From positions 1-64,000 of the forward strand of contig NZ_VOOS01000006.1 in assembly GCF_007993035.1 (NCBI RefSeq): a stretch of DNA of 64,000 bases, given 5' to 3'. The notes under the pieces are model-generated. The model did no database searches. It was not told where the DNA came from and saw only the letters and a program-made list of their open reading frames with translations. The DNA comes from Vicingus serpentipes (lineage in GTDB: Bacteria > Bacteroidota > Bacteroidia > Flavobacteriales_E > Vicingaceae). Position numbers and translations under genes: made by a program. Within the stretch, counting starts at the first letter, position 1. Each line of letters begins with the position of its first letter. Shown in pieces: positions 1 through 64,000 of the stretch.

Positions 1-2
1 GA

Positions 3-626
3 GTAGTTTTTGGAGCAACAGGTCTATCATACTGTTCAGCCGCTTTAGAAAGAGATAATATGATTAATAATGATGGATGGGTAATTTCAGATTTTGGAAT
101 GAATTGCCCACTCCCTATTGAGTTGCTCAGTTTTGATGCAACTATTAAAAAGAGCGGTGAAGTAACTTTAAATTGGATTTCAGCAAGTGAAATTAACAAC
201 GATTATTACACTGTTGAACGTTCTGCAGACGCTTCTAGCTGGATTGAATTAGAGAGGATAAAAGGTGCTGGTAATAGTAGTTCTCAGATAAACTATGAAG
301 TATCAGATTCAAATCCTTTAAGTGGAATTTCATATTACCGTTTAAAGCAAACTGATTATAATGGTGATTATTCTTATAGTGATGTCCAAGTTGTTACTTT
401 AAATTCAGAAGTAAAAATTGCCGTATATCCTAACCCTGTAAGAGAAAATCTATTCATTTCTAATTTATGCGAAGAATGTATTGTAAATATTTATTCTTCA
501 ACTGGGCAATTAGTTTTTTCAGGTAATACTAATTCAATAAATGCTTCTAATTGGAAAAAAGGAATTTATGAGGTAATTATTATTAATGTAGAAGGAGTAA
601 AATATTCTTCTAGAATTATTAAATAA
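3..626 (+). CDS. 3' part of a T9SS-exported surface protein (5' end outside window)
   Basis: The reading frame is open to the left edge with no stop, so this is the C-terminal end of a longer protein; the ATG at 60 is probably internal. After a short N-terminal stretch there is a fibronectin-III-like module (about residues 30-125 of the visible part, with a YYRLKQTDYNGDYSYS strand typical of Bacteroidota secreted proteins). It is followed by a type A T9SS sorting domain opening with VYPNPVRENLF and ending GIYEVIIINVEGVKYSSRIIK. The protein should cross the outer membrane by T9SS and be anchored or released after tail cleavage. Its catalytic or binding part lies outside the window, so its role is unknown. 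The same module recurs in the minus-strand gene at 40677-41351. Confidence 0.8.
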   Translation, partial: VVFGATGLSYCSAALERDNMINNDGWVISDFGMNCPLPIELLSFDATIKKSGEVTLNWISASEINNDYYTVERSADASSWIELERIKGAGNSSSQINYEVSDSNPLSGISYYRLKQTDYNGDYSYSDVQVVTLNSEVKIAVYPNPVRENLFISNLCEECIVNIYSSTGQLVFSGNTNSINASNWKKGIYEVIIINVEGVKYSSRIIK

Positions 627-721
627 CAAAAAAACAATTTTAAAGCTTTATTTACGGTGTATTTAGTCTGATGTAAAGATTTTGTCACACTCAAAATCAT
701 ACAACCATATGGAAATGGATA

Positions 722-729
722 TACTTTTG
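722..729 (+). promoter_or_regulatory. Putative -7 box upstream of the 672-aa secreted protein
   Basis: TACTTTTG matches the Bacteroidota -7 consensus TAnnTTTG and lies about 80 bp before the ATG at 809. No TTG/TTTG -33 element is seen at 17-23 bp spacing, so this rests on the -7 match alone. Confidence 0.35.
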
Positions 730-808
730 AATTAAAGATTTTTTTATTAATGAAGAAGCAAAACGCAATAACAACATTTTAATTAAAAACAACTAAAACA
801 ATTTTATT

Positions 809-2827
809 ATGAAAACTATTATTAAATATTCCTTGTTTCTTTTTATGAGCATTATTTCATTAAAAGGACATTGTCAATCATTAAACATTCTAATATTAGG
901 GAGTACAAATTCTGTTCAATTAGAATATAAAACAATGGACCCATATAGTATTGCAGAACAATTAGATTCTATCTTGGCCAATACTTCTTCAATTAGTTCC
1001 TATAATGTAGTTGTAAAAGATATTTATAAAAATAAAGTAGTTCAAACCGCATTTGGAGGTTCAGGGGCCTTAACAAGTTTTAGCTACTATAGTCATTCTT
1101 TATTTCAACATTATTTTTGGCCTGATGACAAAGTTAACAATCATAATGATTTGATGGGCGATTTAAATTATGATTGGGACCATATTATTCTTCTTGAAGA
1201 TCCTTATATTATTACGAATGCTCCTGGTTATCACGCGTTAGGGGTTAATAAAGTTCTATCTAAAATAAAAGAAGGAGGAGCACAACCTCATCTATTTTTG
1301 CAATGGCCAGATAAAAACAATCAAGCATCTATTGATCATTTTGAAGAAGTAACATATAGGATTAGTGACGGTGCACTTGATTCGCTTCCAGTTATTCCTG
1401 CTGGACTAGCATGGGCAACTATTCAGTCTAGTTTTAATGATGAGGATTCATCAGCAGAATTTCCTTCTCCAAATGGTTCATACTTGGCTGCAGCATCAAT
1501 TTTTAGTCATATATTTAATCAATCAGCCGCAATATCTAATTATACTTATGATGATGATATTGCAAACCATACTCATCTTGTAAGTCAACAAGCAAGTAAT
1601 GAGCAACATTACTCTGGAGAATTTACTTTTGTTAGTCCATTTTCTAGATGTACTGTTAAACCAAATGTTGTAAACTTTAATCATACAGGCTCAAGTACTG
1701 AAAATGGTATTGAAGCTGGGTTTAGATGGGTAATGCAAAATGAGCAAGCATTTGAAGAGAATAATTTTAATAGAAAATTCCATCTAAACTATGGACGTGC
1801 AAATTATAATTGGGAGGCAGCAAAGCGTTATAAAATTGATCCCGAGACTTATTCATATTCATTTGGACACCCAATGCAATTTCATTCAAGCACAGGTATT
1901 AATCCAAATTTATATGGGATTGATCATTGGGGTTCAGTTAATAATAATGGAGCAGACTTGAGTGTTGGACGATATTTTTTAAATATAGATTCAGCTAGCA
2001 ATGGAAGGGTTTTACCAATGCGTAGTATTGTCGCTGAGATGGTCGATCAAGATTCTACTCAGGAAATGTATAGCGATAGTTGGCATTTACATCCAAACGT
2101 TAATGCAGGAGGAGGTTCATATATGTATACATTGTTAACAGGAAGATGTGGGCAAGAATCAAACGATCCAAACACTTCTGCTGATGGGAGTTATTTTACA
2201 GGGGTTAAAGTAGGTTATGAAATGGCATGGACAATGATGCATTTAAAAAGTAAAGCTCCAGGTTTTAGAGTGTTGAAAGGAAATAAACAGGATACATTAA
2301 TTGATGGTGTAAGCACTAAATATATAGATGTACACTTTCTTAATCCTCCAACTGATTCTGTTTTTGTTAATGTGAGTTCAAGTGTGCCTAATGTAATAAG
2401 TTTTGATAATACACAATTAATATTTACCCCTCAGAACTATAATACGCCTCAACGAGTATACTTATCCCCTGGAATTAATGCAGGTGTTAATGATACAGCT
2501 TCTGCAGTATTTACTTGTAGTTCTAACGATATATTTTATGACAATTTCTCTGATCTTTGGAATTATCGAATATATGGAACAGTAACAAATATATCATCAG
2601 ATATAAATTTATCAAATATTATTATTTATCCTTCACCAGTAAATAATGTCTTAAATATATCAGGGGTAGAGGCTAGTGATGTTTTTAGTATATATTCAAT
2701 GCAAGGCTCATTGTTAGTGCAAGGGAAGGGTAACACTGTAAATGTAAGCAATTTATCAAGAGGTATTTATTCTATTAGGATAATAGGAAAAGAACAAACG
2801 ATAATTAAGAAATTTTTGAAGCAGTAA
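809..2827 (+). CDS. T9SS-exported protein with SGNH-hydrolase-like N-terminal region
   Basis: A 672-residue exported protein. The signal peptide covers about residues 1-22 (hydrophobic core then GHCQ). Residues 25-210 resemble an SGNH/GDSL-like alpha/beta fold: a first strand LNILILGST, a central strand WDHIILLED, and a later strand PHLFLQWPD. The classical GDS nucleophile motif is not evident, so enzymatic activity is uncertain. Residues about 500-590 resemble a beta-sandwich repeat common in Bacteroidota surface proteins (strand QLIFTPQNYNTPQRVYLSPG). The last 75 residues are a type A T9SS sorting domain (IYPSPVNNVLNIS to KKFLKQ). It stands alone between the upstream secreted gene and the tRNA terminator. 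Export is well supported; the molecular function is not. Confidence 0.75.
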   Translation: MKTIIKYSLFLFMSIISLKGHCQSLNILILGSTNSVQLEYKTMDPYSIAEQLDSILANTSSISSYNVVVKDIYKNKVVQTAFGGSGALTSFSYYSHSLFQHYFWPDDKVNNHNDLMGDLNYDWDHIILLEDPYIITNAPGYHALGVNKVLSKIKEGGAQPHLFLQWPDKNNQASIDHFEEVTYRISDGALDSLPVIPAGLAWATIQSSFNDEDSSAEFPSPNGSYLAAASIFSHIFNQSAAISNYTYDDDIANHTHLVSQQASNEQHYSGEFTFVSPFSRCTVKPNVVNFNHTGSSTENGIEAGFRWVMQNEQAFEENNFNRKFHLNYGRANYNWEAAKRYKIDPETYSYSFGHPMQFHSSTGINPNLYGIDHWGSVNNNGADLSVGRYFLNIDSASNGRVLPMRSIVAEMVDQDSTQEMYSDSWHLHPNVNAGGGSYMYTLLTGRCGQESNDPNTSADGSYFTGVKVGYEMAWTMMHLKSKAPGFRVLKGNKQDTLIDGVSTKYIDVHFLNPPTDSVFVNVSSSVPNVISFDNTQLIFTPQNYNTPQRVYLSPGINAGVNDTASAVFTCSSNDIFYDNFSDLWNYRIYGTVTNISSDINLSNIIIYPSPVNNVLNISGVEASDVFSIYSMQGSLLVQGKGNTVNVSNLSRGIYSIRIIGKEQTIIKKFLKQ

Positions 2828-3007
2828 AAGTTGAAGCTATTTTTAAAAAAACTTATTAAGTTGTATTGGAATATTCTGTCGATTAGTTTTTGGAGTGCCC
2901 AATATCTTGTGTAATTAAGGGTAGCAAAATTCTGAAACTTTTTTAAAGTTTTTGAAGGTAACCTATAGCAGAATTGTAAAAACCGGTAACGAAATCGTGA
3001 CCAAAAA

Positions 3008-3046
3008 CAAACCCCGCAAAATAGACTAGCTATTTGTGCGGGGTTT
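3008..3046 (-). terminator. Hairpin terminator downstream of the CAU tRNA
   Basis: An ACCCCGC arm pairs with GCGGGGT, extended by an AT-rich inner stem, immediately 3' of the minus-strand tRNA. The minus-strand tail is T-rich (complement of CCAAAAACAAA). It is the likely terminator of the tRNA transcript and could also stop rightward transcription from the gene ending at 2827. The rest of the 2828-3228 gap holds only AT-rich sequence and a loose inverted repeat (AATTCTG/CAGAATT near 2928-2976). Confidence 0.6.
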
Positions 3047-3059
3047 AGCGTTTTGAGTG

Positions 3060-3133
3060 TGGGCCCACCTGGGCTCGAACCAGGGACTTTCTGATTATGA
3101 GTCAGATACTCTAACCAGCTGAGTTATAGGCCC
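3060..3133 (-). tRNA. tRNA with CAU anticodon (elongator Met, or Ile2 if lysidine-modified)
   Basis: On the minus strand the cloverleaf is complete. The acceptor GGGCCTA pairs with TGGGCCC, the D-arm is AACTCAGCTGGTTAGAGT, the anticodon loop CTCATAA carries CAT, and the T-arm is CCTGGTTCGAGCCCAGG. The 3' CCA is not encoded. The absence of the initiator features (unpaired first base, GGG/CCC anticodon stem) excludes tRNA-fMet. Choosing between elongator Met and Ile2 needs a covariance model. Confidence 0.93.
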
Positions 3134-3212
3134 GTTCTAATATTCATTAGAAACAGGCTGCAATTTTACGTAAATGTATTTTAATTACCAATAATTCCGA
3201 TTACTATTTTGC

Positions 3213-3220
3213 TATTTTTG
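3213..3220 (+). promoter_or_regulatory. Putative -7 box for the HAD-mtnA-aldolase operon
   Basis: TATTTTTG fits TAnnTTTG and ends 8 bp before the ATG at 3229, which would give a very short leader. No clear -33 TTTG is present. Confidence 0.35.
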
Positions 3221-3228
3221 TTGCTTCT

Positions 3229-3855
3229 ATGTTAGAAAACGTCAAAAATATTATATTCGACCTAGGTGGAGTAATTATAAACTTGAATCAAGATTTAACC
3301 TATGCTGCATTTAAGGAACTTTTTCCTTCTAATTTTGAGGCAATACTTCTTGAGTTGGACAGTAATCATTATTTAGAAAAGTTTGAGACATCAGAAATCA
3401 CATCAAAAGAGTTTATTGATTTTTTTCAAAAATTTGATATTTCAATTTCTGAAGAAAATATAATTAGCGCATGGAATAGTATGTTGTTAGATATTCCTGA
3501 AAATCGAATTGCATTAATAAATTCTTTAGCTAAAAAGTATAATGTAAGTTTGTTAAGTAATACAAACGAAATTCATTATCAATTTATTGATGAGTATGTT
3601 ATTCAAAAGCATAAAATAAAAAGTTTTGATAGTTTATTTAATCATACATTTTTATCTCATAAAATAAGCTTAAGAAAACCCAATACTTCAATTTTTGAAT
3701 ATGTGTTGAAAGAAGCAAACTTTTTGCCTAATGAAACTTTATTTATTGATGATACACTAGAACATATTAATTCAGCCAAACAATTAGGAATTCGAACTCA
3801 TCACTTAAATTTGCAAGAGAATCAATCATTAATACAATTATTCAATGAACATTAA
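3229..3855 (+). CDS. HAD-superfamily phosphatase, subfamily IA (YihX-like)
   Basis: A cytosolic haloacid-dehalogenase-type hydrolase of 208 residues, normal for the family. HAD motif I is FDLGGV with the nucleophile Asp11, motif II is SNT (Ser110), motif III is Lys150 in RKPNTSIF, and motif IV is IDDT (Asp174, Asp175). The helical cap lies between motifs I and II, as in subfamily IA/YihX-like sugar-phosphate phosphatases. Its 3' end overlaps the start of mtnA by 11 bp, so the genes are cotranscribed and probably coupled in translation. The substrate cannot be read from the sequence; a phosphorylated intermediate of methylthioribose salvage is an attractive but unproven inference from position. 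Confidence 0.85.
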   Translation: MLENVKNIIFDLGGVIINLNQDLTYAAFKELFPSNFEAILLELDSNHYLEKFETSEITSKEFIDFFQKFDISISEENIISAWNSMLLDIPENRIALINSLAKKYNVSLLSNTNEIHYQFIDEYVIQKHKIKSFDSLFNHTFLSHKISLRKPNTSIFEYVLKEANFLPNETLFIDDTLEHINSAKQLGIRTHHLNLQENQSLIQLFNEH

Positions 3856-4951
3856 CGGAAAACATCATCATACCATATGGGTTAGCGAAATCAATGAAAA
3901 ATTAATTCAAGTTTTTGACCAACGTTATTTTCCACATAAAGTAGAAGTGTTTGATATTTCTACTACAGACGAAGCTGCTTTTGCAATTAAAGAAATGGTA
4001 GTTAGGGGAGCTCCATTAATTGGAGTTACTGCTGCTTATGGAATGTACTTAGGTTGCATAGAGGCTTTAACGCAAAGTAATCCAGATGAATATTTAAAAC
4101 AAGTTGCTAGTAAATTAAATGCTACTCGACCAACAGCCGTTAATTTGTCATGGGCGGTTAATGAAATGGAATTAGCTTTAAAAAATGCATCTGATACGGA
4201 TGAAAGGGTTAGGGTTGCTTTAAAAAGAGCACATGAAATAAAACAAGAGGATATTGATATTTGTTTTAATATTGGTCAGTATGGCTTAAAATTGATTCAA
4301 GAAATTTCAAAAAAGAAAAATGGAAAACGTGTAAATATTTTAACTCATTGTAATGCTGGTTGGTTAGCAACAATAGACTGGGGAACAGCTACTTCCCCAA
4401 TTTATCAAGCACAACAAGCAGGTATAGATGTACATGTGTGGGTGGATGAAACAAGACCTAGAAATCAAGGCGCTAATCTAACAGCTTTTGAGTTGAATCA
4501 GCAAGGAGTTCAACATACATTAATTAATGATAACACCGGAGGTCACTTAATGCAACACGGCATGGTTGATATGGTAATTGTGGGAACGGATAGAACAACC
4601 CGAAATGGCGATGTAGCTAACAAAATTGGGACTTATTTAAAGGCGCTTGCAGCACACGATAACAATGTTCCTTTTTATGTGGGGTTACCTTCTTCTACCT
4701 TAGATTTTGATATGGTTGATGGGGTGAAAAATATTCCAATAGAAACTCGAGATGAGAATGAGGTAAAATATATTCAAGGGAAAGTTGACGGTGAGATTAA
4801 ATCAGTTTTGATTTGTCCAGAAACAACACCCGCAGCAAATTATGGTTTTGATGTTACTCCTGCAAAATATGTTACAGGATTAATAACTGAAAGAGGAATT
4901 TGTGAAGCTTCAGAAAAAGGTATACAACAATTATTTCCAGAAAAATTTTAA
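3845..4951 (+). CDS. mtnA: S-methyl-5-thioribose-1-phosphate isomerase
   Basis: Converts 5-methylthioribose-1-phosphate to 5-methylthioribulose-1-phosphate in methylthioadenosine (MTA) recycling. The 368-residue length and eIF2B-like architecture fit MtnA. Visible hallmarks are VRGAPLIG (residues 53-60), the catalytic Cys169 in THCNAGWLAT, and the catalytic Asp249 in GTDRTTRNGDVANKIGTY. The start overlaps the HAD gene, and the stop is 1 bp before the ATG of the class II aldolase, so the three genes form a tight operon. No mtnK, mtnD or mtnC homologue lies beside it. The partner aldolase suggests a salvage route other than the classical oxidative one. Confidence 0.93.
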   Translation: MNINGKHHHTIWVSEINEKLIQVFDQRYFPHKVEVFDISTTDEAAFAIKEMVVRGAPLIGVTAAYGMYLGCIEALTQSNPDEYLKQVASKLNATRPTAVNLSWAVNEMELALKNASDTDERVRVALKRAHEIKQEDIDICFNIGQYGLKLIQEISKKKNGKRVNILTHCNAGWLATIDWGTATSPIYQAQQAGIDVHVWVDETRPRNQGANLTAFELNQQGVQHTLINDNTGGHLMQHGMVDMVIVGTDRTTRNGDVANKIGTYLKALAAHDNNVPFYVGLPSSTLDFDMVDGVKNIPIETRDENEVKYIQGKVDGEIKSVLICPETTPAANYGFDVTPAKYVTGLITERGICEASEKGIQQLFPEKF

Positions 4952-4952
4952 G

Positions 4953-5570
4953 ATGAGTAATCAGGATCAATTTATAGATGAAGGTTATATTAAGTATAAT
5001 ATTAACTGGATTAATGAAGTATTACCCATAGCTGTTCCCAATCAATTGATGCATTGGAGAGATAAAATGCACGAATTAAAACAAATAGGGCATTATGCTG
5101 ATATTAATATTGGATATGGTAATATAAGTGTAAAAACAACTAAAGGGTTTTTAATTTCAGGTACTCAAACTGGAGATGTCTATCCTATCCAGCCAGAACA
5201 TTTTACCTTGGTTACTGATTATGATATAGAAGCAAATAGTGTTACATGTAAAGGCGAAATAAAAGCATCATCAGAATCTATGACCCATGCAGCAGTTTAT
5301 GAAGCTGATGAAGCTATTAATGCCATTATTCATATTCATAATCAAAAGTTATGGGAGAAATTAATGGATAATGTGCCAACAACAAAAAAGGAAGTACCTT
5401 ATGGTACTCCAGAAATGGCGAATGAAATTTTCCGTTTATTTAAAGAAACAGCAGTTCAACAAGAAAAAATAATTGTTATGGCTGGCCACGACGAAGGAAT
5501 TATCTCATTTGGTAAAGATTTAGAAGAAGCAGGAGAAATCTTACTTAATTTCTTGGCAAAGTTCAATTAG
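4953..5570 (+). CDS. Class II aldolase/adducin-family protein (methylthioribulose-phosphate aldolase or dehydratase candidate)
   Basis: A 205-residue class II aldolase fold. I chose the ATG at 4953, directly after the mtnA stop; a longer in-frame start at 4902 would lie inside mtnA. Conserved features are GNIS (56-59), the catalytic-type Glu108 in SSESMTHAAVY, the metal-binding pair His127/His129 in IHIHN, and the third His179 in MAGHDEG. Position next to mtnA suggests it acts on methylthioribulose-1-phosphate. It could be an MtnB-like dehydratase or the aldolase of the DHAP shunt (giving dihydroxyacetone phosphate and a methylthio-aldehyde); the sequence alone does not decide. The 3' end overlaps the convergent mce gene by 30 bp. 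Confidence 0.8.
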   Translation: MSNQDQFIDEGYIKYNINWINEVLPIAVPNQLMHWRDKMHELKQIGHYADINIGYGNISVKTTKGFLISGTQTGDVYPIQPEHFTLVTDYDIEANSVTCKGEIKASSESMTHAAVYEADEAINAIIHIHNQKLWEKLMDNVPTTKKEVPYGTPEMANEIFRLFKETAVQQEKIIVMAGHDEGIISFGKDLEEAGEILLNFLAKFN

Positions 5571-5942
5571 AACTCCATTAGTGCTTTTAGGGTGAATAAA
5601 ACAAACTAATTTATTATCAGCACCTTTTTTTGGTGTTTCATTTAAAATAGTAAAACCCTCTTTTCTAAGTCTTTCCATTTCAGCATAAATATCTTCTACA
5701 TCAAAAGCAACGTGATGAATCCCTTCACCTTTTTTATCAATAAATTTGGCAATAGCACTATCTGGATTTGTAGCTTCTAATAATTCAATTTTGTTTTCTC
5801 CTACTTTAAAAAATGAAGTCGACACACCTTCGCTTTCTACAATCTCTGTTTTGTATGGCTCTTGATTAAAAAGTTTTGAATAAATTTCATTAGCTTTTTG
5901 TAAATCTTTTACAGCAATACCTAAGTGCTCAATCTTTTCCAT
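5541..5942 (-). CDS. mce: Methylmalonyl-CoA epimerase
   Basis: Interconverts (R)- and (S)-methylmalonyl-CoA in propionate metabolism, in the cytosol. The 133-residue protein is a vicinal-oxygen-chelate fold with two beta-alpha-beta modules. It begins EHLGIAVKDL (metal ligand His6), has KIELLEAT around residues 52-59, GIHHVAFDVED with the second metal His around residue 77, and ends GVLIELCQ. Length and motifs fit the family. Its coding end overlaps the convergent class II aldolase by 30 bp, so the two transcripts are antisense at their tails. Methylmalonyl-CoA mutase is not in the window. Confidence 0.93.
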   Translation of the reverse strand: MEKIEHLGIAVKDLQKANEIYSKLFNQEPYKTEIVESEGVSTSFFKVGENKIELLEATNPDSAIAKFIDKKGEGIHHVAFDVEDIYAEMERLRKEGFTILNETPKKGADNKLVCFIHPKSTNGVLIELCQEIK

Positions 5943-5954
5943 AATTATTAGATA

Positions 5955-5983
5955 TAAAAAAAGTCCCGTTTTAGCGGGACTTT
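5955..5983 (-). terminator. Intrinsic terminator of the 261-aa secreted-protein gene
   Basis: GTCCCG (5963-5968) pairs with CGGGAC (5975-5980), flanked by AAA/TTT. On the minus strand it is followed by a run of seven T. It sits 3' of the gene ending at 6004 and just upstream of the mce start, so mce must have its own promoter or depend on read-through. Confidence 0.8.
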
Positions 5984-6003
5984 AAATTGAATTAAATTCA
6001 ATA

Positions 6004-6789
6004 TTATTTTTTTACAAAAGTATCAGTTTTGTTATCGTAGTTTAAGTAGTAAATACCTTTTTTAAGGTTAGTTACATCTACTTTCTCTCCAAATCCTTTT
6101 TTAACAATGTTACCAAAGCTATCGTAAACTTCAAATAAAGTTTCACCTGTAAAGGTTACAAAATCTTTCGCTTTAATTGGGCTAAATGATACTTCACCTA
6201 AAGTAGAAATGTATCTTGAAGCTTGAGAATACCTTGGCTTGCTAGAATAGTCAACTTGTTTTACTCTAAATTTATTTTCTCCTGAATGAGGAGTAATTTT
6301 AAATTCATACTTATTGTCTTCAGCAGAACCATTTCCATCAACTTCACCAACCTTTATCCATTTGTTCCATCTGTATTGCTCAACAATGTAAGCTAATTTT
6401 CCAGTTTCATTTTTAGTTACCCAGGTAAAACTTCCGTCCTTAGATACATCCATAGAAACAATTTCGAAAGTACTTTTTGGTTTTAAAACCTCTGGATTTA
6501 AAACTTTTGGCTTACAATCATCTTTATGTTTGATTTTAACAATTACAGGATCACCAACTTTTAATTGGAAATTTGCAAAGTCAATTTCAAAAGCACTAGA
6601 GTTAACTTCATCAGTAGTTACTTCACCGTTTATGGTTACTTCAAAAGTACAGAAACCAACGCCGCTTCCTGCAAATGGGTTTTGTACATAAAGGTTTTTA
6701 CCTTGGTAATGACCTTCAAGAACTATTACTCCTGCATTAACTTGAAATGCGAATAGAGCTACAAGTAGTGTGGTTAAAATTTGTTTCAT
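6004..6789 (-). CDS. Small secreted protein with T9SS-like C-terminal tail
   Basis: A 261-residue protein with a clear signal peptide (MKQILTTLLVALFAFQVNA). No named family is recognised. The N-terminal part is beta-rich with two cysteines (GFCTFEV and DDCKPK). The middle looks like a fibronectin-type module (FRVKQVDYSSKPRYSQASR). The last 70 residues follow the pattern of type A T9SS sorting domains (strand LFEVYDSFGNIVKKG, then VDVTNLKKGIYYLNYD and a basic end), although the usual YPNP opening is replaced by SPIKAKDF. It is monocistronic, with its own terminator. It is probably surface-exposed or secreted; function unknown. Confidence 0.75.
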   Translation of the reverse strand: MKQILTTLLVALFAFQVNAGVIVLEGHYQGKNLYVQNPFAGSGVGFCTFEVTINGEVTTDEVNSSAFEIDFANFQLKVGDPVIVKIKHKDDCKPKVLNPEVLKPKSTFEIVSMDVSKDGSFTWVTKNETGKLAYIVEQYRWNKWIKVGEVDGNGSAEDNKYEFKITPHSGENKFRVKQVDYSSKPRYSQASRYISTLGEVSFSPIKAKDFVTFTGETLFEVYDSFGNIVKKGFGEKVDVTNLKKGIYYLNYDNKTDTFVKK

Positions 6790-7026
6790 TGCTATAAAAA
6801 TAACTATTATAGGTTTAGTTTAGTGTGCAATATTAAAGCTTTATTTAAAATATTAAAAATTTTTTTCAAGTTTTATCAGTAATAAAACTTAATTAGTCGA
6901 TATTGTTAAATAATTAATAGCGCAATTAATTGGTTTAAAATTAAAAAGATAAAAGCTTAAATCAAAATTATTTATAATCTTAACGTAAAAAAATTAATTT
7001 CGCCGTAAAATTATTTTATTGATAAA

Positions 7027-8487
7027 ATGAAGAGAATTAAAATTAGTGACTTGTTTGCCTCGGCAAAAATTGGTGAAGAAGTATTGGTAAAAGGCTGGGT
7101 AAGAACGTTTAGAAGTAACCGTTTTATTGCTCTTAATGACGGGTCTACTATAAATAATATTCAAGCAGTTGTTGATTTTGAAAAAGAAGATGAAAGTCAA
7201 TTAAAAAGAATAACAACGGGATCTGCTATATCTATAGTAGGAGAAGTGGTTGAGTCGCAAGGTAAAGGTCAAGATATAGAAATTGTTGTAAAGTCATTTG
7301 ATGTTATTGGTGATGCTCATCCTGATGAATATCCTCTACAACCAAAAAAACATTCACTTGAATTTTTAAGAGAAAATGCTCATTTACGTTTTAGAACGAA
7401 TACGTTTAGTGCAGTTTCTAGAATTCGTCATAATATGATTTTTGCAGTACATAAATTCTTTAACGATAAAGGGTTTTATAATGTGCATACTCCAATAATT
7501 ACGGGCTCAGATGCTGAAGGTGCAGGAGAAATGTTTAGAGTAACTACGTTAGATTTAAATAATGTTCCGAAAACAGATGAAGGAAATATAGATACAAAGC
7601 AAGATTTTTTTGGAAAAGAAGCTAATCTTACTGTTTCTGGTCAGCTTGAGGCTGAATTAGCTGCTTTAGCACTAGGTCAGGTTTATACTTTTGGACCAAC
7701 TTTTAGAGCTGAAAATTCAAACACTACGCGTCATTTAGCTGAATTTTGGATGATTGAACCTGAAGTTGCATTTAATGATTTAAATGACAATATGGATTTG
7801 GCAGAAGAAATGTTAAAATACTGTGTACAATATGCTTTAGATAATTGTAAAGAAGATTTAGATTTTTTAAGTAGTCGTTTAATTGAAGAAGAAAAAGGAA
7901 AGCCGCAAGACCAACAATCAATGGAATTGATTGAGAAATTAAAAATGGTAGTTGATAATGATTTTGTTCGTTTAACTTATACTGAAGCGATTGATATTTT
8001 AAGGAACTGTAAACCAAATAAAAAAGGAAAATTTCAATATAAAATTGAAGGTTGGGGAGCTGATTTACAATCAGAGCATGAAAGGTATTTGGTAGAAAAA
8101 GAATTTAAAAAGCCTGTAATCTTAACTAATTATCCAGCAAACATTAAGGCATTTTATATGCGTCAGGATGATGAATTGCCAGAAGCTAAACCAGGAATGG
8201 AAGTTGGAACAACAGTAAGTGCAATGGATATTTTATTTCCTGGAATTGGAGAAATTGTCGGTGGGTCGCAAAGAGAGGAAAGATTAGATGTGCTAAAACA
8301 AAAAATAGCTGACTTTAATATACCTGAAGATCATGTTTGGTGGTATTTAGATACTCGTAAATTTGGAACAGTTCCTCATGCTGGTTTTGGTTTAGGATTT
8401 GAACGTTTAATGTTATTTGTAACTGGAATGACTAATATTAGAGATGTAATTCCCTTTCCAAGAACACCAAAGAACGCAGAATTTTAA
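7027..8487 (+). CDS. asnS: Asparaginyl-tRNA synthetase
   Basis: Charges tRNA-Asn with asparagine. It is a class IIb synthetase of 486 residues, normal for bacterial AsnRS. Residues 1-110 form the OB-fold anticodon-binding domain ([22 protein letters not shown]). Class II motif 1 follows [14 protein letters not shown], motif 2 is [22 protein letters not shown], and motif 3 is [15 protein letters not shown] near the C terminus; the protein ends [15 protein letters not shown]. It stands alone, followed by a terminator at 8513. TAATTTCG at 6995-7002 is a one-mismatch -7 box about 25 bp before the ATG. The 6790-7026 gap otherwise holds only AT-rich sequence. Confidence 0.96.
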
Positions 8488-8512
8488 TAGAAAAATAAAA
8501 AATATATAATAG

Positions 8513-8546
8513 CACCTTTAAAGTTTTATAATTTTAAAGGTGTTTT
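8513..8546 (+). terminator. Intrinsic terminator of asnS
   Basis: CACCTTTAAA pairs with TTTAAAGGTG around an AT-rich loop and is followed by TTTTGTTTTG. It lies 26 bp after the asnS stop. Confidence 0.75.
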
Positions 8547-8633
8547 GTTTTGTTAAGAAAGAATATAATTTGGATAAAAGTCAATTCTGTTGATAATTTC
8601 CGAATTTAATTAGGAAATTGATAAAAGTGTAAA

Positions 8634-8641
8634 TACTTTTG
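8634..8641 (+). promoter_or_regulatory. Putative -7 box for the SAM-riboswitch/metH transcript
   Basis: TACTTTTG matches TAnnTTTG and sits 44 bp upstream of riboswitch helix P1, a sensible distance for the start of the leader. A -33 TTG at the usual spacing is not obvious. Confidence 0.45.
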
Positions 8642-8684
8642 TGCTTTGTTCTTTTAAAGAAAAATTGTCTGCACGGACTCCGTG

Positions 8685-8806
8685 CTTATCAAGAAAAGTG
8701 GAGGGATTAGGCCCTGTGAAGCTTTGGCAACCAACTATAAGTTTCGAATATTCGAAATTGGAAAACCGGTGCTAAATCCTATTCCGTTTATTCGGAAAAA
8801 GATAAG
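8685..8806 (+). promoter_or_regulatory. SAM-I (S-box) riboswitch upstream of metH
   Basis: The element carries the SAM-I core: P1 CTTATC/GATAAG (8685-8690 with 8801-8806), AAGAAAAGTGGAGGGA, the GGCCCTGTGAAGC segment, GGCAACC, a variable P3 hairpin, then GGTGCTAAATCC and a closing P4 hairpin. It binds S-adenosylmethionine and should repress the methionine synthase genes when SAM is plentiful. A separate 6-bp hairpin (GCACGG ACT CCGTGC, 8671-8685) abuts P1 on the 5' side and shares its base C8685. The downstream terminator at 8823 is the likely expression platform. Confidence 0.95.
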
Positions 8807-8822
8807 TAGAGAAATATATTAT

Positions 8823-8861
8823 AACCCTTCTGCTTATTTAAAATAATAGAAGGGTTTTTTT
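8823..8861 (+). terminator. Riboswitch-controlled terminator (expression platform)
   Basis: AACCCTTCT (8823-8831) pairs with AGAAGGGTT (8848-8856), followed by a run of seven T (8855-8861). The start codon of metH comes only 5 bp after the run. Bases 8800-8811, which contain the 3' strand of P1, can alternatively pair with 8828-8839, with a few G-U pairs, invading the terminator's 5' arm. That is the expected SAM-off antiterminator. Confidence 0.85.
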
Positions 8862-8866
8862 GTTTT

Positions 8867-9856
8867 ATGGCAAATATTAGAGAAATATTAAAAGAAAGAA
8901 TTTTGGTGTTGGATGGTGCTATGGGAACAATGATTCAAAGGCATCAACTAACTGAAGAAGATTTTCGTGGTGAAAGATTTAAAGATCATTCTTGTTCTTT
9001 AAAAGGAAATAATGATTTACTTTCTATTACTAGACCAGATATAATTAAAAGTATCCATGCCGAATATTATGCAGCTGGTGCTGATATAGCTGAAACGAAT
9101 TCTTTTGGAGCGACATGGGTTGCTCAAGATGATTACGAATTAGCTTCAGCGGTTTACGATATTAATTATCAATCAGCTAAGCTAGCAAAAGAAGTAGCAA
9201 ACGAGTTTACAGCAAAAGAGCCTAATAAACCTCGATTTGTTGCAGGTTCAATGGGACCTACTACTAAGCTTGCATCTATGTCTCCAGATGTAAATGACCC
9301 AGGATTTAGAAACATTAGTTTTGATGAGTTGGTGGATGCTTTTAAAGAACAGGCAAGTGGATTAATTGATGGTGGCGCAGATTTATTATTGGTAGAAACT
9401 ATTACTGATACCTTAAACGCAAAAGCAGCGTTGTTTGCAATTAATGAAATTCAAGAAGAAAAAGGAACTGATTTACCAATAATGATATCAGGAACAATTA
9501 CTGATGCTAGTGGTCGAACCCTTTCAGGTCAAAATACAGAAGCTTTTGTTATATCTGTAGAACATGCTAAACCAATGACTATTGGTTTAAATTGTGCTTT
9601 AGGTGCAGAAGCATTAAGACCATATTTAAAAACTATTAGAGAAAAATCTGATAGTTTAGTTAGTGCTCATCCAAATGCAGGCTTACCAAATGAAATGGGA
9701 GCTTATGATGAATCACCAGAATTTATGGCAAAACAAATTAAAGTCTTTTTAGATGAAGGGTTGGTTAATATAGTTGGTGGTTGCTGCGGAACAACACCTG
9801 CACACATTAAAGCAATTGCCGATTTAGCTTCAACTTATTCTCCAAAAAATAATTAA
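8867..9856 (+). CDS. metH: Methionine synthase, homocysteine-binding (N-terminal) subunit of a split MetH
   Basis: Carries the homocysteine S-methyltransferase domain that binds and activates homocysteine with zinc. The 329 residues correspond to the first domain of one-piece MetH. The start [20 protein letters not shown] is typical. Zinc ligands are Cys243 in GLNCALG and Cys306/Cys307 in [11 protein letters not shown]. The protein ends shortly after this domain, and the next gene starts 2 bp after the stop with the remaining MetH domains, so the two must act as one enzyme. The SAM-I riboswitch and terminator directly upstream control both genes. The ATG comes 5 bp after the terminator T-run, so the hairpin may also hide the translation start. 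Confidence 0.93.
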
Positions 9857-9858
9857 GC

Positions 9859-12567
9859 ATGAGTTTACATCCAGACTACAAAGGAGATTACAAATACAAA
9901 TGGACAAACTTACCTTACCTAAAACTAAGCGGTTTAGAACCATTAATTGTTACTCCAGAAGTTAATTTTATCAATATTGGTGAGCGTACAAATGTTGCCG
10001 GGTCAAAGAAGTTTTTAAGATTAATTAACGAGAAGCAATTTGAAGAAGCATTAAGTATCGCTCGTCAACAAGTAGAGGGTGGGGCTCAAATCATCGATAT
10101 TAATATGGACGATGGTTTGATAGATGGAAAAGAAGCGATGGTTAACTTTTTAAAGTTAGTAGCTGCCGAACCTGATATTTGTCGAGTACCAATTATGATT
10201 GATTCCAGTAAATGGGAAATTATTGAAGCTGGGTTAAAAAATGCACAAGGAAAATGTGTAGTAAATTCAATTAGCTTAAAAGAAGGAGAAACACAATTTA
10301 TTGAGCAAGCAAAAACTATTTTAAGATATGGTGCTGCTGTTATTGTAATGGCTTTTGATGAGCAAGGACAAGCAGATAGTTATGAAAGAAGGATAGAAAT
10401 TTGTGAAAAATCATATCGAATTTTAGTGGATAAAGTAGACTTCCCTCCTCAAGATATCATATTTGATCCTAATATTTTTCCAGTAGCAACAGGAATGGAA
10501 GAACACCGAAGAAATGCATTAGATTTCTTTTTGGCTACTCGTTGGATTAGAGAAAATTTACCTGGAGCTCACGTTAGTGGAGGTGTAAGTAATGCTTCTT
10601 TTTCATTCAGAGGGAATAACACCGTTCGTGAAGCAATGCATTCTGCATTTTTGTATCATGCTATAAAGGAAGGAATGGATATGGGGATAGTAAATCCAGA
10701 AATGTTAGAGGTTTACAGTGATATTCCGAAAGAGTTATTAGACAAAGTAGAAGATGTATTATTGGATAGAACTGATGATGCAACCGAACGTTTGTTGGAT
10801 TATGCCGATAATGTAAAAGGAACAGTTAAAGAACAAAAGTTAGATTTAGAATGGCGTGAAGGTTCTTTACAAGAAAGAATTACACATGGGTTGGTAAAAG
10901 GAAATGCTGATTTTATTGAAGAAGATGCTGAAGAAGCTCGTTTGATTGTTGATAGACCGTTGCAAGTTATTGAAGAATACTTGATGAATGGAATGGGAGT
11001 GGTTGGAGATTTGTTTGGTTCAGGAAAAATGTTTTTACCACAAGTTGTAAAGTCTGCTAGAGTAATGAAAAAAGCCGTTGCTCATCTACTCCCATACATA
11101 GAAGCTTCTAAAGAAGAAGGTTCTAATGCTGGTAAAGTTTTGTTAGCAACAGTAAAAGGCGATGTTCATGATATTGGTAAAAACATTGTTGGAGTAGTTT
11201 TAGGCTGCAATAATTATGAGGTAATAGATTTGGGTGTAATGGTTCCTTGCGAGAAAATTTTACAAGTAGCTAAAGAACAAAATGTTGATTTAATTGGACT
11301 TTCTGGTTTAATTACGCCTTCGTTAGATGAAATGGTTAATGTAGCCAAAGAAATGGAGCGAGAAGGATTTACAATCCCATTATTAATTGGAGGAGCAACT
11401 ACTTCTAAAGTGCATACTGCTGTAAAAATTGAAGAGCATTATACAAAAGGACAAGCAGTTTATGTATTGGATGCTTCTCGTTCTGTAACTGTAGCAGATA
11501 GTTTGTTAAGCGACAAAAAAACTGAATATGTTAAAGCGATTAAAGCTGAATACGAAACCGTAAGAACACATTATAATAATAAACAGGTTAGGAAAGAAAT
11601 GCTTTCGTTAGTTGAAGCAAGAGCTAACAAATATAAAATTGATTGGAATACAAGTAAAATTGTTAAGCCACAACTATTAGGAACAAAACAGTTTGAGAAT
11701 TATAGTTTAGAAGAAATTTCTGAATACATCGATTGGACTCCTTTCTTTAGAACATGGGAATTAGCAGGAAAATACCCAAACATTTTAACTGATGAAGTAG
11801 TAGGTGTTGAAGCAACAAAAGTATTTAACGATGCGCAAAAAATGCTGAAACAAATAATCGACGAAAATTGGCTAACTGCTAAAGCAGTAATCGGAATTTG
11901 GGAAGCAAATACAATTAACGACGATACCATTGAAGTGTATGAAAATGGAAATAAAATAACTCAACTACATCAATTAAGACAGCAAGGCAAAAAAGCTAAA
12001 GAGGCTGTAAATATTAGCCTAGCTGATTTTATTGCACCAAAAGAAACTGGAAAAATCGATTATATTGGTGGTTTTGTAGTTACAACCGGACATGGAATTG
12101 AAGAGCACATTGCACGTTTTGAAGCTGACCACGATGATTATAATTCGATAATGATAAAAGCTTTGGCTGATAGATTAGCAGAAGCTTTTGCAGAGTTGAT
12201 GCACCAAAAAGTGCGTAAAGAATATTGGGGGTATGCAAATAATGAAAACCTTAGTAACGAAGATTTAATAAATGAAAGTTATAAAGGAATACGACCAGCG
12301 CCAGGTTATCCGGCTTGCCCAAATCATACATTGAAAACGGAGTTGTTTAAAATTTTAAATGCAGAAGAATTAACGGGTGTAACGTTAACAGAAAGTTTGG
12401 CAATGTACCCAACTGCTGCAGTAAGCGGAATGTATTTTGGTAACGAAGAAGCTAAATATTTTGGAGTTGGTAAGATAGAAAAAGACCAAGTACAAGCTTA
12501 TGCTAATGCTAGCGATTTTTCTTTTGAAGAAGCTGAAAAATGGGTTAGTGCTAGTTTGAATTATTGA
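9859..12567 (+). CDS. metH: Methionine synthase, folate/cobalamin/reactivation subunit of a split MetH
   Basis: Transfers the methyl group from 5-methyltetrahydrofolate via cobalamin to homocysteine bound by the upstream subunit. In order: pterin-binding domain (residues about 30-290, starting [17 protein letters not shown]), cobalamin cap (about 335-420), B12-binding Rossmann domain with DVHDIGKN (Asp435, His437 the lower axial ligand, Gly440), and the C-terminal AdoMet-binding activation domain with the RxxxGY motif at Arg812-Tyr817 ([10 protein letters not shown]). At 902 residues it equals MetH minus its first domain. Both halves keep their catalytic residues, so this is a functional split and not a pseudogene. 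Spacing of 2 bp implies coupled translation. Confidence 0.94.
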
Positions 12568-12601
12568 TTGAGGCACAATTTTAGCATAAGAAGATAAAAT
12601 T

Positions 12602-12609
12602 TATCTTTG
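12602..12609 (+). promoter_or_regulatory. Putative -7 box immediately before the OmpA-like gene
   Basis: TATCTTTG matches TAnnTTTG and ends only 5 bp before the ATG at 12615. If used, the transcript would be leaderless or nearly so. No -33 element is clear. Confidence 0.4.
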
Positions 12610-12614
12610 TGCCA

Positions 12615-13826
12615 ATGATTCAAAAAATAGTTATAATAATTTCAACGTTTTTCTTTTTACTTTCTATTCAAGTAAAAAGCCAAAATGCAGATTGCGATAA
12701 TTTATTAGAATTAACAGATACTATTTATGTAGCTAAAAATGTTACTGGTTTTGGTAATAAGAAAGAATTTTCAGGTAATGATTTAGAAAATAAACTAGGG
12801 TTTGAAGAAGAAGCAAATTCAATATGGTATTTAATAAAAATGCCAGCAAACGGAAAGTTTACATTTGAAATTATAGCGCAAAATAAACAAGATGATTGGG
12901 ATTTTTTATTGTATGAATATAAAAGTATGTTCTGCAAAAGAATAGATTCCAATAAAATTAAACCTATTAGAAGTAACTTATCCAGAAGTGCAGTAACAGG
13001 TTTGTCATTAACATCAACTCAAGAATATAGTGCTGCAGGGTTGAACGATAATTTTAGCAAGTTCGTTAATGTGCAAGAAGGTGATGAGTTTGTGTTGGTA
13101 GTTAATAATCCAAAAAAAGCAAACGCAACACATCAGTTAGTTCTGCATCTTCCTCAAAAAGAAAAAATAACTAAACCAGAAGAGGTAATAATTGAATCAA
13201 AACCAGATCTTAACAGAAAAAAGTTTACACTCGAAATAAAAAATAAATTAACAAAAGAAAAAATTCCTGCCAACGTAAGCATCAATGGGTTAAGAAATGA
13301 TGCTATAGAGCTGTCTAATTTAACAATTTATGAAACTGAAGTAACTAAGCAAAACTATGAAGTCAACGTGATTGCATACGCAAAAGACTTTATGCTTTCT
13401 TCGTTTGATTATAAATTATCCAAAACAAAAGGGAGCGATAGAGAAATTATTTATTTAGAACCTATAGAGGAAGGAAAAAAAGTAAACTTAAAAAACATTC
13501 AGTTTTATGGTGAGCGGGCAGATTTTTTACCAACTGCAGAAGGCTCTTTGAATTCATTATTAAAATTTTTAGAGCAAAACTCAACAATTAAAATAGAGAT
13601 AGAGGGGCATGTAAATGGTCCTGAAAAACCTAATACAAGTGCTTTTAAAAAGTTGTCATTTGCTAGAGCATTGGCAGTAAAAGATTATTTGGTTGAAAAT
13701 GGTATTGATAGTAATCGAATTCAATATATTGGTTATGGAAATTCACAAATGCTTTTTCCTTATCCTATGAAAGAGGAAGAGCATTCAGCAAACAGAAGAG
13801 TAGAAGTAAAAATTATTTCAAAATGA
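12615..13826 (+). CDS. OmpA-family outer-membrane protein
   Basis: About 403 residues from the ATG at 12615 (a GTG at 12609 would add two residues and overlaps the promoter box). A signal peptide ends near VKSQ. Residues 25-190 form a beta-rich region with cysteines, resembling pre-peptidase-type modules (WDFLLYEYKSMFC). The C-terminal 110 residues are an OmpA/MotB peptidoglycan-binding domain: IQFYGERADFLPTAEGSLN, IEIEGHVNGPE, LSFARALAVKDYLVENGI, RIQYIGYGNSQ, SANRRVEVKI. It probably anchors the outer membrane to peptidoglycan. Its stop overlaps the tsaB start by 4 bp (ATGA), so the two genes share a transcript. Confidence 0.88.
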   Translation: MIQKIVIIISTFFFLLSIQVKSQNADCDNLLELTDTIYVAKNVTGFGNKKEFSGNDLENKLGFEEEANSIWYLIKMPANGKFTFEIIAQNKQDDWDFLLYEYKSMFCKRIDSNKIKPIRSNLSRSAVTGLSLTSTQEYSAAGLNDNFSKFVNVQEGDEFVLVVNNPKKANATHQLVLHLPQKEKITKPEEVIIESKPDLNRKKFTLEIKNKLTKEKIPANVSINGLRNDAIELSNLTIYETEVTKQNYEVNVIAYAKDFMLSSFDYKLSKTKGSDREIIYLEPIEEGKKVNLKNIQFYGERADFLPTAEGSLNSLLKFLEQNSTIKIEIEGHVNGPEKPNTSAFKKLSFARALAVKDYLVENGIDSNRIQYIGYGNSQMLFPYPMKEEEHSANRRVEVKIISK

Positions 13827-14500
13827 GTATAATATTAGGAATTGAAACAGCTACAAAAATGTGTAGTGTTGCATTGAGCGATGGCAATGGTTTATTAGCT
13901 CTTAAAGAAGTTGGGGGAGAATATTCTCATGCTGAAAATTTAAATTTATTTGTAGCTGAAGTTTGTAAACAAGCTGGTAAAGAATTGAAAGATATTGACG
14001 CAATAGCAGTTAGTAAAGGACCTGGTTCTTACACCGGTTTGCGAATTGGAGTTTCTGCTGCCAAAGGGTTTTGCATTGCTCTAGATATACCTTTAATCAG
14101 TGTTGATACTCTAAAAGCTATGGCTAAGAGCCAAAATCATCAAAATTCACTTTTTTGCCCAATGATAGATGCTCGGAGAATGGAGGTTTATACTGCTCTT
14201 TATACAGCTAATAATGATGAGGTTTCAGCTATTGAAGCTAAAATAATCGATGAAAATTCTTATAAAAAAGAATTAGAACATGGTAAGATTGTTTTCTTTG
14301 GAGATGGAGCAGAAAAATGTAAGGCAACATTTGGAAATCATCCAAATGCTATTTTTGTTCAAGGGGTTCATCCTTCGGCAAAATTTGTTAACGAATTAGC
14401 GTTTGAAAAATTTAAAAGAAAAGAATTTGAAGATGTAGCTTACTTCGAGCCTTTTTATTTAAAAGATTTTATAGCTACAACGCCTAAGAAATTACTCTAA
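13823..14500 (+). CDS. tsaB: tRNA threonylcarbamoyladenosine biosynthesis protein TsaB
   Basis: Partner of TsaD and TsaE in making the t6A modification at position 37 of ANN-decoding tRNAs; cytosolic. The 225-residue ASKHA-fold protein starts ILGIETATKMCSVAL and has the conserved VSKGPGSYTGLRIGVSAAKG segment (residues about 62-81). It is translationally coupled to the OmpA-like gene by a 4-bp overlap. Its stop shares bases with the stop of the convergent PrcB-like gene (CTAA at 14497-14500), leaving no space for a terminator. Confidence 0.93.
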   Translation: MSIILGIETATKMCSVALSDGNGLLALKEVGGEYSHAENLNLFVAEVCKQAGKELKDIDAIAVSKGPGSYTGLRIGVSAAKGFCIALDIPLISVDTLKAMAKSQNHQNSLFCPMIDARRMEVYTALYTANNDEVSAIEAKIIDENSYKKELEHGKIVFFGDGAEKCKATFGNHPNAIFVQGVHPSAKFVNELAFEKFKRKEFEDVAYFEPFYLKDFIATTPKKLL

Positions 14501-14967
14501 TTGCAATCAATAGTTTTTTCAGAACTGTTAAAGTTTATTTTTTTTATTGATTTTTTAATTTCAATTAACTCAAAAGGGAAAACAATAGCTTGGGTAGTTA
14601 AACATTTTTCACCAGCTTTAGTTTCAAAATAATTTACAATAATTTCATTTTTTGTTTCAGTAATTTTTTCTATTTCTAATCCATAACCACCATTGTTTTT
14701 TGCTCCTATTGCAACTAAAAGTAATTGGTTTTTAGCGAAATCAATTTTTGGAATTTGAGGAGTGTCAGAAGTTCTACTCCATATTTTTTGCCAGATATCT
14801 TCAAAGCCAGCTTGGCTTGTAATTACTTTTGTTGTTGGATTTTCGAAACCACCATTAGTACTCTTTTCAATACTTTTAAAAGGAATTTCTATGATGTTAG
14901 AAGTTGTGTTTTTAGTGTTTGCACACGAAAAAAGTATTATGGATAAAATTATAGTCAAATATTTCAT
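14497..14967 (-). CDS. PrcB-like lipoprotein
   Basis: A 156-residue predicted lipoprotein with lipobox LFSC (Cys15). Residues 40-150 resemble the PrcB C-terminal domain: an ITSQAGFEDIWQKIW helix, LLLVAIGAKNNGGYGLEIEKI with the conserved Gly-Gly-Tyr, then a beta strand IIVNYFETKAGE. In Treponema, PrcB is part of a protease complex, but no protease gene is adjacent, so only the domain call is made here. It is probably cotranscribed from upstream with the 39-residue lipoprotein gene (10 bp gap) and perhaps pdxJ. The 3' end overlaps tsaB by 4 bp. Confidence 0.72.
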   Translation of the reverse strand: MKYLTIILSIILFSCANTKNTTSNIIEIPFKSIEKSTNGGFENPTTKVITSQAGFEDIWQKIWSRTSDTPQIPKIDFAKNQLLLVAIGAKNNGGYGLEIEKITETKNEIIVNYFETKAGEKCLTTQAIVFPFELIEIKKSIKKINFNSSEKTIDCN

Positions 14968-14977
14968 AGTTAATTTA

Positions 14978-15097
14978 TTACATTACACCCATAGGCGTTC
15001 TTATTCCTTTTTTGTTTCCGCACTTTCTTGGAGATGAGCAAGATGTGATTAGTCCAATTAAAAACAAAATCAATGCCAGTTTGGTTAAGGTTTTCAT
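14978..15097 (-). CDS. 39-residue lipoprotein
   Basis: A short reading frame between pdxJ and the PrcB-like gene. It encodes a complete lipoprotein signal peptide (MKTLTKLALILFLIGLITSC, Cys20 as the lipid-accepting residue), then a 19-residue mature part, SSPRKCGNKKGIRTPMGVM, that is basic and has a second cysteine. The start is 10 bp after the pdxJ stop and the stop is 10 bp before the PrcB-like start. This spacing and the textbook lipobox argue that it is a real gene. The mature peptide is too small to be an enzyme; its function is unknown. Confidence 0.72.
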   Translation of the reverse strand: MKTLTKLALILFLIGLITSCSSPRKCGNKKGIRTPMGVM

Positions 15098-15107
15098 ATT
15101 TAAAAAA

Positions 15108-15821
15108 TTATTTCAAACAAGATAAGTATTTTTTTATGGTTTCTTCTAACCCAAAATACAATGCATCACAAATTAAAGCATGTCCAATTGAAACTTCTTT
15201 AAGGTTAATAATATTGTTTTTAAAGTAATTTAGATTCTCCAGATTTAAATCATGGCCAGCATTAATTTCAAGACCTAAACTATTTGCTAAGTCAGCTGCT
15301 TTAACATACTCAGCAATAGCTATCTCATTATTTTTTGGAAAATCTTCGGCATAAGGACCTGTGTAAAATTCAATTCTATCAGTTCCAGTTTCAATTGCAT
15401 TTTCAATATTAACTAGTTGCGTATCAACAAAAATTGAAGTTCTAATGTTGTTCTGTTTAAATTCTTTAATCACTTCTTTTAAAAAGTCTTTTTGCTTAAG
15501 TGTATCCCAACCAGCATTAGATGTTAAAACTCCTGGAGGGTCTGGCACAAGAGTTACTTGTTCTGGTTTGTTTTCTAACACCAAATTAATAAATTGAGTG
15601 TTAGGGAACCCCTCAATATTAAACTCAGTGGTTACTACTTTTTTTAAGTCATAAACATCTTGATATCGAATATGCCTTTCGTCTGGTCTAGGATGAATAG
15701 TAATTCCTTGAGCGCCAAATTTTTCACAATCTTTAGCAACTTGAACTAGATTAGGAAGGTTTCCTCCCCTCGCATTTCTTATAGTTGCTATTTTATTAAT
15801 GTTTACACTTAATTTTGTCAT
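15108..15821 (-). CDS. pdxJ: Pyridoxine 5'-phosphate synthase
   Basis: Condenses 1-deoxyxylulose-5-phosphate with 3-amino-1-hydroxyacetone-1-phosphate to make pyridoxine 5'-phosphate (vitamin B6); a TIM-barrel enzyme. I start at 15821, giving [20 protein letters not shown], the usual PdxJ N terminus; the frame remains open upstream to 15866 but that would run over the promoter. Conserved features are [18 protein letters not shown] and [14 protein letters not shown]. Length is 237 residues, normal. It is the first gene of a minus-strand group with two small lipoproteins, divergent from the envelope operon starting at 15892. Confidence 0.94.
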
Positions 15822-15832
15822 AGTATAATTTG

Positions 15833-15840
15833 TACTTTTG
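15833..15840 (+). promoter_or_regulatory. Putative -7 box for the CBS/nadK/bamA operon
   Basis: TACTTTTG fits TAnnTTTG and lies 51 bp before the ATG at 15892. A TTTG sits at 15814-15817, but its 15-bp spacing is short. It is antiparallel to the pdxJ promoter box at 15864. Confidence 0.4.
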
Positions 15841-15863
15841 AGTAAGATTGTACGTTTTACAAA

Positions 15864-15871
15864 CAAAGGTA
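15864..15871 (-). promoter_or_regulatory. Putative -7 box for pdxJ
   Basis: The minus strand reads TACCTTTG, a full match to TAnnTTTG, 42 bp upstream of the pdxJ start. The two divergent boxes are only 23 bp apart, so the transcripts overlap at their 5' ends. Confidence 0.45.
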
Positions 15872-15891
15872 AAACTTATTGAATAAAAAAT

Positions 15892-16554
15892 ATGACTGCA
15901 TCAGAATTAATATCATTTGACATACCTCCATTAAAACTTTCAGATAGTGGAGAAAAGACATTAGAATGGATGGAAGAATTTAAGGTGAAAGATTTGCCAG
16001 TAATTCATGATAGAAAATATGTTGGTATTATAGAAGAGTCGGATGTGTTGGACAGAAATAACTTAGAAGATAAGATAAGTACTTACAATCTTAATTTTAG
16101 AAAACCTTTTATTTATCAGCATCAACATTTGTTTGAAGCTATTTCTCAGTTGGTAGAAAATGATGTTGATGTATTACCCGTTTTAAATAGTGATGATGAA
16201 TTTTTAGGTTTAATTACTATTAAAGCAATTATTGAATTTTTTGCGCAAACAGTTTCGATAGATAATGCAGGAAGTATAATAACTTTGGAGTTAAATATTA
16301 AAGATTATTCATTGGCTGAAATCGCTAAAATTGTAGAATCTGATGATGCTAAAATATTGGCTTCTTTTATTACTTCACATAAAGAATCGACTAAAATGGA
16401 GGTTACTTTAAAGATTAATAAAACTGATATTACACGAATACTTCACACTTTTGATAGATTTAGCTATACTGTTACGGCTTCTTATAACGAAAGTGAATAT
16501 CACGAAGATTTAAAAAATAGATATGATGAGTTCATGAGATTTTTAAATCCTTAA
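15892..16554 (+). CDS. CBS-domain protein with ACT-like C-terminal domain
   Basis: A 220-residue cytosolic protein. Two CBS motifs fill residues 1-125 (VKDLPVIHDRKYVGIIEESDVL and VDVLPVLNSDDEFLGLITIKAI), a usual adenosyl-ligand-binding pair. Residues 130-200 form an ACT-like beta-alpha-beta region (IITLELNIKDYSLAEIAKIVESDDAKIL), as in AcuB-like proteins. It is the first gene of the operon running to the ompH genes, with nadK two genes downstream, so sensing of adenine nucleotides is a reasonable inference. No catalytic domain is present. Confidence 0.85.
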   Translation: MTASELISFDIPPLKLSDSGEKTLEWMEEFKVKDLPVIHDRKYVGIIEESDVLDRNNLEDKISTYNLNFRKPFIYQHQHLFEAISQLVENDVDVLPVLNSDDEFLGLITIKAIIEFFAQTVSIDNAGSIITLELNIKDYSLAEIAKIVESDDAKILASFITSHKESTKMEVTLKINKTDITRILHTFDRFSYTVTASYNESEYHEDLKNRYDEFMRFLNP

Positions 16555-16565
16555 AAATCTTAGTC

Positions 16566-17969
16566 TTGAGTTCGTTTTACAGGAAAATTATTTTTGTCTT
16601 ACTTGTTTTTGCTTGCCATATAAGTATTGCTCAAGAAAATTTACCTGCCTTAAATATTGTTTCCGAAATAAAAATTATTGGGAACAAAACAACCAAAGAG
16701 CATATTATATTAAGAGAATTACCCTTTAGTGTTGGGGATACTATTAATCCTGAAAATTTAACGGAAATAATAGAGCGAACTAGGAGTAATCTTTTTATTA
16801 CTTCTTTATTCAACTTCGTTACGATTGAAACTGCTTATTTTCATGATACGTTTTTATCATTTTACATCACAGTTGAAGAACGCTGGTATTGGTGGCCACT
16901 TCCTATTTTCGAAATTCAAGAAACTAACTTTAATACCTGGTGGATTGATAAAGATATGGATCGGGTAAACTACGGGATGTATGTTGCAAAAGAAAATTTT
17001 AGAGGACGAAAAGAACGGCTGACATTTAAGTTGCAAGGGGGATACACGGAAAAAATAGGTTTTAATTATAGTGTGCCTTATGTAAATAAAAAGCAAACAC
17101 AAGGATTAGATGTTTCATTCAGTTACAGTAGAAATAGAGAGATAAACTACAACACGTTAAATAATTTACGCCTCTTTTACAAGGATGAAAACGGTTATGT
17201 GAAAAAGCAAATCAACACAAGTTTATCTTATGTACTAAGACCAAAACTTTACAATAGTCATAGTTTTCAAATTTCTTACACAAGTGTAGATTTGGTAGAT
17301 TCTGTCTTGTTTTTTAACAGTGAGCTTTTATCAAGAAATAACAATCAATCCGATTTTTTTAGTGCAACTTACTATCTTAAAAGAGATAAGAGAAATAACA
17401 AAGCTTATCCAACTCAGGGTTATTTTTATGATTTTCAATTAACTCAAAATGGATTAGGAGTTTTAGATAAAGAAATTAATAACTCTTACTTAAAGATTGG
17501 ATATCGAAAATTTATAAAACTTGCGCATAAAACTTACTGGGCAGGATTAGTTAAAGGTAAAGTTTCATTTACGGAAGTGCCTTATGGCTTGTTAGGTGGA
17601 TTGGGTTATCAAAATCAATTGGTTAGAGGGTACGAATATTATGTAGTAAATGGAAATCATTTTGGATTGTTTAAAACTCAAATGAGGTATGGTTTAATTG
17701 AAGATAAAATATTTAAAATAAAGCCTTTGCCTTTTGATAAGTTTAATAAAGTACCAATTTCAATTTATATTGGAGCCTATTTTGATGCAGGTTATGTTAG
17801 TGAAAATGAAACCACAACCAACCCTAATTTTTTAAATGATGCTTGGCTTTATGGTGGAGGAGCTTCAATAGATTTTGTGAGTTATTACGATATGGTTTTT
17901 AGATTAGAGTATTCAATTAATAGATTAAATGAAAAAGGGTTGTTTATACACTTTATAGCTCCTTTGTAA
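16566..17969 (+). CDS. POTRA-containing outer-membrane barrel protein (BamA/TamA-like)
   Basis: A 467-residue exported protein: signal peptide to about residue 22, a POTRA-like domain (about 30-110, IVSEIKIIGNKTTKEHIILRE to FYITVEERW), then a 16-strand-type barrel with the GLLGGLGYQNQLVRGYEY segment typical of Omp85 C-terminal regions, ending LFIHFIAPL. It is much shorter than BamA, with a single POTRA. No ATG lies upstream in frame before a stop; the TTG at 16566 is the most likely start, 11 bp after the CBS gene. It is probably an accessory Omp85-type insertase or a surface-protein assembly factor. Confidence 0.82.
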   Translation: MSSFYRKIIFVLLVFACHISIAQENLPALNIVSEIKIIGNKTTKEHIILRELPFSVGDTINPENLTEIIERTRSNLFITSLFNFVTIETAYFHDTFLSFYITVEERWYWWPLPIFEIQETNFNTWWIDKDMDRVNYGMYVAKENFRGRKERLTFKLQGGYTEKIGFNYSVPYVNKKQTQGLDVSFSYSRNREINYNTLNNLRLFYKDENGYVKKQINTSLSYVLRPKLYNSHSFQISYTSVDLVDSVLFFNSELLSRNNNQSDFFSATYYLKRDKRNNKAYPTQGYFYDFQLTQNGLGVLDKEINNSYLKIGYRKFIKLAHKTYWAGLVKGKVSFTEVPYGLLGGLGYQNQLVRGYEYYVVNGNHFGLFKTQMRYGLIEDKIFKIKPLPFDKFNKVPISIYIGAYFDAGYVSENETTTNPNFLNDAWLYGGGASIDFVSYYDMVFRLEYSINRLNEKGLFIHFIAPL

Positions 17970-18008
17970 AAACATTTCATTAATTTTCAAATTACAAAGC
18001 AATTTAAC

Positions 18009-18884
18009 GTGAGAGTAGCAATATACAGTAGAGAACTACCTGAAAAACATTTTGATTTTGTTCAAGAATTATTGAATAAACTATTGATTAGTAATATCGA
18101 AGTTTTTGTATTTAGTCATTTTTATAATTTTCTAACAAATAAAATAGATTTACATAGTTCTGTTCAGCAATTTAGTTCTCATTTCGATTTAGTTGGTATT
18201 GATTTCTTATTTAGCATAGGAGGAGATGGAACTTTATTAGAAACAACAACTTTAGTTCGCGAAAAAGAAATTCCTGTAATGGGTATTAATACAGGACGTT
18301 TGGGGTTTTTATCTACCATAGCGACAAATGAAATAGATTTTGCAATAGACAGCCTTAAAAAAGGAGAGTTTTATCTTGATACTCGAACATTACTCAGCTT
18401 AGAGATGGATGAAAATCCTTTTTTTGAATATAATTTAGCTTTGAATGAAGTTACATTGCAAAAAAAAGATACATCATCAATGATTACAATACATACTTTT
18501 TTAGATGGCAACTTTTTAAATACATACTGGGCTGATGGATTAATAATTGCTACACCAACTGGATCAACTGCATATTCGCTCAGTTGTAATGGACCAATAG
18601 TATTGCCAAATTCTGGTAATATTATAATAACTCCAATTGCTCCTCATAATTTAAATGTGAGACCTTTAGTAATTCCAGATAATATTGAATTAACACTTAA
18701 AGTTGAAGGGCGAACTGATAATTTTTTGGTTGCCTTAGATTCTAGATCTGAATCAGTAGCTGTTTCTTCAGAGTTAAAAATTAAAAAGTCAAAAAACCAA
18801 ATTTCTTTAATTAGATTAACGGGCCACGATTATTTAAGTACCCTCCGTAATAAGTTAATGTGGGGTGTTGACAAAAGAAATTAA
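18009..18884 (+). CDS. nadK: NAD kinase
   Basis: Phosphorylates NAD to NADP, cytosolic. The 291-residue protein has the signature FSIGGDGTLLETT, then GINTGRLGFLSTI and the substrate-binding ADGLIIATPTGSTAYSLSCNGP. It starts with GTG at 18009; no ATG is available near the conserved MRVAIYSRE N terminus. It sits in the envelope operon between the POTRA-barrel gene and the DUF6089-type genes, an arrangement common in Bacteroidota. A good promoter match 35 bp after its stop may give separate expression of the following genes. Confidence 0.95.
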   Translation: MRVAIYSRELPEKHFDFVQELLNKLLISNIEVFVFSHFYNFLTNKIDLHSSVQQFSSHFDLVGIDFLFSIGGDGTLLETTTLVREKEIPVMGINTGRLGFLSTIATNEIDFAIDSLKKGEFYLDTRTLLSLEMDENPFFEYNLALNEVTLQKKDTSSMITIHTFLDGNFLNTYWADGLIIATPTGSTAYSLSCNGPIVLPNSGNIIITPIAPHNLNVRPLVIPDNIELTLKVEGRTDNFLVALDSRSESVAVSSELKIKKSKNQISLIRLTGHDYLSTLRNKLMWGVDKRN

Positions 18885-18918
18885 ATTCACGTTAAATTTC
18901 ATGTTTCAACAGAATAAT

Positions 18919-18951
18919 TTTGGATGTTTAGCAAATAAAGTAATATATTTG
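18919..18951 (+). promoter_or_regulatory. Internal promoter after nadK
   Basis: TTTG at 18919-18922, 21-bp spacer, TATATTTG at 18944-18951. Both elements match the Bacteroidota -33/-7 consensus, 35 bp before the ATG at 18987. It would allow the barrel/uppS/bamA/ompH genes to be expressed apart from nadK. Confidence 0.6.
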
Positions 18952-18986
18952 CCATTGGTCTTATTTATAATGAATTAAGAAAAGAA

Positions 18987-19913
18987 ATGCAAAGAATTTT
19001 TATTATACTAATAACAATTTTACTTACACCAGTCTTGACGAACGCTCAAAAATGGAAGCGTAATCGTGTTGAATATTCTTTTGGTTTAGGAGCAACTAAC
19101 TTTTTGGGAGATTTAGGAGGTAGAGATCAAGTTGGAACGAACGGAATTCAGGATTTTGAGCTTAGAGCAACAAGGATGGGAGCTGTATTAGGTTATCGTT
19201 ACCAATTAGGAGAAAGTTGGTTTGCAAGAGGTAACTTTAATTACGTAATGGTTAGTGGTGATGATGCATTAACGGAAGAACCAGCAAGAAACGCACGTCA
19301 ATTGAGTTTTAGATCCCATATATTAGAGCTTTCAGGGCAGTTAGAATACATGCTTGTAAAACAAAAAAGTGGACATTTATATCGTTTAAGAGGGGTTAGA
19401 GGAAAATCTTGGTTTAGATTCGAAGTTTATGTTTTTGGAGGTCTTGGTGGAATTTGGTTCAATCCACAATCAAGAAACCAAGCAGGTGATTGGGTTTCGT
19501 TAAAAAACTTAAATACAGAAGGTCAAGGACTACCTGGTGGACCAAAAGATTATAGCGGATTTACTGTGGTTGTACCATATGGTATAGGGATAAGAAGAAA
19601 TCTTGGGGGCAACACTAGACAAGGAATGTGGACTATTGGATTGGAATTGAGTATGAGAAAAACATTTTCTGATTATATAGATGATGTTAGTGATGTTTAT
19701 TATTCTGATGGAGACAAATCTCCTCTAGCCATAGCAGAAGCTTATGGCGAAGAAGCTTTGTATTTTCATGATCCTTCAGGGCTGTATAACGAAGGAGGTT
19801 ATACAGAGCCTCAGCAAAGAGGTGATAAAAGTGATAACGATGCTTATATGATGGGGATAATTTCTTTAAACTACAAGATTGGAAGAAGAAGAAGAAATCT
19901 TCCTAAATTCTAA
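18987..19913 (+). CDS. Outer-membrane beta-barrel protein (DUF6089-like)
   Basis: A 308-residue exported protein with signal peptide (MQRIFIILITILLTPVLTNAQ). The body is alternating aromatic/hydrophobic strands with short turns, beginning VEYSFGLGATNFLGDLGG, an arrangement found in barrel proteins encoded between nadK and uppS in many Bacteroidota (often called DUF6089). It ends LNYKIGRRRRNLPKF, which is basic and not the usual terminal aromatic. It resembles the next gene in outline (YYLGEL versus NFLGDL; terminal LNYKI in both), so the two look like diverged tandem duplicates. Function unknown. Confidence 0.75.
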   Translation: MQRIFIILITILLTPVLTNAQKWKRNRVEYSFGLGATNFLGDLGGRDQVGTNGIQDFELRATRMGAVLGYRYQLGESWFARGNFNYVMVSGDDALTEEPARNARQLSFRSHILELSGQLEYMLVKQKSGHLYRLRGVRGKSWFRFEVYVFGGLGGIWFNPQSRNQAGDWVSLKNLNTEGQGLPGGPKDYSGFTVVVPYGIGIRRNLGGNTRQGMWTIGLELSMRKTFSDYIDDVSDVYYSDGDKSPLAIAEAYGEEALYFHDPSGLYNEGGYTEPQQRGDKSDNDAYMMGIISLNYKIGRRRRNLPKF

Positions 19914-19965
19914 AAAATCTGTGCAATTAATTGTCTTTTTAAGCGTTATTAACTGCTAAACAGTT

Positions 19966-20661
19966 ATGCGGATATCATTTTTATTTCTATTTTTTATTTT
20001 ATTTGGAGGGTTTGTTAAAAGTCAGCATGTGGAAATAGGCATGTTTGGTGGTACAACTTATTACCTAGGAGAATTAAACCCTGGAGTTCCATTTGTTAAT
20101 AAACCTAGACCAGTTATTGGTGTTTTATATCGTAAAAATTGGAGTAAGCGATATGCTTTAAGATTAAGTGCAAATTACGGGAAGTTAGCAGCTGAAGATA
20201 AAATGAATAGTTCTGACTGGAGTGGTTTTCGAGAGTTGTCTTTTTCTTCTTCTATTCTTGAGGCTTCAGGTGTTTTAGAGTTTAACTTTTTACCCTATCA
20301 AATTAACAATTACAATACCTCTCCGTTTACCCCTTTTGTTTATATTGGTATAGCTGCCTTTCAGGTAAAACCAAGTGTTAAAAATATGACTTCAGGAATA
20401 GAAACAAAAGGAAGTTCGTTAATAGCTCCTTCAATACCTTTTGGGTTTGGATTAAAATTTGATTTTTTTAGAAACTTAGGTCTTGCAATAGATTGGGGTA
20501 TACGAAAAACATTTACAGATAAGTTGGATGGACTTGATGAAACTTACTTGAACGGTTATCAGTTAAGTAATTCTCAAAATAACGACTGGTACTCTTTTGT
20601 TGGTATTTCTTTAAATTATAAAATTTTAACAAAAAGAGATAGATGTCCAGTTGCAAAATAG
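19966..20661 (+). CDS. Outer-membrane beta-barrel protein, DUF6089 family
   Basis: A 231-residue protein with a signal peptide ending near FVKSQ. Hallmarks are IGMFGGTTYYLGELNPG at the N terminus, YRKNWSKRYALRLSANYG, and IDWGIRKTFTDKLDGLDETY before the final strand VGISLNYKI. The same IRKTF/MRKTF segment occurs in the preceding gene. It lies directly upstream of uppS, the standard location for DUF6089 proteins. The protein is probably in the outer membrane; no enzymatic motif is visible. Confidence 0.8.
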   Translation: MRISFLFLFFILFGGFVKSQHVEIGMFGGTTYYLGELNPGVPFVNKPRPVIGVLYRKNWSKRYALRLSANYGKLAAEDKMNSSDWSGFRELSFSSSILEASGVLEFNFLPYQINNYNTSPFTPFVYIGIAAFQVKPSVKNMTSGIETKGSSLIAPSIPFGFGLKFDFFRNLGLAIDWGIRKTFTDKLDGLDETYLNGYQLSNSQNNDWYSFVGISLNYKILTKRDRCPVAK

Positions 20662-20713
20662 GCTTATTAATACCATCTTTGCGTCTTTTGAAAAAATGTG
20701 TGGTTTAAAGTAA

Positions 20714-21457
20714 ATGAGTTTCAAAGATTTAATAGATAGAACTAAGCTTCCTCAGCATGTAGCAATAATTATGGATGGGAATGGAAGATGGGCTAAAGAG
20801 CATAATAAACCTAGAGTTTATGGGCATAAGCATGGAGTTATTTCAGTTAGAAATATTGTTGAAGGAGCTGGCGAAATTGGATTGAAGCACTTAACACTTT
20901 ATGCCTTTTCAACTGAAAATTGGAATAGGCCTAAATTTGAAGTAACAGCATTAATGCAATTATTGGTTAATACAATTAGCAAAGAGGTGGATACACTTCA
21001 TAAAAATGGTGTAAAACTTACAACTATTGGAGATTTAAATAGTTTACCTAATAATTGCAATAAAGAATTAGAACGAGCTACTGAATTAACTAAAAATAAC
21101 ACTGGTTTAAATTTAATTTTAGCTTTAAGTTATAGTTCTAAATGGGAAATACTGAAAGCTGTCAAGTCTATAGCTAAAGATGCAGTTGATAATAATCTTA
21201 ATATTGATGAAATTGATGAAGCTGTTTTTGATTCTTATCTAGAAACTAAAACGATTCCAGATCCTGAACTATTAATAAGAACTAGTGGAGAGCACCGAAT
21301 TAGTAATTTTTTACTTTGGCAAATTGCTTACGCAGAATTCTTTTTTTCAAATAAATTGTGGCCTGACTACAGAAAAGAAGATCTTTTTGAGGCAATTGTT
21401 AATTTTCAAAAGCGAGAGAGAAGATTCGGACTTACTAGCGATCAACTATCAAATTAA
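20714..21457 (+). CDS. uppS: Isoprenyl transferase (undecaprenyl diphosphate synthase)
   Basis: Condenses isopentenyl diphosphate units to make the C55 lipid carrier for peptidoglycan and surface polysaccharides. The 247-residue protein has the cis-prenyltransferase signature IIMDGNGRWA with catalytic Asp21, then RVYGHKHGV, LTLYAFSTENWNRP, and LLIRTSGEHRISNFLLWQIAYAEFFF. All key residues are present. It is 3 bp from bamA and so in the same operon, coupling lipid-carrier supply to envelope assembly. Confidence 0.96.
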   Translation: MSFKDLIDRTKLPQHVAIIMDGNGRWAKEHNKPRVYGHKHGVISVRNIVEGAGEIGLKHLTLYAFSTENWNRPKFEVTALMQLLVNTISKEVDTLHKNGVKLTTIGDLNSLPNNCNKELERATELTKNNTGLNLILALSYSSKWEILKAVKSIAKDAVDNNLNIDEIDEAVFDSYLETKTIPDPELLIRTSGEHRISNFLLWQIAYAEFFFSNKLWPDYRKEDLFEAIVNFQKRERRFGLTSDQLSN

Positions 21458-21460
21458 TAG

Positions 21461-23944
21461 ATGAAATATATTTTATATACAATATTACTCCTTATACCTT
21501 TTTACTCTTCTGCACAGTTTTCTATTAACTCTGATTTAGAAGATATTAGCTATGCTAATCCAAAGGAATATGAAATAGGCGGTGTTATTGTTTCAGGAAC
21601 ACAATTTTTTGATACTGACGCAATAATTTCATTGTCGGGGTTGACAGTTGGAGATCAATTGAAAGTGCCAGGTGATAAAATTTCTAAAGCAATTAAAAAT
21701 CTTTGGGAGCAAAAACTTTTTTCTGATGTAAAGCTCGTTGTAAATAAGGTTGAAGGGAATAAAATATTTTTAGAAATACGTATTACCGAATTGCCTAGAT
21801 TATCAAAGTATAAGTTTGAAGGAGTTAAAAAAGGGAAGCAAAAAGATTTAAGAGAAGAGATTGGTTTAATTAGGGGTAAAGTTGTAACGGAAAATCTTAT
21901 CTTATCTACTCAAAATAAAGTAAAAAATTACTTTTTAAATAAAGGATACTTAAATACTCAAGTTGAAATTACACAAGAGAAAGATACCTCTTTTGCAAAT
22001 AATATTACCCTAAATATTAAAGTAAAAATTAATAAAAGAACGAAGATTAAGGATATAAATTTTTACAATAATCCTTCAATAAAATCTAAAAAACTAAGGA
22101 AGGGATTTAAAGATACAAAAAGAAGAAGATTTTATAATATTTTTTCAGTATCAAAGTATATACCAAACTCTTACGAGTCTGAAAAAAATAATGTTATTGA
22201 AAAATATAATGAAAAAGGTTATCGAGATGCTAAAATTTCAATAGATTCGGTTTATAAAATAAATAGCAAGTTAGTTAGTATTGATATTACTTTAGATGAA
22301 GGGCGTCAATATTATTTTAGAGATGTAAAATGGGTTGGAAACACAATTCATTCTTCTACAGAATTGAATAGAATATTGGATATTAAATCAGGAGATGTTT
22401 ACAATAAAAAAATATTGGATGATCGTTTGTTTATGAATCAAAATGGAAGAGATGTTAGCTCTCTTTATTTAGATGATGGGTATTTATTCTTTAATATTAG
22501 TCCAGTTGAAGTGAAAATAGATAATGATTCTATTGATCTAGAAATGCGAATTTACGAGGGTAAACAAGCTCGAATTAATAATGTTACAATAATTGGAAAT
22601 TCTAAAACTAACGACCATGTTATTAGAAGAGAGATTAGAACCCGACCAGGTCAATTGTTTAGTCGTTCAGATATTATTAGAACTCAACGTGAATTAGCTC
22701 AATTAGGTTATTTTAACCCAGAAACTTTAGGTGTAAACCCTAAGCCTGATGCTGAAAATGGTACGGTTGATATTGAGTATGTTGTGGAAGAAAAACCATC
22801 TGATCAAGTTGAACTTTCTGGTGGATGGGGTGGTGGCCGAGTAATCGGTACATTAGGAGTTTCATTTAATAATTTCTCTGCAAGAAATATTTTTAAAGGA
22901 AATGCATGGAGACCTTTACCTGCTGGTGATGGTCAGAAATTAAGTTTAAGAGCTCAAACAAGTGGTAGATCATACCAGTCATATAGTTTCTCATTTACTG
23001 AGCCTTGGCTAGGAGGAAGAAAACCAAATTCATTGAGTTTTAGTTTATTTCATCAAGTTCAATCTAATGGGGCAACTAATGCTGAAGATTTGCAACGAAT
23101 TAAGATTTATGGTGCTTCACTTGGTTTAGGGAGAAGACTTAAATTTCCGGATGATTTTTTTACGCTTTACAACGAAGTTTCTTACCAATATTATGTCCTA
23201 AATCAATATTTTTCAACTTTTGCATTCTCTGATGGTTTTGCAAATAACTTGAGCTTTAAGACAGTTTTATCTAGAAATTCGGTAGATAATCCAATTTATC
23301 CAAGAACGGGTTCTCAAACTACCTTAACATTACAATTAACGCCTCCTTACTCGATGTTTAGATCAAAGGATACTGATTATGAAAACATGAGTGCTCAAGA
23401 GAAATATAAGTTTACAGAGTATCATAAATGGAAATTCCAAACTTCATGGTTTTCTAAACTTGTAGGTAACTTGGTTTTAAATACAAAAGCTGGATTTGGT
23501 TATTTAGGTAGTTATAATGCTGATTTAGAATCGCCTTTTGAGCGTTTTTATTTAGGTGGTGATGGTTTATCTGGATTTGCAATTGATGGTAGAGAGATTA
23601 TAGCTTTAAGAGGGTTTGGAAGTGGTGATTTATCTCCAACTACAGGAGCTAGAGTTGTTTCAAAATATACAGCAGAATTGCGTTATCCAGTTACCTTAAA
23701 TCCCTCAGCTACAATTTATGGTCTGGTTTTTGGAGAGGCTGGTAACTCATGGAGTGAGTTTAGTAAAGCTAATCCATTTCAAGTTAATAAGTCGGCAGGT
23801 TTTGGTGTAAGAATTTACATGCCTTTCTTCGGAATGCTTGGATTAGATTGGGGGTATAGATTTGATCAAATACCTGGAAGAACTGACCCTAACAGTCGTA
23901 CAGAAATACACTTTAGTATAGGTGGAAATATTAACGGCTGGTAA
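21461..23944 (+). CDS. bamA: Outer-membrane protein assembly factor BamA
   Basis: The central insertase for outer-membrane beta-barrels. The 827-residue protein has a signal peptide (to about residue 19), five POTRA repeats (about 37-440; for example YEIGGVIVSGTQFFDT, LPRLSKYKFEGVKK, YYFRDVKWVGN, ARINNVTIIGNSKTNDHVIRREIRTRPG) and a C-terminal Omp85 barrel with FYLGGDGLSGF and LRGFGSGDLSPTTGARVVSKYTAELRYP. It ends IHFSIGGNINGW. Next to uppS on one side and the Skp-like chaperones on the other. Lysine-rich POTRA 2-3 with an inserted basic stretch (KSKKLRKGFKDTKRRR) is within the range seen in the phylum. Confidence 0.96.
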   Translation: MKYILYTILLLIPFYSSAQFSINSDLEDISYANPKEYEIGGVIVSGTQFFDTDAIISLSGLTVGDQLKVPGDKISKAIKNLWEQKLFSDVKLVVNKVEGNKIFLEIRITELPRLSKYKFEGVKKGKQKDLREEIGLIRGKVVTENLILSTQNKVKNYFLNKGYLNTQVEITQEKDTSFANNITLNIKVKINKRTKIKDINFYNNPSIKSKKLRKGFKDTKRRRFYNIFSVSKYIPNSYESEKNNVIEKYNEKGYRDAKISIDSVYKINSKLVSIDITLDEGRQYYFRDVKWVGNTIHSSTELNRILDIKSGDVYNKKILDDRLFMNQNGRDVSSLYLDDGYLFFNISPVEVKIDNDSIDLEMRIYEGKQARINNVTIIGNSKTNDHVIRREIRTRPGQLFSRSDIIRTQRELAQLGYFNPETLGVNPKPDAENGTVDIEYVVEEKPSDQVELSGGWGGGRVIGTLGVSFNNFSARNIFKGNAWRPLPAGDGQKLSLRAQTSGRSYQSYSFSFTEPWLGGRKPNSLSFSLFHQVQSNGATNAEDLQRIKIYGASLGLGRRLKFPDDFFTLYNEVSYQYYVLNQYFSTFAFSDGFANNLSFKTVLSRNSVDNPIYPRTGSQTTLTLQLTPPYSMFRSKDTDYENMSAQEKYKFTEYHKWKFQTSWFSKLVGNLVLNTKAGFGYLGSYNADLESPFERFYLGGDGLSGFAIDGREIIALRGFGSGDLSPTTGARVVSKYTAELRYPVTLNPSATIYGLVFGEAGNSWSEFSKANPFQVNKSAGFGVRIYMPFFGMLGLDWGYRFDQIPGRTDPNSRTEIHFSIGGNINGW

Positions 23945-23984
23945 TTTTAAGTTAAATCGACTCATGTAAATTGAGTTTAAAATT

Positions 23985-23990
23985 AGGAGG
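23985..23990 (+). promoter_or_regulatory. Strong Shine-Dalgarno site before the first ompH
   Basis: AGGAGG with 8 bp to the ATG at 23999. Strong sites are nearly absent elsewhere in this window (only gldK has another), so this one stands out and fixes the start. Confidence 0.75.
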
Positions 23991-23998
23991 AACAAGTT

Positions 23999-24541
23999 AT
24001 GAAAAACGTAAAAAAAGTAGTAAAAACATTAGCAATAGCATTATTATTTATTTCAGCAACATCAGCATCAGCTCAAAAGTTTGCTTATGTTGATACTGAA
24101 TACATATTGAGTAATATTCCAGAATACAAAGAAGCACAAGAAGAGTTAGATAAACTATCTATTGAGTGGCAAAAGCAGTTAGAAAGAAGGTATTCTGAAA
24201 TTGATAAGATGTATAAAAACTATCAGGCTGAGCAAATTTTGCTTACAGAAGACATGAAAATTAAGAGAGAAGACGAGATTATCAAAAAAGAGAAAGAAGC
24301 AAAAGAATATCAAAAATTAAAATTTGGTGTTGAAGGCGAACTTTTTCAAAAGCGCCAAGAGTTGGTTAAACCAGTTCAGGACAAAGTTTATCAAGCGGTG
24401 CAAGATGTAGCTAACATTAGTAGCTTAGATATCGTTTTTGATAAGTCTAGCGGGTTAACAGTTTTATTTTCGAATGCAAAATACAACAAGAGTGATGCCG
24501 TGCTAAAAAAGATGGGATACAAACCGGGAGAATCTAAATAA
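23999..24541 (+). CDS. OmpH/Skp-family periplasmic chaperone (first copy)
   Basis: A 180-residue periplasmic protein with a signal peptide (to SASA/Q around residue 26). It begins QKFAYVDTEYILSNIPEYKEAQEELDKLS, the Skp/OmpH opening, followed by a charged coiled coil (about 45-130) and the conserved end SSLDIVFDKSSGLTVLFSNAKYN. Skp trimers hold unfolded outer-membrane proteins for BamA. It is located directly after bamA and followed by a second copy 42 bp on. Unusually for this genome, it has a consensus Shine-Dalgarno sequence. Confidence 0.92.
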   Translation: MKNVKKVVKTLAIALLFISATSASAQKFAYVDTEYILSNIPEYKEAQEELDKLSIEWQKQLERRYSEIDKMYKNYQAEQILLTEDMKIKREDEIIKKEKEAKEYQKLKFGVEGELFQKRQELVKPVQDKVYQAVQDVANISSLDIVFDKSSGLTVLFSNAKYNKSDAVLKKMGYKPGESK

Positions 24542-24583
24542 TAATATATATTTACAAACTTGAATTTAAAAAGAATAACAGAT

Positions 24584-25096
24584 ATGAAAGCAATAAAATT
24601 AATAGTATTAGTAGCAGTTGTAGCTTTATCTACAGCAGCGTTTGGTCAAAAAACAACTAAAATTGGTCACATTAACTCAAACGACTTATTATCAGCAATG
24701 CCTGAAAGAGCTACAATTCAAAAAGAATTAGAAGACCACGCAAACCAGTTAAGAGCTACTTTAGAAGCAATGCGTAAAGAATACGAAACTAAAGTTGCTG
24801 AATTTCAGACAAAACAAGATGTGATGACTGAAGTGATTAAGAAATCTAAAATTAAAGAAATTACTGATTTAGAAGGAAGAATTACTGAGTTTCAACAAAC
24901 TGCTGAAGCGGATTTACAGAAAAAAGAACAAGATTTATTACAACCAATTATTGATAAAGCTAAAGAAGCAATTGATGCTGTAGCTAAAGAAGGAAACTTT
25001 ACTTACGTTTTGGATAGTAGTGTAGGTGTTGTGTTATATTCTGTAGAGAGTGATGACATTTTACCTTTGGTTAAGAAAAAATTGAGCATTCAATAA
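24584..25096 (+). CDS. OmpH/Skp-family periplasmic chaperone (second copy)
   Basis: 170 residues from the ATG at 24584 (MKAIKLIVLVAVVALSTAAFGQ signal peptide); an upstream in-frame TTG at 24560 is unlikely because it would put a charged stretch before the signal. The mature protein starts TKIGHINSNDLLSAMPERATIQKELEDH and has a coiled-coil body and the closing EGNFTYVLDSSVGVVLYSVESDDILP. It is a tandem paralogue of the preceding gene, a common duplication in Bacteroidota. A terminator follows at 25114, ending the bamA operon. Confidence 0.92.
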   Translation: MKAIKLIVLVAVVALSTAAFGQKTTKIGHINSNDLLSAMPERATIQKELEDHANQLRATLEAMRKEYETKVAEFQTKQDVMTEVIKKSKIKEITDLEGRITEFQQTAEADLQKKEQDLLQPIIDKAKEAIDAVAKEGNFTYVLDSSVGVVLYSVESDDILPLVKKKLSIQ

Positions 25097-25113
25097 GAAA
25101 ATTTGATTAAATT

Positions 25114-25144
25114 AATCCCGGCTAACTAGTCGGGATTTTTTTTT
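25114..25144 (+). terminator. Terminator of the bamA-ompH operon
   Basis: AATCCCG (25114-25120) pairs with CGGGATT (25131-25137), followed by eight further T. The T-run reaches the first possible codon of murI. Confidence 0.85.
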
Positions 25145-25964
25145 GTCTTATATTTTGAATACAAGTAATCTAAATATTAATTCGCAATCGCCAATTGGAC
25201 TTTTTGATTCTGGTTTGGGAGGATTGTCTATTTGGAAGGAATTACATGCCTTATTACCAAATGAACAAACCATTTATTTGGCCGACAACAAAAATGCACC
25301 TTATGGTGAAAAATCAAAAGATGAAATAATTTCTTTTAGCATAAAGAATACGGAATATTTAATTACTAAAGGGTGTAAAATTATTGTAGTAGCATGTAAT
25401 ACGGCGACTACCAATGCAATAAAAATATTAAGAGAAAATTACGATGTGCCTTTTATAGGAATTGAGCCAGCAATAAAACCAGCAGCTTTACAAAGTAAAA
25501 CACATAAAATTGGAGTGTTAGCAACCAAAGGAACATTAAGTAGTGAACTGTTTATTTCTACTTCTAACCAATTTAGAGACTCTAAAGACTTTGTTGAAGT
25601 TGTAGGAACAGGATTGGTGCAATTAATAGAAGAAGGGCGAATAAACGAAACAGAAGAGCTTTTACGAAACTATTTAGCTCCAATGATTAAAGCTGATGTA
25701 GATAACATTGTTTTAGGTTGCTCGCATTACCCTTTTTTAATACCTATTATTAAAAAAATAATACCCGAGCATATAAATATTATTGATTCAGGTATTGCAG
25801 TTGCCAAGCAAACTAAAAACATTTTAGAACAAAATGGGTTGTTATTGGCTCAACCAAAAATAACTGAAAATTATTTTTATACTAATGCTAATCTATTATT
25901 GCTAACCCAATTTTTAACCCAAAATGAGGTGAAGACCAATAAGGTTTTTTTTGAAGAGTTTTAA
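25143..25964 (+). CDS. murI: Glutamate racemase
   Basis: Makes D-glutamate for peptidoglycan. The 273-residue protein has both catalytic cysteines: VVACNTATTNAI and LGCSHYPFLIP, plus the N-terminal GLFDSGLGGLS and NAPYGEKS. No ATG exists in frame ahead of the core; candidates are TTG at 25143 (overlapping the T-tail of the terminator) or TTG at 25155. Either start means the gene relies on a weak initiation codon and on read-through or an unseen promoter. The stop overlaps the convergent bshA stop (TTAA, 25961-25964). Confidence 0.95.
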   Translation: MSYILNTSNLNINSQSPIGLFDSGLGGLSIWKELHALLPNEQTIYLADNKNAPYGEKSKDEIISFSIKNTEYLITKGCKIIVVACNTATTNAIKILRENYDVPFIGIEPAIKPAALQSKTHKIGVLATKGTLSSELFISTSNQFRDSKDFVEVVGTGLVQLIEEGRINETEELLRNYLAPMIKADVDNIVLGCSHYPFLIPIIKKIIPEHINIIDSGIAVAKQTKNILEQNGLLLAQPKITENYFYTNANLLLLTQFLTQNEVKTNKVFFEEF

Positions 25965-27094
25965 TTATTCTCATTAATTAAACTCAAATATAATTCTTCA
26001 TACATTGGTAATACTTTTTTAATGTCGAACAATTGAGCTTGAGCAAAAGCGTTGTTTTTAAAAGTGGTTAAGGTATTTTCATCTTTTAAAATTGATAAAG
26101 CATTTTTAGCCATATCTTCTACATCACCAACATTACTTAAAAAACCAGAAAAACCTTGCTTGTTTACTTCAGGCAATCCACCAGTATTGGTAGAAATTAC
26201 AGGTACTTTAGCTGCCATGGCTTCAAGAGCTGCCAATCCAAAACTTTCTGTTTGTGAAGGCAATAAAAATAAATCGGAAGCAGCTAAAATACGTTCGGTA
26301 TCTTTTACTTTTCCTAAAAATTTGATGGCATCGCAAGCGTGCAATTCGCGGCAAAGTTCTTCCATTTTATGTCGTTCAGGACCATCACCAACCATTATTA
26401 ATTTAGCAGGAATTTGCTTTCTTACAATATCAAAAATTTTAATAACATCTTGTACTCGCTTTACCTCTCTAAAATTGGAAATATGCATCAGTACTTTTTC
26501 GTCATTAGGAGCAAACGATTTTTTTAAATTATCTACACAACCTTTGAAAACTTGCTCTTCTAAACAAATAAAGTTGGGAATAACGTGTATATCTCTTTTA
26601 ATATCAAAATGCTCATAGGTATCTTGCTTTAAGCTTTCTGAAACAGCAGTTACAGCATTAGATTCGTTTATGGCAAAGGTAATTACCGGTTCAAAAGAGG
26701 CGTCTTTACCCACTAAGGTTATATCTGTTCCGTGAAGGGTAGTAATAAAAGGAATGTTTATGCCTTCATTTGCTAAAATGTGTTGTGCCATATATGCTGC
26801 AGAAGCATGAGGTATTGCATAATGCACGTGTAAAATATCTAATTTCTCAAATTTAACTACATCAACTAGTTTACTGGTTAAAACCAGTTCATAAGGCTGG
26901 TAATCAAACAAAGGGTAGTCAGATACTTTTACCTCGTGGTAAAATATGTTTTCAGAAAAAATATCTAATCGAACCGGCTGTTGATAAGTTATAAAATGAA
27001 CATTATGACCTTTGCTAGCTAAAGCTTTTCCTAACTCTGTTGCAACAACTCCACTACCTCCAAATGTTGGGTAACACACTATTCCTATATTCAT
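25961..27094 (-). CDS. bshA: N-acetyl-alpha-D-glucosaminyl L-malate synthase
   Basis: First step of bacillithiol synthesis: a GT4 glycosyltransferase joining GlcNAc from UDP-GlcNAc to L-malate. The 377-residue protein begins MNIGIVCYPTFGGSGVVATELG, a BshA signature, has LHVHYAIPHASAAY, and the GT4 donor-site motif ESFGLAALEAMAAKVPVISTNTGGLPEV near residue 285. Bacillithiol is the main low-molecular-weight thiol in many Bacteroidota. The start overlaps the stop of the upstream HEAT-like gene by 4 bp, so the two genes are coupled. bshB and bshC are not in the window. Confidence 0.95.
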   Translation of the reverse strand: MNIGIVCYPTFGGSGVVATELGKALASKGHNVHFITYQQPVRLDIFSENIFYHEVKVSDYPLFDYQPYELVLTSKLVDVVKFEKLDILHVHYAIPHASAAYMAQHILANEGINIPFITTLHGTDITLVGKDASFEPVITFAINESNAVTAVSESLKQDTYEHFDIKRDIHVIPNFICLEEQVFKGCVDNLKKSFAPNDEKVLMHISNFREVKRVQDVIKIFDIVRKQIPAKLIMVGDGPERHKMEELCRELHACDAIKFLGKVKDTERILAASDLFLLPSQTESFGLAALEAMAAKVPVISTNTGGLPEVNKQGFSGFLSNVGDVEDMAKNALSILKDENTLTTFKNNAFAQAQLFDIKKVLPMYEELYLSLINENN

Positions 27095-27606
27095 TTATTT
27101 ATTTGTTTTAATATTTTATTGCCTCTACTTTTTATACCAGCACTGCCATGTGGTATAAGGTTTTCAATGCTTATTTTTAATTCGTTTTTTATGTCAGGAT
27201 ACTGTTTACTTAAATTGTAGGCAACAGTCATACTAAATGCTTTAATTGCTATAGGTTGATTAACATCGTTTAAAAATTCAAAACACCGATTTAAAATTAT
27301 TCCTTGGTGTTTTTCAGGGATTTTTGTGTATTGCAAAGCTCTTAGAATGTTTCTGGTAACAGCATCATGGTTATTTGGTTTATGCAGTTCATTTATAAAA
27401 ATGTCATAATATTTAGCCAATAAATTAGGCTTTTTTTCTGCAATAAAACCAAGAGGCCAAGCTGCTCGTTGAGTTGTTCTAATGGGTCCTTCTACAAAAA
27501 TTTTCATTAGTTCATCCATTTTTTCTGGATGCTCACAAATTTCATTTACAATTAAATTTGTTGTAGTTTTTGAATGCTCGCTTTCTAACAAGGACTTAAA
27601 ATTCAT
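27091..27606 (-). CDS. HEAT-like helical repeat protein
   Basis: A 171-residue soluble, all-helical protein with degenerate HEAT-like repeats: paired helices such as RTTQRAAWPLGFIAEKKPNLL, AVTRNILRALQYTKIP and IKAFSMTVAYNLSKQYPDI. No signal peptide or catalytic motif. It overlaps bshA by 4 bp and is the first gene of this two-gene unit. Similar small HEAT-repeat proteins are usually scaffolds; a link to bacillithiol is inferred only from the overlap. Confidence 0.65.
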   Translation of the reverse strand: MNFKSLLESEHSKTTTNLIVNEICEHPEKMDELMKIFVEGPIRTTQRAAWPLGFIAEKKPNLLAKYYDIFINELHKPNNHDAVTRNILRALQYTKIPEKHQGIILNRCFEFLNDVNQPIAIKAFSMTVAYNLSKQYPDIKNELKISIENLIPHGSAGIKSRGNKILKQINK

Positions 27607-27652
27607 GGTTTAAAGTTAGGATTTTACTTCAATTAATATTTTAAAACTTTAG

Positions 27653-27660
27653 TAACTTTG
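27653..27660 (+). promoter_or_regulatory. Putative -7 box for the 95-aa membrane-protein gene
   Basis: TAACTTTG matches TAnnTTTG, 60 bp before the ATG at 27721. No -33 TTTG at the expected spacing. Confidence 0.35.
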
Positions 27661-27720
27661 TATAAAATTATAGCGCAATACAAAAGCTCAAACACCGTTA
27701 GTTTAATAAAATAACGAATT

Positions 27721-28008
27721 ATGCAAACGCCTAAAATCCCTTCTTTTTTTAAATCAAAAAAACCAGATCAATTTTATTTTGAGCCACGTTATTACGATGC
27801 TCGAAAAGAAAAAATGAAGGAGCGTTACGATAGAATTTCGAGAGAAGTAAGTTCTGAAAAATCAGCACAGACAGACAGAGAAGTTTTTCGATCTAATTTA
27901 AGAGAAAGTTGGGGGTATAATAGAGGACAAAAAACAGGATTTAATTACCGCGTGTTATTTTATATTGTGATTTTAACCGGTCTTGCTTACTATTACTTGT
28001 TTAGGTAA
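27721..28008 (+). CDS. Small single-pass membrane protein
   Basis: 95 residues. The first 70 are highly charged and arginine/lysine/tyrosine-rich (EPRYYDARKEKMKERYDR), followed by one C-terminal transmembrane helix (VLFYIVILTGLAYYYLF) and a final Arg. This places the bulk in the cytoplasm with the helix anchoring it. No named family recognised; it resembles in layout short tail-anchored proteins common in Flavobacteriia. It ends 2 bp before the convergent RemB/Wzi-like gene. Function unknown. Confidence 0.65.
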   Translation: MQTPKIPSFFKSKKPDQFYFEPRYYDARKEKMKERYDRISREVSSEKSAQTDREVFRSNLRESWGYNRGQKTGFNYRVLFYIVILTGLAYYYLFR

Positions 28009-28010
28009 TT

Positions 28011-29615
28011 TTAGTTATCGAAGTACTGATTAATTAGCGCTGTTTTTATTCCAAAAGAAATCCAATTTGTAGAGCTATTTGAATAATCATTTTTAACAGT
28101 TCTATTATTTACTCCAAGCTGTATAATTGTTTGCATTTCAGGATTTAATACGAACGACACTTTTAGTGAGTTGTTCATGATTTTAGTGTTAATTCCTCCT
28201 CCTGTGTTATATCCATAATCTTGTTCTCTATTGTTGTAAGGTTGATAAATATTTTGGCCAACACTAAAGTTATTGCTATCCAACCCAACTGATGCTAAAG
28301 AAGTCATAGCTTCAAAAATCCAACGCTTATTATTGTAAGTAATACCTCCAACAACTTCATTAAAATTAGCTCCTAAAGGATGAGCCAATGGAGAGTTAAA
28401 ATGTCCATAATTTTGCAATGTATTTAACGTGCTTGCATCTTGGTAATAACTATAAGTAAAAGGACGAACAACATTATATTCGGCTTGTACTTTTAAATTG
28501 TTAATACCTAAAAAATCGTAAGATTTAAATCCTAATTGAATCGCATATTTGTTGGCCCACCATCCATTATTATCTCTTAATTCTTTTAATAAAAACTCAT
28601 CTAACAGTAATTGGCTATAAAGAATATTTTTCTTTTTGATTCTGACTTTTAAGCTTCCACCAAGCAAGGCATTGTCAGCTGAGCCTTGATGGTACTCAGC
28701 TGGACGTAAAAACAAAACCGGATTTAAGTAGTTTAAGTCATAACCTCTGTAATAATTATCTTCTTGTGCTTGAAAAATTATACTTTCGAAAAAGCCGATA
28801 TTTAACCACTTTGTTGCATTATAACTTAAGTAATGAATGGTAGCAAATTTTTGTCGGTAGTCTGAATAATTACCACTAGAGTAATTTATATCTTGAAAGT
28901 TAGTATACAAGGCCATGTATTTAATTTTCCAAATGTTGGCAGTAACTTTTAAATAAGGGTAGCTATTGGCATAGTCGCTTAATAATAATGAACGATATCC
29001 ATCACCAATAAAATGTTTTCCTACACCTGCTTGTATTGTGAAAATATCGTTCGGCGTAAAAGTTAAGTTTCCCTGGTAATACATAGCTTGGTTATCTTTT
29101 GTATAACCATAACCTTGACCAGTATTTTGTGTTTTTAAAAGCAAATCAATATGGCTTGGATAGTTCGATTTATCAGCAATAAAAGCAAATTGGCCACTCC
29201 ACTTTTTGCCTATGTAAGTTTTAAAATTTAATCCAAAAGCTAATTCATTTAAACTTCTAGATGTAGTTTGTGATTTTTCTATACCAGCTCCAAGGTTAAT
29301 AATTGGTGAAGCTAAGATTGCTAGCTCTTTTTCAATAGATGTGTTAGGCTTGTCAGAATTCATTAATACCTTAACAAATCCAGAATTGGTGTTTACATTT
29401 AAATTGTAAATGGTTGAATCATAATTGAAATTTTGATTTAACTCATTTGCTGAATAAGGTTGTATACTTGGATGAGAATTTGGAGCAGTATCGATCTGTT
29501 TTTTAAACAAAAGTTCTAAAGTTCTATTATTAGAAACATTGTAATTCTGAGACTTTACTGAATCGGTAAAGCAAAGAAATGTTAATAGGGGAAATATGTA
29601 TATTATTTTTTTGAT
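28011..29615 (-). CDS. RemB/Wzi-like outer-membrane barrel protein, non-canonical start
   Basis: The protein is a beta-barrel with the segment VGKHFIGDGYRSLLLSDYANSYPYLK, a hallmark of the RemB/capsule-assembly Wzi-like group in Bacteroidota; it is involved in adhesion, gliding or capsule attachment in relatives. The first ATG/GTG/TTG codon in frame is the TTG at 29510, which leaves no signal peptide. The frame continues upstream with KKIIYIFPLLTFLCFTDS, an obvious signal peptide, then Q-N and N-R positions that align with the paralogue at 30676. I therefore place the start at an ATC (29615 or 29618), overlapping the WecA-like stop. An initiation codon of ATC/ATA or an assembly error are both possible. 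Confidence 0.7.
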   Translation of the reverse strand: MKKIIYIFPLLTFLCFTDSVKSQNYNVSNNRTLELLFKKQIDTAPNSHPSIQPYSANELNQNFNYDSTIYNLNVNTNSGFVKVLMNSDKPNTSIEKELAILASPIINLGAGIEKSQTTSRSLNELAFGLNFKTYIGKKWSGQFAFIADKSNYPSHIDLLLKTQNTGQGYGYTKDNQAMYYQGNLTFTPNDIFTIQAGVGKHFIGDGYRSLLLSDYANSYPYLKVTANIWKIKYMALYTNFQDINYSSGNYSDYRQKFATIHYLSYNATKWLNIGFFESIIFQAQEDNYYRGYDLNYLNPVLFLRPAEYHQGSADNALLGGSLKVRIKKKNILYSQLLLDEFLLKELRDNNGWWANKYAIQLGFKSYDFLGINNLKVQAEYNVVRPFTYSYYQDASTLNTLQNYGHFNSPLAHPLGANFNEVVGGITYNNKRWIFEAMTSLASVGLDSNNFSVGQNIYQPYNNREQDYGYNTGGGINTKIMNNSLKVSFVLNPEMQTIIQLGVNNRTVKNDYSNSSTNWISFGIKTALINQYFDN

Positions 29616-30661
29616 GATGCTTTTTTTAGGGTTAAGAAAAATGGAATTTGAACAGTTATTAGTACTGCTGAAATTATTACAAAAAAGGAATAACTTGGAT
29701 TAAATTCTTGAGCTGCAACACAAGCTCCAACTACTAATAAGTTGAATATGTAAATTATTATTACAGTTTGTTTGTGTGATAAACCTAGGTCGATTAATCT
29801 ATGATGAATGTGATTTCTATCAGCGGTAAATGGAGAGATACCTTTCATTGCTCTAAGTGTAAACACTCTAATAGTATCTGTTAAAGGATAAACTAATATA
29901 CACATTGCTAAAATTGGTTTAGAAATATGGTTTATTGCTTCTGGTAAAACCAATGTTGAATCAAATTCGACTAACTCAATTGCTAAAACAGCAATTAAAA
30001 ATCCAATTGTAAGCGAACCTGAATCGCCCATGAATATTTTAGCAGGATTAAAATTGAAAATTAAAAATCCTAATAATCCTCCAGCTAATGCAAAAGATAT
30101 TACGGCATAATTTAAGTCGCCAGCAAAATAGAACCAAAACCCAAATAGAGTAGAAGCAATTAACCCAACACCAGAAGCAAGACCATCTACACCATCGATT
30201 AAATTGAAAGCATTGATAACTACAATGTAAGTAAAAACAGAAAGCATTATACCTGCCCAATCTGGAATCTCTCTAACTCCAAATAAGCCATGTAAACTTG
30301 TTAATCTAACATCTGCCATTAAAACCATAATAAATGCAACAAAAAGGTTTGCGGCTAATTTTTTTACTGGAGCTGTTCCGATTATATCATCTTTCATCCC
30401 TACAAAAAACATGATTAGCATTGCTGGTACTAAAAATTTAATTACACCAATTTCTTTAGAAGGTAACCATAACAAAAAGGAAAATAAGGTGCCAGCAAAA
30501 ATCATCATCCCACCCATAGAAGGGGTACTTTCTGTGTGAAGTTTTCTTGCCTCTGAAGGCTCGTCAAATAGATGTTTCTTTTTAGCAACCGTAATAAAAG
30601 ATGGTGTTGCTAAAAGCACAATCATAAAAGAGGTTAGTATGGGTAATAATAATATTGCCAT
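29603..30661 (-). CDS. WecA/MraY-like polyprenyl-phosphate sugar-1-phosphate transferase
   Basis: Transfers a sugar-1-phosphate (typically GlcNAc-1-P) from UDP-sugar to undecaprenyl phosphate, the first membrane step of a surface glycan. The 352-residue polytopic protein has about 10-11 transmembrane helices and the family motifs: STPSMGGMMIF, FVGMKDDIIG, NAFNLIDGVDGLASG, FMGDSGSLTIGF and DRNHIHHRLIDLG (the HIHHR cluster of WecA/TagO types). MraY itself is usually within the mur cluster, so WecA/TagO is the better call. It lies between two RemB/Wzi-like genes and overlaps the downstream one. Confidence 0.88.
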   Translation of the reverse strand: MAILLLPILTSFMIVLLATPSFITVAKKKHLFDEPSEARKLHTESTPSMGGMMIFAGTLFSFLLWLPSKEIGVIKFLVPAMLIMFFVGMKDDIIGTAPVKKLAANLFVAFIMVLMADVRLTSLHGLFGVREIPDWAGIMLSVFTYIVVINAFNLIDGVDGLASGVGLIASTLFGFWFYFAGDLNYAVISFALAGGLLGFLIFNFNPAKIFMGDSGSLTIGFLIAVLAIELVEFDSTLVLPEAINHISKPILAMCILVYPLTDTIRVFTLRAMKGISPFTADRNHIHHRLIDLGLSHKQTVIIIYIFNLLVVGACVAAQEFNPSYSFFVIISAVLITVQIPFFLTLKKASSKK

Positions 30662-30675
30662 GATTCATTTGTATA

Positions 30676-32232
30676 TTAAAAATCGTAATATAAATTTCGT
30701 AATGATGTTTTAATTGAGAAATAAATATAGTTTGTTTTATCTTCAGAAATAGCTGTTTTTTCTATTCTGTTTGTTGCTCCAATAATAAAAGATAAATTAG
30801 TTTTAGGGTTAATAACGTAACCCAAATGTGCTTGAAGAATTGTTAATGTTGCATCATATTCTGACAAAGAACCAGAAACAGTAGTGTTATATTCTGCTAA
30901 ATTAATCTTCGCTTGAGTAAATAATCTTTTGTATTTGTAATTCGCAATTCCAACAATTTCATTAAAATTAGTTCCTAATGGGTGAGCAAGGGCTTGATTG
31001 TAATGATCGTAATTTTGTAGTGTATTACTATTTACTTGGTAAGTAGAAGGCGATACAGTGTTATATTCAGCTTGTAATGTTAAATTTTTAACGGCATAGA
31101 ATTTTAATCCTGCTTGTAGCCCAATCTGTGTTTCATCTTGCTTACCATCATAAACGGTTTGGTGATAAAGAACAGTTTTAAAAGGTAATTTAATTTTAAC
31201 ATTTAACCCAACAATAGAATGGTCAGCTTTATTGAATCCAGTAGATATGGTATTTACAAAAGGAATTGGGTTTAACTGTCTGTATTCAAAAGGTAAAGTT
31301 CCAGTGGAGTCTTCAGTTTGCCATATAGTTGATTCAAATAAACCTACGTTTAACCATTTTGTTGTCAGCCAATTTAAATAATGAGTGGACATGCTTTTAC
31401 GTTGAAATAAACTTTCAGGAACAGAACCAATAGGTCTTCTGTTAAGGTTTGTTAGTGAAGCATGAAGTTTAGTAAACTGAAATTTATCTTTTCCAAATAA
31501 AACAGTAGCTTTTAAGTAAGGGTAATTAGTTGCAACATCTGAAAGTAACAATGAACGATACCCATCGCCAATAAAGTTTTTACCGTTACCTAACTGTAAA
31601 TTTAAAAACTTTGAGGGAGTGTAAGAAATATAAGATGAAGAATAAGCATAATCAAATCCGTTTTGTTTGAAATTTTTAACTCTACCTTGCCCTGGAGCAA
31701 CTCCAGTTTCTCTTACATAATCAGAGATGTAATTAGGATAAAAAGATTGATTTTCATAAACAGCAGTTAAAAATGAAAATTTAGTCCCGATGTTTCCTTT
31801 AATTAATAATCCTCTTGTGTTTGTGTAAATGTTTTGTTTATTGGCTGATTTGTCTGCTTGGTCAACTCCAAATTCAGCATTTAAAAGTGGGTCAACAGTT
31901 AAATAAAAATTACCTGTGTCTAAAACCAAAAAGTTTTGATGTAACAATGATTGTCCCATCCATTTAAAAAAGTTTCGAGGCTTTTTTGCTGATTTAGAAA
32001 CATTAATTAAGTAGTTATTTTTTTCTGAATCTGATAGCCAAGTTAATGAATCGTCAACATTAATAAATGATTCTATAATTGGTTGTGATGAAGTATGAGT
32101 CGATGATTTAAAATCATCAAAAGCTTTATAATTACTTAAATTAAACTCCCTATTTAAAGGTAGGTTTTGTTGTTGCGAAAAACCAACAAAGCCAATAATT
32201 AGAAATATTATGAGTATTAATTTTTTATTCAT
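30676..32232 (-). CDS. RemB/Wzi-like outer-membrane barrel protein
   Basis: A 518-residue exported barrel with a normal signal peptide (MNKKLILIIFLIIGFVGFSQ). The shared family segment LGNGKNFIGDGYRSLLLSDVATNYPYLK is near residue 220. Other conserved blocks match the paralogue 1 kb downstream: NLTLQAEYNTVSPSTYQ, NTLQNYDHYNQALAHPLGTNFNEIVG. It is the first gene of the barrel/WecA/barrel group with 14 bp to the WecA-like gene. Probable role in surface polysaccharide or adhesin display; unproven. Confidence 0.8.
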   Translation of the reverse strand: MNKKLILIIFLIIGFVGFSQQQNLPLNREFNLSNYKAFDDFKSSTHTSSQPIIESFINVDDSLTWLSDSEKNNYLINVSKSAKKPRNFFKWMGQSLLHQNFLVLDTGNFYLTVDPLLNAEFGVDQADKSANKQNIYTNTRGLLIKGNIGTKFSFLTAVYENQSFYPNYISDYVRETGVAPGQGRVKNFKQNGFDYAYSSSYISYTPSKFLNLQLGNGKNFIGDGYRSLLLSDVATNYPYLKATVLFGKDKFQFTKLHASLTNLNRRPIGSVPESLFQRKSMSTHYLNWLTTKWLNVGLFESTIWQTEDSTGTLPFEYRQLNPIPFVNTISTGFNKADHSIVGLNVKIKLPFKTVLYHQTVYDGKQDETQIGLQAGLKFYAVKNLTLQAEYNTVSPSTYQVNSNTLQNYDHYNQALAHPLGTNFNEIVGIANYKYKRLFTQAKINLAEYNTTVSGSLSEYDATLTILQAHLGYVINPKTNLSFIIGATNRIEKTAISEDKTNYIYFSIKTSLRNLYYDF

Positions 32233-32383
32233 TTTGTAATCAAGCAGCTAGAATACTTAAGCAAAAAAAATTATCCTTTTTACGATTCATATTTTTAATA
32301 CGAATATCAGAGTATTTCCGTTTACCTGCTTTTCTTTTGAGTAAAGGTAAATTACTTTCTTTAAAAAATATAATAATTATCAA

Positions 32384-32842
32384 TTACAATTCAACTCGCT
32401 CTTTAAAATCAACAGGAAACGATTTGCTTAATTGTTTTGCTCGTGCTTTTATATCACCTTTTACTTGAAGTTCTATATTCTTATCGAACATTAAACCAAT
32501 TAAAACAGGAATTGCTCCTGAAAGCATATCGCTTAATCCAGTTTCAACAACAATAGTGTGTTTTTTATTCGATTTTTTAGGTAAAACTATTTTATCTTGA
32601 ATTTTAGCGGATCCAATTTTTTCATTCTTAATAAAAAGTTCTAAATCAGAATCAACTACACTTATTTTATAGTTGTTCGGATTGTTAACCTGCATTTTGA
32701 ATTCAATTTCTACAGCAGAAGTAGTTAATGATTTTACTCTTATATCAGAAACATCAATAACTTCCACCTCTTTGTATTCAATACAAGAATAAAGCGAAAA
32801 GCATAGTGTAAGAAGAATTAAAAAAGAAAATATTTTATTCAT
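32384..32842 (-). CDS. LEA type 2 family lipoprotein
   Basis: 152 residues. A lipoprotein signal peptide ends LYSC (Cys20). The mature part is an LEA2/WHy-like immunoglobulin fold: IRVKSLTTSAVEIEFKMQVNNPNNYKISVVDSDLELFIKNEKIG, with the NPN turn characteristic of the family. LEA2 proteins in bacteria are periplasmic or outer-membrane-facing; no enzymatic role is expected. Its ATG shares one base with the stop of the dipeptidase gene (TAATG), so translation is coupled. Confidence 0.8.
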   Translation of the reverse strand: MNKIFSFLILLTLCFSLYSCIEYKEVEVIDVSDIRVKSLTTSAVEIEFKMQVNNPNNYKISVVDSDLELFIKNEKIGSAKIQDKIVLPKKSNKKHTIVVETGLSDMLSGAIPVLIGLMFDKNIELQVKGDIKARAKQLSKSFPVDFKERVEL

Positions 32843-34224
32843 TAATTTTTGAATTCTTCAGTGAAGTATTTGTAAAATAAAGGAATTGTTTCAATTCCTT
32901 TGATGTAATTAAAAATACCATAATGCTCGTTTGGAGAATGTATAGCATCAGAATCTAAGCCAAACCCCATTAAAACAGATTTTAATCCTAATTCTTCCTC
33001 GAAAAGTGCAACGATAGGAATACTTCCTCCACTTCTAACTGGTATTGGGTCAATTCCAAAAGTTTCAGCCATTGCGCTTTTAGCAGCTTTATATCCGGCA
33101 AAATCTATTGGAGTAACATATGGAGTCCCTCCGTGGTGAGGAGTTACTTTTACTTTAACTGACTTTGGAGCTATGCTTTCAAAATGTTTTGAGAATAGCT
33201 CTGTTATTTCATCAGAAATTTGATGAGGAACTAAACGCATAGAAATTTTAGCGTAAGCTTTTGAAGGAAGAACAGTTTTTGCACCTTCTCCAGTATACCC
33301 TCCCCATATTCCATTAACATCCAAAGTTGGTCGTATAGAAACTCTTTCAAGGCTAGAATAACCTTTTTCTCCTTCAACTGCAGCTATATCCAATGAATTA
33401 ATATAAGTTTCGTCAGATATTGGTGCTTTTGCCATTTCTGCTCTTTCAGTAGCACTTAATTCTTCAACTTTATCATAAAATCCAGGAATAGTTATATGAT
33501 TATTTTCATCGGTTAATGAAGCAATCATTTTAGAAAGCACGTTTATTGGATTTGCAACTGTTCCTCCATATAATCCTGAATGTAGATCTCTATTCGGACC
33601 AGTTACTTCAACTTCAAGATAACTTAACCCTCTTAATCCTGTTGTGATTGAAGGTACATCATTAGCAATAATGCCTGTGTCGGAAATTAAAATCACATCA
33701 GCTTTTAATTTTTCTTTATTGTTTTTTACAAAAGTTCCTAAATTTTCAGAACCAACTTCTTCTTCTCCTTCAATCATAAATTTAACATTACAAGGAAGAG
33801 AATTTGTCTGTATCATAGTTTCAAATGCTTTAACATGCATATACATTTGCCCCTTATCGTCACAAGCTCCACGAGCAAATATTGCTCCTTCAGGATGTAG
33901 TTCCGTTGCTTTAATAACTGGCTCAAAGGGAGGACTGTCCCATAAATTAATTGGGTCAGCAGGTTGAACATCATAATGACCGTAAACTAAAACAGTAGGC
34001 AAATTAGCGTCTATAATTTTATCTGCATATACAATAGGATAGCCAGCTGTCTGACATACTTCTGCGTTATCTGCACCAGCAGCGATTAAGCTATTTTTTA
34101 CTTCTTCGGCAGTTTTAAAAGTCTGTTCACTATAGTTTGAATCGGCACTAATTGAAGGTATTTTTAGTAATTCAATTAATTCATCAATAAACCTTTTCTT
34201 GTTTTCTTGTATATAGTTTTTCAT
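32842..34224 (-). CDS. M20-family dipeptidase
   Basis: A 460-residue cytosolic zinc metallopeptidase of the M20/CNDP type, hydrolysing short peptides. Metal-site motifs are present: VYGHYDVQPAD (His and Asp), FARGACDDKGQ, EGEEEVGSENLG (catalytic Glu pair), LISDTG, and a late HSPNEHYG. The dimerisation domain lies at about residues 195-360 (EVEVTGPNRDLHSGLYGG). Length fits the family. It is the first gene of a two-gene operon with the LEA2 lipoprotein. Confidence 0.92.
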   Translation of the reverse strand: MKNYIQENKKRFIDELIELLKIPSISADSNYSEQTFKTAEEVKNSLIAAGADNAEVCQTAGYPIVYADKIIDANLPTVLVYGHYDVQPADPINLWDSPPFEPVIKATELHPEGAIFARGACDDKGQMYMHVKAFETMIQTNSLPCNVKFMIEGEEEVGSENLGTFVKNNKEKLKADVILISDTGIIANDVPSITTGLRGLSYLEVEVTGPNRDLHSGLYGGTVANPINVLSKMIASLTDENNHITIPGFYDKVEELSATERAEMAKAPISDETYINSLDIAAVEGEKGYSSLERVSIRPTLDVNGIWGGYTGEGAKTVLPSKAYAKISMRLVPHQISDEITELFSKHFESIAPKSVKVKVTPHHGGTPYVTPIDFAGYKAAKSAMAETFGIDPIPVRSGGSIPIVALFEEELGLKSVLMGFGLDSDAIHSPNEHYGIFNYIKGIETIPLFYKYFTEEFKN

Positions 34225-34250
34225 CTAGATCTTAGTTTTATGTCTAAAAA

Positions 34251-34258
34251 CAAATATA
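34251..34258 (-). promoter_or_regulatory. Putative -7 box for the dipeptidase operon
   Basis: The minus strand reads TATATTTG, a full TAnnTTTG match, 26 bp upstream of the ATG at 34224. The nearest TTTG (34285-34288) is 26 bp away, slightly longer than usual. Confidence 0.45.
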
Positions 34259-34412
34259 CATTCAATATTTATTTTAATAAGAATCAAATGTTCTTTTTAA
34301 TTGATTTAAATAAAATAACAAATAGTTAATATTTGGCTGAATATTTAAATAAATAGGAATCCAATTTAAGATTTAATAAAAATTATAATAATCCAACCTT
34401 TCGGCTTCTTTT

Positions 34413-34444
34413 TTTGTTTTAAGTATCTATTAACAATACTTTTG
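34413..34444 (+). promoter_or_regulatory. Promoter of the 1013-aa T9SS cargo gene
   Basis: TTTG (34413-34416), 20-bp spacer, TACTTTTG (34437-34444): both consensus elements at a normal distance. The ATG at 34452 is only 7 bp after the -7 box, which predicts a near-leaderless mRNA. Confidence 0.65.
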
Positions 34445-34451
34445 TAACTTC

Positions 34452-37400
34452 ATGATTAAAAGGATTTTAATATCAATATTCATCTTGTTTAGTTTTGTAT
34501 TCACAAAGGCTCAACTAGTTGTTAATACAGGACTTATGACACCTACACAATATGTACAAAACATATTAGTTGGTTCGGGAGTTACTGTATCAAATGTTAC
34601 TTTTTCAGGAGATTTTAATCAAATAGGCGAGTTTGATGCTACAGGAACAACACCTTATTTAGGTTTGACTAATGGTATTATTCTTTCTACTGGAGATGTT
34701 AATGTAGCTTTAGGACCTAATAATTCTGGTAGTGAGGAGCTAGGTGGGGGTAATTTTGGTTTGGGTGATTCTGATTTAGATATTTTAGAAGGCTCAGGAA
34801 TTGGAACAAATGATGCTGCAATTTTAGAGTTCGATTTTATTCCTACTGGTGATACAGTAAAGTTTAAATATGTTTTTGGATCGGAAGAATATCCTGAATA
34901 TGTTAATTCAATTAATGATGTTTTTGGCTTTTTTTTAAGTGGTCCTGGAGTTGTTGGAGGATTTTCTGGAGGCGCTGCAAATATTGCATTGATACCAGGA
35001 ACAACAACACCTATATCTATAAATTCGGTAAATGAAAATGTAAATTCTTCATATTATTTTGACAATACCCCTTTTACATCGGCGCAAACTATTCAGTTTG
35101 ATGGATATACAACAGTTTTAACTGCTGTATCTGCTGTTCAGTGTGGTGAATTATATCATATAAAAATTGCTATAGCAGATGCATCAGATACTTCATGGGA
35201 TTCAGGTGTTTTTTTAGAGGCCGGAAGTTTTTCAAGTAATACAGTGACTTTAAGTTCAAATGTTGATGTTGCAAATGGTGATTCGCTCTTATATGAGGGT
35301 TGTGGTACAGCATTTATCGATTTTGTTCGTAGTGACGATACTGACACTTCTATTTTTTATTATAATATTTATGGAAGTGTTACAGGTGCAGATTATTCTG
35401 TAAGTGCTGATAGTATAGTTTTTCTTCCAGGGGAAGATACCCTTACTTTATCATTCAATGCAATTAACGATGGAATTGCAGAACCATATGAACAAGTAAA
35501 TGTTGAGCTAATACAAACAATTTGTGGGATTACAGATACATCTGTTATTACTTTTTATATCGCAGATTATCCACAATTTAATTTAGTTGTATCAGACACT
35601 TCAATTAGTTGTTTGTCGGATTCTGTCCCTGTTTGGGTTGACCCTATTGCTGGAGTTAATATTCTTTGGGAAACAGGTGAAACCTCTGATACAATATGGG
35701 TTAGCCCTACTTTAACAACTCATTATAGTGTAACAGCATCTGATACATGTGGTATTTACTCAGTAACTGATAGTGCAGAAGTAACATATATTGATCCTTC
35801 TCCGATAATAACTACGACACCAGACAGTTTAGGGAAGTATTGTCCTCAAGACTCATTAATACTTTATGCTTCAGCTATTGGTGGAGCTGGTATTGGAGGA
35901 TTTACTTTTGATTGGATGCCATTAGGTGTTCAAAGTGATTCACTAGCTGTTAGTCCAGACTCAACGCAAATGTACTATGTATTGGCTACTGATGTATGTG
36001 GAAATACTGCAACAGACTCAGTAAAAGTGTTTGTTCCAAACTTTGATTCACTTTTTGTTGAAATACTAACTCTTGACACAACAATATGCTCGGGATTAAC
36101 AGTAAATGTGGCAGGACAAATAAGTGGAGGTGTTGGTTCATACTATTCTTGGAGTAATGGAATTACAAACGCTCTTTCAATAGATGCTACACCATTAACA
36201 ACAACAACTTATTTTATTACTGCTGAAGATAGTTGTGGTTCTTATCAACAAGATTCGATTGTTATTACAGTTGATGTTTCAGGGATAGATGTTGATATAC
36301 CTGATGAATCTATTAATTGTTTTAATGAAATTGTAGTTTTAAGTGCAACAGTCTCAAACAATATTGGACCAGTTACTTATGATTGGAGTACTGGAGAAAT
36401 TACAGATACTATAGTTGTAAGCCCTTTGGTAAATTCAACTTATTGGGTTGAAATACAAGATTTGTGTAAAACCATAGTTGATACTATTTTAGTTTCAGTT
36501 CCTCCTTTCGATTCATTAGATGTAATAAATACAGGAACATTAATGATTGCTTGCCCTGGTGATTTAGCAGTTTTGTCTGCTATTGTTAAAGGTGGAGATA
36601 CTGCTGCTCAATTTTTTAATTGGTCTGATGGACTAAGCACTTATGTAGGTAACAATATCAATGTTTATCCTAATTCAACAACTGTTTATAGTTTTGTTGT
36701 AACAGATACTTGTGCATTAATGACTGATTCAATTTCAGTAACTGTTGCATTACCTTCTTATCCTCCATTTTCGATACAAGTAACTAATGACACATTAGTA
36801 TGTAGAGGTGATGAAATTAAAATTGGAGTTGAAGCACAAGGAGGTGCAGGCCACTATATTTATGATTGGAAAGGATTAGGAACAACAGACTCAATAACAG
36901 TAAAAGTAAATGAGTTATCCACTTACGATGTTGTAGTTTATGATAGATGTAATAACTATTTAACAGCAAATATTACGCTTGACGAAATGCATCCTACAGC
37001 AAACTTTAACTATGAATATTTATCAGATTATACAGTAGAATTTCATGATTCTTCGTTTACCGATATTGTTTATCATTTATGGACATTTGAATTTCAGGAT
37101 ACATCAAATGCTTTAAATCCAATTTATACATACCTAACACAAGGAGAACAGACTGTTTCATTATTTGTAAGGGATATAACTGGTTGTACTGATGAAATTA
37201 CGAAAACGATAAAACCGGATATTTATTTTTATGTTCCAAATGCATTTACCCCAAATATTGATGGAATTAATGATGTGTTTTTTATTAAAGGAATGGGTAT
37301 AGACCAATTTGAGATTTACATTTTTAATCGTTGGGGAAATGAAATATTCTATTCTGATGATATAGAAATTTCATGGGATGGAAGTTATAAAGGGGAATTT

Positions 37401-37493
37401 GTAAAAAATGACACCTATGTTTATCTCATCAAAGCAATTAACTTTGATGGAGAAGAAATTGAACAAAGAGGAATTGTAAATGTAATGAGGTAG
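34452..37493 (+). CDS. Large surface protein: choice-of-anchor L domain, Ig-like repeats, PKD, type B T9SS sorting domain
   Basis: 1013 residues. After a signal peptide (to about residue 20) comes a choice-of-anchor L domain (about 25-265: NGIILSTGDVNVALGPNNSG, FKYVFGSEEYPEYVN, FFLSGPG). Residues 275-375 look Calx-beta-like. From about 380 to 845 there are six Ig-like repeats of roughly 77 residues, each with one Cys near its first strand and one in a T/S-D-x-C type last strand. A PKD-like module follows (PTANFNYEYLSD to VRDITGC). The last 85 residues are a gliding-motility-type (type B) T9SS sorting domain: YVPNAFTPNIDGINDVF, FNRWGNEIFYS, WDGSYKG. It is a probable adhesin-like surface protein; it ends 2 bp before gpmI. 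Confidence 0.85.
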   Translation: MIKRILISIFILFSFVFTKAQLVVNTGLMTPTQYVQNILVGSGVTVSNVTFSGDFNQIGEFDATGTTPYLGLTNGIILSTGDVNVALGPNNSGSEELGGGNFGLGDSDLDILEGSGIGTNDAAILEFDFIPTGDTVKFKYVFGSEEYPEYVNSINDVFGFFLSGPGVVGGFSGGAANIALIPGTTTPISINSVNENVNSSYYFDNTPFTSAQTIQFDGYTTVLTAVSAVQCGELYHIKIAIADASDTSWDSGVFLEAGSFSSNTVTLSSNVDVANGDSLLYEGCGTAFIDFVRSDDTDTSIFYYNIYGSVTGADYSVSADSIVFLPGEDTLTLSFNAINDGIAEPYEQVNVELIQTICGITDTSVITFYIADYPQFNLVVSDTSISCLSDSVPVWVDPIAGVNILWETGETSDTIWVSPTLTTHYSVTASDTCGIYSVTDSAEVTYIDPSPIITTTPDSLGKYCPQDSLILYASAIGGAGIGGFTFDWMPLGVQSDSLAVSPDSTQMYYVLATDVCGNTATDSVKVFVPNFDSLFVEILTLDTTICSGLTVNVAGQISGGVGSYYSWSNGITNALSIDATPLTTTTYFITAEDSCGSYQQDSIVITVDVSGIDVDIPDESINCFNEIVVLSATVSNNIGPVTYDWSTGEITDTIVVSPLVNSTYWVEIQDLCKTIVDTILVSVPPFDSLDVINTGTLMIACPGDLAVLSAIVKGGDTAAQFFNWSDGLSTYVGNNINVYPNSTTVYSFVVTDTCALMTDSISVTVALPSYPPFSIQVTNDTLVCRGDEIKIGVEAQGGAGHYIYDWKGLGTTDSITVKVNELSTYDVVVYDRCNNYLTANITLDEMHPTANFNYEYLSDYTVEFHDSSFTDIVYHLWTFEFQDTSNALNPIYTYLTQGEQTVSLFVRDITGCTDEITKTIKPDIYFYVPNAFTPNIDGINDVFFIKGMGIDQFEIYIFNRWGNEIFYSDDIEISWDGSYKGEFVKNDTYVYLIKAINFDGEEIEQRGIVNVMR

Positions 37494-37495
37494 TT

Positions 37496-39013
37496 TTAAA
37501 TTAAACTTACTCCATCCATTTCTTTAGGAGCATTAATGTTCATTAATTTTAATATTGTTGGCGCAATATCACCAAGTTTCCCATCTTTCAATGTCTTATA
37601 ATCCTTATCAATTAAAATACAAGGAACAAGATTAGTGCTATGTGCAGTATTTGGAGTGCCATCATCATTTATTGCAAAATCAGCGTTTCCATGATCAGCA
37701 ATAATAATAAATGAGTAATCATTTTCTAATCCAGCTTCAACAACACGTTGGGCACAATTATCAATTTTTTCTACTGCTTTTACAATAGCAGAATAAACCC
37801 CTGTGTGCCCTACCATATCAGGATTTGCAAAGTTTAGGCAAATAAAGTCAGTATCGCTTTTATGTATTGCTTCGATAATAGACGTAGTAACTTCTTCAGC
37901 ACTCATTTCTGGTTGTAAATCGTAGGTTGCAACTTTTGGAGAATTCACCAAAATTCTTTGTTCACCTTCAAATGGTTTTTCTCTTCCACCAGAGAAGAAA
38001 AAGGTTACATGTGGGTATTTTTCTGTTTCAGCAATACGAATTTGGGTTTTATTGTTTTGTTCTAAAACTTCACCAAGTGTATTTGCTAAATTGTCTTTAT
38101 CATAAATTACATGAACGTTTTTAAACGTTTTATCATAATTAGTCATGGTAACGTAATACAAAGGAAGTGTGTGCATGTTTTGTTCATGCATATCTTTTTG
38201 TGTTAAAGCAATTGAAATTTCTCTACATCTATCTGTTCTAAAATTAAAACAGATTACTACATCATTTGGCTGAATGATAGAAATTGCATTTCCAGTTTCG
38301 TCAACTTTAACTATTGGCTTTATAAATTCATCCGTTACATTGTTAGCATAAGATTTTTCAATACTTTGGGTAAGATTATTTGAATGTTCTCCTATTCCAT
38401 TTACCATTAAATCGTAAGCATATTTAATTCTTTCCCAACGATTATCTCTATCCATTGCATAGTAACGACCAACCACCGAAGCAACTTCACAATTAGTTCC
38501 AGATAGTTTTTTTTCTAAAATCTTAATAAAGTCTAATCCGCTTTTTGGATCACAATCTCTACCATCAGTAAAAGCATGAACATAACCATTTACATCGTAA
38601 TTATTTGTTATTTCACATAAACGGTATAAATGCTTTTGATGAGAGTGAATCCCTCCGTTAGAAACCAACCCTATAAAATGTACATTAACATTATTTTGTT
38701 CAGCATGTTTAAGAGCTGCAATCAAAGTTGGGTTGTCGTTAATGGTGTTTTCTTTTACTGCTTTATTAATTTTTGCAAAGTCTTGATAAACTACCCGTCC
38801 TGCGCCAATATTTAAATGGCCAACCTCAGAATTTCCCATTTGACCTTCAGGTAAGCCAACATGCTCTCCAAAAGTTTTTAAAAATGAGTTTGGGTAATTC
38901 TGCAAACAGCTATCATAAAAAGGCGTGTTTGCATTAAAAATAGCGTCAGATTTAGTTTTGTTTCCGCATCCCCAACCATCAAGAATTAAAAGGGCAACTT
39001 TTTTAGTACTCAT
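37496..39013 (-). CDS. gpmI: 2,3-bisphosphoglycerate-independent phosphoglycerate mutase
   Basis: Interconverts 3- and 2-phosphoglycerate in glycolysis using two Mn ions. 505 residues from ATG 39013 (the TTG at 39019 would add only two). The catalytic serine is Ser62 in MGNSEVGHLNIGAG, and Asp12 in LILDGWG binds metal. Other ligands lie in FADHGNAD-like (IIADHGNADF) and TAHSTNLVPC near the C terminus. Length equals the family norm. Monocistronic; the 3' end abuts the convergent surface-protein gene. Confidence 0.96.
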   Translation of the reverse strand: MSTKKVALLILDGWGCGNKTKSDAIFNANTPFYDSCLQNYPNSFLKTFGEHVGLPEGQMGNSEVGHLNIGAGRVVYQDFAKINKAVKENTINDNPTLIAALKHAEQNNVNVHFIGLVSNGGIHSHQKHLYRLCEITNNYDVNGYVHAFTDGRDCDPKSGLDFIKILEKKLSGTNCEVASVVGRYYAMDRDNRWERIKYAYDLMVNGIGEHSNNLTQSIEKSYANNVTDEFIKPIVKVDETGNAISIIQPNDVVICFNFRTDRCREISIALTQKDMHEQNMHTLPLYYVTMTNYDKTFKNVHVIYDKDNLANTLGEVLEQNNKTQIRIAETEKYPHVTFFFSGGREKPFEGEQRILVNSPKVATYDLQPEMSAEEVTTSIIEAIHKSDTDFICLNFANPDMVGHTGVYSAIVKAVEKIDNCAQRVVEAGLENDYSFIIIADHGNADFAINDDGTPNTAHSTNLVPCILIDKDYKTLKDGKLGDIAPTILKLMNINAPKEMDGVSLI

Positions 39014-39032
39014 TTTCAAAAAATTTAGAATA

Positions 39033-39040
39033 CAAAGTTA
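39033..39040 (-). promoter_or_regulatory. Putative -7 box for gpmI
   Basis: The minus strand reads TAACTTTG (TAnnTTTG) 19 bp upstream of the ATG at 39013. No matching -33 box. Confidence 0.4.
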
Positions 39041-39268
39041 ACTATTCAAAATTTTAACACTGCTGAAAATGGTAAGAAATGTTATTCAAGTTTTTAACTG
39101 TTAGTAAAAGACTGTAACCTTCTGGTTGAGCTTTGTTATTTCTCAGTTTTAATAATGTTAATTAATAATGATTATGGGTATTAATATTTGTTTAATAATT
39201 AGTTAACTTCCTATATCAAATAATTGGGAAATAAAATATCATATTCACTTTTTATTAAAACAGAAAAT

Positions 39269-40606
39269 ATGGCAAAGAAAAAATCTACAAGAATTTATGT
39301 GTTAGATACTTCAGTTATCTTATACGACCATAATGCAATTAATAATTTTGATGATAATGATATAGCAATACCAATTACGGTGTTAGAAGAGCTAGACAAT
39401 TTTAAAAAAGGGAATGATACCAAAAACTTTTCGGCAAGAGAGTTTATTCGTTTTTTAGATAAAATTAGTGGGCATAATACACTTCAAAAATGGGTAAACT
39501 TAAATGGGCCTGGAAAAGGGAAGTTTAAAGTCATTATGCATCACGAAAAAACAAACCGTGATGCTACGTTTATTTTTGATGATAATAAAGCAGATCATAA
39601 AATTTTAAATGCAGCCATCTCTTTGCAAGAAGAATATCCAGAAAGAGAAGTTGTAATGGTTACTAAAGACATAAACTTAAGGCTTAAAGCGAAGGCATTA
39701 GATTTGCCATCGGAAGATTATTTAACAGGGAAAATACAAGATATTAAAGGGCTGGTTGAGACTGGCAAAAACGTGATAGAAGACGTTGATGCTGAAATGA
39801 TAAAAAAAATATTTAATGGGGGAACAATAGAAAACCCTGAAATAAAAGGAGTTGAGTTTAAGAAGAATTGTTTTTACATTTTAAAAAATGGAAAAAGCTC
39901 CGCTTTAGCTTTTTATAATCCGTTGACACTTTCATTAGAAAGAGTGGAAAAAGAATATGTATATGGCATTAAACCAAAAAATGCTGAACAAGCCTTTGCA
40001 ATACATGCTTTACTGAATGATAATATAAAACTAGTAGCCTTGCAAGGAGTTGCGGGAACTGGAAAAACTTTATTAGCATTAGCAAGTTCTATTGCTCAAA
40101 AAAACCAATACAGTCAAATAATTTTAGCTCGACCAATAGTGCCATTAAGTAACAGAGATATTGGTTATTTGCCAGGAGATGCAAATGAGAAAATTGGGCC
40201 TTACATGGAGCCTCTTTGGGATAATTTAAAATTTATAAAAAATCAATTTGGCGAAAACGAGAAAAAACGCAAGTTGATTGATGACATGGAAAATGATGAA
40301 CGAATAAAAATTACACCATTAGCTTATATTAGAGGAAGAAGCTTAAGTGATGTTTATTTTATTGTAGATGAAGCACAAAACTTAACACCACATGAGGTAA
40401 AAACAATTATTACCAGAGCAGGTGAGAATACTAAAATAATATTTACGGGTGACGTTAATCAAATAGATTCCCCTTATTTAGATGAGCAAAGTAATGGACT
40501 TTCTTATTTAATAGACCGTTTAAAAGGACATGAATTATTTGCACATATCACCTTAGAAAAAGGAGAGCGAAGCGAACTGGCGAATTTGGCGAATGATTTA
40601 TTGTAG
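39269..40606 (+). CDS. PIN-PhoH family ATPase (PhoH2-like)
   Basis: 445 residues from the ATG at 39269 (MAKKKSTRIYVLDTSVILYDH); a TTG 45 bp upstream is less likely. Residues 1-150 are a PIN-type RNase domain with acidic residues in LDTSVILYD, LEELDNFK and VTKDINLRLKA. Residues 245-445 are the PhoH ATPase: Walker A GVAGTGKT, ARPIVPLSNRDIGYLPGD, Walker B FIVDEAQN, sensor FTGDVNQIDSPY. PIN-PhoH proteins act as RNA helicase/RNases. It has its own terminator and no operon partner. The 39020-39223 gap upstream shows no gene. Confidence 0.92.
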   Translation: MAKKKSTRIYVLDTSVILYDHNAINNFDDNDIAIPITVLEELDNFKKGNDTKNFSAREFIRFLDKISGHNTLQKWVNLNGPGKGKFKVIMHHEKTNRDATFIFDDNKADHKILNAAISLQEEYPEREVVMVTKDINLRLKAKALDLPSEDYLTGKIQDIKGLVETGKNVIEDVDAEMIKKIFNGGTIENPEIKGVEFKKNCFYILKNGKSSALAFYNPLTLSLERVEKEYVYGIKPKNAEQAFAIHALLNDNIKLVALQGVAGTGKTLLALASSIAQKNQYSQIILARPIVPLSNRDIGYLPGDANEKIGPYMEPLWDNLKFIKNQFGENEKKRKLIDDMENDERIKITPLAYIRGRSLSDVYFIVDEAQNLTPHEVKTIITRAGENTKIIFTGDVNQIDSPYLDEQSNGLSYLIDRLKGHELFAHITLEKGERSELANLANDLL

Positions 40607-40623
40607 AATTTTAGCTATAGAAA

Positions 40624-40657
40624 CAAAAAAAGCCTTTAATTTTTGAAGGCTTTTTTG
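40624..40657. terminator. Bidirectional terminator between phoH-like and the 224-aa secreted-protein gene
   Basis: AAAAAAAGCCTT pairs with AAGGCTTTTTT. It has an A-run on one side and a T-run on the other, and lies between two convergent stops. Confidence 0.8.
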
Positions 40658-40676
40658 ATACGGTATTCTTTAGGTA

Positions 40677-41351
40677 TTACTGAATCTTCACATTCTGGCT
40701 ATACATCTGATCTTCAGATGAAGCGATTATTAAATAATCACCTTTAGGAATGTATGATTCAATTGGAATGGCAACCACTGTGTCTGCTTGCACATTCATT
40801 AATATTTTAGAGTAAAATTCCTGTCCTTTAATGTCTCTTAGCACAACTAATAATTGCCCTTCTTTTTTTATGTTGTCAAATGAAAGGTTAATTACTTTTT
40901 CATTGCTTTCTTCAGCTGGAAATAAGCTAACCTTTTCTTCTGTAAAGTTAGATTTAACAGGCACAATGTTCGAAAACATTTCTTGACCTTCGTTGTTAAT
41001 TTGTTTTAAACGATAATAAGAAACACCAGCCATTGGTTGATTGTCAGTTTGAAAATAATCTACAGGTTCGCTATTATGTTCAGCACCGTATATTTTTGCT
41101 AATTCTTGCCAGCTAGTTTTATCAGTACTTTTTTCAATTGTGTAATTAGCTATTTGCTGTCCGTTTTGTTTCGACCAATTTAACTGAACGATTTGTTGTT
41201 TACCATCAAAATAAGCTTCGAAACTAGTTAGTGAGTTGTTGCTTTCTGTTTTCGCTAAAGCTTTGTTTAACGATTCTTGTAAAGAGTTTTCTTGGGCAGA
41301 GCTTAAATAAGTAAATCCGAATATGGTTATTATGCTAAGTAATATTTTCAT
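40677..41351 (-). CDS. Secreted protein with FN3-like module and T9SS-like tail
   Basis: 224 residues: signal peptide MKILLSIITIFGFTYLSSAQ, a fibronectin-III-like module (residues 40-130; QLNWSKQNGQQIANYTIEKS and GVSYYRLKQINNEGQEMFS), and a C-terminal beta domain. The tail has the spacing of a type A sorting domain (VSLFPAEES, then KGDYLIIASSEDQMYSQNVKIQ) but lacks the YPNP motif and terminal lysine. Its FN3 module closely resembles that in the left-edge gene (3-626), so it is a short variant of the same design. No known function. Confidence 0.7.
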   Translation of the reverse strand: MKILLSIITIFGFTYLSSAQENSLQESLNKALAKTESNNSLTSFEAYFDGKQQIVQLNWSKQNGQQIANYTIEKSTDKTSWQELAKIYGAEHNSEPVDYFQTDNQPMAGVSYYRLKQINNEGQEMFSNIVPVKSNFTEEKVSLFPAEESNEKVINLSFDNIKKEGQLLVVLRDIKGQEFYSKILMNVQADTVVAIPIESYIPKGDYLIIASSEDQMYSQNVKIQ

Positions 41352-41469
41352 TTGTTAAAATTTTATCTAAAAATCCGATTAATCGTTTAATTTTTATTTC
41401 AGACGAATTACAACTTATTAAGTTGCCTTTGTGAATTAAAATAGGTTGAAAATATGAAAGAAATCCACA

Positions 41470-41504
41470 AAAAAACCCTAACTACCAAGTAGTCAGGGTT
41501 TTTG
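41470..41504 (-). terminator. Terminator downstream of tRNA-Phe
   Basis: AAAAACCCT... pairs with ...AGGGTTTTT with inner AACTAC/GTAGT arms, directly 3' of the minus-strand tRNA. The remainder of the 41352-41668 gap holds only the tRNA, this hairpin and the coaX promoter. Confidence 0.75.
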
Positions 41505-41510
41505 TTTAAG

Positions 41511-41583
41511 TGGTGCCTCCAGGAATCGAACCAGGGACACATGGATTTTCAGTCCATTGCTCTACCAACTGAGCTAAGGCACC
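41511..41583 (-). tRNA. tRNA-Phe (GAA anticodon)
   Basis: Minus-strand cloverleaf: acceptor GGTGCCT/AGGCACC, D-arm TAGCTCAGTTGGTAGAGC, anticodon loop CTGAAAA with GAA, T-arm CCCTGGTTCGATTCCTGG. CCA is not encoded. It is followed by the hairpin at 41470-41504. Confidence 0.95.
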
Positions 41584-41619
41584 AATTAAATGGTCGGCAA
41601 ATGTAGAAATTATTTTTAT

Positions 41620-41654
41620 TTTGAGAAATAAAATTCGCACAATTTGTACTTTTG
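41620..41654 (+). promoter_or_regulatory. Promoter of coaX
   Basis: TTTG (41620-41623), 23-bp spacer, TACTTTTG (41647-41654), 14 bp before the ATG at 41669. Both elements match consensus; the spacer is at the long end. Confidence 0.55.
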
Positions 41655-41668
41655 GTCAATATTTTTTC

Positions 41669-42400
41669 ATGAACTTAGTCATAGATATAGGTAACACACT
41701 TACCAAAGTTGCAATTTTCTCTAATAATCAAATTATTTTTAACAATAATTATGATTCTTTAACGGCAAACCATATCCAAAATCTTCTGAATAAATATAAT
41801 ATTGTCAATTCAATAATAGCTGAGGTTAAAAATTTTGATGCTGCCTTGCAATTAATGTTAACCGAAAAAACAAACTTCTTTACACTAAACGGAAACACAA
41901 ATTTGCCTTTTAATAATTTATACGCTACTCCAACTACATTAGGTAAAGATAGAGTTGCAGTAATTAGCGCTGCAAGTAAATTGTTTCCGGGCACCAATGT
42001 TTTAGTTATAGATATAGGTACTTGTATAACTTTTGATTTAATTGATGTTAACAATAATTATTCGGGAGGAGCAATATCTCCAGGATTAAATATGAGATTA
42101 AAAGCATTACAACATTTTACAGGCAAACTTCCTTTAGTAGAGTTAGAAGAAGAGGACACTCCAAAATTTATTGGAGATTCTACTATAAACTCAATAAAAT
42201 CTGGTGTATTTTACGGTATAAAACATGAAATAGAAGGAGTAATAAATGCTTATGATGGGCAATATGACGACTTAAAAATTGTTTTAACAGGAGGAAATGC
42301 TGAAAGGTTTGAATTAGCGCCAAAAAATCGCATCTTTGCAGACAAATTTTTTGTGCTGAAAGGGCTAAATGAAATTTTAAATGAGAATGCAAAAATTTAA
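41669..42400 (+). CDS. coaX: Type III pantothenate kinase
   Basis: First step of coenzyme A synthesis. The 243-residue protein from ATG 41669 begins MNLVIDIGNTLTKVAIF, the ASKHA phosphate-1 motif; an upstream frame extension to 41621 has only TTG and would cover the promoter. Further motifs are TLGKDRVAVI and VIDIGTCITFDLID. Type III PanK lacks feedback inhibition by CoA. The next gene starts inside its last 20 bp in another frame, so they share a transcript reaching at least to lptC. Confidence 0.93.
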   Translation: MNLVIDIGNTLTKVAIFSNNQIIFNNNYDSLTANHIQNLLNKYNIVNSIIAEVKNFDAALQLMLTEKTNFFTLNGNTNLPFNNLYATPTTLGKDRVAVISAASKLFPGTNVLVIDIGTCITFDLIDVNNNYSGGAISPGLNMRLKALQHFTGKLPLVELEEEDTPKFIGDSTINSIKSGVFYGIKHEIEGVINAYDGQYDDLKIVLTGGNAERFELAPKNRIFADKFFVLKGLNEILNENAKI

Positions 42401-43706
42401 AAACTTAATTCTAGGAACATTTATTGTGGCTTTAACGCTTCATGGTTTTGGTCAAGCTACAACAAATTCACCTTATTCTAAGTATGGAATAGGGGTGCTT
42501 CGTTCCGAAAGTTTTAATCAGAATTTTGCTTTAGGTGGAGCTGGGTTAGGTTTTAGGTCAAATAGCTCATTAAACTTATTAAATCCAGCATCATATTCTG
42601 AAATTAGCATAACTACAGTTGAGTTTGGAGTAACAAATAATGCACTTTGGTTAAGTGATGGAACACAATCTCAATTTCAAAACAACGCTTACATCGATCA
42701 TATTGCTTTTGGTTTTCCTGTAATAAATAATAAATGGGGAATGTCATTTGGTATGTTACCTTACTCAAATGTTGGTTATGATTATCAAAATACAGACCGT
42801 GTATCATTAGTTGAAGGAGATACTATTGACCTTAATTATTATTACAAAGGTGATGGAGGATTAAATAAGGTGTATTTTGGTAATGCTCTTAAATTTAGAA
42901 TTGATTCAACTTCAAATGTTTCTTTTGGAGTTAATGCTTCGTTAATATTTGGATCTATAAATGCAGATAAAAAGGTAGTATATGGTAATTTACCAAGTTC
43001 ATACAATACTTGGCAAATAACAAAATCATCAGTAGCAGATTTTAATTTTGATGCTGGAATTCAATACCAAAAAACATTTATTAATGCTAAAGACGAAAAG
43101 TATAATTTAACAATAGGGGCAACTTATACTTTGGGTAGAGAATTAAAATCTAAAGATTCTGATCTTATCAGAACATTTGCAGGGAATATTGAGTTTGGTA
43201 CAGCAAAAGATACAATATTAAATGTTGACGAACAAGCTGGAATTATTGAATTACCATCTCAGATTGGCGCAGGAATTGCTTTCGAAAAGCAAAATAAATG
43301 GACAGTTTTAGTAGACTATAAAACTACAGCATGGGATAAGGTTCAAAATTCGGAGCCTAATTTATATCAATATAAAATGAGCCACTCTATTAATGGTGGT
43401 TTTGAGTTTATTCCTAAGTATGATGCTTTTAATAACTACTTTAAAAGAATTAAATATCGAATCGGAGCAAGGTATAAAACATCTTATTTAACGATTAACG
43501 ATAAAAATATAAATGAATATGGCATAACTTTTGGTTTATCTCTACCAATGAAGAGAACTGACTCTGCAATACCTGGGTTAAATTTTGGTTTAGAATATGG
43601 AAAACGCGGAACAACAGATGCAGGATTAGTTGAAGAAAAATTTGTAAACTTTAATTTTGGAATAACCATTAATGATAGATGGTTTATAAAAAGAAAATAC
43701 GATTAA
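42381..43706 (+). CDS. Outer-membrane beta-barrel protein (FadL/PorV-like appearance)
   Basis: 441 residues, or 439 from the second ATG at 42387. The signal peptide ends HGFGQ. The mature N terminus NSPYSKYGIGVLRSESFNQNFALGGAGLGFRSNSSLNLLNPASYSEI resembles FadL/PorV-type barrels with the N-P-A pattern. The remainder is barrel strands, ending FGITINDRWFIKRKYD. In many Bacteroidota such a gene lies between coaX and the lptC region. It overlaps coaX by 20 bp and is followed by the TPR protein. The substrate, if it is a transporter, is unknown. Confidence 0.75.
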   Translation: MRMQKFKNLILGTFIVALTLHGFGQATTNSPYSKYGIGVLRSESFNQNFALGGAGLGFRSNSSLNLLNPASYSEISITTVEFGVTNNALWLSDGTQSQFQNNAYIDHIAFGFPVINNKWGMSFGMLPYSNVGYDYQNTDRVSLVEGDTIDLNYYYKGDGGLNKVYFGNALKFRIDSTSNVSFGVNASLIFGSINADKKVVYGNLPSSYNTWQITKSSVADFNFDAGIQYQKTFINAKDEKYNLTIGATYTLGRELKSKDSDLIRTFAGNIEFGTAKDTILNVDEQAGIIELPSQIGAGIAFEKQNKWTVLVDYKTTAWDKVQNSEPNLYQYKMSHSINGGFEFIPKYDAFNNYFKRIKYRIGARYKTSYLTINDKNINEYGITFGLSLPMKRTDSAIPGLNFGLEYGKRGTTDAGLVEEKFVNFNFGITINDRWFIKRKYD

Positions 43707-43725
43707 GAATTAAAAAATAAGTAAA

Positions 43726-45009
43726 ATGAAAAAATTAGGATTAGCAATATTAGCATTAACAATAAGCACACTAAGTTTTGCTCAAGGTAAATATGGTGCG
43801 ACTCCAGAAGATAGTATTGTATGTATTGAAAGTTTAATTTATAAAGATTACATGAAAAGTGATCCTAAATTGGCTTTAAGTTTATGGAAAAAAGCATACA
43901 AAGCTTGTCCAGCATCTCAAGTAAGTTTATACATCAATGGTGTAAAGTTATACCAAGGTTTGGTTAAAAGTGCTAAGGATGCTGCATCTCAAAAAGCATA
44001 TAAAGATACAATGTATTCTATTTTTGATCAACGTATTGAAGTGTTTGGAGATAGAGCAAAAGTATTAGGTTACAAAGGACAAACAATGCTAGTGTATAGT
44101 AAAAAGGAGTTAGATAAAATTTATGCAACTTTAAATGAAGCAGTAGAATTAGGAGGGAATAAAACCGCTGCAGGTACATTAGTAGCAACAATGTTTGCTA
44201 TTGTTAATCTTGAAAAAGCAGATAAAAAAACTAAAGAAGAAGTTGTTGTAGAATACGATAGATTGATTACAATTTGTGCTAGCCATAAAGGTGATTCGAA
44301 ATATACAGATGCAGATGCTAAAATACAAAGTGTTGCAGCACCGTATTTAGATTGTGAAGTACTAGTGCCATTGGCTGAGAAAAACTTTGAAGCAAATAAA
44401 GCAGATGTTACTTGGTTAACTAACACTGTTAAATTATTGAAGTACAAAAAATGTTATGAAGCTCCAATTTTTGCTAAAACTGCTGAAGCATTATTTCCAT
44501 TAGATCCTTCTGCAGAATCGGCTGAAAATATGGGTAAATTATTCTTGGGTAAAAAAGATTATACTCAAGCAATAGAATGGTTTGAAAAAGCTTTAGGTAT
44601 GGCTGAAACAAATGAAGATAAAGCATCATTTACATTTAGTATTGCAGAAGCTTATTTGTATGCTAAAAATTATTCATCTGCTAAATCATACGCTCAAAAA
44701 GCTGCTGGTTTAAAAAGTGGATGGGGAGAGCCTTACATTTTGATAGGTGATGCTTACATGTATAGCTCAAAAAGTTGTGATGATGGTGAGTTAGGAAGAT
44801 TTGGAGCATACTGGGCTGCAGTTGACCAATATCAAAAAGCTAAATCTGTTGATGGAAATGCAGCAAGTGAAGCTAACAAAAAAATTGCAAGAGCGTCTGC
44901 TAGTTATCCTTCTACAAAAGATTTATTCTTTTATGGAAAGCAAAAAGGTGATAGCTACACTTGTAAATGTTGGATTGGAGAAACTACAACAATTAGAGTT
45001 AACGATTAA
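43726..45009 (+). CDS. Exported TPR protein
   Basis: 427 residues with a signal peptide (MKKLGLAILALTISTLSFAQ). Tetratricopeptide-like helical repeats fill most of the rest, clearest at AKLFLGKKDYTQAIEWFEKALGMAETN-type (residues about 275-300) and SFSIAEAYLYAKNYSSAKSYAQKA. It carries several cysteines (VCIES, ACPAS, CKCWIGE). It lies upstream of lptC with only 3 bp between stop and the lptC GTG, in the same frame. A role in envelope assembly is inferred from its neighbours only. Confidence 0.8.
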   Translation: MKKLGLAILALTISTLSFAQGKYGATPEDSIVCIESLIYKDYMKSDPKLALSLWKKAYKACPASQVSLYINGVKLYQGLVKSAKDAASQKAYKDTMYSIFDQRIEVFGDRAKVLGYKGQTMLVYSKKELDKIYATLNEAVELGGNKTAAGTLVATMFAIVNLEKADKKTKEEVVVEYDRLITICASHKGDSKYTDADAKIQSVAAPYLDCEVLVPLAEKNFEANKADVTWLTNTVKLLKYKKCYEAPIFAKTAEALFPLDPSAESAENMGKLFLGKKDYTQAIEWFEKALGMAETNEDKASFTFSIAEAYLYAKNYSSAKSYAQKAAGLKSGWGEPYILIGDAYMYSSKSCDDGELGRFGAYWAAVDQYQKAKSVDGNAASEANKKIARASASYPSTKDLFFYGKQKGDSYTCKCWIGETTTIRVND

Positions 45010-45012
45010 AAA

Positions 45013-45591
45013 GTGATATTATCATTTTCTAGTATAGTCAAAACAATCCCGATTATTTTTATAATCGGGATTGTTTGTTCCTGTAAAAATGATATTAATG
45101 AGGTTAACGCACTAACTTCAAATGCTAATCAGCCAATTCGAACAGGAAAGAATATTGAATTAATTTATTCCGAAAAAGGGAATACAAAAATTAAAGTTAA
45201 AGCGCCCGAAATGGAAGAATATGAAGGCGAAGAAAGCTATATGGAAATGATAAAGGGGATAGAAGTATTATTCTATGATTCCCTTCAAAAAGTAACAACA
45301 ACGTTAACTTCTAATTACGCCATAAACAGGCTTGATAAAAATATAATGGAAGCCAAAAATGATGTAGTAGTTGTTAATGAAAAAGGTGAGCGATTGAATA
45401 CAGAGCACCTTATATGGAGACAAGATTCTGCAAAGATTTATACCAACGAGTTTGTTAAAATTACTACTGCTGATGAAATTTTAATGGGAGAAGGACTTGT
45501 TGCGAATGAAGATTTTACAAAGTATAAGATCTTAAAAATTAAAGGAATAATAAACATAAAAGAAGAAAACGATACCATTCAAAAAAAATAA
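45013..45591 (+). CDS. lptC: LPS export ABC transporter periplasmic protein LptC
   Basis: Part of the LptBFGC complex moving lipopolysaccharide from the inner membrane to the Lpt bridge. The 192-residue protein starts with GTG at 45013; the preceding TPR stop is in the same frame 6 bp upstream, so no earlier start is possible. A lipoprotein-type signal (FIIGIVCSC, Cys24) is followed by the LptC/OstA-like beta region: IELIYSEKGNTKIKVKAPEM, VLFYDSLQKVTTTLTSNYAI, IMEAKNDVVVVNEKGERLNTEHLIW. It contains a perfect 16-bp hairpin within the signal-peptide codons. The lipidated form, in place of the usual N-terminal helix, is common in Bacteroidota. Confidence 0.86.
   Translation: MILSFSSIVKTIPIIFIIGIVCSCKNDINEVNALTSNANQPIRTGKNIELIYSEKGNTKIKVKAPEMEEYEGEESYMEMIKGIEVLFYDSLQKVTTTLTSNYAINRLDKNIMEAKNDVVVVNEKGERLNTEHLIWRQDSAKIYTNEFVKITTADEILMGEGLVANEDFTKYKILKIKGIINIKEENDTIQKK
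45041..45076 (+). terminator. Perfect 16-bp terminator-like hairpin inside the lptC signal-peptide codons
   Basis: Bases 45041-45056 are the exact reverse complement of 45061-45076 around a TTTT loop. The GATTGTTTGTTCC tail is U-rich but not a pure U-run. The stem starts 28 bp after the lptC GTG and 32 bp after the stop of the TPR gene, and encodes the hydrophobic core T-I-P-I-I-F-I-I-G-I-V. It may terminate or attenuate transcription of the upstream TPR gene, with translating ribosomes opening it for lptC. Confidence 0.65.
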
Positions 45592-45594
45592 AAT

Positions 45595-45795
45595 ATGTAT
45601 AAAGTAATTCGATTTTTAGAGTTAATGTGGATAGTAATTGCAGCTTGCTGTATAATTATTGGAACATTTAAATTAATTACACTTGGATTTATGGATGCGT
45701 TGTTTTTTTATGTGTTTTGTATCTTAGCTGTATTTCTTTTTCTTTTAAGAAGAAGACAACGAAGAAACATTGAAAAGCATGAGTCAGAAAATTAA
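45595..45795 (+). CDS. Small two-helix membrane protein
   Basis: 66 residues: two transmembrane helices (about 9-29 and 32-50), then a basic tail RRRQRRNIEKHESEN on the cytosolic side. It starts 3 bp after lptC in the same operon and is followed by the CNNM-like gene. No family is recognised; such short proteins after lptC are common in Bacteroidota genomes. Function unknown. Confidence 0.7.
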   Translation: MYKVIRFLELMWIVIAACCIIIGTFKLITLGFMDALFFYVFCILAVFLFLLRRRQRRNIEKHESEN

Positions 45796-45837
45796 ATTAT
45801 ATCTTATCTTTAGCTTTAAAAAGTTGATAATTCAAAT

Positions 45838-47094
45838 ATGACGCTAACTCTTTTTTTCCTTTTTTTAGCAGTGTTTTTTTCAGCCTTTTTTTCAGGAATG
45901 GAAATTGCTTTTGTTTCAGCCAACAAATTGAAGATTGAGCTAGATAAAAAGCAAGGAGGTTTACCTGCAAAAATACTTTCTAGTTTCATACAAAATCCAG
46001 CAAAGTTTATTAGTGCTATGCTATTAGGAAATAACATTGCTTTGGTTATTTACGGTATGCTAATGGCTAAAATTTTAGAGCCAATCATTTTTCAATTTAC
46101 CAATAGCGAGGTTGTTGTCCTGTTAATACAAACTCTATTATCTACTTTGTTTGTTTTGTTTTTTGCTGAGTTTTTACCAAAGGCTTTATTACGAATTAAC
46201 CCAAATAGAACTTTAACTATTGCTGCTGTTCCGCTAAAAATAGTTTATATAATAATTTACCCTTTCAATTATCTAACAATAGGGCTTTCAAATTTTATTC
46301 TTAGATTATTTAAAATAGATACTTCAGATAGTAATATGGCATTTTCTAAAATTGATTTAGAACATTTCGTAATGGACATTCAAGAGCGTCAAGAAGAAGG
46401 AGAAGAGATTGAACACGAAATACAAATTTTTAAAAATGCATTAGATTTTTCAGAAGTAAAAGCAAGAGAATGTATGATTCATCGTACCGAAATAATTGCT
46501 ATGAATGTTGAAGAGTCGATTGAAAATTTACGAGAAAAATTTTTGGAAACAGGGTTGTCTAAAATATTAATTTATAGAGATAATATTGATCATATTATTG
46601 GGTATACTCATTCTTTAGAGTTATTTAAAAAGCCAGAAACAATAAAATCAATTTTGTTGCCAGTAGCAATTATCCCAGAATCTATGCCAGCTAATGAGAT
46701 TTTAAAGCAATTTATTAAGCTTAGAAGAAGTATGGCGGTAGTGGTAGATGAGTTTGGAGGAACTTCGGGATTAATAACTATGGAAGATATTGTCGAAGAG
46801 ATATTTGGCGAAATTGAAGATGAATATGATATTGAAGAATTGGTTGATATTCAAATAAATGAAACAACATTTCAATTTTCTGCTAAAACAGAGATTGATT
46901 ATATTAATGAAAAATATAAACTATCTCTACCTGAATCTGAGGATTATGAAACTTTGGGAGGATTTGTAATTAATATACATGAAAGTATTCCAGAAAAAGA
47001 CGAGGTGATTTTATTTAAAAATTATTCTTTAACTATTAATGAAGTGAGTGAAAATAAAATTGAATTAATCACAATAGAAGTGTCTGAAAATTAA
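45838..47094 (+). CDS. CNNM/CorC-family (hemolysin-related) membrane protein
   Basis: A 418-residue inner-membrane protein: DUF21/CNNM domain with about four transmembrane segments (1-185; FFSGMEIAFVSANKLKIE, FAEFLPKALLR), a CBS pair (about 200-325; ARECMIHRTEIIAM, MAVVVDEFGGTSGLITMEDIVEEIFGEIEDEYD), and a C-terminal CorC/HlyC domain (340-415; LPESEDYETLGGFVINIHESIP). Family members transport or sense Mg/Co ions. It is the last gene before the ppiD-like gene; the old name 'hemolysin' is historical and not supported as a toxin. Confidence 0.88.
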   Translation: MTLTLFFLFLAVFFSAFFSGMEIAFVSANKLKIELDKKQGGLPAKILSSFIQNPAKFISAMLLGNNIALVIYGMLMAKILEPIIFQFTNSEVVVLLIQTLLSTLFVLFFAEFLPKALLRINPNRTLTIAAVPLKIVYIIIYPFNYLTIGLSNFILRLFKIDTSDSNMAFSKIDLEHFVMDIQERQEEGEEIEHEIQIFKNALDFSEVKARECMIHRTEIIAMNVEESIENLREKFLETGLSKILIYRDNIDHIIGYTHSLELFKKPETIKSILLPVAIIPESMPANEILKQFIKLRRSMAVVVDEFGGTSGLITMEDIVEEIFGEIEDEYDIEELVDIQINETTFQFSAKTEIDYINEKYKLSLPESEDYETLGGFVINIHESIPEKDEVILFKNYSLTINEVSENKIELITIEVSEN

Positions 47095-47199
47095 TTAGAT
47101 ATGGCCTTTTAATTAGCTAATTTTATTTCTTATCTTAACTTCCTGAACAACTAATTGTTAATTAGATAAATTCTTCTTTTTTATTTCAACCAACAATCG

Positions 47200-47207
47200 T
47201 ATATTCG
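47200..47207 (+). promoter_or_regulatory. Variant -7 box for the ppiD-like gene
   Basis: TATATTCG, a one-mismatch variant of TAnnTTTG, lies 22 bp before the ATG at 47230. A -33 box is not clear. Confidence 0.3.
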
Positions 47208-47229
47208 CAACCCAAATAATTTTTATAAA

Positions 47230-49305
47230 ATGGCAGTAATAGGTAAAATTAGAGAGAAGTCATCGTTGTTGTTGATTATTATAGGTGTAGCAATGCTTGC
47301 ATTTATATTAGGAGACTTGTTTAAATCAGGTCAAACTTTTTTTGGCGATAATAATAGTATTGGTGAAATTGGTGATGTTCAAATATCAGGAATAGAGTTT
47401 AATTCAAAATATGAAGAAGGGATTGCTCGTTGGGAGTCTCAAAATAAAACTACAGCTACTGAGCAAATTCGTGAGTCTATTCGTGAACAAGTTTGGAATG
47501 AAATTGTTCAAGATAGAGTTTTAGGAAGTCAAATTTCTGAATTAGGTTTGTCAGTAAGTCCACAAGAGTTGTTTGATATGGTTCAAGGTAATGATCCTCA
47601 CCCACAAGTTAAACAAGCATTTTCAAATCCTCAAACTGGAGAGTTTAGTTCTGCACAAGTATTACAGTTTTTAAAGAGTTTAGAAACTATGCCAGTTGAA
47701 AACAAAAACCAGTGGTTGTTATTTGAAGAAGGGATTCAGAAAGAGAGAGTATCTTCAAAGTATTTTAATATGGTTAAAAAAGGAATGTATGCTCCAGCAG
47801 TATTATCAAAAAGAACTTACATTGAACAAAATGAAAAAAGAAACATTCAGTTTGTTGCAAAAAGATATTTTACAGTTGCAGATAGTTCTATTACAGTAAC
47901 TGAAGATGAGAAGAAAGCGTATTATGCAGAACACAAAAATGAATTTAAACAAGATGCTTCTAGAGAAATCGAATACATTAAGTACGATGTAGTTGCTTCA
48001 GAATCTGATATTGCAGAAACAAAAAAATGGATTGACGAAACATATACTGAATACAAAGCTTCAACAAATGATTCAGCTTATGTAATGTTTAATTCTGATG
48101 TGCCTTTTGATGCAAATTATTATTCAGAAGCTAATATGCCAAGTGTAAATGATTCAGGTTTCTTTTTTGCTGAAGTCGGAACAATGGTTGGTCCTTATGA
48201 AGAAGGAAATGCTTTTGTTATAGCTAAGTTATCTAACGTTAAAATGGTTCCTGATTCAGTAAAAGCCAGACACATATTATTAAAAACAACTCAGCAACCT
48301 ACAGATACATTGTTAGAAGCAAAATTAGATAGCATCAAAAATGTGATTGAGAAAGGTGGAAATTTCGCTGAAATTGCAAAAGAAGTTTCTGAAGATGTTG
48401 GATCAGCTATTGAAGGTGGTGATTTAGGATGGTTTAAGGAAGGGCAAATGGTTCCTCAATTTAATGACGCTTGTTTTAACGGTAAGAAAGGCGATTTAAC
48501 AATTGTTCAAACTCAATTTGGATTTCACTTAATTGAAATACAAGATCAAGGTGAAAAAGTAAGAAAAGTACAAGTTGGTACAATTGTAAGAAATATTGAG
48601 CCTAGTAATGAAACTTATGATGCTGTTTTTGCACAAGCTAGTGCTTTTTATTCAGAAAACAACTCTTCAGCTAACTTTACTAAAGCGACAGAAAGTGGAG
48701 ATCTTCTTAAAAGAGTTGCTGAAATAAAAGTAAATGATAAAACTATAGCAGGATTAGATTCTCCAAGAGAATTGATTCGTTGGGCATTTAATAATGAAAA
48801 AGGATCAGTTTCTGCTCCATTTCAGTTTGAAAAATCGTTTGTAGTTGCTCACTTATCTGAGGTTAAGGAAGAGGGTGTTGCACCAATGGCTCAAGTAGAG
48901 ATACAAATTGAATTGGGAGCTAAAAAAGCTAAAAAAGCACAACAATTCATGACTGAAATGTCAGGAGCTACAAGTTTACAAGATTTAGCAACTAAAGTTG
49001 GAGGACAAGTTGAAAATGCTAAAAATGTAACTTTTGCAAGTTATTCAGTTCCTGGTATGGGACAAGAACCTAGAATTATTGGTATGGTTCCGACTTTACA
49101 AAAAGGGCAGATGAGTATTCCTTTAGAAGGGCAAACAGGAGTATTTGTAATTATGGTTGATGATGTTGTTTCTGCTGAAGAAATTACAGATTATAGTGCT
49201 GCTAAAATGCAGTTAGAGCAGCTTTATAGTAATAATAGTAACAGAACTTTAGAGTCATTAAAGGAAAAGTTTGGAGTTAAAGATAACAGACATAAATACT
49301 ATTAA
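47230..49305 (+). CDS. PpiD/SurA-like periplasmic peptidyl-prolyl isomerase
   Basis: A 691-residue membrane-anchored foldase: one N-terminal transmembrane helix (SSLLLIIIGVAMLAFILGDLF, about residues 12-32), a SurA-like helical chaperone region (40-220), then a parvulin (PPIC) domain at about 345-440 with ARHILLKTTQQPTDTL, EGGDLGWFKEGQMVPQFNDACFNGKKGDL, TQFGFHLIEI. The remaining C-terminal part is a second, degenerate parvulin-like region. It would assist proteins emerging from the Sec translocon or bound for BamA. It has a strong terminator and appears monocistronic. Confidence 0.92.
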   Translation: MAVIGKIREKSSLLLIIIGVAMLAFILGDLFKSGQTFFGDNNSIGEIGDVQISGIEFNSKYEEGIARWESQNKTTATEQIRESIREQVWNEIVQDRVLGSQISELGLSVSPQELFDMVQGNDPHPQVKQAFSNPQTGEFSSAQVLQFLKSLETMPVENKNQWLLFEEGIQKERVSSKYFNMVKKGMYAPAVLSKRTYIEQNEKRNIQFVAKRYFTVADSSITVTEDEKKAYYAEHKNEFKQDASREIEYIKYDVVASESDIAETKKWIDETYTEYKASTNDSAYVMFNSDVPFDANYYSEANMPSVNDSGFFFAEVGTMVGPYEEGNAFVIAKLSNVKMVPDSVKARHILLKTTQQPTDTLLEAKLDSIKNVIEKGGNFAEIAKEVSEDVGSAIEGGDLGWFKEGQMVPQFNDACFNGKKGDLTIVQTQFGFHLIEIQDQGEKVRKVQVGTIVRNIEPSNETYDAVFAQASAFYSENNSSANFTKATESGDLLKRVAEIKVNDKTIAGLDSPRELIRWAFNNEKGSVSAPFQFEKSFVVAHLSEVKEEGVAPMAQVEIQIELGAKKAKKAQQFMTEMSGATSLQDLATKVGGQVENAKNVTFASYSVPGMGQEPRIIGMVPTLQKGQMSIPLEGQTGVFVIMVDDVVSAEEITDYSAAKMQLEQLYSNNSNRTLESLKEKFGVKDNRHKYY

Positions 49306-49324
49306 TATTATTATATCGTCTATT

Positions 49325-49361
49325 AAAAAAGGAGCTTTAACAATGTTAAAGCTCCTTTTTT
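49325..49361. terminator. Bidirectional terminator between ppiD-like and beta-barrel genes
   Basis: A perfect 17-bp stem: AAAAAAGGAGCTTTAAC pairs with GTTAAAGCTCCTTTTTT around an AAT loop. It sits between convergent stops. Confidence 0.92.
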
Positions 49362-49967
49362 TTATTTGAAATTTAATATTAAAGAGATATTATTGAAATA
49401 TAAATGATCCATATATTGATGGATCTTTGATAAACCAAATGAATATCTTAGCTCTGGAGCAAAAGTGAAAAACTTAGTAATTTTTTCAATTCCTAATCCT
49501 AGGTCTACCCCGAAATTTGTAACTGTCTTTATCGTTGTTTCAGAACTTTCCTGAAATGAGATTGGGATTCTAATATTTGGGCCAAAATAAATGTAAGGCT
49601 TCCCTATTCGAAGGGCAATATGTGTCATAAATTCAAGACTAACAGGCATTAAAGAAAAAGACAAATTTTTACTGTCTATTGAATAAAAATGAAGTTGGGA
49701 ATTATTAAATGAAAGTTCCGCTTTAGGCGAAATAAATAACTTGTCAGAAATATTATAATCCATCAATAGTCCTAACCTTAATCCAGCTTTATTGCTAATA
49801 TCTTTATTTAGGTCCTTAGATGAACCTTTTGCAATTAAATGAGAATAATTACCGCCAGCACTAAAGCCAAACTTCAATTTTTCAGTATTGGTTAAATTAG
49901 TTTCAGTTTGCCCATAAAAACTTGATATAAATACTGAGGTTAGTGTTAACAAAACTACTTTTTTCAT
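49362..49967 (-). CDS. PorT-like outer-membrane beta-barrel protein
   Basis: A 201-residue protein with signal peptide (to about residue 18, FYGQ). An eight-strand-type barrel layout: LKFGFSAGGNYSHLIAKGS, AGLRLGLLMDYNISDKLFISPKAEL, PYIYFGPNIRIPI, VDLGLGIEKITKFFTFAPELRYSFGL and the final strand NISLILNFK. It matches the outer-membrane protein beta-barrel (PorT-like) group widespread in Bacteroidota. Monocistronic between terminators. Function unknown. Confidence 0.78.
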   Translation of the reverse strand: MKKVVLLTLTSVFISSFYGQTETNLTNTEKLKFGFSAGGNYSHLIAKGSSKDLNKDISNKAGLRLGLLMDYNISDKLFISPKAELSFNNSQLHFYSIDSKNLSFSLMPVSLEFMTHIALRIGKPYIYFGPNIRIPISFQESSETTIKTVTNFGVDLGLGIEKITKFFTFAPELRYSFGLSKIHQYMDHLYFNNISLILNFK

Positions 49968-50070
49968 AAGTTTAAAAAATTAAATATTAATAAAGTAGAA
50001 TTTATTTATAGGCTAGTTTTTGATAATATTTACATAACGGTATTATGTGAATATATATTGTTTGAGCAAA

Positions 50071-50101
50071 AAAAATCCCGGCATAAATGACCGGGATTTT
50101 T
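50071..50101 (-). terminator. Terminator of groES-groEL
   Basis: AAAAATCCCGG (50071-50081) pairs with CCGGGATTTTT (50091-50101), with A and T runs outside; it lies 16 bp after the groEL stop on the minus strand. Confidence 0.88.
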
Positions 50102-50116
50102 TTTGGTTATAAAATT

Positions 50117-51763
<1,647 letters not shown>

Positions 51764-51776
51764 TTAATTTAAAAAA

Positions 51777-52052
51777 TTAAACAATTGCGAAAATATCCGC
51801 TTCTCTCATTATTAAATAATCTCCACCTTCAACACTTATTTCAGTTCCAGCATACTTACCGTAAAGAACAGTGTCGCCAACTTTAACTGTCATTGGCTCA
51901 TCAGGTTTTCCATTTCCAACAGCTTTAACAATTCCACGCTGTGGTTTTTCTTTTGCAGTGTCAGGAATAATAATTCCTCCCGCTGTTTTTTCTTCTGCTG
52001 CAGCAGGTTCTACAATAACTCTGTCTGCAAGTGGTTTAATGTTAATCGACAT
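51777..52052 (-). CDS. groS: Co-chaperonin GroES
   Basis: 91 residues, the lid of the GroEL cage. The mobile loop is [22 protein letters not shown], followed by the conserved [15 protein letters not shown]. First gene of the groES-groEL operon; the 52053-52211 gap upstream contains the secG terminator but no CIRCE repeat or clear TAnnTTTG box. Confidence 0.97.
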
Positions 52053-52154
52053 TGTTTTATTTTTTATGATTTATAAATTTATATTATCAGTTTTCTGATT
52101 AGTCATAATTTGTGCCAATAGGTTAATCAAGACATATTTGCAGTTTTTGGACAA

Positions 52155-52191
52155 AAAAAATGTCAGTTAGAATTAACCTAACTGACATTTC
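52155..52191 (-). terminator. Terminator of the miaB-secG operon
   Basis: AATGTCAGTTAG pairs perfectly with CTAACTGACATT around a 7-base loop. On the minus strand it is followed by eight T (complement of 52153-52160). It lies 20 bp after the secG stop. Confidence 0.88.
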
Positions 52192-52211
52192 TTACATATC
52201 ATTATAGTTTC

Positions 52212-52589
52212 CTATTCTTCAGTTGCATCTTCTTCTGAACTAGCAGGTTGCTGTTCAGCAGGAAGAGGAGCACCATTAATGTTCTGAGGAACATTTTGAG
52301 CAGGAAGAGCTTTTTCGTCAATTTGTTCTTGGATAATCGATTGACTACCTGTTTCAGTATCAACTGTTCTTGCTGGGTTAACAGCAGCAGAAGCAATACT
52401 TAATACAACAAGAGCAATACCTAAAGTCCAAGTTGCTTTTTCTAAAAAGTCAGCTGTTTTTCTAACACCCATTACTTGGTTATTAGTAGAAAAAGCTGAA
52501 TCTAAACCACCTTTAGGGTTTTGAATTAGTACAATAAGTAATAACAATACACATACAATTATTACTAAAACGGTGATTAATGTAAACAT
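52212..52589 (-). CDS. secG: Preprotein translocase subunit SecG
   Basis: 125 residues, inner-membrane accessory of the SecYEG channel. Two transmembrane helices: VLVIIVCVLLLLIVLIQNPKGGL (about 5-24) and WTLGIALVVLSIASAAV (about 54-70), with the conserved QNPKGGLDSAFS between. The C-terminal tail (70-125) is long, proline- and glutamate-rich. It starts immediately after the stop of the upstream TPR gene and ends the operon before the terminator. Confidence 0.93.
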   Translation of the reverse strand: MFTLITVLVIIVCVLLLLIVLIQNPKGGLDSAFSTNNQVMGVRKTADFLEKATWTLGIALVVLSIASAAVNPARTVDTETGSQSIIQEQIDEKALPAQNVPQNINGAPLPAEQQPASSEEDATEE

Positions 52590-53447
52590 CTACTTAATTT
52601 TTTGTTTCAAAATTTTAATTTGGTTGGCAAAATAACTTCTTTTTTCTGGATTTTTCAAACTTAATTTTTGATAAGTGTTAATTGCGTTGCTATAATTGCC
52701 TTGCTCAACATATATAAGGGCTAGCGTCTCACTTACCATATCCGAATCATCAACTACACTCAGTCTTGCCATATTAATAGAAGAGTAGAATTCGGATTTT
52801 TTAGGCTTAATTTGTGGATCTTCTTGAATAAACTTATCAATTACGTCTAAATGTATTTTCTTTTTAGTAGTAGTAGTTTTAATTTCATCATTTGAAATCT
52901 CGTCCCCTTTTAGGTGTATTAACCAATCTTTAAATGAATGTGCTACATCTTCGTTAAATGCAGGTTTAATTTCTTTTGGTTCTTCTATAGGTTTTTCTTT
53001 TTCTACTTTTTCTTCAGAAATTACGTTTTCAGCTTCTAGAAGGTAGCTTGAAGAAACTGCAGCAGAAATGTAATTTTTCTCAAGTGGATCAATTTCTTCA
53101 GCAACTTTAATTTCAGGTTCAATTTGAAATACAGTTGACTCTATTGGGTTACTAATTTCAATATCTTCTATTTCTTGACTTTCATCAGTTACTGGCTTTT
53201 CTTCAATGCTTGATGTTTTCGTGTTAATGTGTTCAAACAAACGTTTTCTGTCGCTTGAATAGATAGCAGCTTTTTTTAATTGTTGTTCAAAAAGTAGGCT
53301 GTTATTATTATTTAGATAAATCGTGTTTAAAGTTTGACCTATTTGACAAAATGGAAATTGATTAGTTAATGTATTTACACTATTTTCTGTAAGTTCATTA
53401 ATACTTTCAGGATTTGTAAGATAGGATATGAAGTGGTTGGTTTGCAT
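52590..53447 (-). CDS. TPR-like protein of the lptE-secG operon
   Basis: A 285-residue soluble protein without signal peptide. Residues 95-170 are acidic and low-complexity (many Glu, Lys and Val). The C terminus has a single clear tetratricopeptide unit (LALIYVEQGNYSNAINTYQKLSLKNPEKR). Its start overlaps lptE's stop by one base, and its stop is flush with the secG start. This TPR gene between lptE and secG is a frequent arrangement in Bacteroidota. Function unknown, possibly a scaffold. Confidence 0.75.
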   Translation of the reverse strand: MQTNHFISYLTNPESINELTENSVNTLTNQFPFCQIGQTLNTIYLNNNNSLLFEQQLKKAAIYSSDRKRLFEHINTKTSSIEEKPVTDESQEIEDIEISNPIESTVFQIEPEIKVAEEIDPLEKNYISAAVSSSYLLEAENVISEEKVEKEKPIEEPKEIKPAFNEDVAHSFKDWLIHLKGDEISNDEIKTTTTKKKIHLDVIDKFIQEDPQIKPKKSEFYSSINMARLSVVDDSDMVSETLALIYVEQGNYSNAINTYQKLSLKNPEKRSYFANQIKILKQKIK

Positions 53448-53959
53448 TACCAGTTACTTACTGCTTGATTAAAAATGTCTTGTGTAATTTGTGTGTTTAT
53501 TTCTTTCATTAATTCATCTTCAACTGAAGAAAGACTGGAAGAGCTACTAAAATCAGCAAATCGAGTAAATTTTGATTCATAACTCTGAATCTTATCTTTA
53601 GTATTTGTAAACTTAGCATTTATTGTAATTGAAAGTCTATTTAGAGCAGCGGTTTCATTTCCTTGTATTGCAACAGATGTAATTTTATAATCTGTTACAG
53701 ATCCTTCAAATTGTAAATCTCCATTTGTTGAAATTAAGCTCAGGTTTGTTTGAGAAAGGAATATATCTTTTAATGCTTCTGTAAATAATTGTGGGTAGTT
53801 TGGATTTGTTAAGGGAGCAAAATTTTCAAAAGTTTTAACAGAAACAGTTTTAACATCTTCTGGGATAGAAGCTCCAGTAAAAGAATAATTTACTTTACAA
53901 GCAAAACCATTAAAAGCTATTAATACAACTAGAATTATATGTTTTTTAGAAAATTTCAA
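53447..53959 (-). CDS. lptE: LPS-assembly lipoprotein LptE
   Basis: Partner of the outer-membrane LPS translocon LptD. 170 residues with a lipobox (NGFAC, Cys21) and the LptE pattern VNYSFTGASIPEDVKTVSVKTFENFAPLTNPNYPQLFTEALKD, then the DLQFEGSVTDYKITSVAIQG strand. Overlaps the sigma-54 activator by 4 bp upstream and the TPR gene by 1 bp downstream. Confidence 0.9.
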   Translation of the reverse strand: MKFSKKHIILVVLIAFNGFACKVNYSFTGASIPEDVKTVSVKTFENFAPLTNPNYPQLFTEALKDIFLSQTNLSLISTNGDLQFEGSVTDYKITSVAIQGNETAALNRLSITINAKFTNTKDKIQSYESKFTRFADFSSSSSLSSVEDELMKEINTQITQDIFNQAVSNW

Positions 53960-55200
53960 TTGTCAATTTTATATTCTTTTATTTTTCTGTAAAGTGTTCT
54001 TTCAGATATTCCTAATTCGGTTGCAGCATTTTTACGTCTTCCATTATACTTCTCTAAAGCTTTTAAAATCATTTCTTTTTCTTTATCAGCTAAAGATAAA
54101 GATTCTTCTTCAACTTCTTCATGTTGAGTAATTCCAGAGTCAGGTGAAATAATTTGTGGTTTGTAAATTTCTGACTCTTCCTCTTTAGTAATTTGAGAAC
54201 TCTCTGTATTTGTATAAAGATGTTGAATGCTTTTAATTAAAGCAGTATTTTTTTCGTTATCTATGGTTTTACTGTCCTGATTATTCATAATGCTAAAAAC
54301 TAATTTTTTTAATTCAGTAACATCACTTTTCAAGTCAAATAACACTTTATATAATATATCTCTTTCTGATAAATCGGCTTTATCACTACCCTGATAAATA
54401 GCAGGTAAATTAGTAGAGTTATCTTTTGGTAAGTATTTTGAAATTATTTCTGCAGTAATATTTCTAGAGCTTTCAATAACAGATAGTTGTTCGGCAACAT
54501 TTTTAAGTTGTCTAATATTTCCAGGCCATTTATAATTAATTAGAAGTTCGATCGCTTCATTATCTAGTGAAATTGAAGGCATCCTGTATTTTGCAGATAA
54601 ATCAGCAGCAAATTTTCTAAATAATAAATGTATATCTTCTTTACGCTCCCTTAATGGTGGAAGTTGAATAGGAACAGTGTTTAGTCTGTAAAATAAATCT
54701 TCTCTAAACTTTCCTTTCTTTATTGCTTCTGGAATATTAACATTAGTAGCAGCAACAATTCTCACGTTTGTTTTTAAAACCTTTGAAGAACCAACTTTAA
54801 TGAATTCTCCAGTTTCTAAAACTCTTAATAATCTTGCTTGGGTTGTAATTGGTAACTCTCCAACTTCATCTAAAAAAATAGTTCCTCCATCAACAACTTC
54901 AAAGTACCCTTTACGCGAATCATGAGCTCCAGTAAAAGCTCCTTTTTCATGACCAAATAATTCAGAGTCAATTGTTCCTTCAGGAATTGCACCACAGTTA
55001 ACAGCGATGTATTTATTATGTTTTCTAGAGCTTAGTTGATGAATAATTTGAGGCATAACCTCTTTGCCAGTTCCACTTTCACCACTAATTAAAACAGCTA
55101 AATCTGTTAATGCAACTTGTGCTGCAATATTTAGTCCTCTATCTAAAGCTGGAGAACTACCTATTATTCCAAAACGTTGTTTTATTTGCTGTATATCCAT
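53956..55200 (-). CDS. Sigma-54-dependent transcriptional activator
   Basis: 414 residues. The AAA+ domain starts almost at the N terminus, without a receiver domain: Walker A GESGTGKE (40-47), GAFTGA loop (87-92) that contacts sigma-54, Walker B GTIFLDEVGE, and the RLLRVLETGEF/RLNTVPIQLPPLRER segments. Residues 270-365 form a variable linker, and a Fis-type helix-turn-helix ends the protein (NAATELGISERTLYRKIKEY). Placement between miaB and lptE suggests control of envelope genes but targets are not known. Start is 10 bp after miaB. Confidence 0.92.
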   Translation of the reverse strand: MDIQQIKQRFGIIGSSPALDRGLNIAAQVALTDLAVLISGESGTGKEVMPQIIHQLSSRKHNKYIAVNCGAIPEGTIDSELFGHEKGAFTGAHDSRKGYFEVVDGGTIFLDEVGELPITTQARLLRVLETGEFIKVGSSKVLKTNVRIVAATNVNIPEAIKKGKFREDLFYRLNTVPIQLPPLRERKEDIHLLFRKFAADLSAKYRMPSISLDNEAIELLINYKWPGNIRQLKNVAEQLSVIESSRNITAEIISKYLPKDNSTNLPAIYQGSDKADLSERDILYKVLFDLKSDVTELKKLVFSIMNNQDSKTIDNEKNTALIKSIQHLYTNTESSQITKEEESEIYKPQIISPDSGITQHEEVEEESLSLADKEKEMILKALEKYNGRRKNAATELGISERTLYRKIKEYKIDN

Positions 55201-55210
55201 GATTTATATC

Positions 55211-56650
55211 CTATACTACTGTTCCTATTAATGTTCCGCCTGTGCAGCTATCAATGTGTACATTTATGTAATCACCAATTTTATGATTCCCTTTTGGAAA
55301 AACAACTCCACTGTTCTGTGGAGTTCGCCCATATAAATCTTCTTTAGATTTTTTTGAATAACTTTCAATTAACACTTCATACGTTTTTCCGACATGTTGT
55401 TGGTTTCGGTATAAAGAATGTTGGTTTTGAAGTTCAATAATTTCACTCAATCTTCTTTTTTTTATTTGCTCATCAACATCATCCTCGAATTTACGTTGAG
55501 CCAATGTGTTTGGACGTTCTGAATAAGAAAACATATATGCAAAATCATATTTTACATACTCCATCATTGATAAAGTTTCTTCATGCTCATCTTCTGTTTC
55601 AGAGCAAAACCCAGCAATAATATCAGATGAAATTGAAGTGTCAGGAATGATTTTTTTAATCGTATCTATTCTACTTAAATACCATTCGCGAGTATATCCT
55701 CTATTCATTATATCTAAAACCCTAGAGCTTCCACTTTGAACAGGTAAATGAATGTAGTTGCATATGTTTTCATATTTAGCCATAATATGCAAAAATTCAT
55801 CACTAATATCTTTTGGATGAGAAGTTGAAAATCTTACCCTAAGTTTTGGACTGATTAGCGCAACTTTCTCCATCAACTGTGCAAATGTTGTACTCTTGCT
55901 TTTTTCTTCTTCACTTAGGTTTTCATAATTTTTTTTCAGTCCTTCTTCACCGTACCATAAATAGGAGTCAACGTTTTGGCCTAGTAATGTCACTTCTTTA
56001 TATCCTTCGTTAAATAGAGATTTTGCCTCATTAATTATACTTTCAGGATTTCTACTTCTTTCTCTACCTCTTGTAAAAGGAACAACACAGAATGTACACA
56101 TGTTGTCACAGCCACGAGTAATTGAAATAAAAGCTGTCACGCCATTACTTAATAATCGAACTGGATTTATGTCAGCATAAGTTTCTTCTTTCGAAAGGAT
56201 AACATTTACAGCCTTTTTTCCATCATCAACTTGATTAACAAGGTTTGGTAAATCTCGATATGCATCAGGACCAACTACAATATCAACTAATTTTTCTTCT
56301 TCTAGTAGCTTTGATTTTAATCGTTCAGCCATACATCCTAAAACACCGATAATCATTTCCGGCTTTTGCTTTTTTGCTTTGTTAAACGATTTTAAACGAT
56401 TTCTTACAGTAGTTTCTGCTTTTTCCCTTATCGAGCAAGTGTTTACAAATACAACATCAGCTTCTTCTAGGTTTCGAGTAGTTGTAAATCCTTTGTCTGT
56501 TAATATAGATGCGACTATTTCACTATCAGAAAAGTTCATCTGACAGCCATAGCTCTCAATGTATACTTTCCTTCCATCTTTATTTTTACTTTCTATAATC
56601 GTTAACGAGCCTTGAGCAGCTTCATCAATTACTTTATTTACTCCCTCCAT
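55211..56650 (-). CDS. miaB: tRNA-2-methylthio-N6-dimethylallyladenosine synthase
   Basis: Adds the 2-methylthio group to i6A37 of tRNAs reading UNN codons. A 479-residue radical-SAM methylthiotransferase: N-terminal UPF0004 domain with cluster cysteines Cys36, Cys72 and Cys106; radical-SAM CxxxCxxC at Cys181, Cys185, Cys188 (GCDNMCTFC); C-terminal TRAM domain (about 410-479). First gene of an operon that runs to secG. A promoter match lies at 56673-56705. Confidence 0.95.
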
Positions 56651-56672
56651 ATCTTATTAAAATAATAGGATG

Positions 56673-56705
56673 CAAAGTTAGTTAAAAATTAAGTTTAATG
56701 ACAAA
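56673..56705 (-). promoter_or_regulatory. Promoter of the miaB-lptE-secG operon
   Basis: On the minus strand TTTG (56705-56702), 21-bp spacer, TAACTTTG (56680-56673). Both match consensus; 22 bp before the miaB ATG. Confidence 0.65.
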
Positions 56706-56846
56706 ATGACATAACACCTTTTGAAAATTCTTTTATATTATATATAATATAAGTAGAAGATGTAAGGGCAATAATTTGGAAATGACAGATATTATTCTAT
56801 TTCTTTGTAAAATTTTTAAGTTAAAAATAGATTATCTTCTACATAT

Positions 56847-59321
56847 ATGGCAAAGAATCTTGTAATTGTTGAGTCACCCGCAAAGGCAAAAACTATTGAA
56901 AAGTTTTTAGGAAAAGATTTTACTGTGATGTCCAGTTTTGGTCATATTCGCGATTTGCCAGGTAAAAATATTTCAATAGATATTGAAAATGGATTTGAAC
57001 CTCAATACGAAATACCAACAGACAAGAAAAAACTTGTATCTGAATTAAAGAAATTAGCTAAAGCTGCTGATATGGTATGGCTAGCATCCGATGAGGATCG
57101 TGAGGGGGAAGCAATTTCATGGCATTTATTAGAAGCTTTAGGATTAAAAGAAGATAAAACAAAAAGGATAGTTTTTCATGAGATAACAAAATCTGCTATT
57201 ACTAAGGCGGTAGAGAATCCTCGAAAAATAAATAAAGATTTAGTTGATGCTCAGCAGGCTAGACGAATTCTAGATAGATTGGTAGGCTATGAACTTTCTC
57301 CAGTTTTATGGAAAAAAGTAAAACCATCATTATCTGCTGGTAGAGTTCAGTCTGTTTCTGTTCGATTAATCGTAGAAAGAGAAAGAGAGATTCAAAATTT
57401 TAACTACGAATCATCTTTTAGAGTTGTTGCTAATTTTATATTAGAAAATAAAGTTGTATTAAAAGCTGAACTTCCAAAACGATTTAAAACAAAAAAAGAA
57501 GCAGAAACATTTTTAGAAAAATGTAAGTCGGCAAATTTTAGTGTTGAAAGTTTAGAAACAAAACCTTCTAAAAAATCACCTGCAGCTCCTTTTACAACAT
57601 CTACTTTACAACAAGAAGCAAGTAGAAAATTAGGGTTTTCAGTTTCTCAAACAATGTCAGTTGCTCAGCGTTTGTATGAATCTGGGAAGATAACATATAT
57701 GAGAACAGATTCTGTTAATCTTTCTAATGAAGCAATAGGGGCAGCTAAAGCTGAAATTACTAAAGCTTACGGAAGTGAATTTTCTCAGGTGAGAAAATAT
57801 GCTACAAAATCAAAAGGAGCACAAGAAGCACACGAAGCAATTCGACCAACTTATTTTAATGCAAGTTCCATTTCAGGAGAATCTCAACAAGTTAAATTGT
57901 ATGATTTAATTTGGAAAAGAGCAATTGCATCTCAAATGAGTGATGCACAACTTGAAAAAACAACTGTAAATATAGCTATTTCTTCAGCAGATGAAAAATT
58001 TGTTGCAAGAGGAGAGGTTTTATTGTTTGAAGGGTTTTTAAAAGTTTATTTAGAATCTACAGATGATGAAAATGTGGATGAGGATAGCGGAATGTTACCT
58101 CCGTTAAAAGAAGGAGAAAATTTATTGTTAGATGAAATTGTTGCTTCTGAGCGATATACACATCACCCAGCAAGATATACTGAAGCAAGCTTAGTTCGTA
58201 AATTGGAAGAGTTAGGAATAGGAAGACCATCTACTTATGCGCCAACAATTTCAACAATTCAAAAAAGAGGATATATTGTAAAGGAGAATAGAGATGGGGA
58301 AAAAAGAAATTATACAGTTCTTACCCTTAAAAACAGCAATATTTCTGATGAAGTTAAGTCTGAAATATTTGGTGCTGAGAAAAAGAAAATGTTTCCATCT
58401 GATATTGGAACAATAGTTACAGACTTTTTAGTTGAGAATTTTAATAAAGTATTGGACTATGGATTTACAGCTAGGGTAGAAGAACAATTTGATGAAATAG
58501 CTATTGGTCAAAAAAAATGGAACAAAATGATTGAGGAGTTTTATACTCCTTTCCATAAAAATATAGAATATACACTAGAACATGCTGATAGAGCTTCAGG
58601 TGAAAGAGCTTTAGGGATAGATCCAGAATCTGGAAAGGAAGTTATTGCAAGAATTGGAAAGTTTGGAGCAATGATTCAAATAGGAAAAACAGAAGATGAG
58701 GAAAAGCCAAAGTTTGCAAGCTTACAAGGAACCCAAACAATAGAAACTATTACGCTTGAAGAAGCTCTTGAGCTATTTAAGTTTCCAAAAGCCTTAGGAA
58801 ATTTTGAAGGAGAAGAGATTGTTGTTTCTCAGGGAAGATTTGGACCTTATGTAAAATTTGCTGATAGTTTTGTTTCAATTCCCAAGGATGAAGACTTGTC
58901 ATCGGTTAATTTACAAAGAGCAATTGAATTGATAGAAGAAAAACGTAAAGCAGAAGCTCCAATTGCTAGCTATGAAAATATGCCTGTTCAAAAAGGAGTA
59001 GGAAGGTTTGGTCCTTTTATTAAATGGAACGGAATGTTTATTAACGTTAATAAGAAGTATGACTTTGATAATTTATCAAATCAAGATATTGCTCAATTGA
59101 TTGAAGATAAAAAACAAAAAGAAATAGAAAAGTACATACACAATTGGGAAGAAGAGGGGATTTCACTTCAAAAAGCAAGATGGGGAAGATTTAATCTCGT
59201 TAAAGGTAAAATTAAGGTAGAACTAGGAAAAGATACAGATGTTGAAAATTTTACTTTAGAGCAAGCTAAAAAATTAATAGAAGAAAAAACACCCAAGAAA
59301 AAGAAAGCAAAAAAGAAGTAA
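56847..59321 (+). CDS. topA: DNA topoisomerase I
   Basis: Relaxes negative supercoils through a 5'-phosphotyrosine link. The 824-residue type IA enzyme has the Toprim domain (LVIVESPAKAKTIEKFLG, ASDEDREGEAISWH), the catalytic tyrosine in KITYMRTDSVNLS, and SAGRVQSVSVRLI. The C terminus (about 590-824) has repeated KFGAM/RFGPYVKFA/RFGPFIKWN zinc-less repeats and a lysine tail (KKKKAKKK), as usual for Bacteroidota TopA. The next gene is 30 bp downstream. Confidence 0.96.
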   Translation: MAKNLVIVESPAKAKTIEKFLGKDFTVMSSFGHIRDLPGKNISIDIENGFEPQYEIPTDKKKLVSELKKLAKAADMVWLASDEDREGEAISWHLLEALGLKEDKTKRIVFHEITKSAITKAVENPRKINKDLVDAQQARRILDRLVGYELSPVLWKKVKPSLSAGRVQSVSVRLIVEREREIQNFNYESSFRVVANFILENKVVLKAELPKRFKTKKEAETFLEKCKSANFSVESLETKPSKKSPAAPFTTSTLQQEASRKLGFSVSQTMSVAQRLYESGKITYMRTDSVNLSNEAIGAAKAEITKAYGSEFSQVRKYATKSKGAQEAHEAIRPTYFNASSISGESQQVKLYDLIWKRAIASQMSDAQLEKTTVNIAISSADEKFVARGEVLLFEGFLKVYLESTDDENVDEDSGMLPPLKEGENLLLDEIVASERYTHHPARYTEASLVRKLEELGIGRPSTYAPTISTIQKRGYIVKENRDGEKRNYTVLTLKNSNISDEVKSEIFGAEKKKMFPSDIGTIVTDFLVENFNKVLDYGFTARVEEQFDEIAIGQKKWNKMIEEFYTPFHKNIEYTLEHADRASGERALGIDPESGKEVIARIGKFGAMIQIGKTEDEEKPKFASLQGTQTIETITLEEALELFKFPKALGNFEGEEIVVSQGRFGPYVKFADSFVSIPKDEDLSSVNLQRAIELIEEKRKAEAPIASYENMPVQKGVGRFGPFIKWNGMFINVNKKYDFDNLSNQDIAQLIEDKKQKEIEKYIHNWEEEGISLQKARWGRFNLVKGKIKVELGKDTDVENFTLEQAKKLIEEKTPKKKKAKKK

Positions 59322-59351
59322 TTTAATTACCGTTTATTAATAAATTCTCAG

Positions 59352-60515
59352 ATGAATTTTTCGGAATACTTAGAGCCAGTTAGTCTTGCACAAGGCGATT
59401 TAAAGTTTAATTATACTGATAATTGCTTCTTAAATTCAATTTCAACTGAAACTGATCCGGATTTAAGTCAATATAAAATTGCAATTATTGGAGTTGATGA
59501 TGATAGGGCTTCAGATAATAATAAAGGGTGTGGGTTGGCAGCAAATGAAATCCGTAAATATTTATATCGGTTAGTTCGTGTTTCTAATGACTTAAAGATA
59601 GTTGATTTAGGTAATCTAAAAAGTGGAGCTACTCTAAATGATACTTATTTTGCATTAAGTTCAATTTTAGAAGAATTGATAAAAAATAATGTTATCCCAA
59701 TCACTATAGGTGGAGGGCAGGATTTAACCTATGCTAATTTTTTGGCATACAAAAATTTAGAACAAACTGTTAATCTAGTTTCTGTAGATTCTAAATTAAA
59801 TTTAGGGGAACCTGATGAAGAAATAAATTCTAACAACTTTTTAACAAAAATCATTCTTCATCAACCAAACTTTTTATTTAATTATAGCAATATTGGTTAT
59901 CAGAGTTATTTTGTAGATAAATCTGAAATTGATTTAATGAATAAGCTATACTTCGATGTTTATAGATTGGGCCAAGTTCAGAGTAGTATTGAAGAAGTAG
60001 AGCCTATTGTAAGAAATGCAGATATGCTTAGCTTTGATGTCTCATCTATTCGTCAGTCCGAAGCCCCAGGGAATAATAATGCATCTCCAAATGGATTCTA
60101 TGGAGAGCAGGCTTGTCAAATTGCAAGATATGCAGGACTTAGTGATAAGTTAACCTCTATTGGATTTCATGAAGTAAATTCAGAGATGGATGTAAATGGC
60201 CAAACTTCACATTTGGTGGCTCAGATGATTTGGTATGTGGTAGATGGTGTAGTAAATAGAAAAAAAGATTTTCCTATTGGTTCAAGAAAAACATATACCA
60301 AATATATAGTCAATATTCAGGAAGGAGAAAATGAATTGGTTTTCTATAAGAGTGATAAAAGTGAGCGCTGGTGGATGGACGTGCCTTATCCTGCTCACCA
60401 AAAAATAAAATACGAACGACATCTTTTAGTTCCATGCTCTTATAAAGATTATCAAACAGCTTGCAATAATGAAATGCCAGATAGATGGTGGCAAACTTTT
60501 CAAAAATTACTTTAA
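59352..60515 (+). CDS. Arginase/formimidoylglutamase-fold protein with degenerate metal site
   Basis: A 387-residue protein with the arginase/agmatinase/HutG fold, but the Mn-binding residues are changed. The usual GGGHD/GGDHS is GGGQD (Gln123), the usual DAHxD is DSKLN (146-150; His and second Asp lost), and the usual FDVD is FDVS (Asp229, Ser231). PGNNNASPNGFYGEQ keeps the family's loop framework. At most two of the roughly six ligands remain, so hydrolysis of arginine or formiminoglutamate is doubtful. The C-terminal 75 residues extend beyond the fold (RWWMDVPYPAHQKIKYERH). It sits between topA and the T9SS genes; a structural role near T9SS is inferred from place only. Confidence 0.82.
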   Translation: MNFSEYLEPVSLAQGDLKFNYTDNCFLNSISTETDPDLSQYKIAIIGVDDDRASDNNKGCGLAANEIRKYLYRLVRVSNDLKIVDLGNLKSGATLNDTYFALSSILEELIKNNVIPITIGGGQDLTYANFLAYKNLEQTVNLVSVDSKLNLGEPDEEINSNNFLTKIILHQPNFLFNYSNIGYQSYFVDKSEIDLMNKLYFDVYRLGQVQSSIEEVEPIVRNADMLSFDVSSIRQSEAPGNNNASPNGFYGEQACQIARYAGLSDKLTSIGFHEVNSEMDVNGQTSHLVAQMIWYVVDGVVNRKKDFPIGSRKTYTKYIVNIQEGENELVFYKSDKSERWWMDVPYPAHQKIKYERHLLVPCSYKDYQTACNNEMPDRWWQTFQKLL

Positions 60516-60561
60516 AATCAACTTATTAACATGTAATTAACAATTAAAAGTTGAAAAAGTT

Positions 60562-60603
60562 TTTGGTAAAAATATTTTTTTATTTATCTTAGCCGACTAA
60601 GAT
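60562..60603 (+). promoter_or_regulatory. Likely promoter and start-site hairpin of the T9SS cluster
   Basis: TTTG (60562-60565), 19-bp spacer, TATCTTAG (60585-60592, one mismatch to TAnnTTTG). A 7-bp perfect hairpin ATCTTAG-CCGA-CTAAGAT (60586-60603) overlaps the -7 box. It lies about 45 bp before the porP-like ATG. Confidence 0.5.
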
Positions 60604-60646
60604 GTGTTATAACTATTATTAATTAACTAGAAAACTAGTCACAATT

Positions 60647-61603
60647 ATGAAGAAATATATTGTTTCTGCTGCTTTATTCTTTACAGGAATGGTTGCTTTT
60701 GCTCAGCAAGATGCTCAGTTCACTCAGAATATGTTTAATAAATTGAGTGTAAATCCTGGTTATGCTGGTGCTAACGGAGGTATTTGTGGAACTTTTTTAA
60801 GTAGAACACAATGGACAGGGTTTGATGGCCATCCATCAACAAATTTGTTCAGTGTTGATGCTCTATTATTTAGTAAGCATGGTGTTGGGTTGACTGTTTT
60901 TCAAGATAAGCTAGGTATTGAGACTTCTTTAGTCGCTAAACTAGCATATTCTTATCATTTAACTTTAGGGCCAGGATCTTTAGGGATTGGTGTTGAAGGT
61001 GGATATTTAAGTAAGTCTTTTGGTTCTGACTTTATAGCTGTTGATGATCCAAACTTTGATCCATCAATTCCAAATGGAGGGACTTCAGCTGGAACATTTG
61101 ATTTAGGAATGGGATTGTATTATAACATACCTAATAAAATGTATGTTGGTATTTCAACGTTGCACTTAACTGCATCTGAATTGCAAGATGTTGCTGATGG
61201 TGGCACAGGTACAGGTGCATTAAACTTTGCTCAATCTAGACATTATTATATTATGGCAGGTTATGATTGGGATATGTCAGGAGGAGCTCAAAAGTGGGTT
61301 TTAAAACCATCTATATTAGCAAAAACTGATGCAGCTTCAACTCAATTAGATATAAATGCACTTGTGATGTACAATAAATTAGTTTGGGGAGGCGTTTCTT
61401 ATAGAATCGAAGATGCAATAGCAGTGCTTGCAGGTGTAAATATTCCACAGTTACCTGGGCTTAAAATTGGAGCGTCTTATGATATTACAATGTCTAGTTT
61501 AGGTGATCATAGTAGCGGAAGTTTAGAATTTATGGTTAAATATTGTACTAATATATCTAAGCCAGCTAAAAGAGAGGTTTATCATTCAGTAAGATTTTTA
61601 TAA
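60647..61603 (+). CDS. PorP/SprF-family type IX secretion membrane protein
   Basis: A 318-residue outer-membrane protein with signal peptide MKKYIVSAALFFTGMVAFAQ. The mature N terminus QDAQFTQNMFNKLSVNPGYAGANGG is the PorP/SprF signature (Q-D-x-Q-F-x-Q-x-x-x-N-x-x-x-x-N-P-x-Y-A-G). The rest is an alternating barrel with GVGLTVFQDKLG and GVSYRIEDAIAVLAGVNI. PorP/SprF proteins work with GldK-N and type B cargo. Directly upstream of gldK, as in other Bacteroidota. Confidence 0.92.
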   Translation: MKKYIVSAALFFTGMVAFAQQDAQFTQNMFNKLSVNPGYAGANGGICGTFLSRTQWTGFDGHPSTNLFSVDALLFSKHGVGLTVFQDKLGIETSLVAKLAYSYHLTLGPGSLGIGVEGGYLSKSFGSDFIAVDDPNFDPSIPNGGTSAGTFDLGMGLYYNIPNKMYVGISTLHLTASELQDVADGGTGTGALNFAQSRHYYIMAGYDWDMSGGAQKWVLKPSILAKTDAASTQLDINALVMYNKLVWGGVSYRIEDAIAVLAGVNIPQLPGLKIGASYDITMSSLGDHSSGSLEFMVKYCTNISKPAKREVYHSVRFL

Positions 61604-61697
61604 AAATACGTAACCTTAATTAAAACTATACGTTAAAACTCAGTTTGTCGTTAACTTTAAAAACGATTTCACTACTTTATATTAAGTAGAATTAAAG

Positions 61698-61705
61698 AAG
61701 GAGGT
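61698..61705 (+). promoter_or_regulatory. Strong Shine-Dalgarno site before gldK
   Basis: AAGGAGGT, an extended anti-SD match, lies 3 bp before the gldK ATG at 61709. A 6-bp hairpin (CTACTT/AAGTAG, 61672-61689) lies just upstream. Rare strength for this window. Confidence 0.75.
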
Positions 61706-61708
61706 AAC

Positions 61709-63010
61709 ATGAAACGAATATTAATATTATTAGCAGTAGTTGTTCTTTATGCTTGTAGCAAAGGGAATGGAGAGTTGATTGGTGTGCAAGGAAGAGAGGA
61801 GTGGTATCAACCAGATCCATTTGGGATGTTATTCATACCAATGGGTAGTTATAATATGGGTCCATCAGATCAAGATGTACCATATTCTTTAACAGCACAA
61901 ACAAGAACTGTATCGGTTCAAGCATTTTATATGGATCAGACAGAAATTTCTAATAACGAATATAGACAGTTTGTTTATTGGGTAAGAGATTCTATGGCTA
62001 GAAGAATTATGGCTGAAGAAGTTGATGAAGAAGCATTTTCTATAGCAGAAAATGATTATGGAGAAGAAATTGATCCCCCATTATTAGATTGGTATACTAA
62101 ACTAAAATGGGATGAACCTGAAGCAAGAGAAGCTTTAGAACCTATGTTTTATTCTCCTGCTGAAAGATTTTATAGAAGAAGAGAGTTAGATGCTCGTAAA
62201 CTAAACTACGAGTACTATTGGATAGATTATAGAAGAGCTGCTAAAAGAGAAAGCCGTGATTCAGAAGATCATGCGTTTAGTATGGATAGATCTAAGTTTA
62301 TTATGAGAGATGTTATAAATGTTTACCCTGACACACTTGCTTGGATACATGATTTAACATACTCATTTAACGAGCCAATGACTAAAAATTATTTTTGGCA
62401 CCCGGCATATGATGATTATCCTGTTGTAGGTGTTTCATGGAAACAGGCTACTGCGTTTTGTATCTGGAGAACTCAATTATTAGAAAGTTTTTTAATTGGT
62501 AATGGCTCAGCCATAGTTAATGACTTTAGACTACCTACTGAATCGGAGTGGGAATGGGCTGCAAGAGGTGGCTTAGACTTAAGTCCTTACCCTTGGGGTG
62601 GGCCTTATATTAGAAATAGTAGAGGTTGTTTCTTAGGTAACTTCAAGCCTATGAGAGGGAACTACATAGATGATGGTGGATTCCATACTGTAAAAATTAA
62701 TTCTTACAATCCCAATGATTTTGGATTATATTGTATGGCTGGAAATGTTGCAGAGTGGACAAGTAACGCATTTGATGAGTCTGCATATAATTTTGCACAT
62801 GATTTAAATCCAGATTACATGTATGACGCTAAAGAAAATGATCCTCCTTCATTAAAAAGAAAAGTAATTAGAGGAGGTTCATGGAAAGATGTTGGGTATT
62901 ATTTACAAACATCAACAAGAACTTACGAGTATCAAGATACTGCTAAGTGTTATATTGGATTTAGATGCGTGATGACGTATTTAGGAAGAGCCAAAGACGA
63001 CAATTTATAA
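61709..63010 (+). CDS. gldK: T9SS outer-membrane lipoprotein GldK
   Basis: The T9SS ring lipoprotein (PorK). 433 residues: lipobox YAC (Cys16), then a formylglycine-generating-enzyme-like (sulfatase-modifying) domain, residues 40-425. Visible FGE features: MLFIPMGSYNMGPSD, QAFYMDQTEISNNEYRQF, YPVVGVSWKQATAFCIWR, DFRLPTESEWEWAARGG, GNVAEWTSNAFD, KVIRGGSWKD, YIGFRC. Catalytic cysteines of true FGE are not needed for its structural role. Ordered with gldL and gldM downstream, as in the gldKLMN operon. A strong Shine-Dalgarno fixes the start. Confidence 0.96.
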   Translation: MKRILILLAVVVLYACSKGNGELIGVQGREEWYQPDPFGMLFIPMGSYNMGPSDQDVPYSLTAQTRTVSVQAFYMDQTEISNNEYRQFVYWVRDSMARRIMAEEVDEEAFSIAENDYGEEIDPPLLDWYTKLKWDEPEAREALEPMFYSPAERFYRRRELDARKLNYEYYWIDYRRAAKRESRDSEDHAFSMDRSKFIMRDVINVYPDTLAWIHDLTYSFNEPMTKNYFWHPAYDDYPVVGVSWKQATAFCIWRTQLLESFLIGNGSAIVNDFRLPTESEWEWAARGGLDLSPYPWGGPYIRNSRGCFLGNFKPMRGNYIDDGGFHTVKINSYNPNDFGLYCMAGNVAEWTSNAFDESAYNFAHDLNPDYMYDAKENDPPSLKRKVIRGGSWKDVGYYLQTSTRTYEYQDTAKCYIGFRCVMTYLGRAKDDNL

Positions 63011-63061
63011 TTAGTAATTTATTAACCTATCTATATAATTAACTTTTAAAAACTAAAACTT

Positions 63062-63874
63062 ATGGGATTTGTAGAATTTTTATTTGAAACAAAAAAAGGT
63101 AAAACCGTAATGGGTATTATTTACGGTTGGGGAGGCGCAATTGTAATTATTGGTGCACTTTTTAAGATTATGCACTGGCCTGGATCTTCTTTTTTCTTAA
63201 TTGCAGGATTAGGAATTGAGGCTGCAATTTTCGCTATTTCAGCATTTGAGCCACCTCATATGGATTTGGATTGGACATTAGTATATCCTGAATTAGCTGG
63301 GATGGATGAAGGACATGGTCATGGAGGTCATTCAATCTCTAATAAACCTGTAACTGAACAATTAGATGATATGTTATCAGAAGCAAAAATTGGTCCTGAA
63401 TTAATTGAAAGTTTAGGTCAAGGATTAAGAAGTTTAAGTGATAATGCAAATAAATTATCTCAAATTTCTGACGCATCTGTTGCAACTAATGATTATACAG
63501 ATAGTTTGAAAAATGCATCAACAAAAGTTTCTGACTTAGCTGATACTTATGCTCAAGCTTCACAAGCTTTAACAGGTTTATCTGATGCAGCTCAATCTGG
63601 TTCATCTACTGGAGAAGAATTACAAAAAATGGCATCTACTTTAGAAGCTTTAAATAAATCATATGAAGTTCAACTGACAGGCTCTCAACAACAAGCTGAG
63701 ACAATGACAGCAATGTATGAAGGTATCAATACATTAATGACTAATTTATCTGATTCAGTTGAAGATACTAAGCGTTATAAAGAAAATATTTCTGAATTAT
63801 CGGTTAACTTATCTAAATTGAATACTGTTTATGGTAATATGTTAACTGCAATGAGTGTTCCAGCTGGAGCATAA
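63062..63874 (+). CDS. gldL: T9SS inner-membrane motor protein GldL
   Basis: Forms with GldM the proton-driven motor of T9SS and gliding. 270 residues: two transmembrane helices (about 17-37 and 43-63), then a long cytosolic helical part with Ala/Ser/Gln-rich coiled coil (75-265). Charged residues in the helices are retained: Lys35, His38, Glu53, Glu63, the last two spaced ten apart as in known GldL proteins. The His-rich GHGHGGHS linker (about 95-102) follows the second helix. Starts 51 bp after gldK. Confidence 0.95.
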   Translation: MGFVEFLFETKKGKTVMGIIYGWGGAIVIIGALFKIMHWPGSSFFLIAGLGIEAAIFAISAFEPPHMDLDWTLVYPELAGMDEGHGHGGHSISNKPVTEQLDDMLSEAKIGPELIESLGQGLRSLSDNANKLSQISDASVATNDYTDSLKNASTKVSDLADTYAQASQALTGLSDAAQSGSSTGEELQKMASTLEALNKSYEVQLTGSQQQAETMTAMYEGINTLMTNLSDSVEDTKRYKENISELSVNLSKLNTVYGNMLTAMSVPAGA

Positions 63875-63916
63875 TTTAATTAAATTAATTTATTAATATT
63901 TAAAATCGATTAAATT

Positions 63917-64000
63917 ATGGCTGGAGGAAAATTGCCACCAAGGCAGAAAATGATAGGTCTTATGTACCTTGTATTACTTGCGCTTCTTGCGATGAACGTT
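63917..64000 (+). CDS. gldM: 5' end of gldM (truncated by window)
   Basis: The first 28 codons encode MAGGKLPPRQKMIGLMYLVL and the start of the single transmembrane helix (LLALLAMNV), the standard GldM N terminus. The rest lies outside the window. It follows gldL by 42 bp. Confidence 0.95.
   Translation, partial: MAGGKLPPRQKMIGLMYLVLLALLAMNV

Follow-up and report, generated by a model that had tools for sequence, protein, structure and literature searches.

The window, the whole stretch of 64,000 nucleotides analysed here from Vicingus serpentipes, carries towards its end an uninterrupted open reading frame on the forward strand (59352-60515, stop codon counted in). It starts with ATG and encodes a protein of 387 residues with an arginase/formimidoylglutamase fold, which we call the pseudo-ureohydrolase. 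Upstream, on the same strand, lies its probable operon partner topA, the gene for DNA topoisomerase I (56847-59321); the 30 nt between the two (59322-59351) hold no promoter-like or terminator-like match. Downstream, beyond a gap of 131 nt (60516-60646), the forward strand continues with a gene of the porP/sprF family (60647-61603), gldK (porK; 61709-63010; TIGR03525, 594 bits) and gldL (porL; 63062-63874; TIGR03513, 238 bits), each of which we treat as a neighbour only. Scans with promoter and terminator consensus sequences around topA, the pseudo-ureohydrolase gene and porP gave no clear excess over shuffles. Elsewhere in the window, methionine synthase seems to be divided between two neighbouring genes (8867-9853 and 9859-12564, forward strand); judged by their N-termini, these are the homocysteine-methyltransferase part and the rest.

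What kind of protein does the reading frame encode? Over residues 42-296 the product matches the Pfam Arginase model PF00491 at E 6.5e-24, scoring 85 bits where the cut-off is 22. Among NCBIfam models hutG (TIGR01227, formimidoylglutamase) scores highest, but its 83.1 bits fall far short of the equivalog cut-off of 229.15. An AlphaFold2 model built from 36 aligned relatives reached a pLDDT of 91.4 and a pTM of 0.92. The solved structures closest to it are the Trypanosoma cruzi formiminoglutamases 4MYN and 4MXR (VIA-align Z 37.8, 1.9 Å, 277-278 residues), followed by the Bacillus subtilis structure 3M1R (Z 35.6). The arginase-fold core was set at residues 41-305 (59472-60266); the structural alignment spans residues 21-304. 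Membership of the arginase/ureohydrolase superfamily, which the preliminary description had read from the letters alone, is thus borne out; the modelled fold is secure, with formimidoylglutamase as its nearest enzyme.

Can such a protein still hold a binuclear manganese cluster? In arginase, the ligands of MnA are the His of the GGxH motif, the two Asp of DxHxD and the leading Asp of DxD; those of MnB are the leading Asp of DxHxD, the His of that motif and the two Asp of DxD. To locate these six positions we used an alignment of 118 family members and 20 homologous ureohydrolases of the same phylum. The window protein has Gln123 (codon 59718-59720) in place of the GGxH His, on the MnA side; Asp146 (59787-59789), a bridging ligand; Lys148 (59793-59795) at the MnB His position; Asn150 (59799-59801) at the second Asp of DxHxD; Asp229 (60036-60038), the other bridging ligand; and Ser231 (60042-60044) at the MnB Asp position. 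The substitutions listed in the preliminary description (Gln123, the motif DSKLN at 146-150, and Ser231 after Asp229) are all present in the translation and in the alignment, and Asp146 and Asp229 are indeed the only two of six ligands left intact.

The loss is not peculiar to this genome. A catalytic member of the arginase family has six ligands and a binuclear site, and all 20 homologous ureohydrolases retain five or six of the ligands; the family members mostly retain three and never more than four, so that all 118 are affected. Asp146 is retained in 106 of the 118 and Asp229 in 110. Position 123 is Gln in 89, His in 18 and Asn in 6. At position 148, which varies greatly, 60 members have Lys or Arg and 7 have His. 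At position 231 most members have Ser, Gly, Asn or Thr; Asp occurs in only six, five from family f4 and one from f6, where the stretches have diverged and the alignment is unsure. The pair specific to MnB, His148 and Asp231, is never intact as a pair (0/118), and the losses at these two positions are the decisive ones. By itself, Gln123 is weak evidence for loss of the metal site, because Asn is the natural residue at this position in a T. cruzi formiminoglutamase whose structure was solved with Mn2 (the title of 4MYN reads 'N114H variant'); two of the aligned homologues have Asn at position 123 as well. Few relatives have the Asn of position 150, where Asp is found in 101 of the 118.

The three carboxylates of MnA (Asp146, Asp150 and Asp229) are all retained in 97 of the 118 members, and in those 97 residue 123 is always a possible ligand, mostly Gln. 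The phrase 'destroyed metal site', used in the preliminary description, therefore holds for binuclear catalysis but not for the family at large, which 'half-site' would describe better. In principle, a half-site could support other chemistry. At the other extreme, the members in f4 have almost no ligands left.

Beyond the core, residues 306-387 (60267-60512) form an additional module of 82 residues, for which prediction in isolation gave four strands and two helices at a pLDDT of 83. Its motif, FxKS..RWW..PC..DY..A..P.RW, is common to most clades and largely lost in f4. Among 36 diverse members the invariant residues of the module are F331, W340, W341, C362, Y367, A370 and P376. A search of 37 genomes located the module in 27 of them, always as one copy and always within the pseudo-ureohydrolase gene; no stand-alone or shared copy turned up in the 37. 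The C-terminal extension with Trp and Tyr residues, noted in the preliminary description, is thus real. Does it correspond to a known domain? In Pfam the window protein has no C-terminal match at E up to 10, and its relatives have matches below cut-off only. A profile search of the PDB gave matches at E 0.08 or worse, among them a non-significant one to spectrin SH3 (E 0.08-0.19), and a Foldseek search reached E 3 and Z 3.5 at best, the non-significant fold matches to the WGR (PARP2) and WRKY DNA-binding domains lying at E 3 or worse. None of these searches, by domain, profile or fold, returned a significant match. The pI is 4.6 for the core and 7.9 for the module.

How widespread is the family, and is it maintained? 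At a match of E 1e-25 or better, 321 of the 346 genomes sampled from the class Bacteroidia have a member, as a rule just one; four of the 25 negative genomes have weak or fragmentary matches. (Genome families are labelled f1-f114 in this sample; the tree links a single one of them, f2, to a named group, Sphingobacteriaceae.) In a maximum-likelihood tree of 33 members and 18 enzymes, family and enzymes separate with 100/100 support along a branch of 1.43 changes per column, and the family is monophyletic on these sequences. There are 28 invariant columns in 36 diverse members, and the invariant core residues include R68, D85, G120, D146 and D229. Within one genus dN/dS is 0.03-0.05, and for two pairs of genomes that lack SprA it is 0.027 and 0.030, by a simple Nei-Gojobori count on few pairs. 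Chance loss of ligands and decay to a pseudogene are ruled out by the ligand tallies, the invariant columns and dN/dS. Constraint is not uniform, since f4 largely loses the C-terminal motif and the arginase core is strongly diverged in f6, where RWW is kept in most members. The suggestion that a disabled metallohydrolase has been kept for a non-enzymatic role is supported by all of this: ligand loss in every member, a fully supported split from the enzymes, purifying selection and a module of its own.

If the gene is not kept for catalysis, do its neighbours reveal what it is kept for? The order topA, pseudo-ureohydrolase, porP, gldK, gldL was found at 14 of the loci, and most of f5 has topA, pseudo-ureohydrolase and gldK. 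In f4 (two loci) topA is directly upstream and gldK elsewhere; f7 has the link to porP and gldK without topA; Sphingobacteriaceae (f2), f3, f9 and f10 have neither the topA nor the gldK link. The f6 genes face a convergent murF, a name based on its N-terminal sequence alone, with gldJ beyond it; porP is also nearby at two f6 loci. The order that the preliminary description had noted is therefore kept in several families, but in only part of the class. Between topA and the pseudo-ureohydrolase gene the median gap at 47 loci is 9 nt, and often it is 0-9 nt or an overlap; this median is a lower bound because starts were taken as the most upstream codons, although the N-termini align well. On the other side, the median distance to porP or gldK, taken at 45 loci, is 159 nt. 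Such spacing suggests that the pseudo-ureohydrolase is probably co-expressed with topA in an operon, and its position beside type IX secretion genes looks like an inherited gene order, not a shared job. At three f6 loci the diverged members adjoin the murF-like gene and gldJ and have a long gene on their other side; at one of these (L091) the long gene has an OmpA domain and weak matches to PorE and PorG.

The neighbourhood nevertheless suggested in the preliminary description a role in the assembly or regulation of type IX secretion, that is, a secretion or gliding factor aiding the assembly, stability or regulation of the GldK-GldL-GldM complex encoded downstream. The conserved order just described and the f6 loci beside gldJ speak for it, as does the distribution across the class: SprA and the family are both present in 317 genomes, SprA alone in 20, the family alone in 4 and neither in 5 (Fisher p 1e-4, uncorrected for phylogeny). 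These points are not independent, because the cell with neither is made up of three genomes from a single family plus two that are very small. Within clades the association fails, by a test with SprA and GldM profiles that a very diverged SprA could escape. All 31 genomes of genus g2, which belongs to f2 and groups with Pedobacter in the tree, have the family, whereas SprA was found in 9 and GldM over cut-off in 27; two of them, G487 and G604, both 99% complete, retain the family without SprA or GldM. The reverse also occurs: SprA is present without the family in f11, f96 and several f12 genomes, and the one genome tested in each of these three had GldM. Thus the presence of the family does not follow SprA and GldM in g2 or f12. 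The family does occur where type IX secretion is missing, yet in those genomes the gene lies elsewhere than between topA and porP-gldK. About 18 of the 22 g2 genomes without a SprA match have GldM over cut-off (for example genome G002, C1:3473543-3475060); apparently these have a GldM-containing motor without the SprA translocon. With gaps that tie the gene to topA rather than gldK, clades in which gldK is far away and a dN/dS near 0.03 in the SprA-less pairs, a role specific to type IX secretion is unsupported and we consider it unlikely. There may still be a weak connection, given the class-level association with SprA and the proximity to gldJ in f6. Gene order also suggests that the protein might assist topoisomerase I, as its partner in DNA topology or in the workings of the nucleoid; this strikes us as distinctly unlikely. 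The short or overlapping gap at most of the 47 loci would fit it, and in f4 the link to topA has outlasted that to gldK; against it, pI values of 4.6 and 7.9 do not suggest DNA binding, the matches to WGR and WRKY folds are all at E 3 or worse, and TopA need not be functionally connected at all, because the link is missing in Sphingobacteriaceae, f3, f9 and f10.

Two further explanations start from the fold instead of the neighbours. Could the protein still be a hydrolase, with one metal in the MnA half-site (Gln or His123, Asp146, Asp150, Asp229), Lys or Arg148 standing in for MnB, and altered chemistry? The 97 members with three carboxylates and a possible fourth ligand, and the 60 with Lys or Arg at 148, are what would be expected of it. 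Yet the window protein itself has Asn150, f4 is almost free of ligands, position 148 varies greatly, and Glu274, present in 20 of 20 enzymes, is found in just 70 of the 118 family members; we regard an active mononuclear enzyme as very unlikely. The last explanation has a precedent within the superfamily. MetCb is an inactive subunit of metformin hydrolase in which five of six ligands are mutated; it caps and stabilises its neighbour MetCa, with an extended C-terminal loop at the interface (PMC11271267). Might the pseudo-ureohydrolase likewise stabilise or cap an active arginase-family partner? The genome of V. serpentipes has two other arginase-family genes, but there is no adjacent active paralogue of the metCa kind: no ureohydrolase turned up directly beside the gene in the window, nor among recurrent annotated neighbours elsewhere. 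Counts of PF00491 genes per genome argue further against the model. Three genomes (G099, G021 and G333) have one PF00491 match each at E 1e-10, with a score typical of the pseudo-ureohydrolase family, and G099 has a single match also with the window protein as query. An obligate active partner of the same fold is therefore unlikely, because these genomes keep the family and have no other arginase-fold gene, and a MetCb-like role seems to us highly improbable. Two genomes of f12, G230 and G238, have no arginase-fold gene of any kind at E 1e-10; other genomes of f12 have SprA.

We conclude, with a probability of roughly 0.6, that the protein is a class-wide housekeeping pseudoenzyme, a non-catalytic binding protein that is probably co-expressed with TopA and is not specific to type IX secretion. 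It would descend from a formimidoylglutamase-like enzyme that lost the ligands specific to MnB while keeping its scaffold and, in most members, the MnA half-site, and that gained a private C-terminal module. Since the MnB-specific ligands are gone, no assembly of the water-activating binuclear cluster is expected, and the missing ligands argue strongly that the protein is non-hydrolytic. More tentatively, it may bind a cation or small ligand as well as a protein partner: the old active-site cleft, with Asp146 and Asp229 and often Lys or Arg148 at the MnB spot, would hold a single cation or small ligand, while functional contact with the partner would fall to the conserved C-terminal module. 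The three genomes with one PF00491 match each suggest that no active arginase-fold partner is needed. Enzymatic roles appear to be filled elsewhere in the genome of V. serpentipes, where a separate arginase-family protein has its GDH, DAHAD and DVD motifs intact. The pseudo-ureohydrolase is probably cytosolic; here its gene would be the second cistron of a topA operon, and its role a general cellular one in the class. One could go further and make the cleft of this near-universal Bacteroidia pseudoenzyme a sensor or single-cation site, coupled through the C-terminal module to some housekeeping process that is expressed together with topoisomerase I; DNA supercoiling and nutrient-to-growth signalling would be examples. 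That extension is speculative, and we hold it as a doubtful possibility.

In the papers searched we found no description of a class-wide pseudo-ureohydrolase family and none that joined such a protein with type IX secretion or topA. The kind is already known, because pseudoenzymes of the superfamily have been cited from eukaryotes and fusobacteria, besides MetCb (PMC11271267). What would recognition of the family change? The models that fit its genes best are those of formimidoylglutamase, and the genes might be taken to encode metabolic enzymes, in which case erroneous histidine or arginine metabolism could be attributed to members throughout the class. The family also provides a broad natural record of a binuclear site of which one half was lost and the other kept, and may carry out a core function of Bacteroidia that has yet to be characterised. 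Finally, if adjacency to gldK is mostly inherited order, effort can be spared on a type IX secretion story.

How does the protein compare with known systems? The porP, gldK and gldL genes are its immediate downstream neighbours here and in part of the class; they have no sequence relation to it, and lie beyond the 131-nt gap, and within g2 or f12 the presence of the family does not follow that of SprA. HutG (TIGR01227; T. cruzi 4MXR, B. subtilis 3M1R) is both its best sequence family and its closest solved fold, with Z 37.8 over 278 residues; compared with HutG, the pseudo-ureohydrolase scores 83 against a cut-off of 229, has lost the MnB ligands and has an extra C-terminal module. Trypanosoma brucei is reported to have an arginase-like protein without the binuclear manganese cluster (Hai et al. 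2015, as cited in PMC11271267), the function of which PMC11271267 calls elusive; by that account it too has an arginase fold without a metal cluster, but it comes from a protist. Unlike MetCb, which is encoded beside the active MetCa, the pseudo-ureohydrolase has no such neighbour, and some genomes have no possible arginase-fold partner for it. Like MetCb, it is an arginase-fold pseudoenzyme that has lost most of its ligands and has an extended C-terminus.
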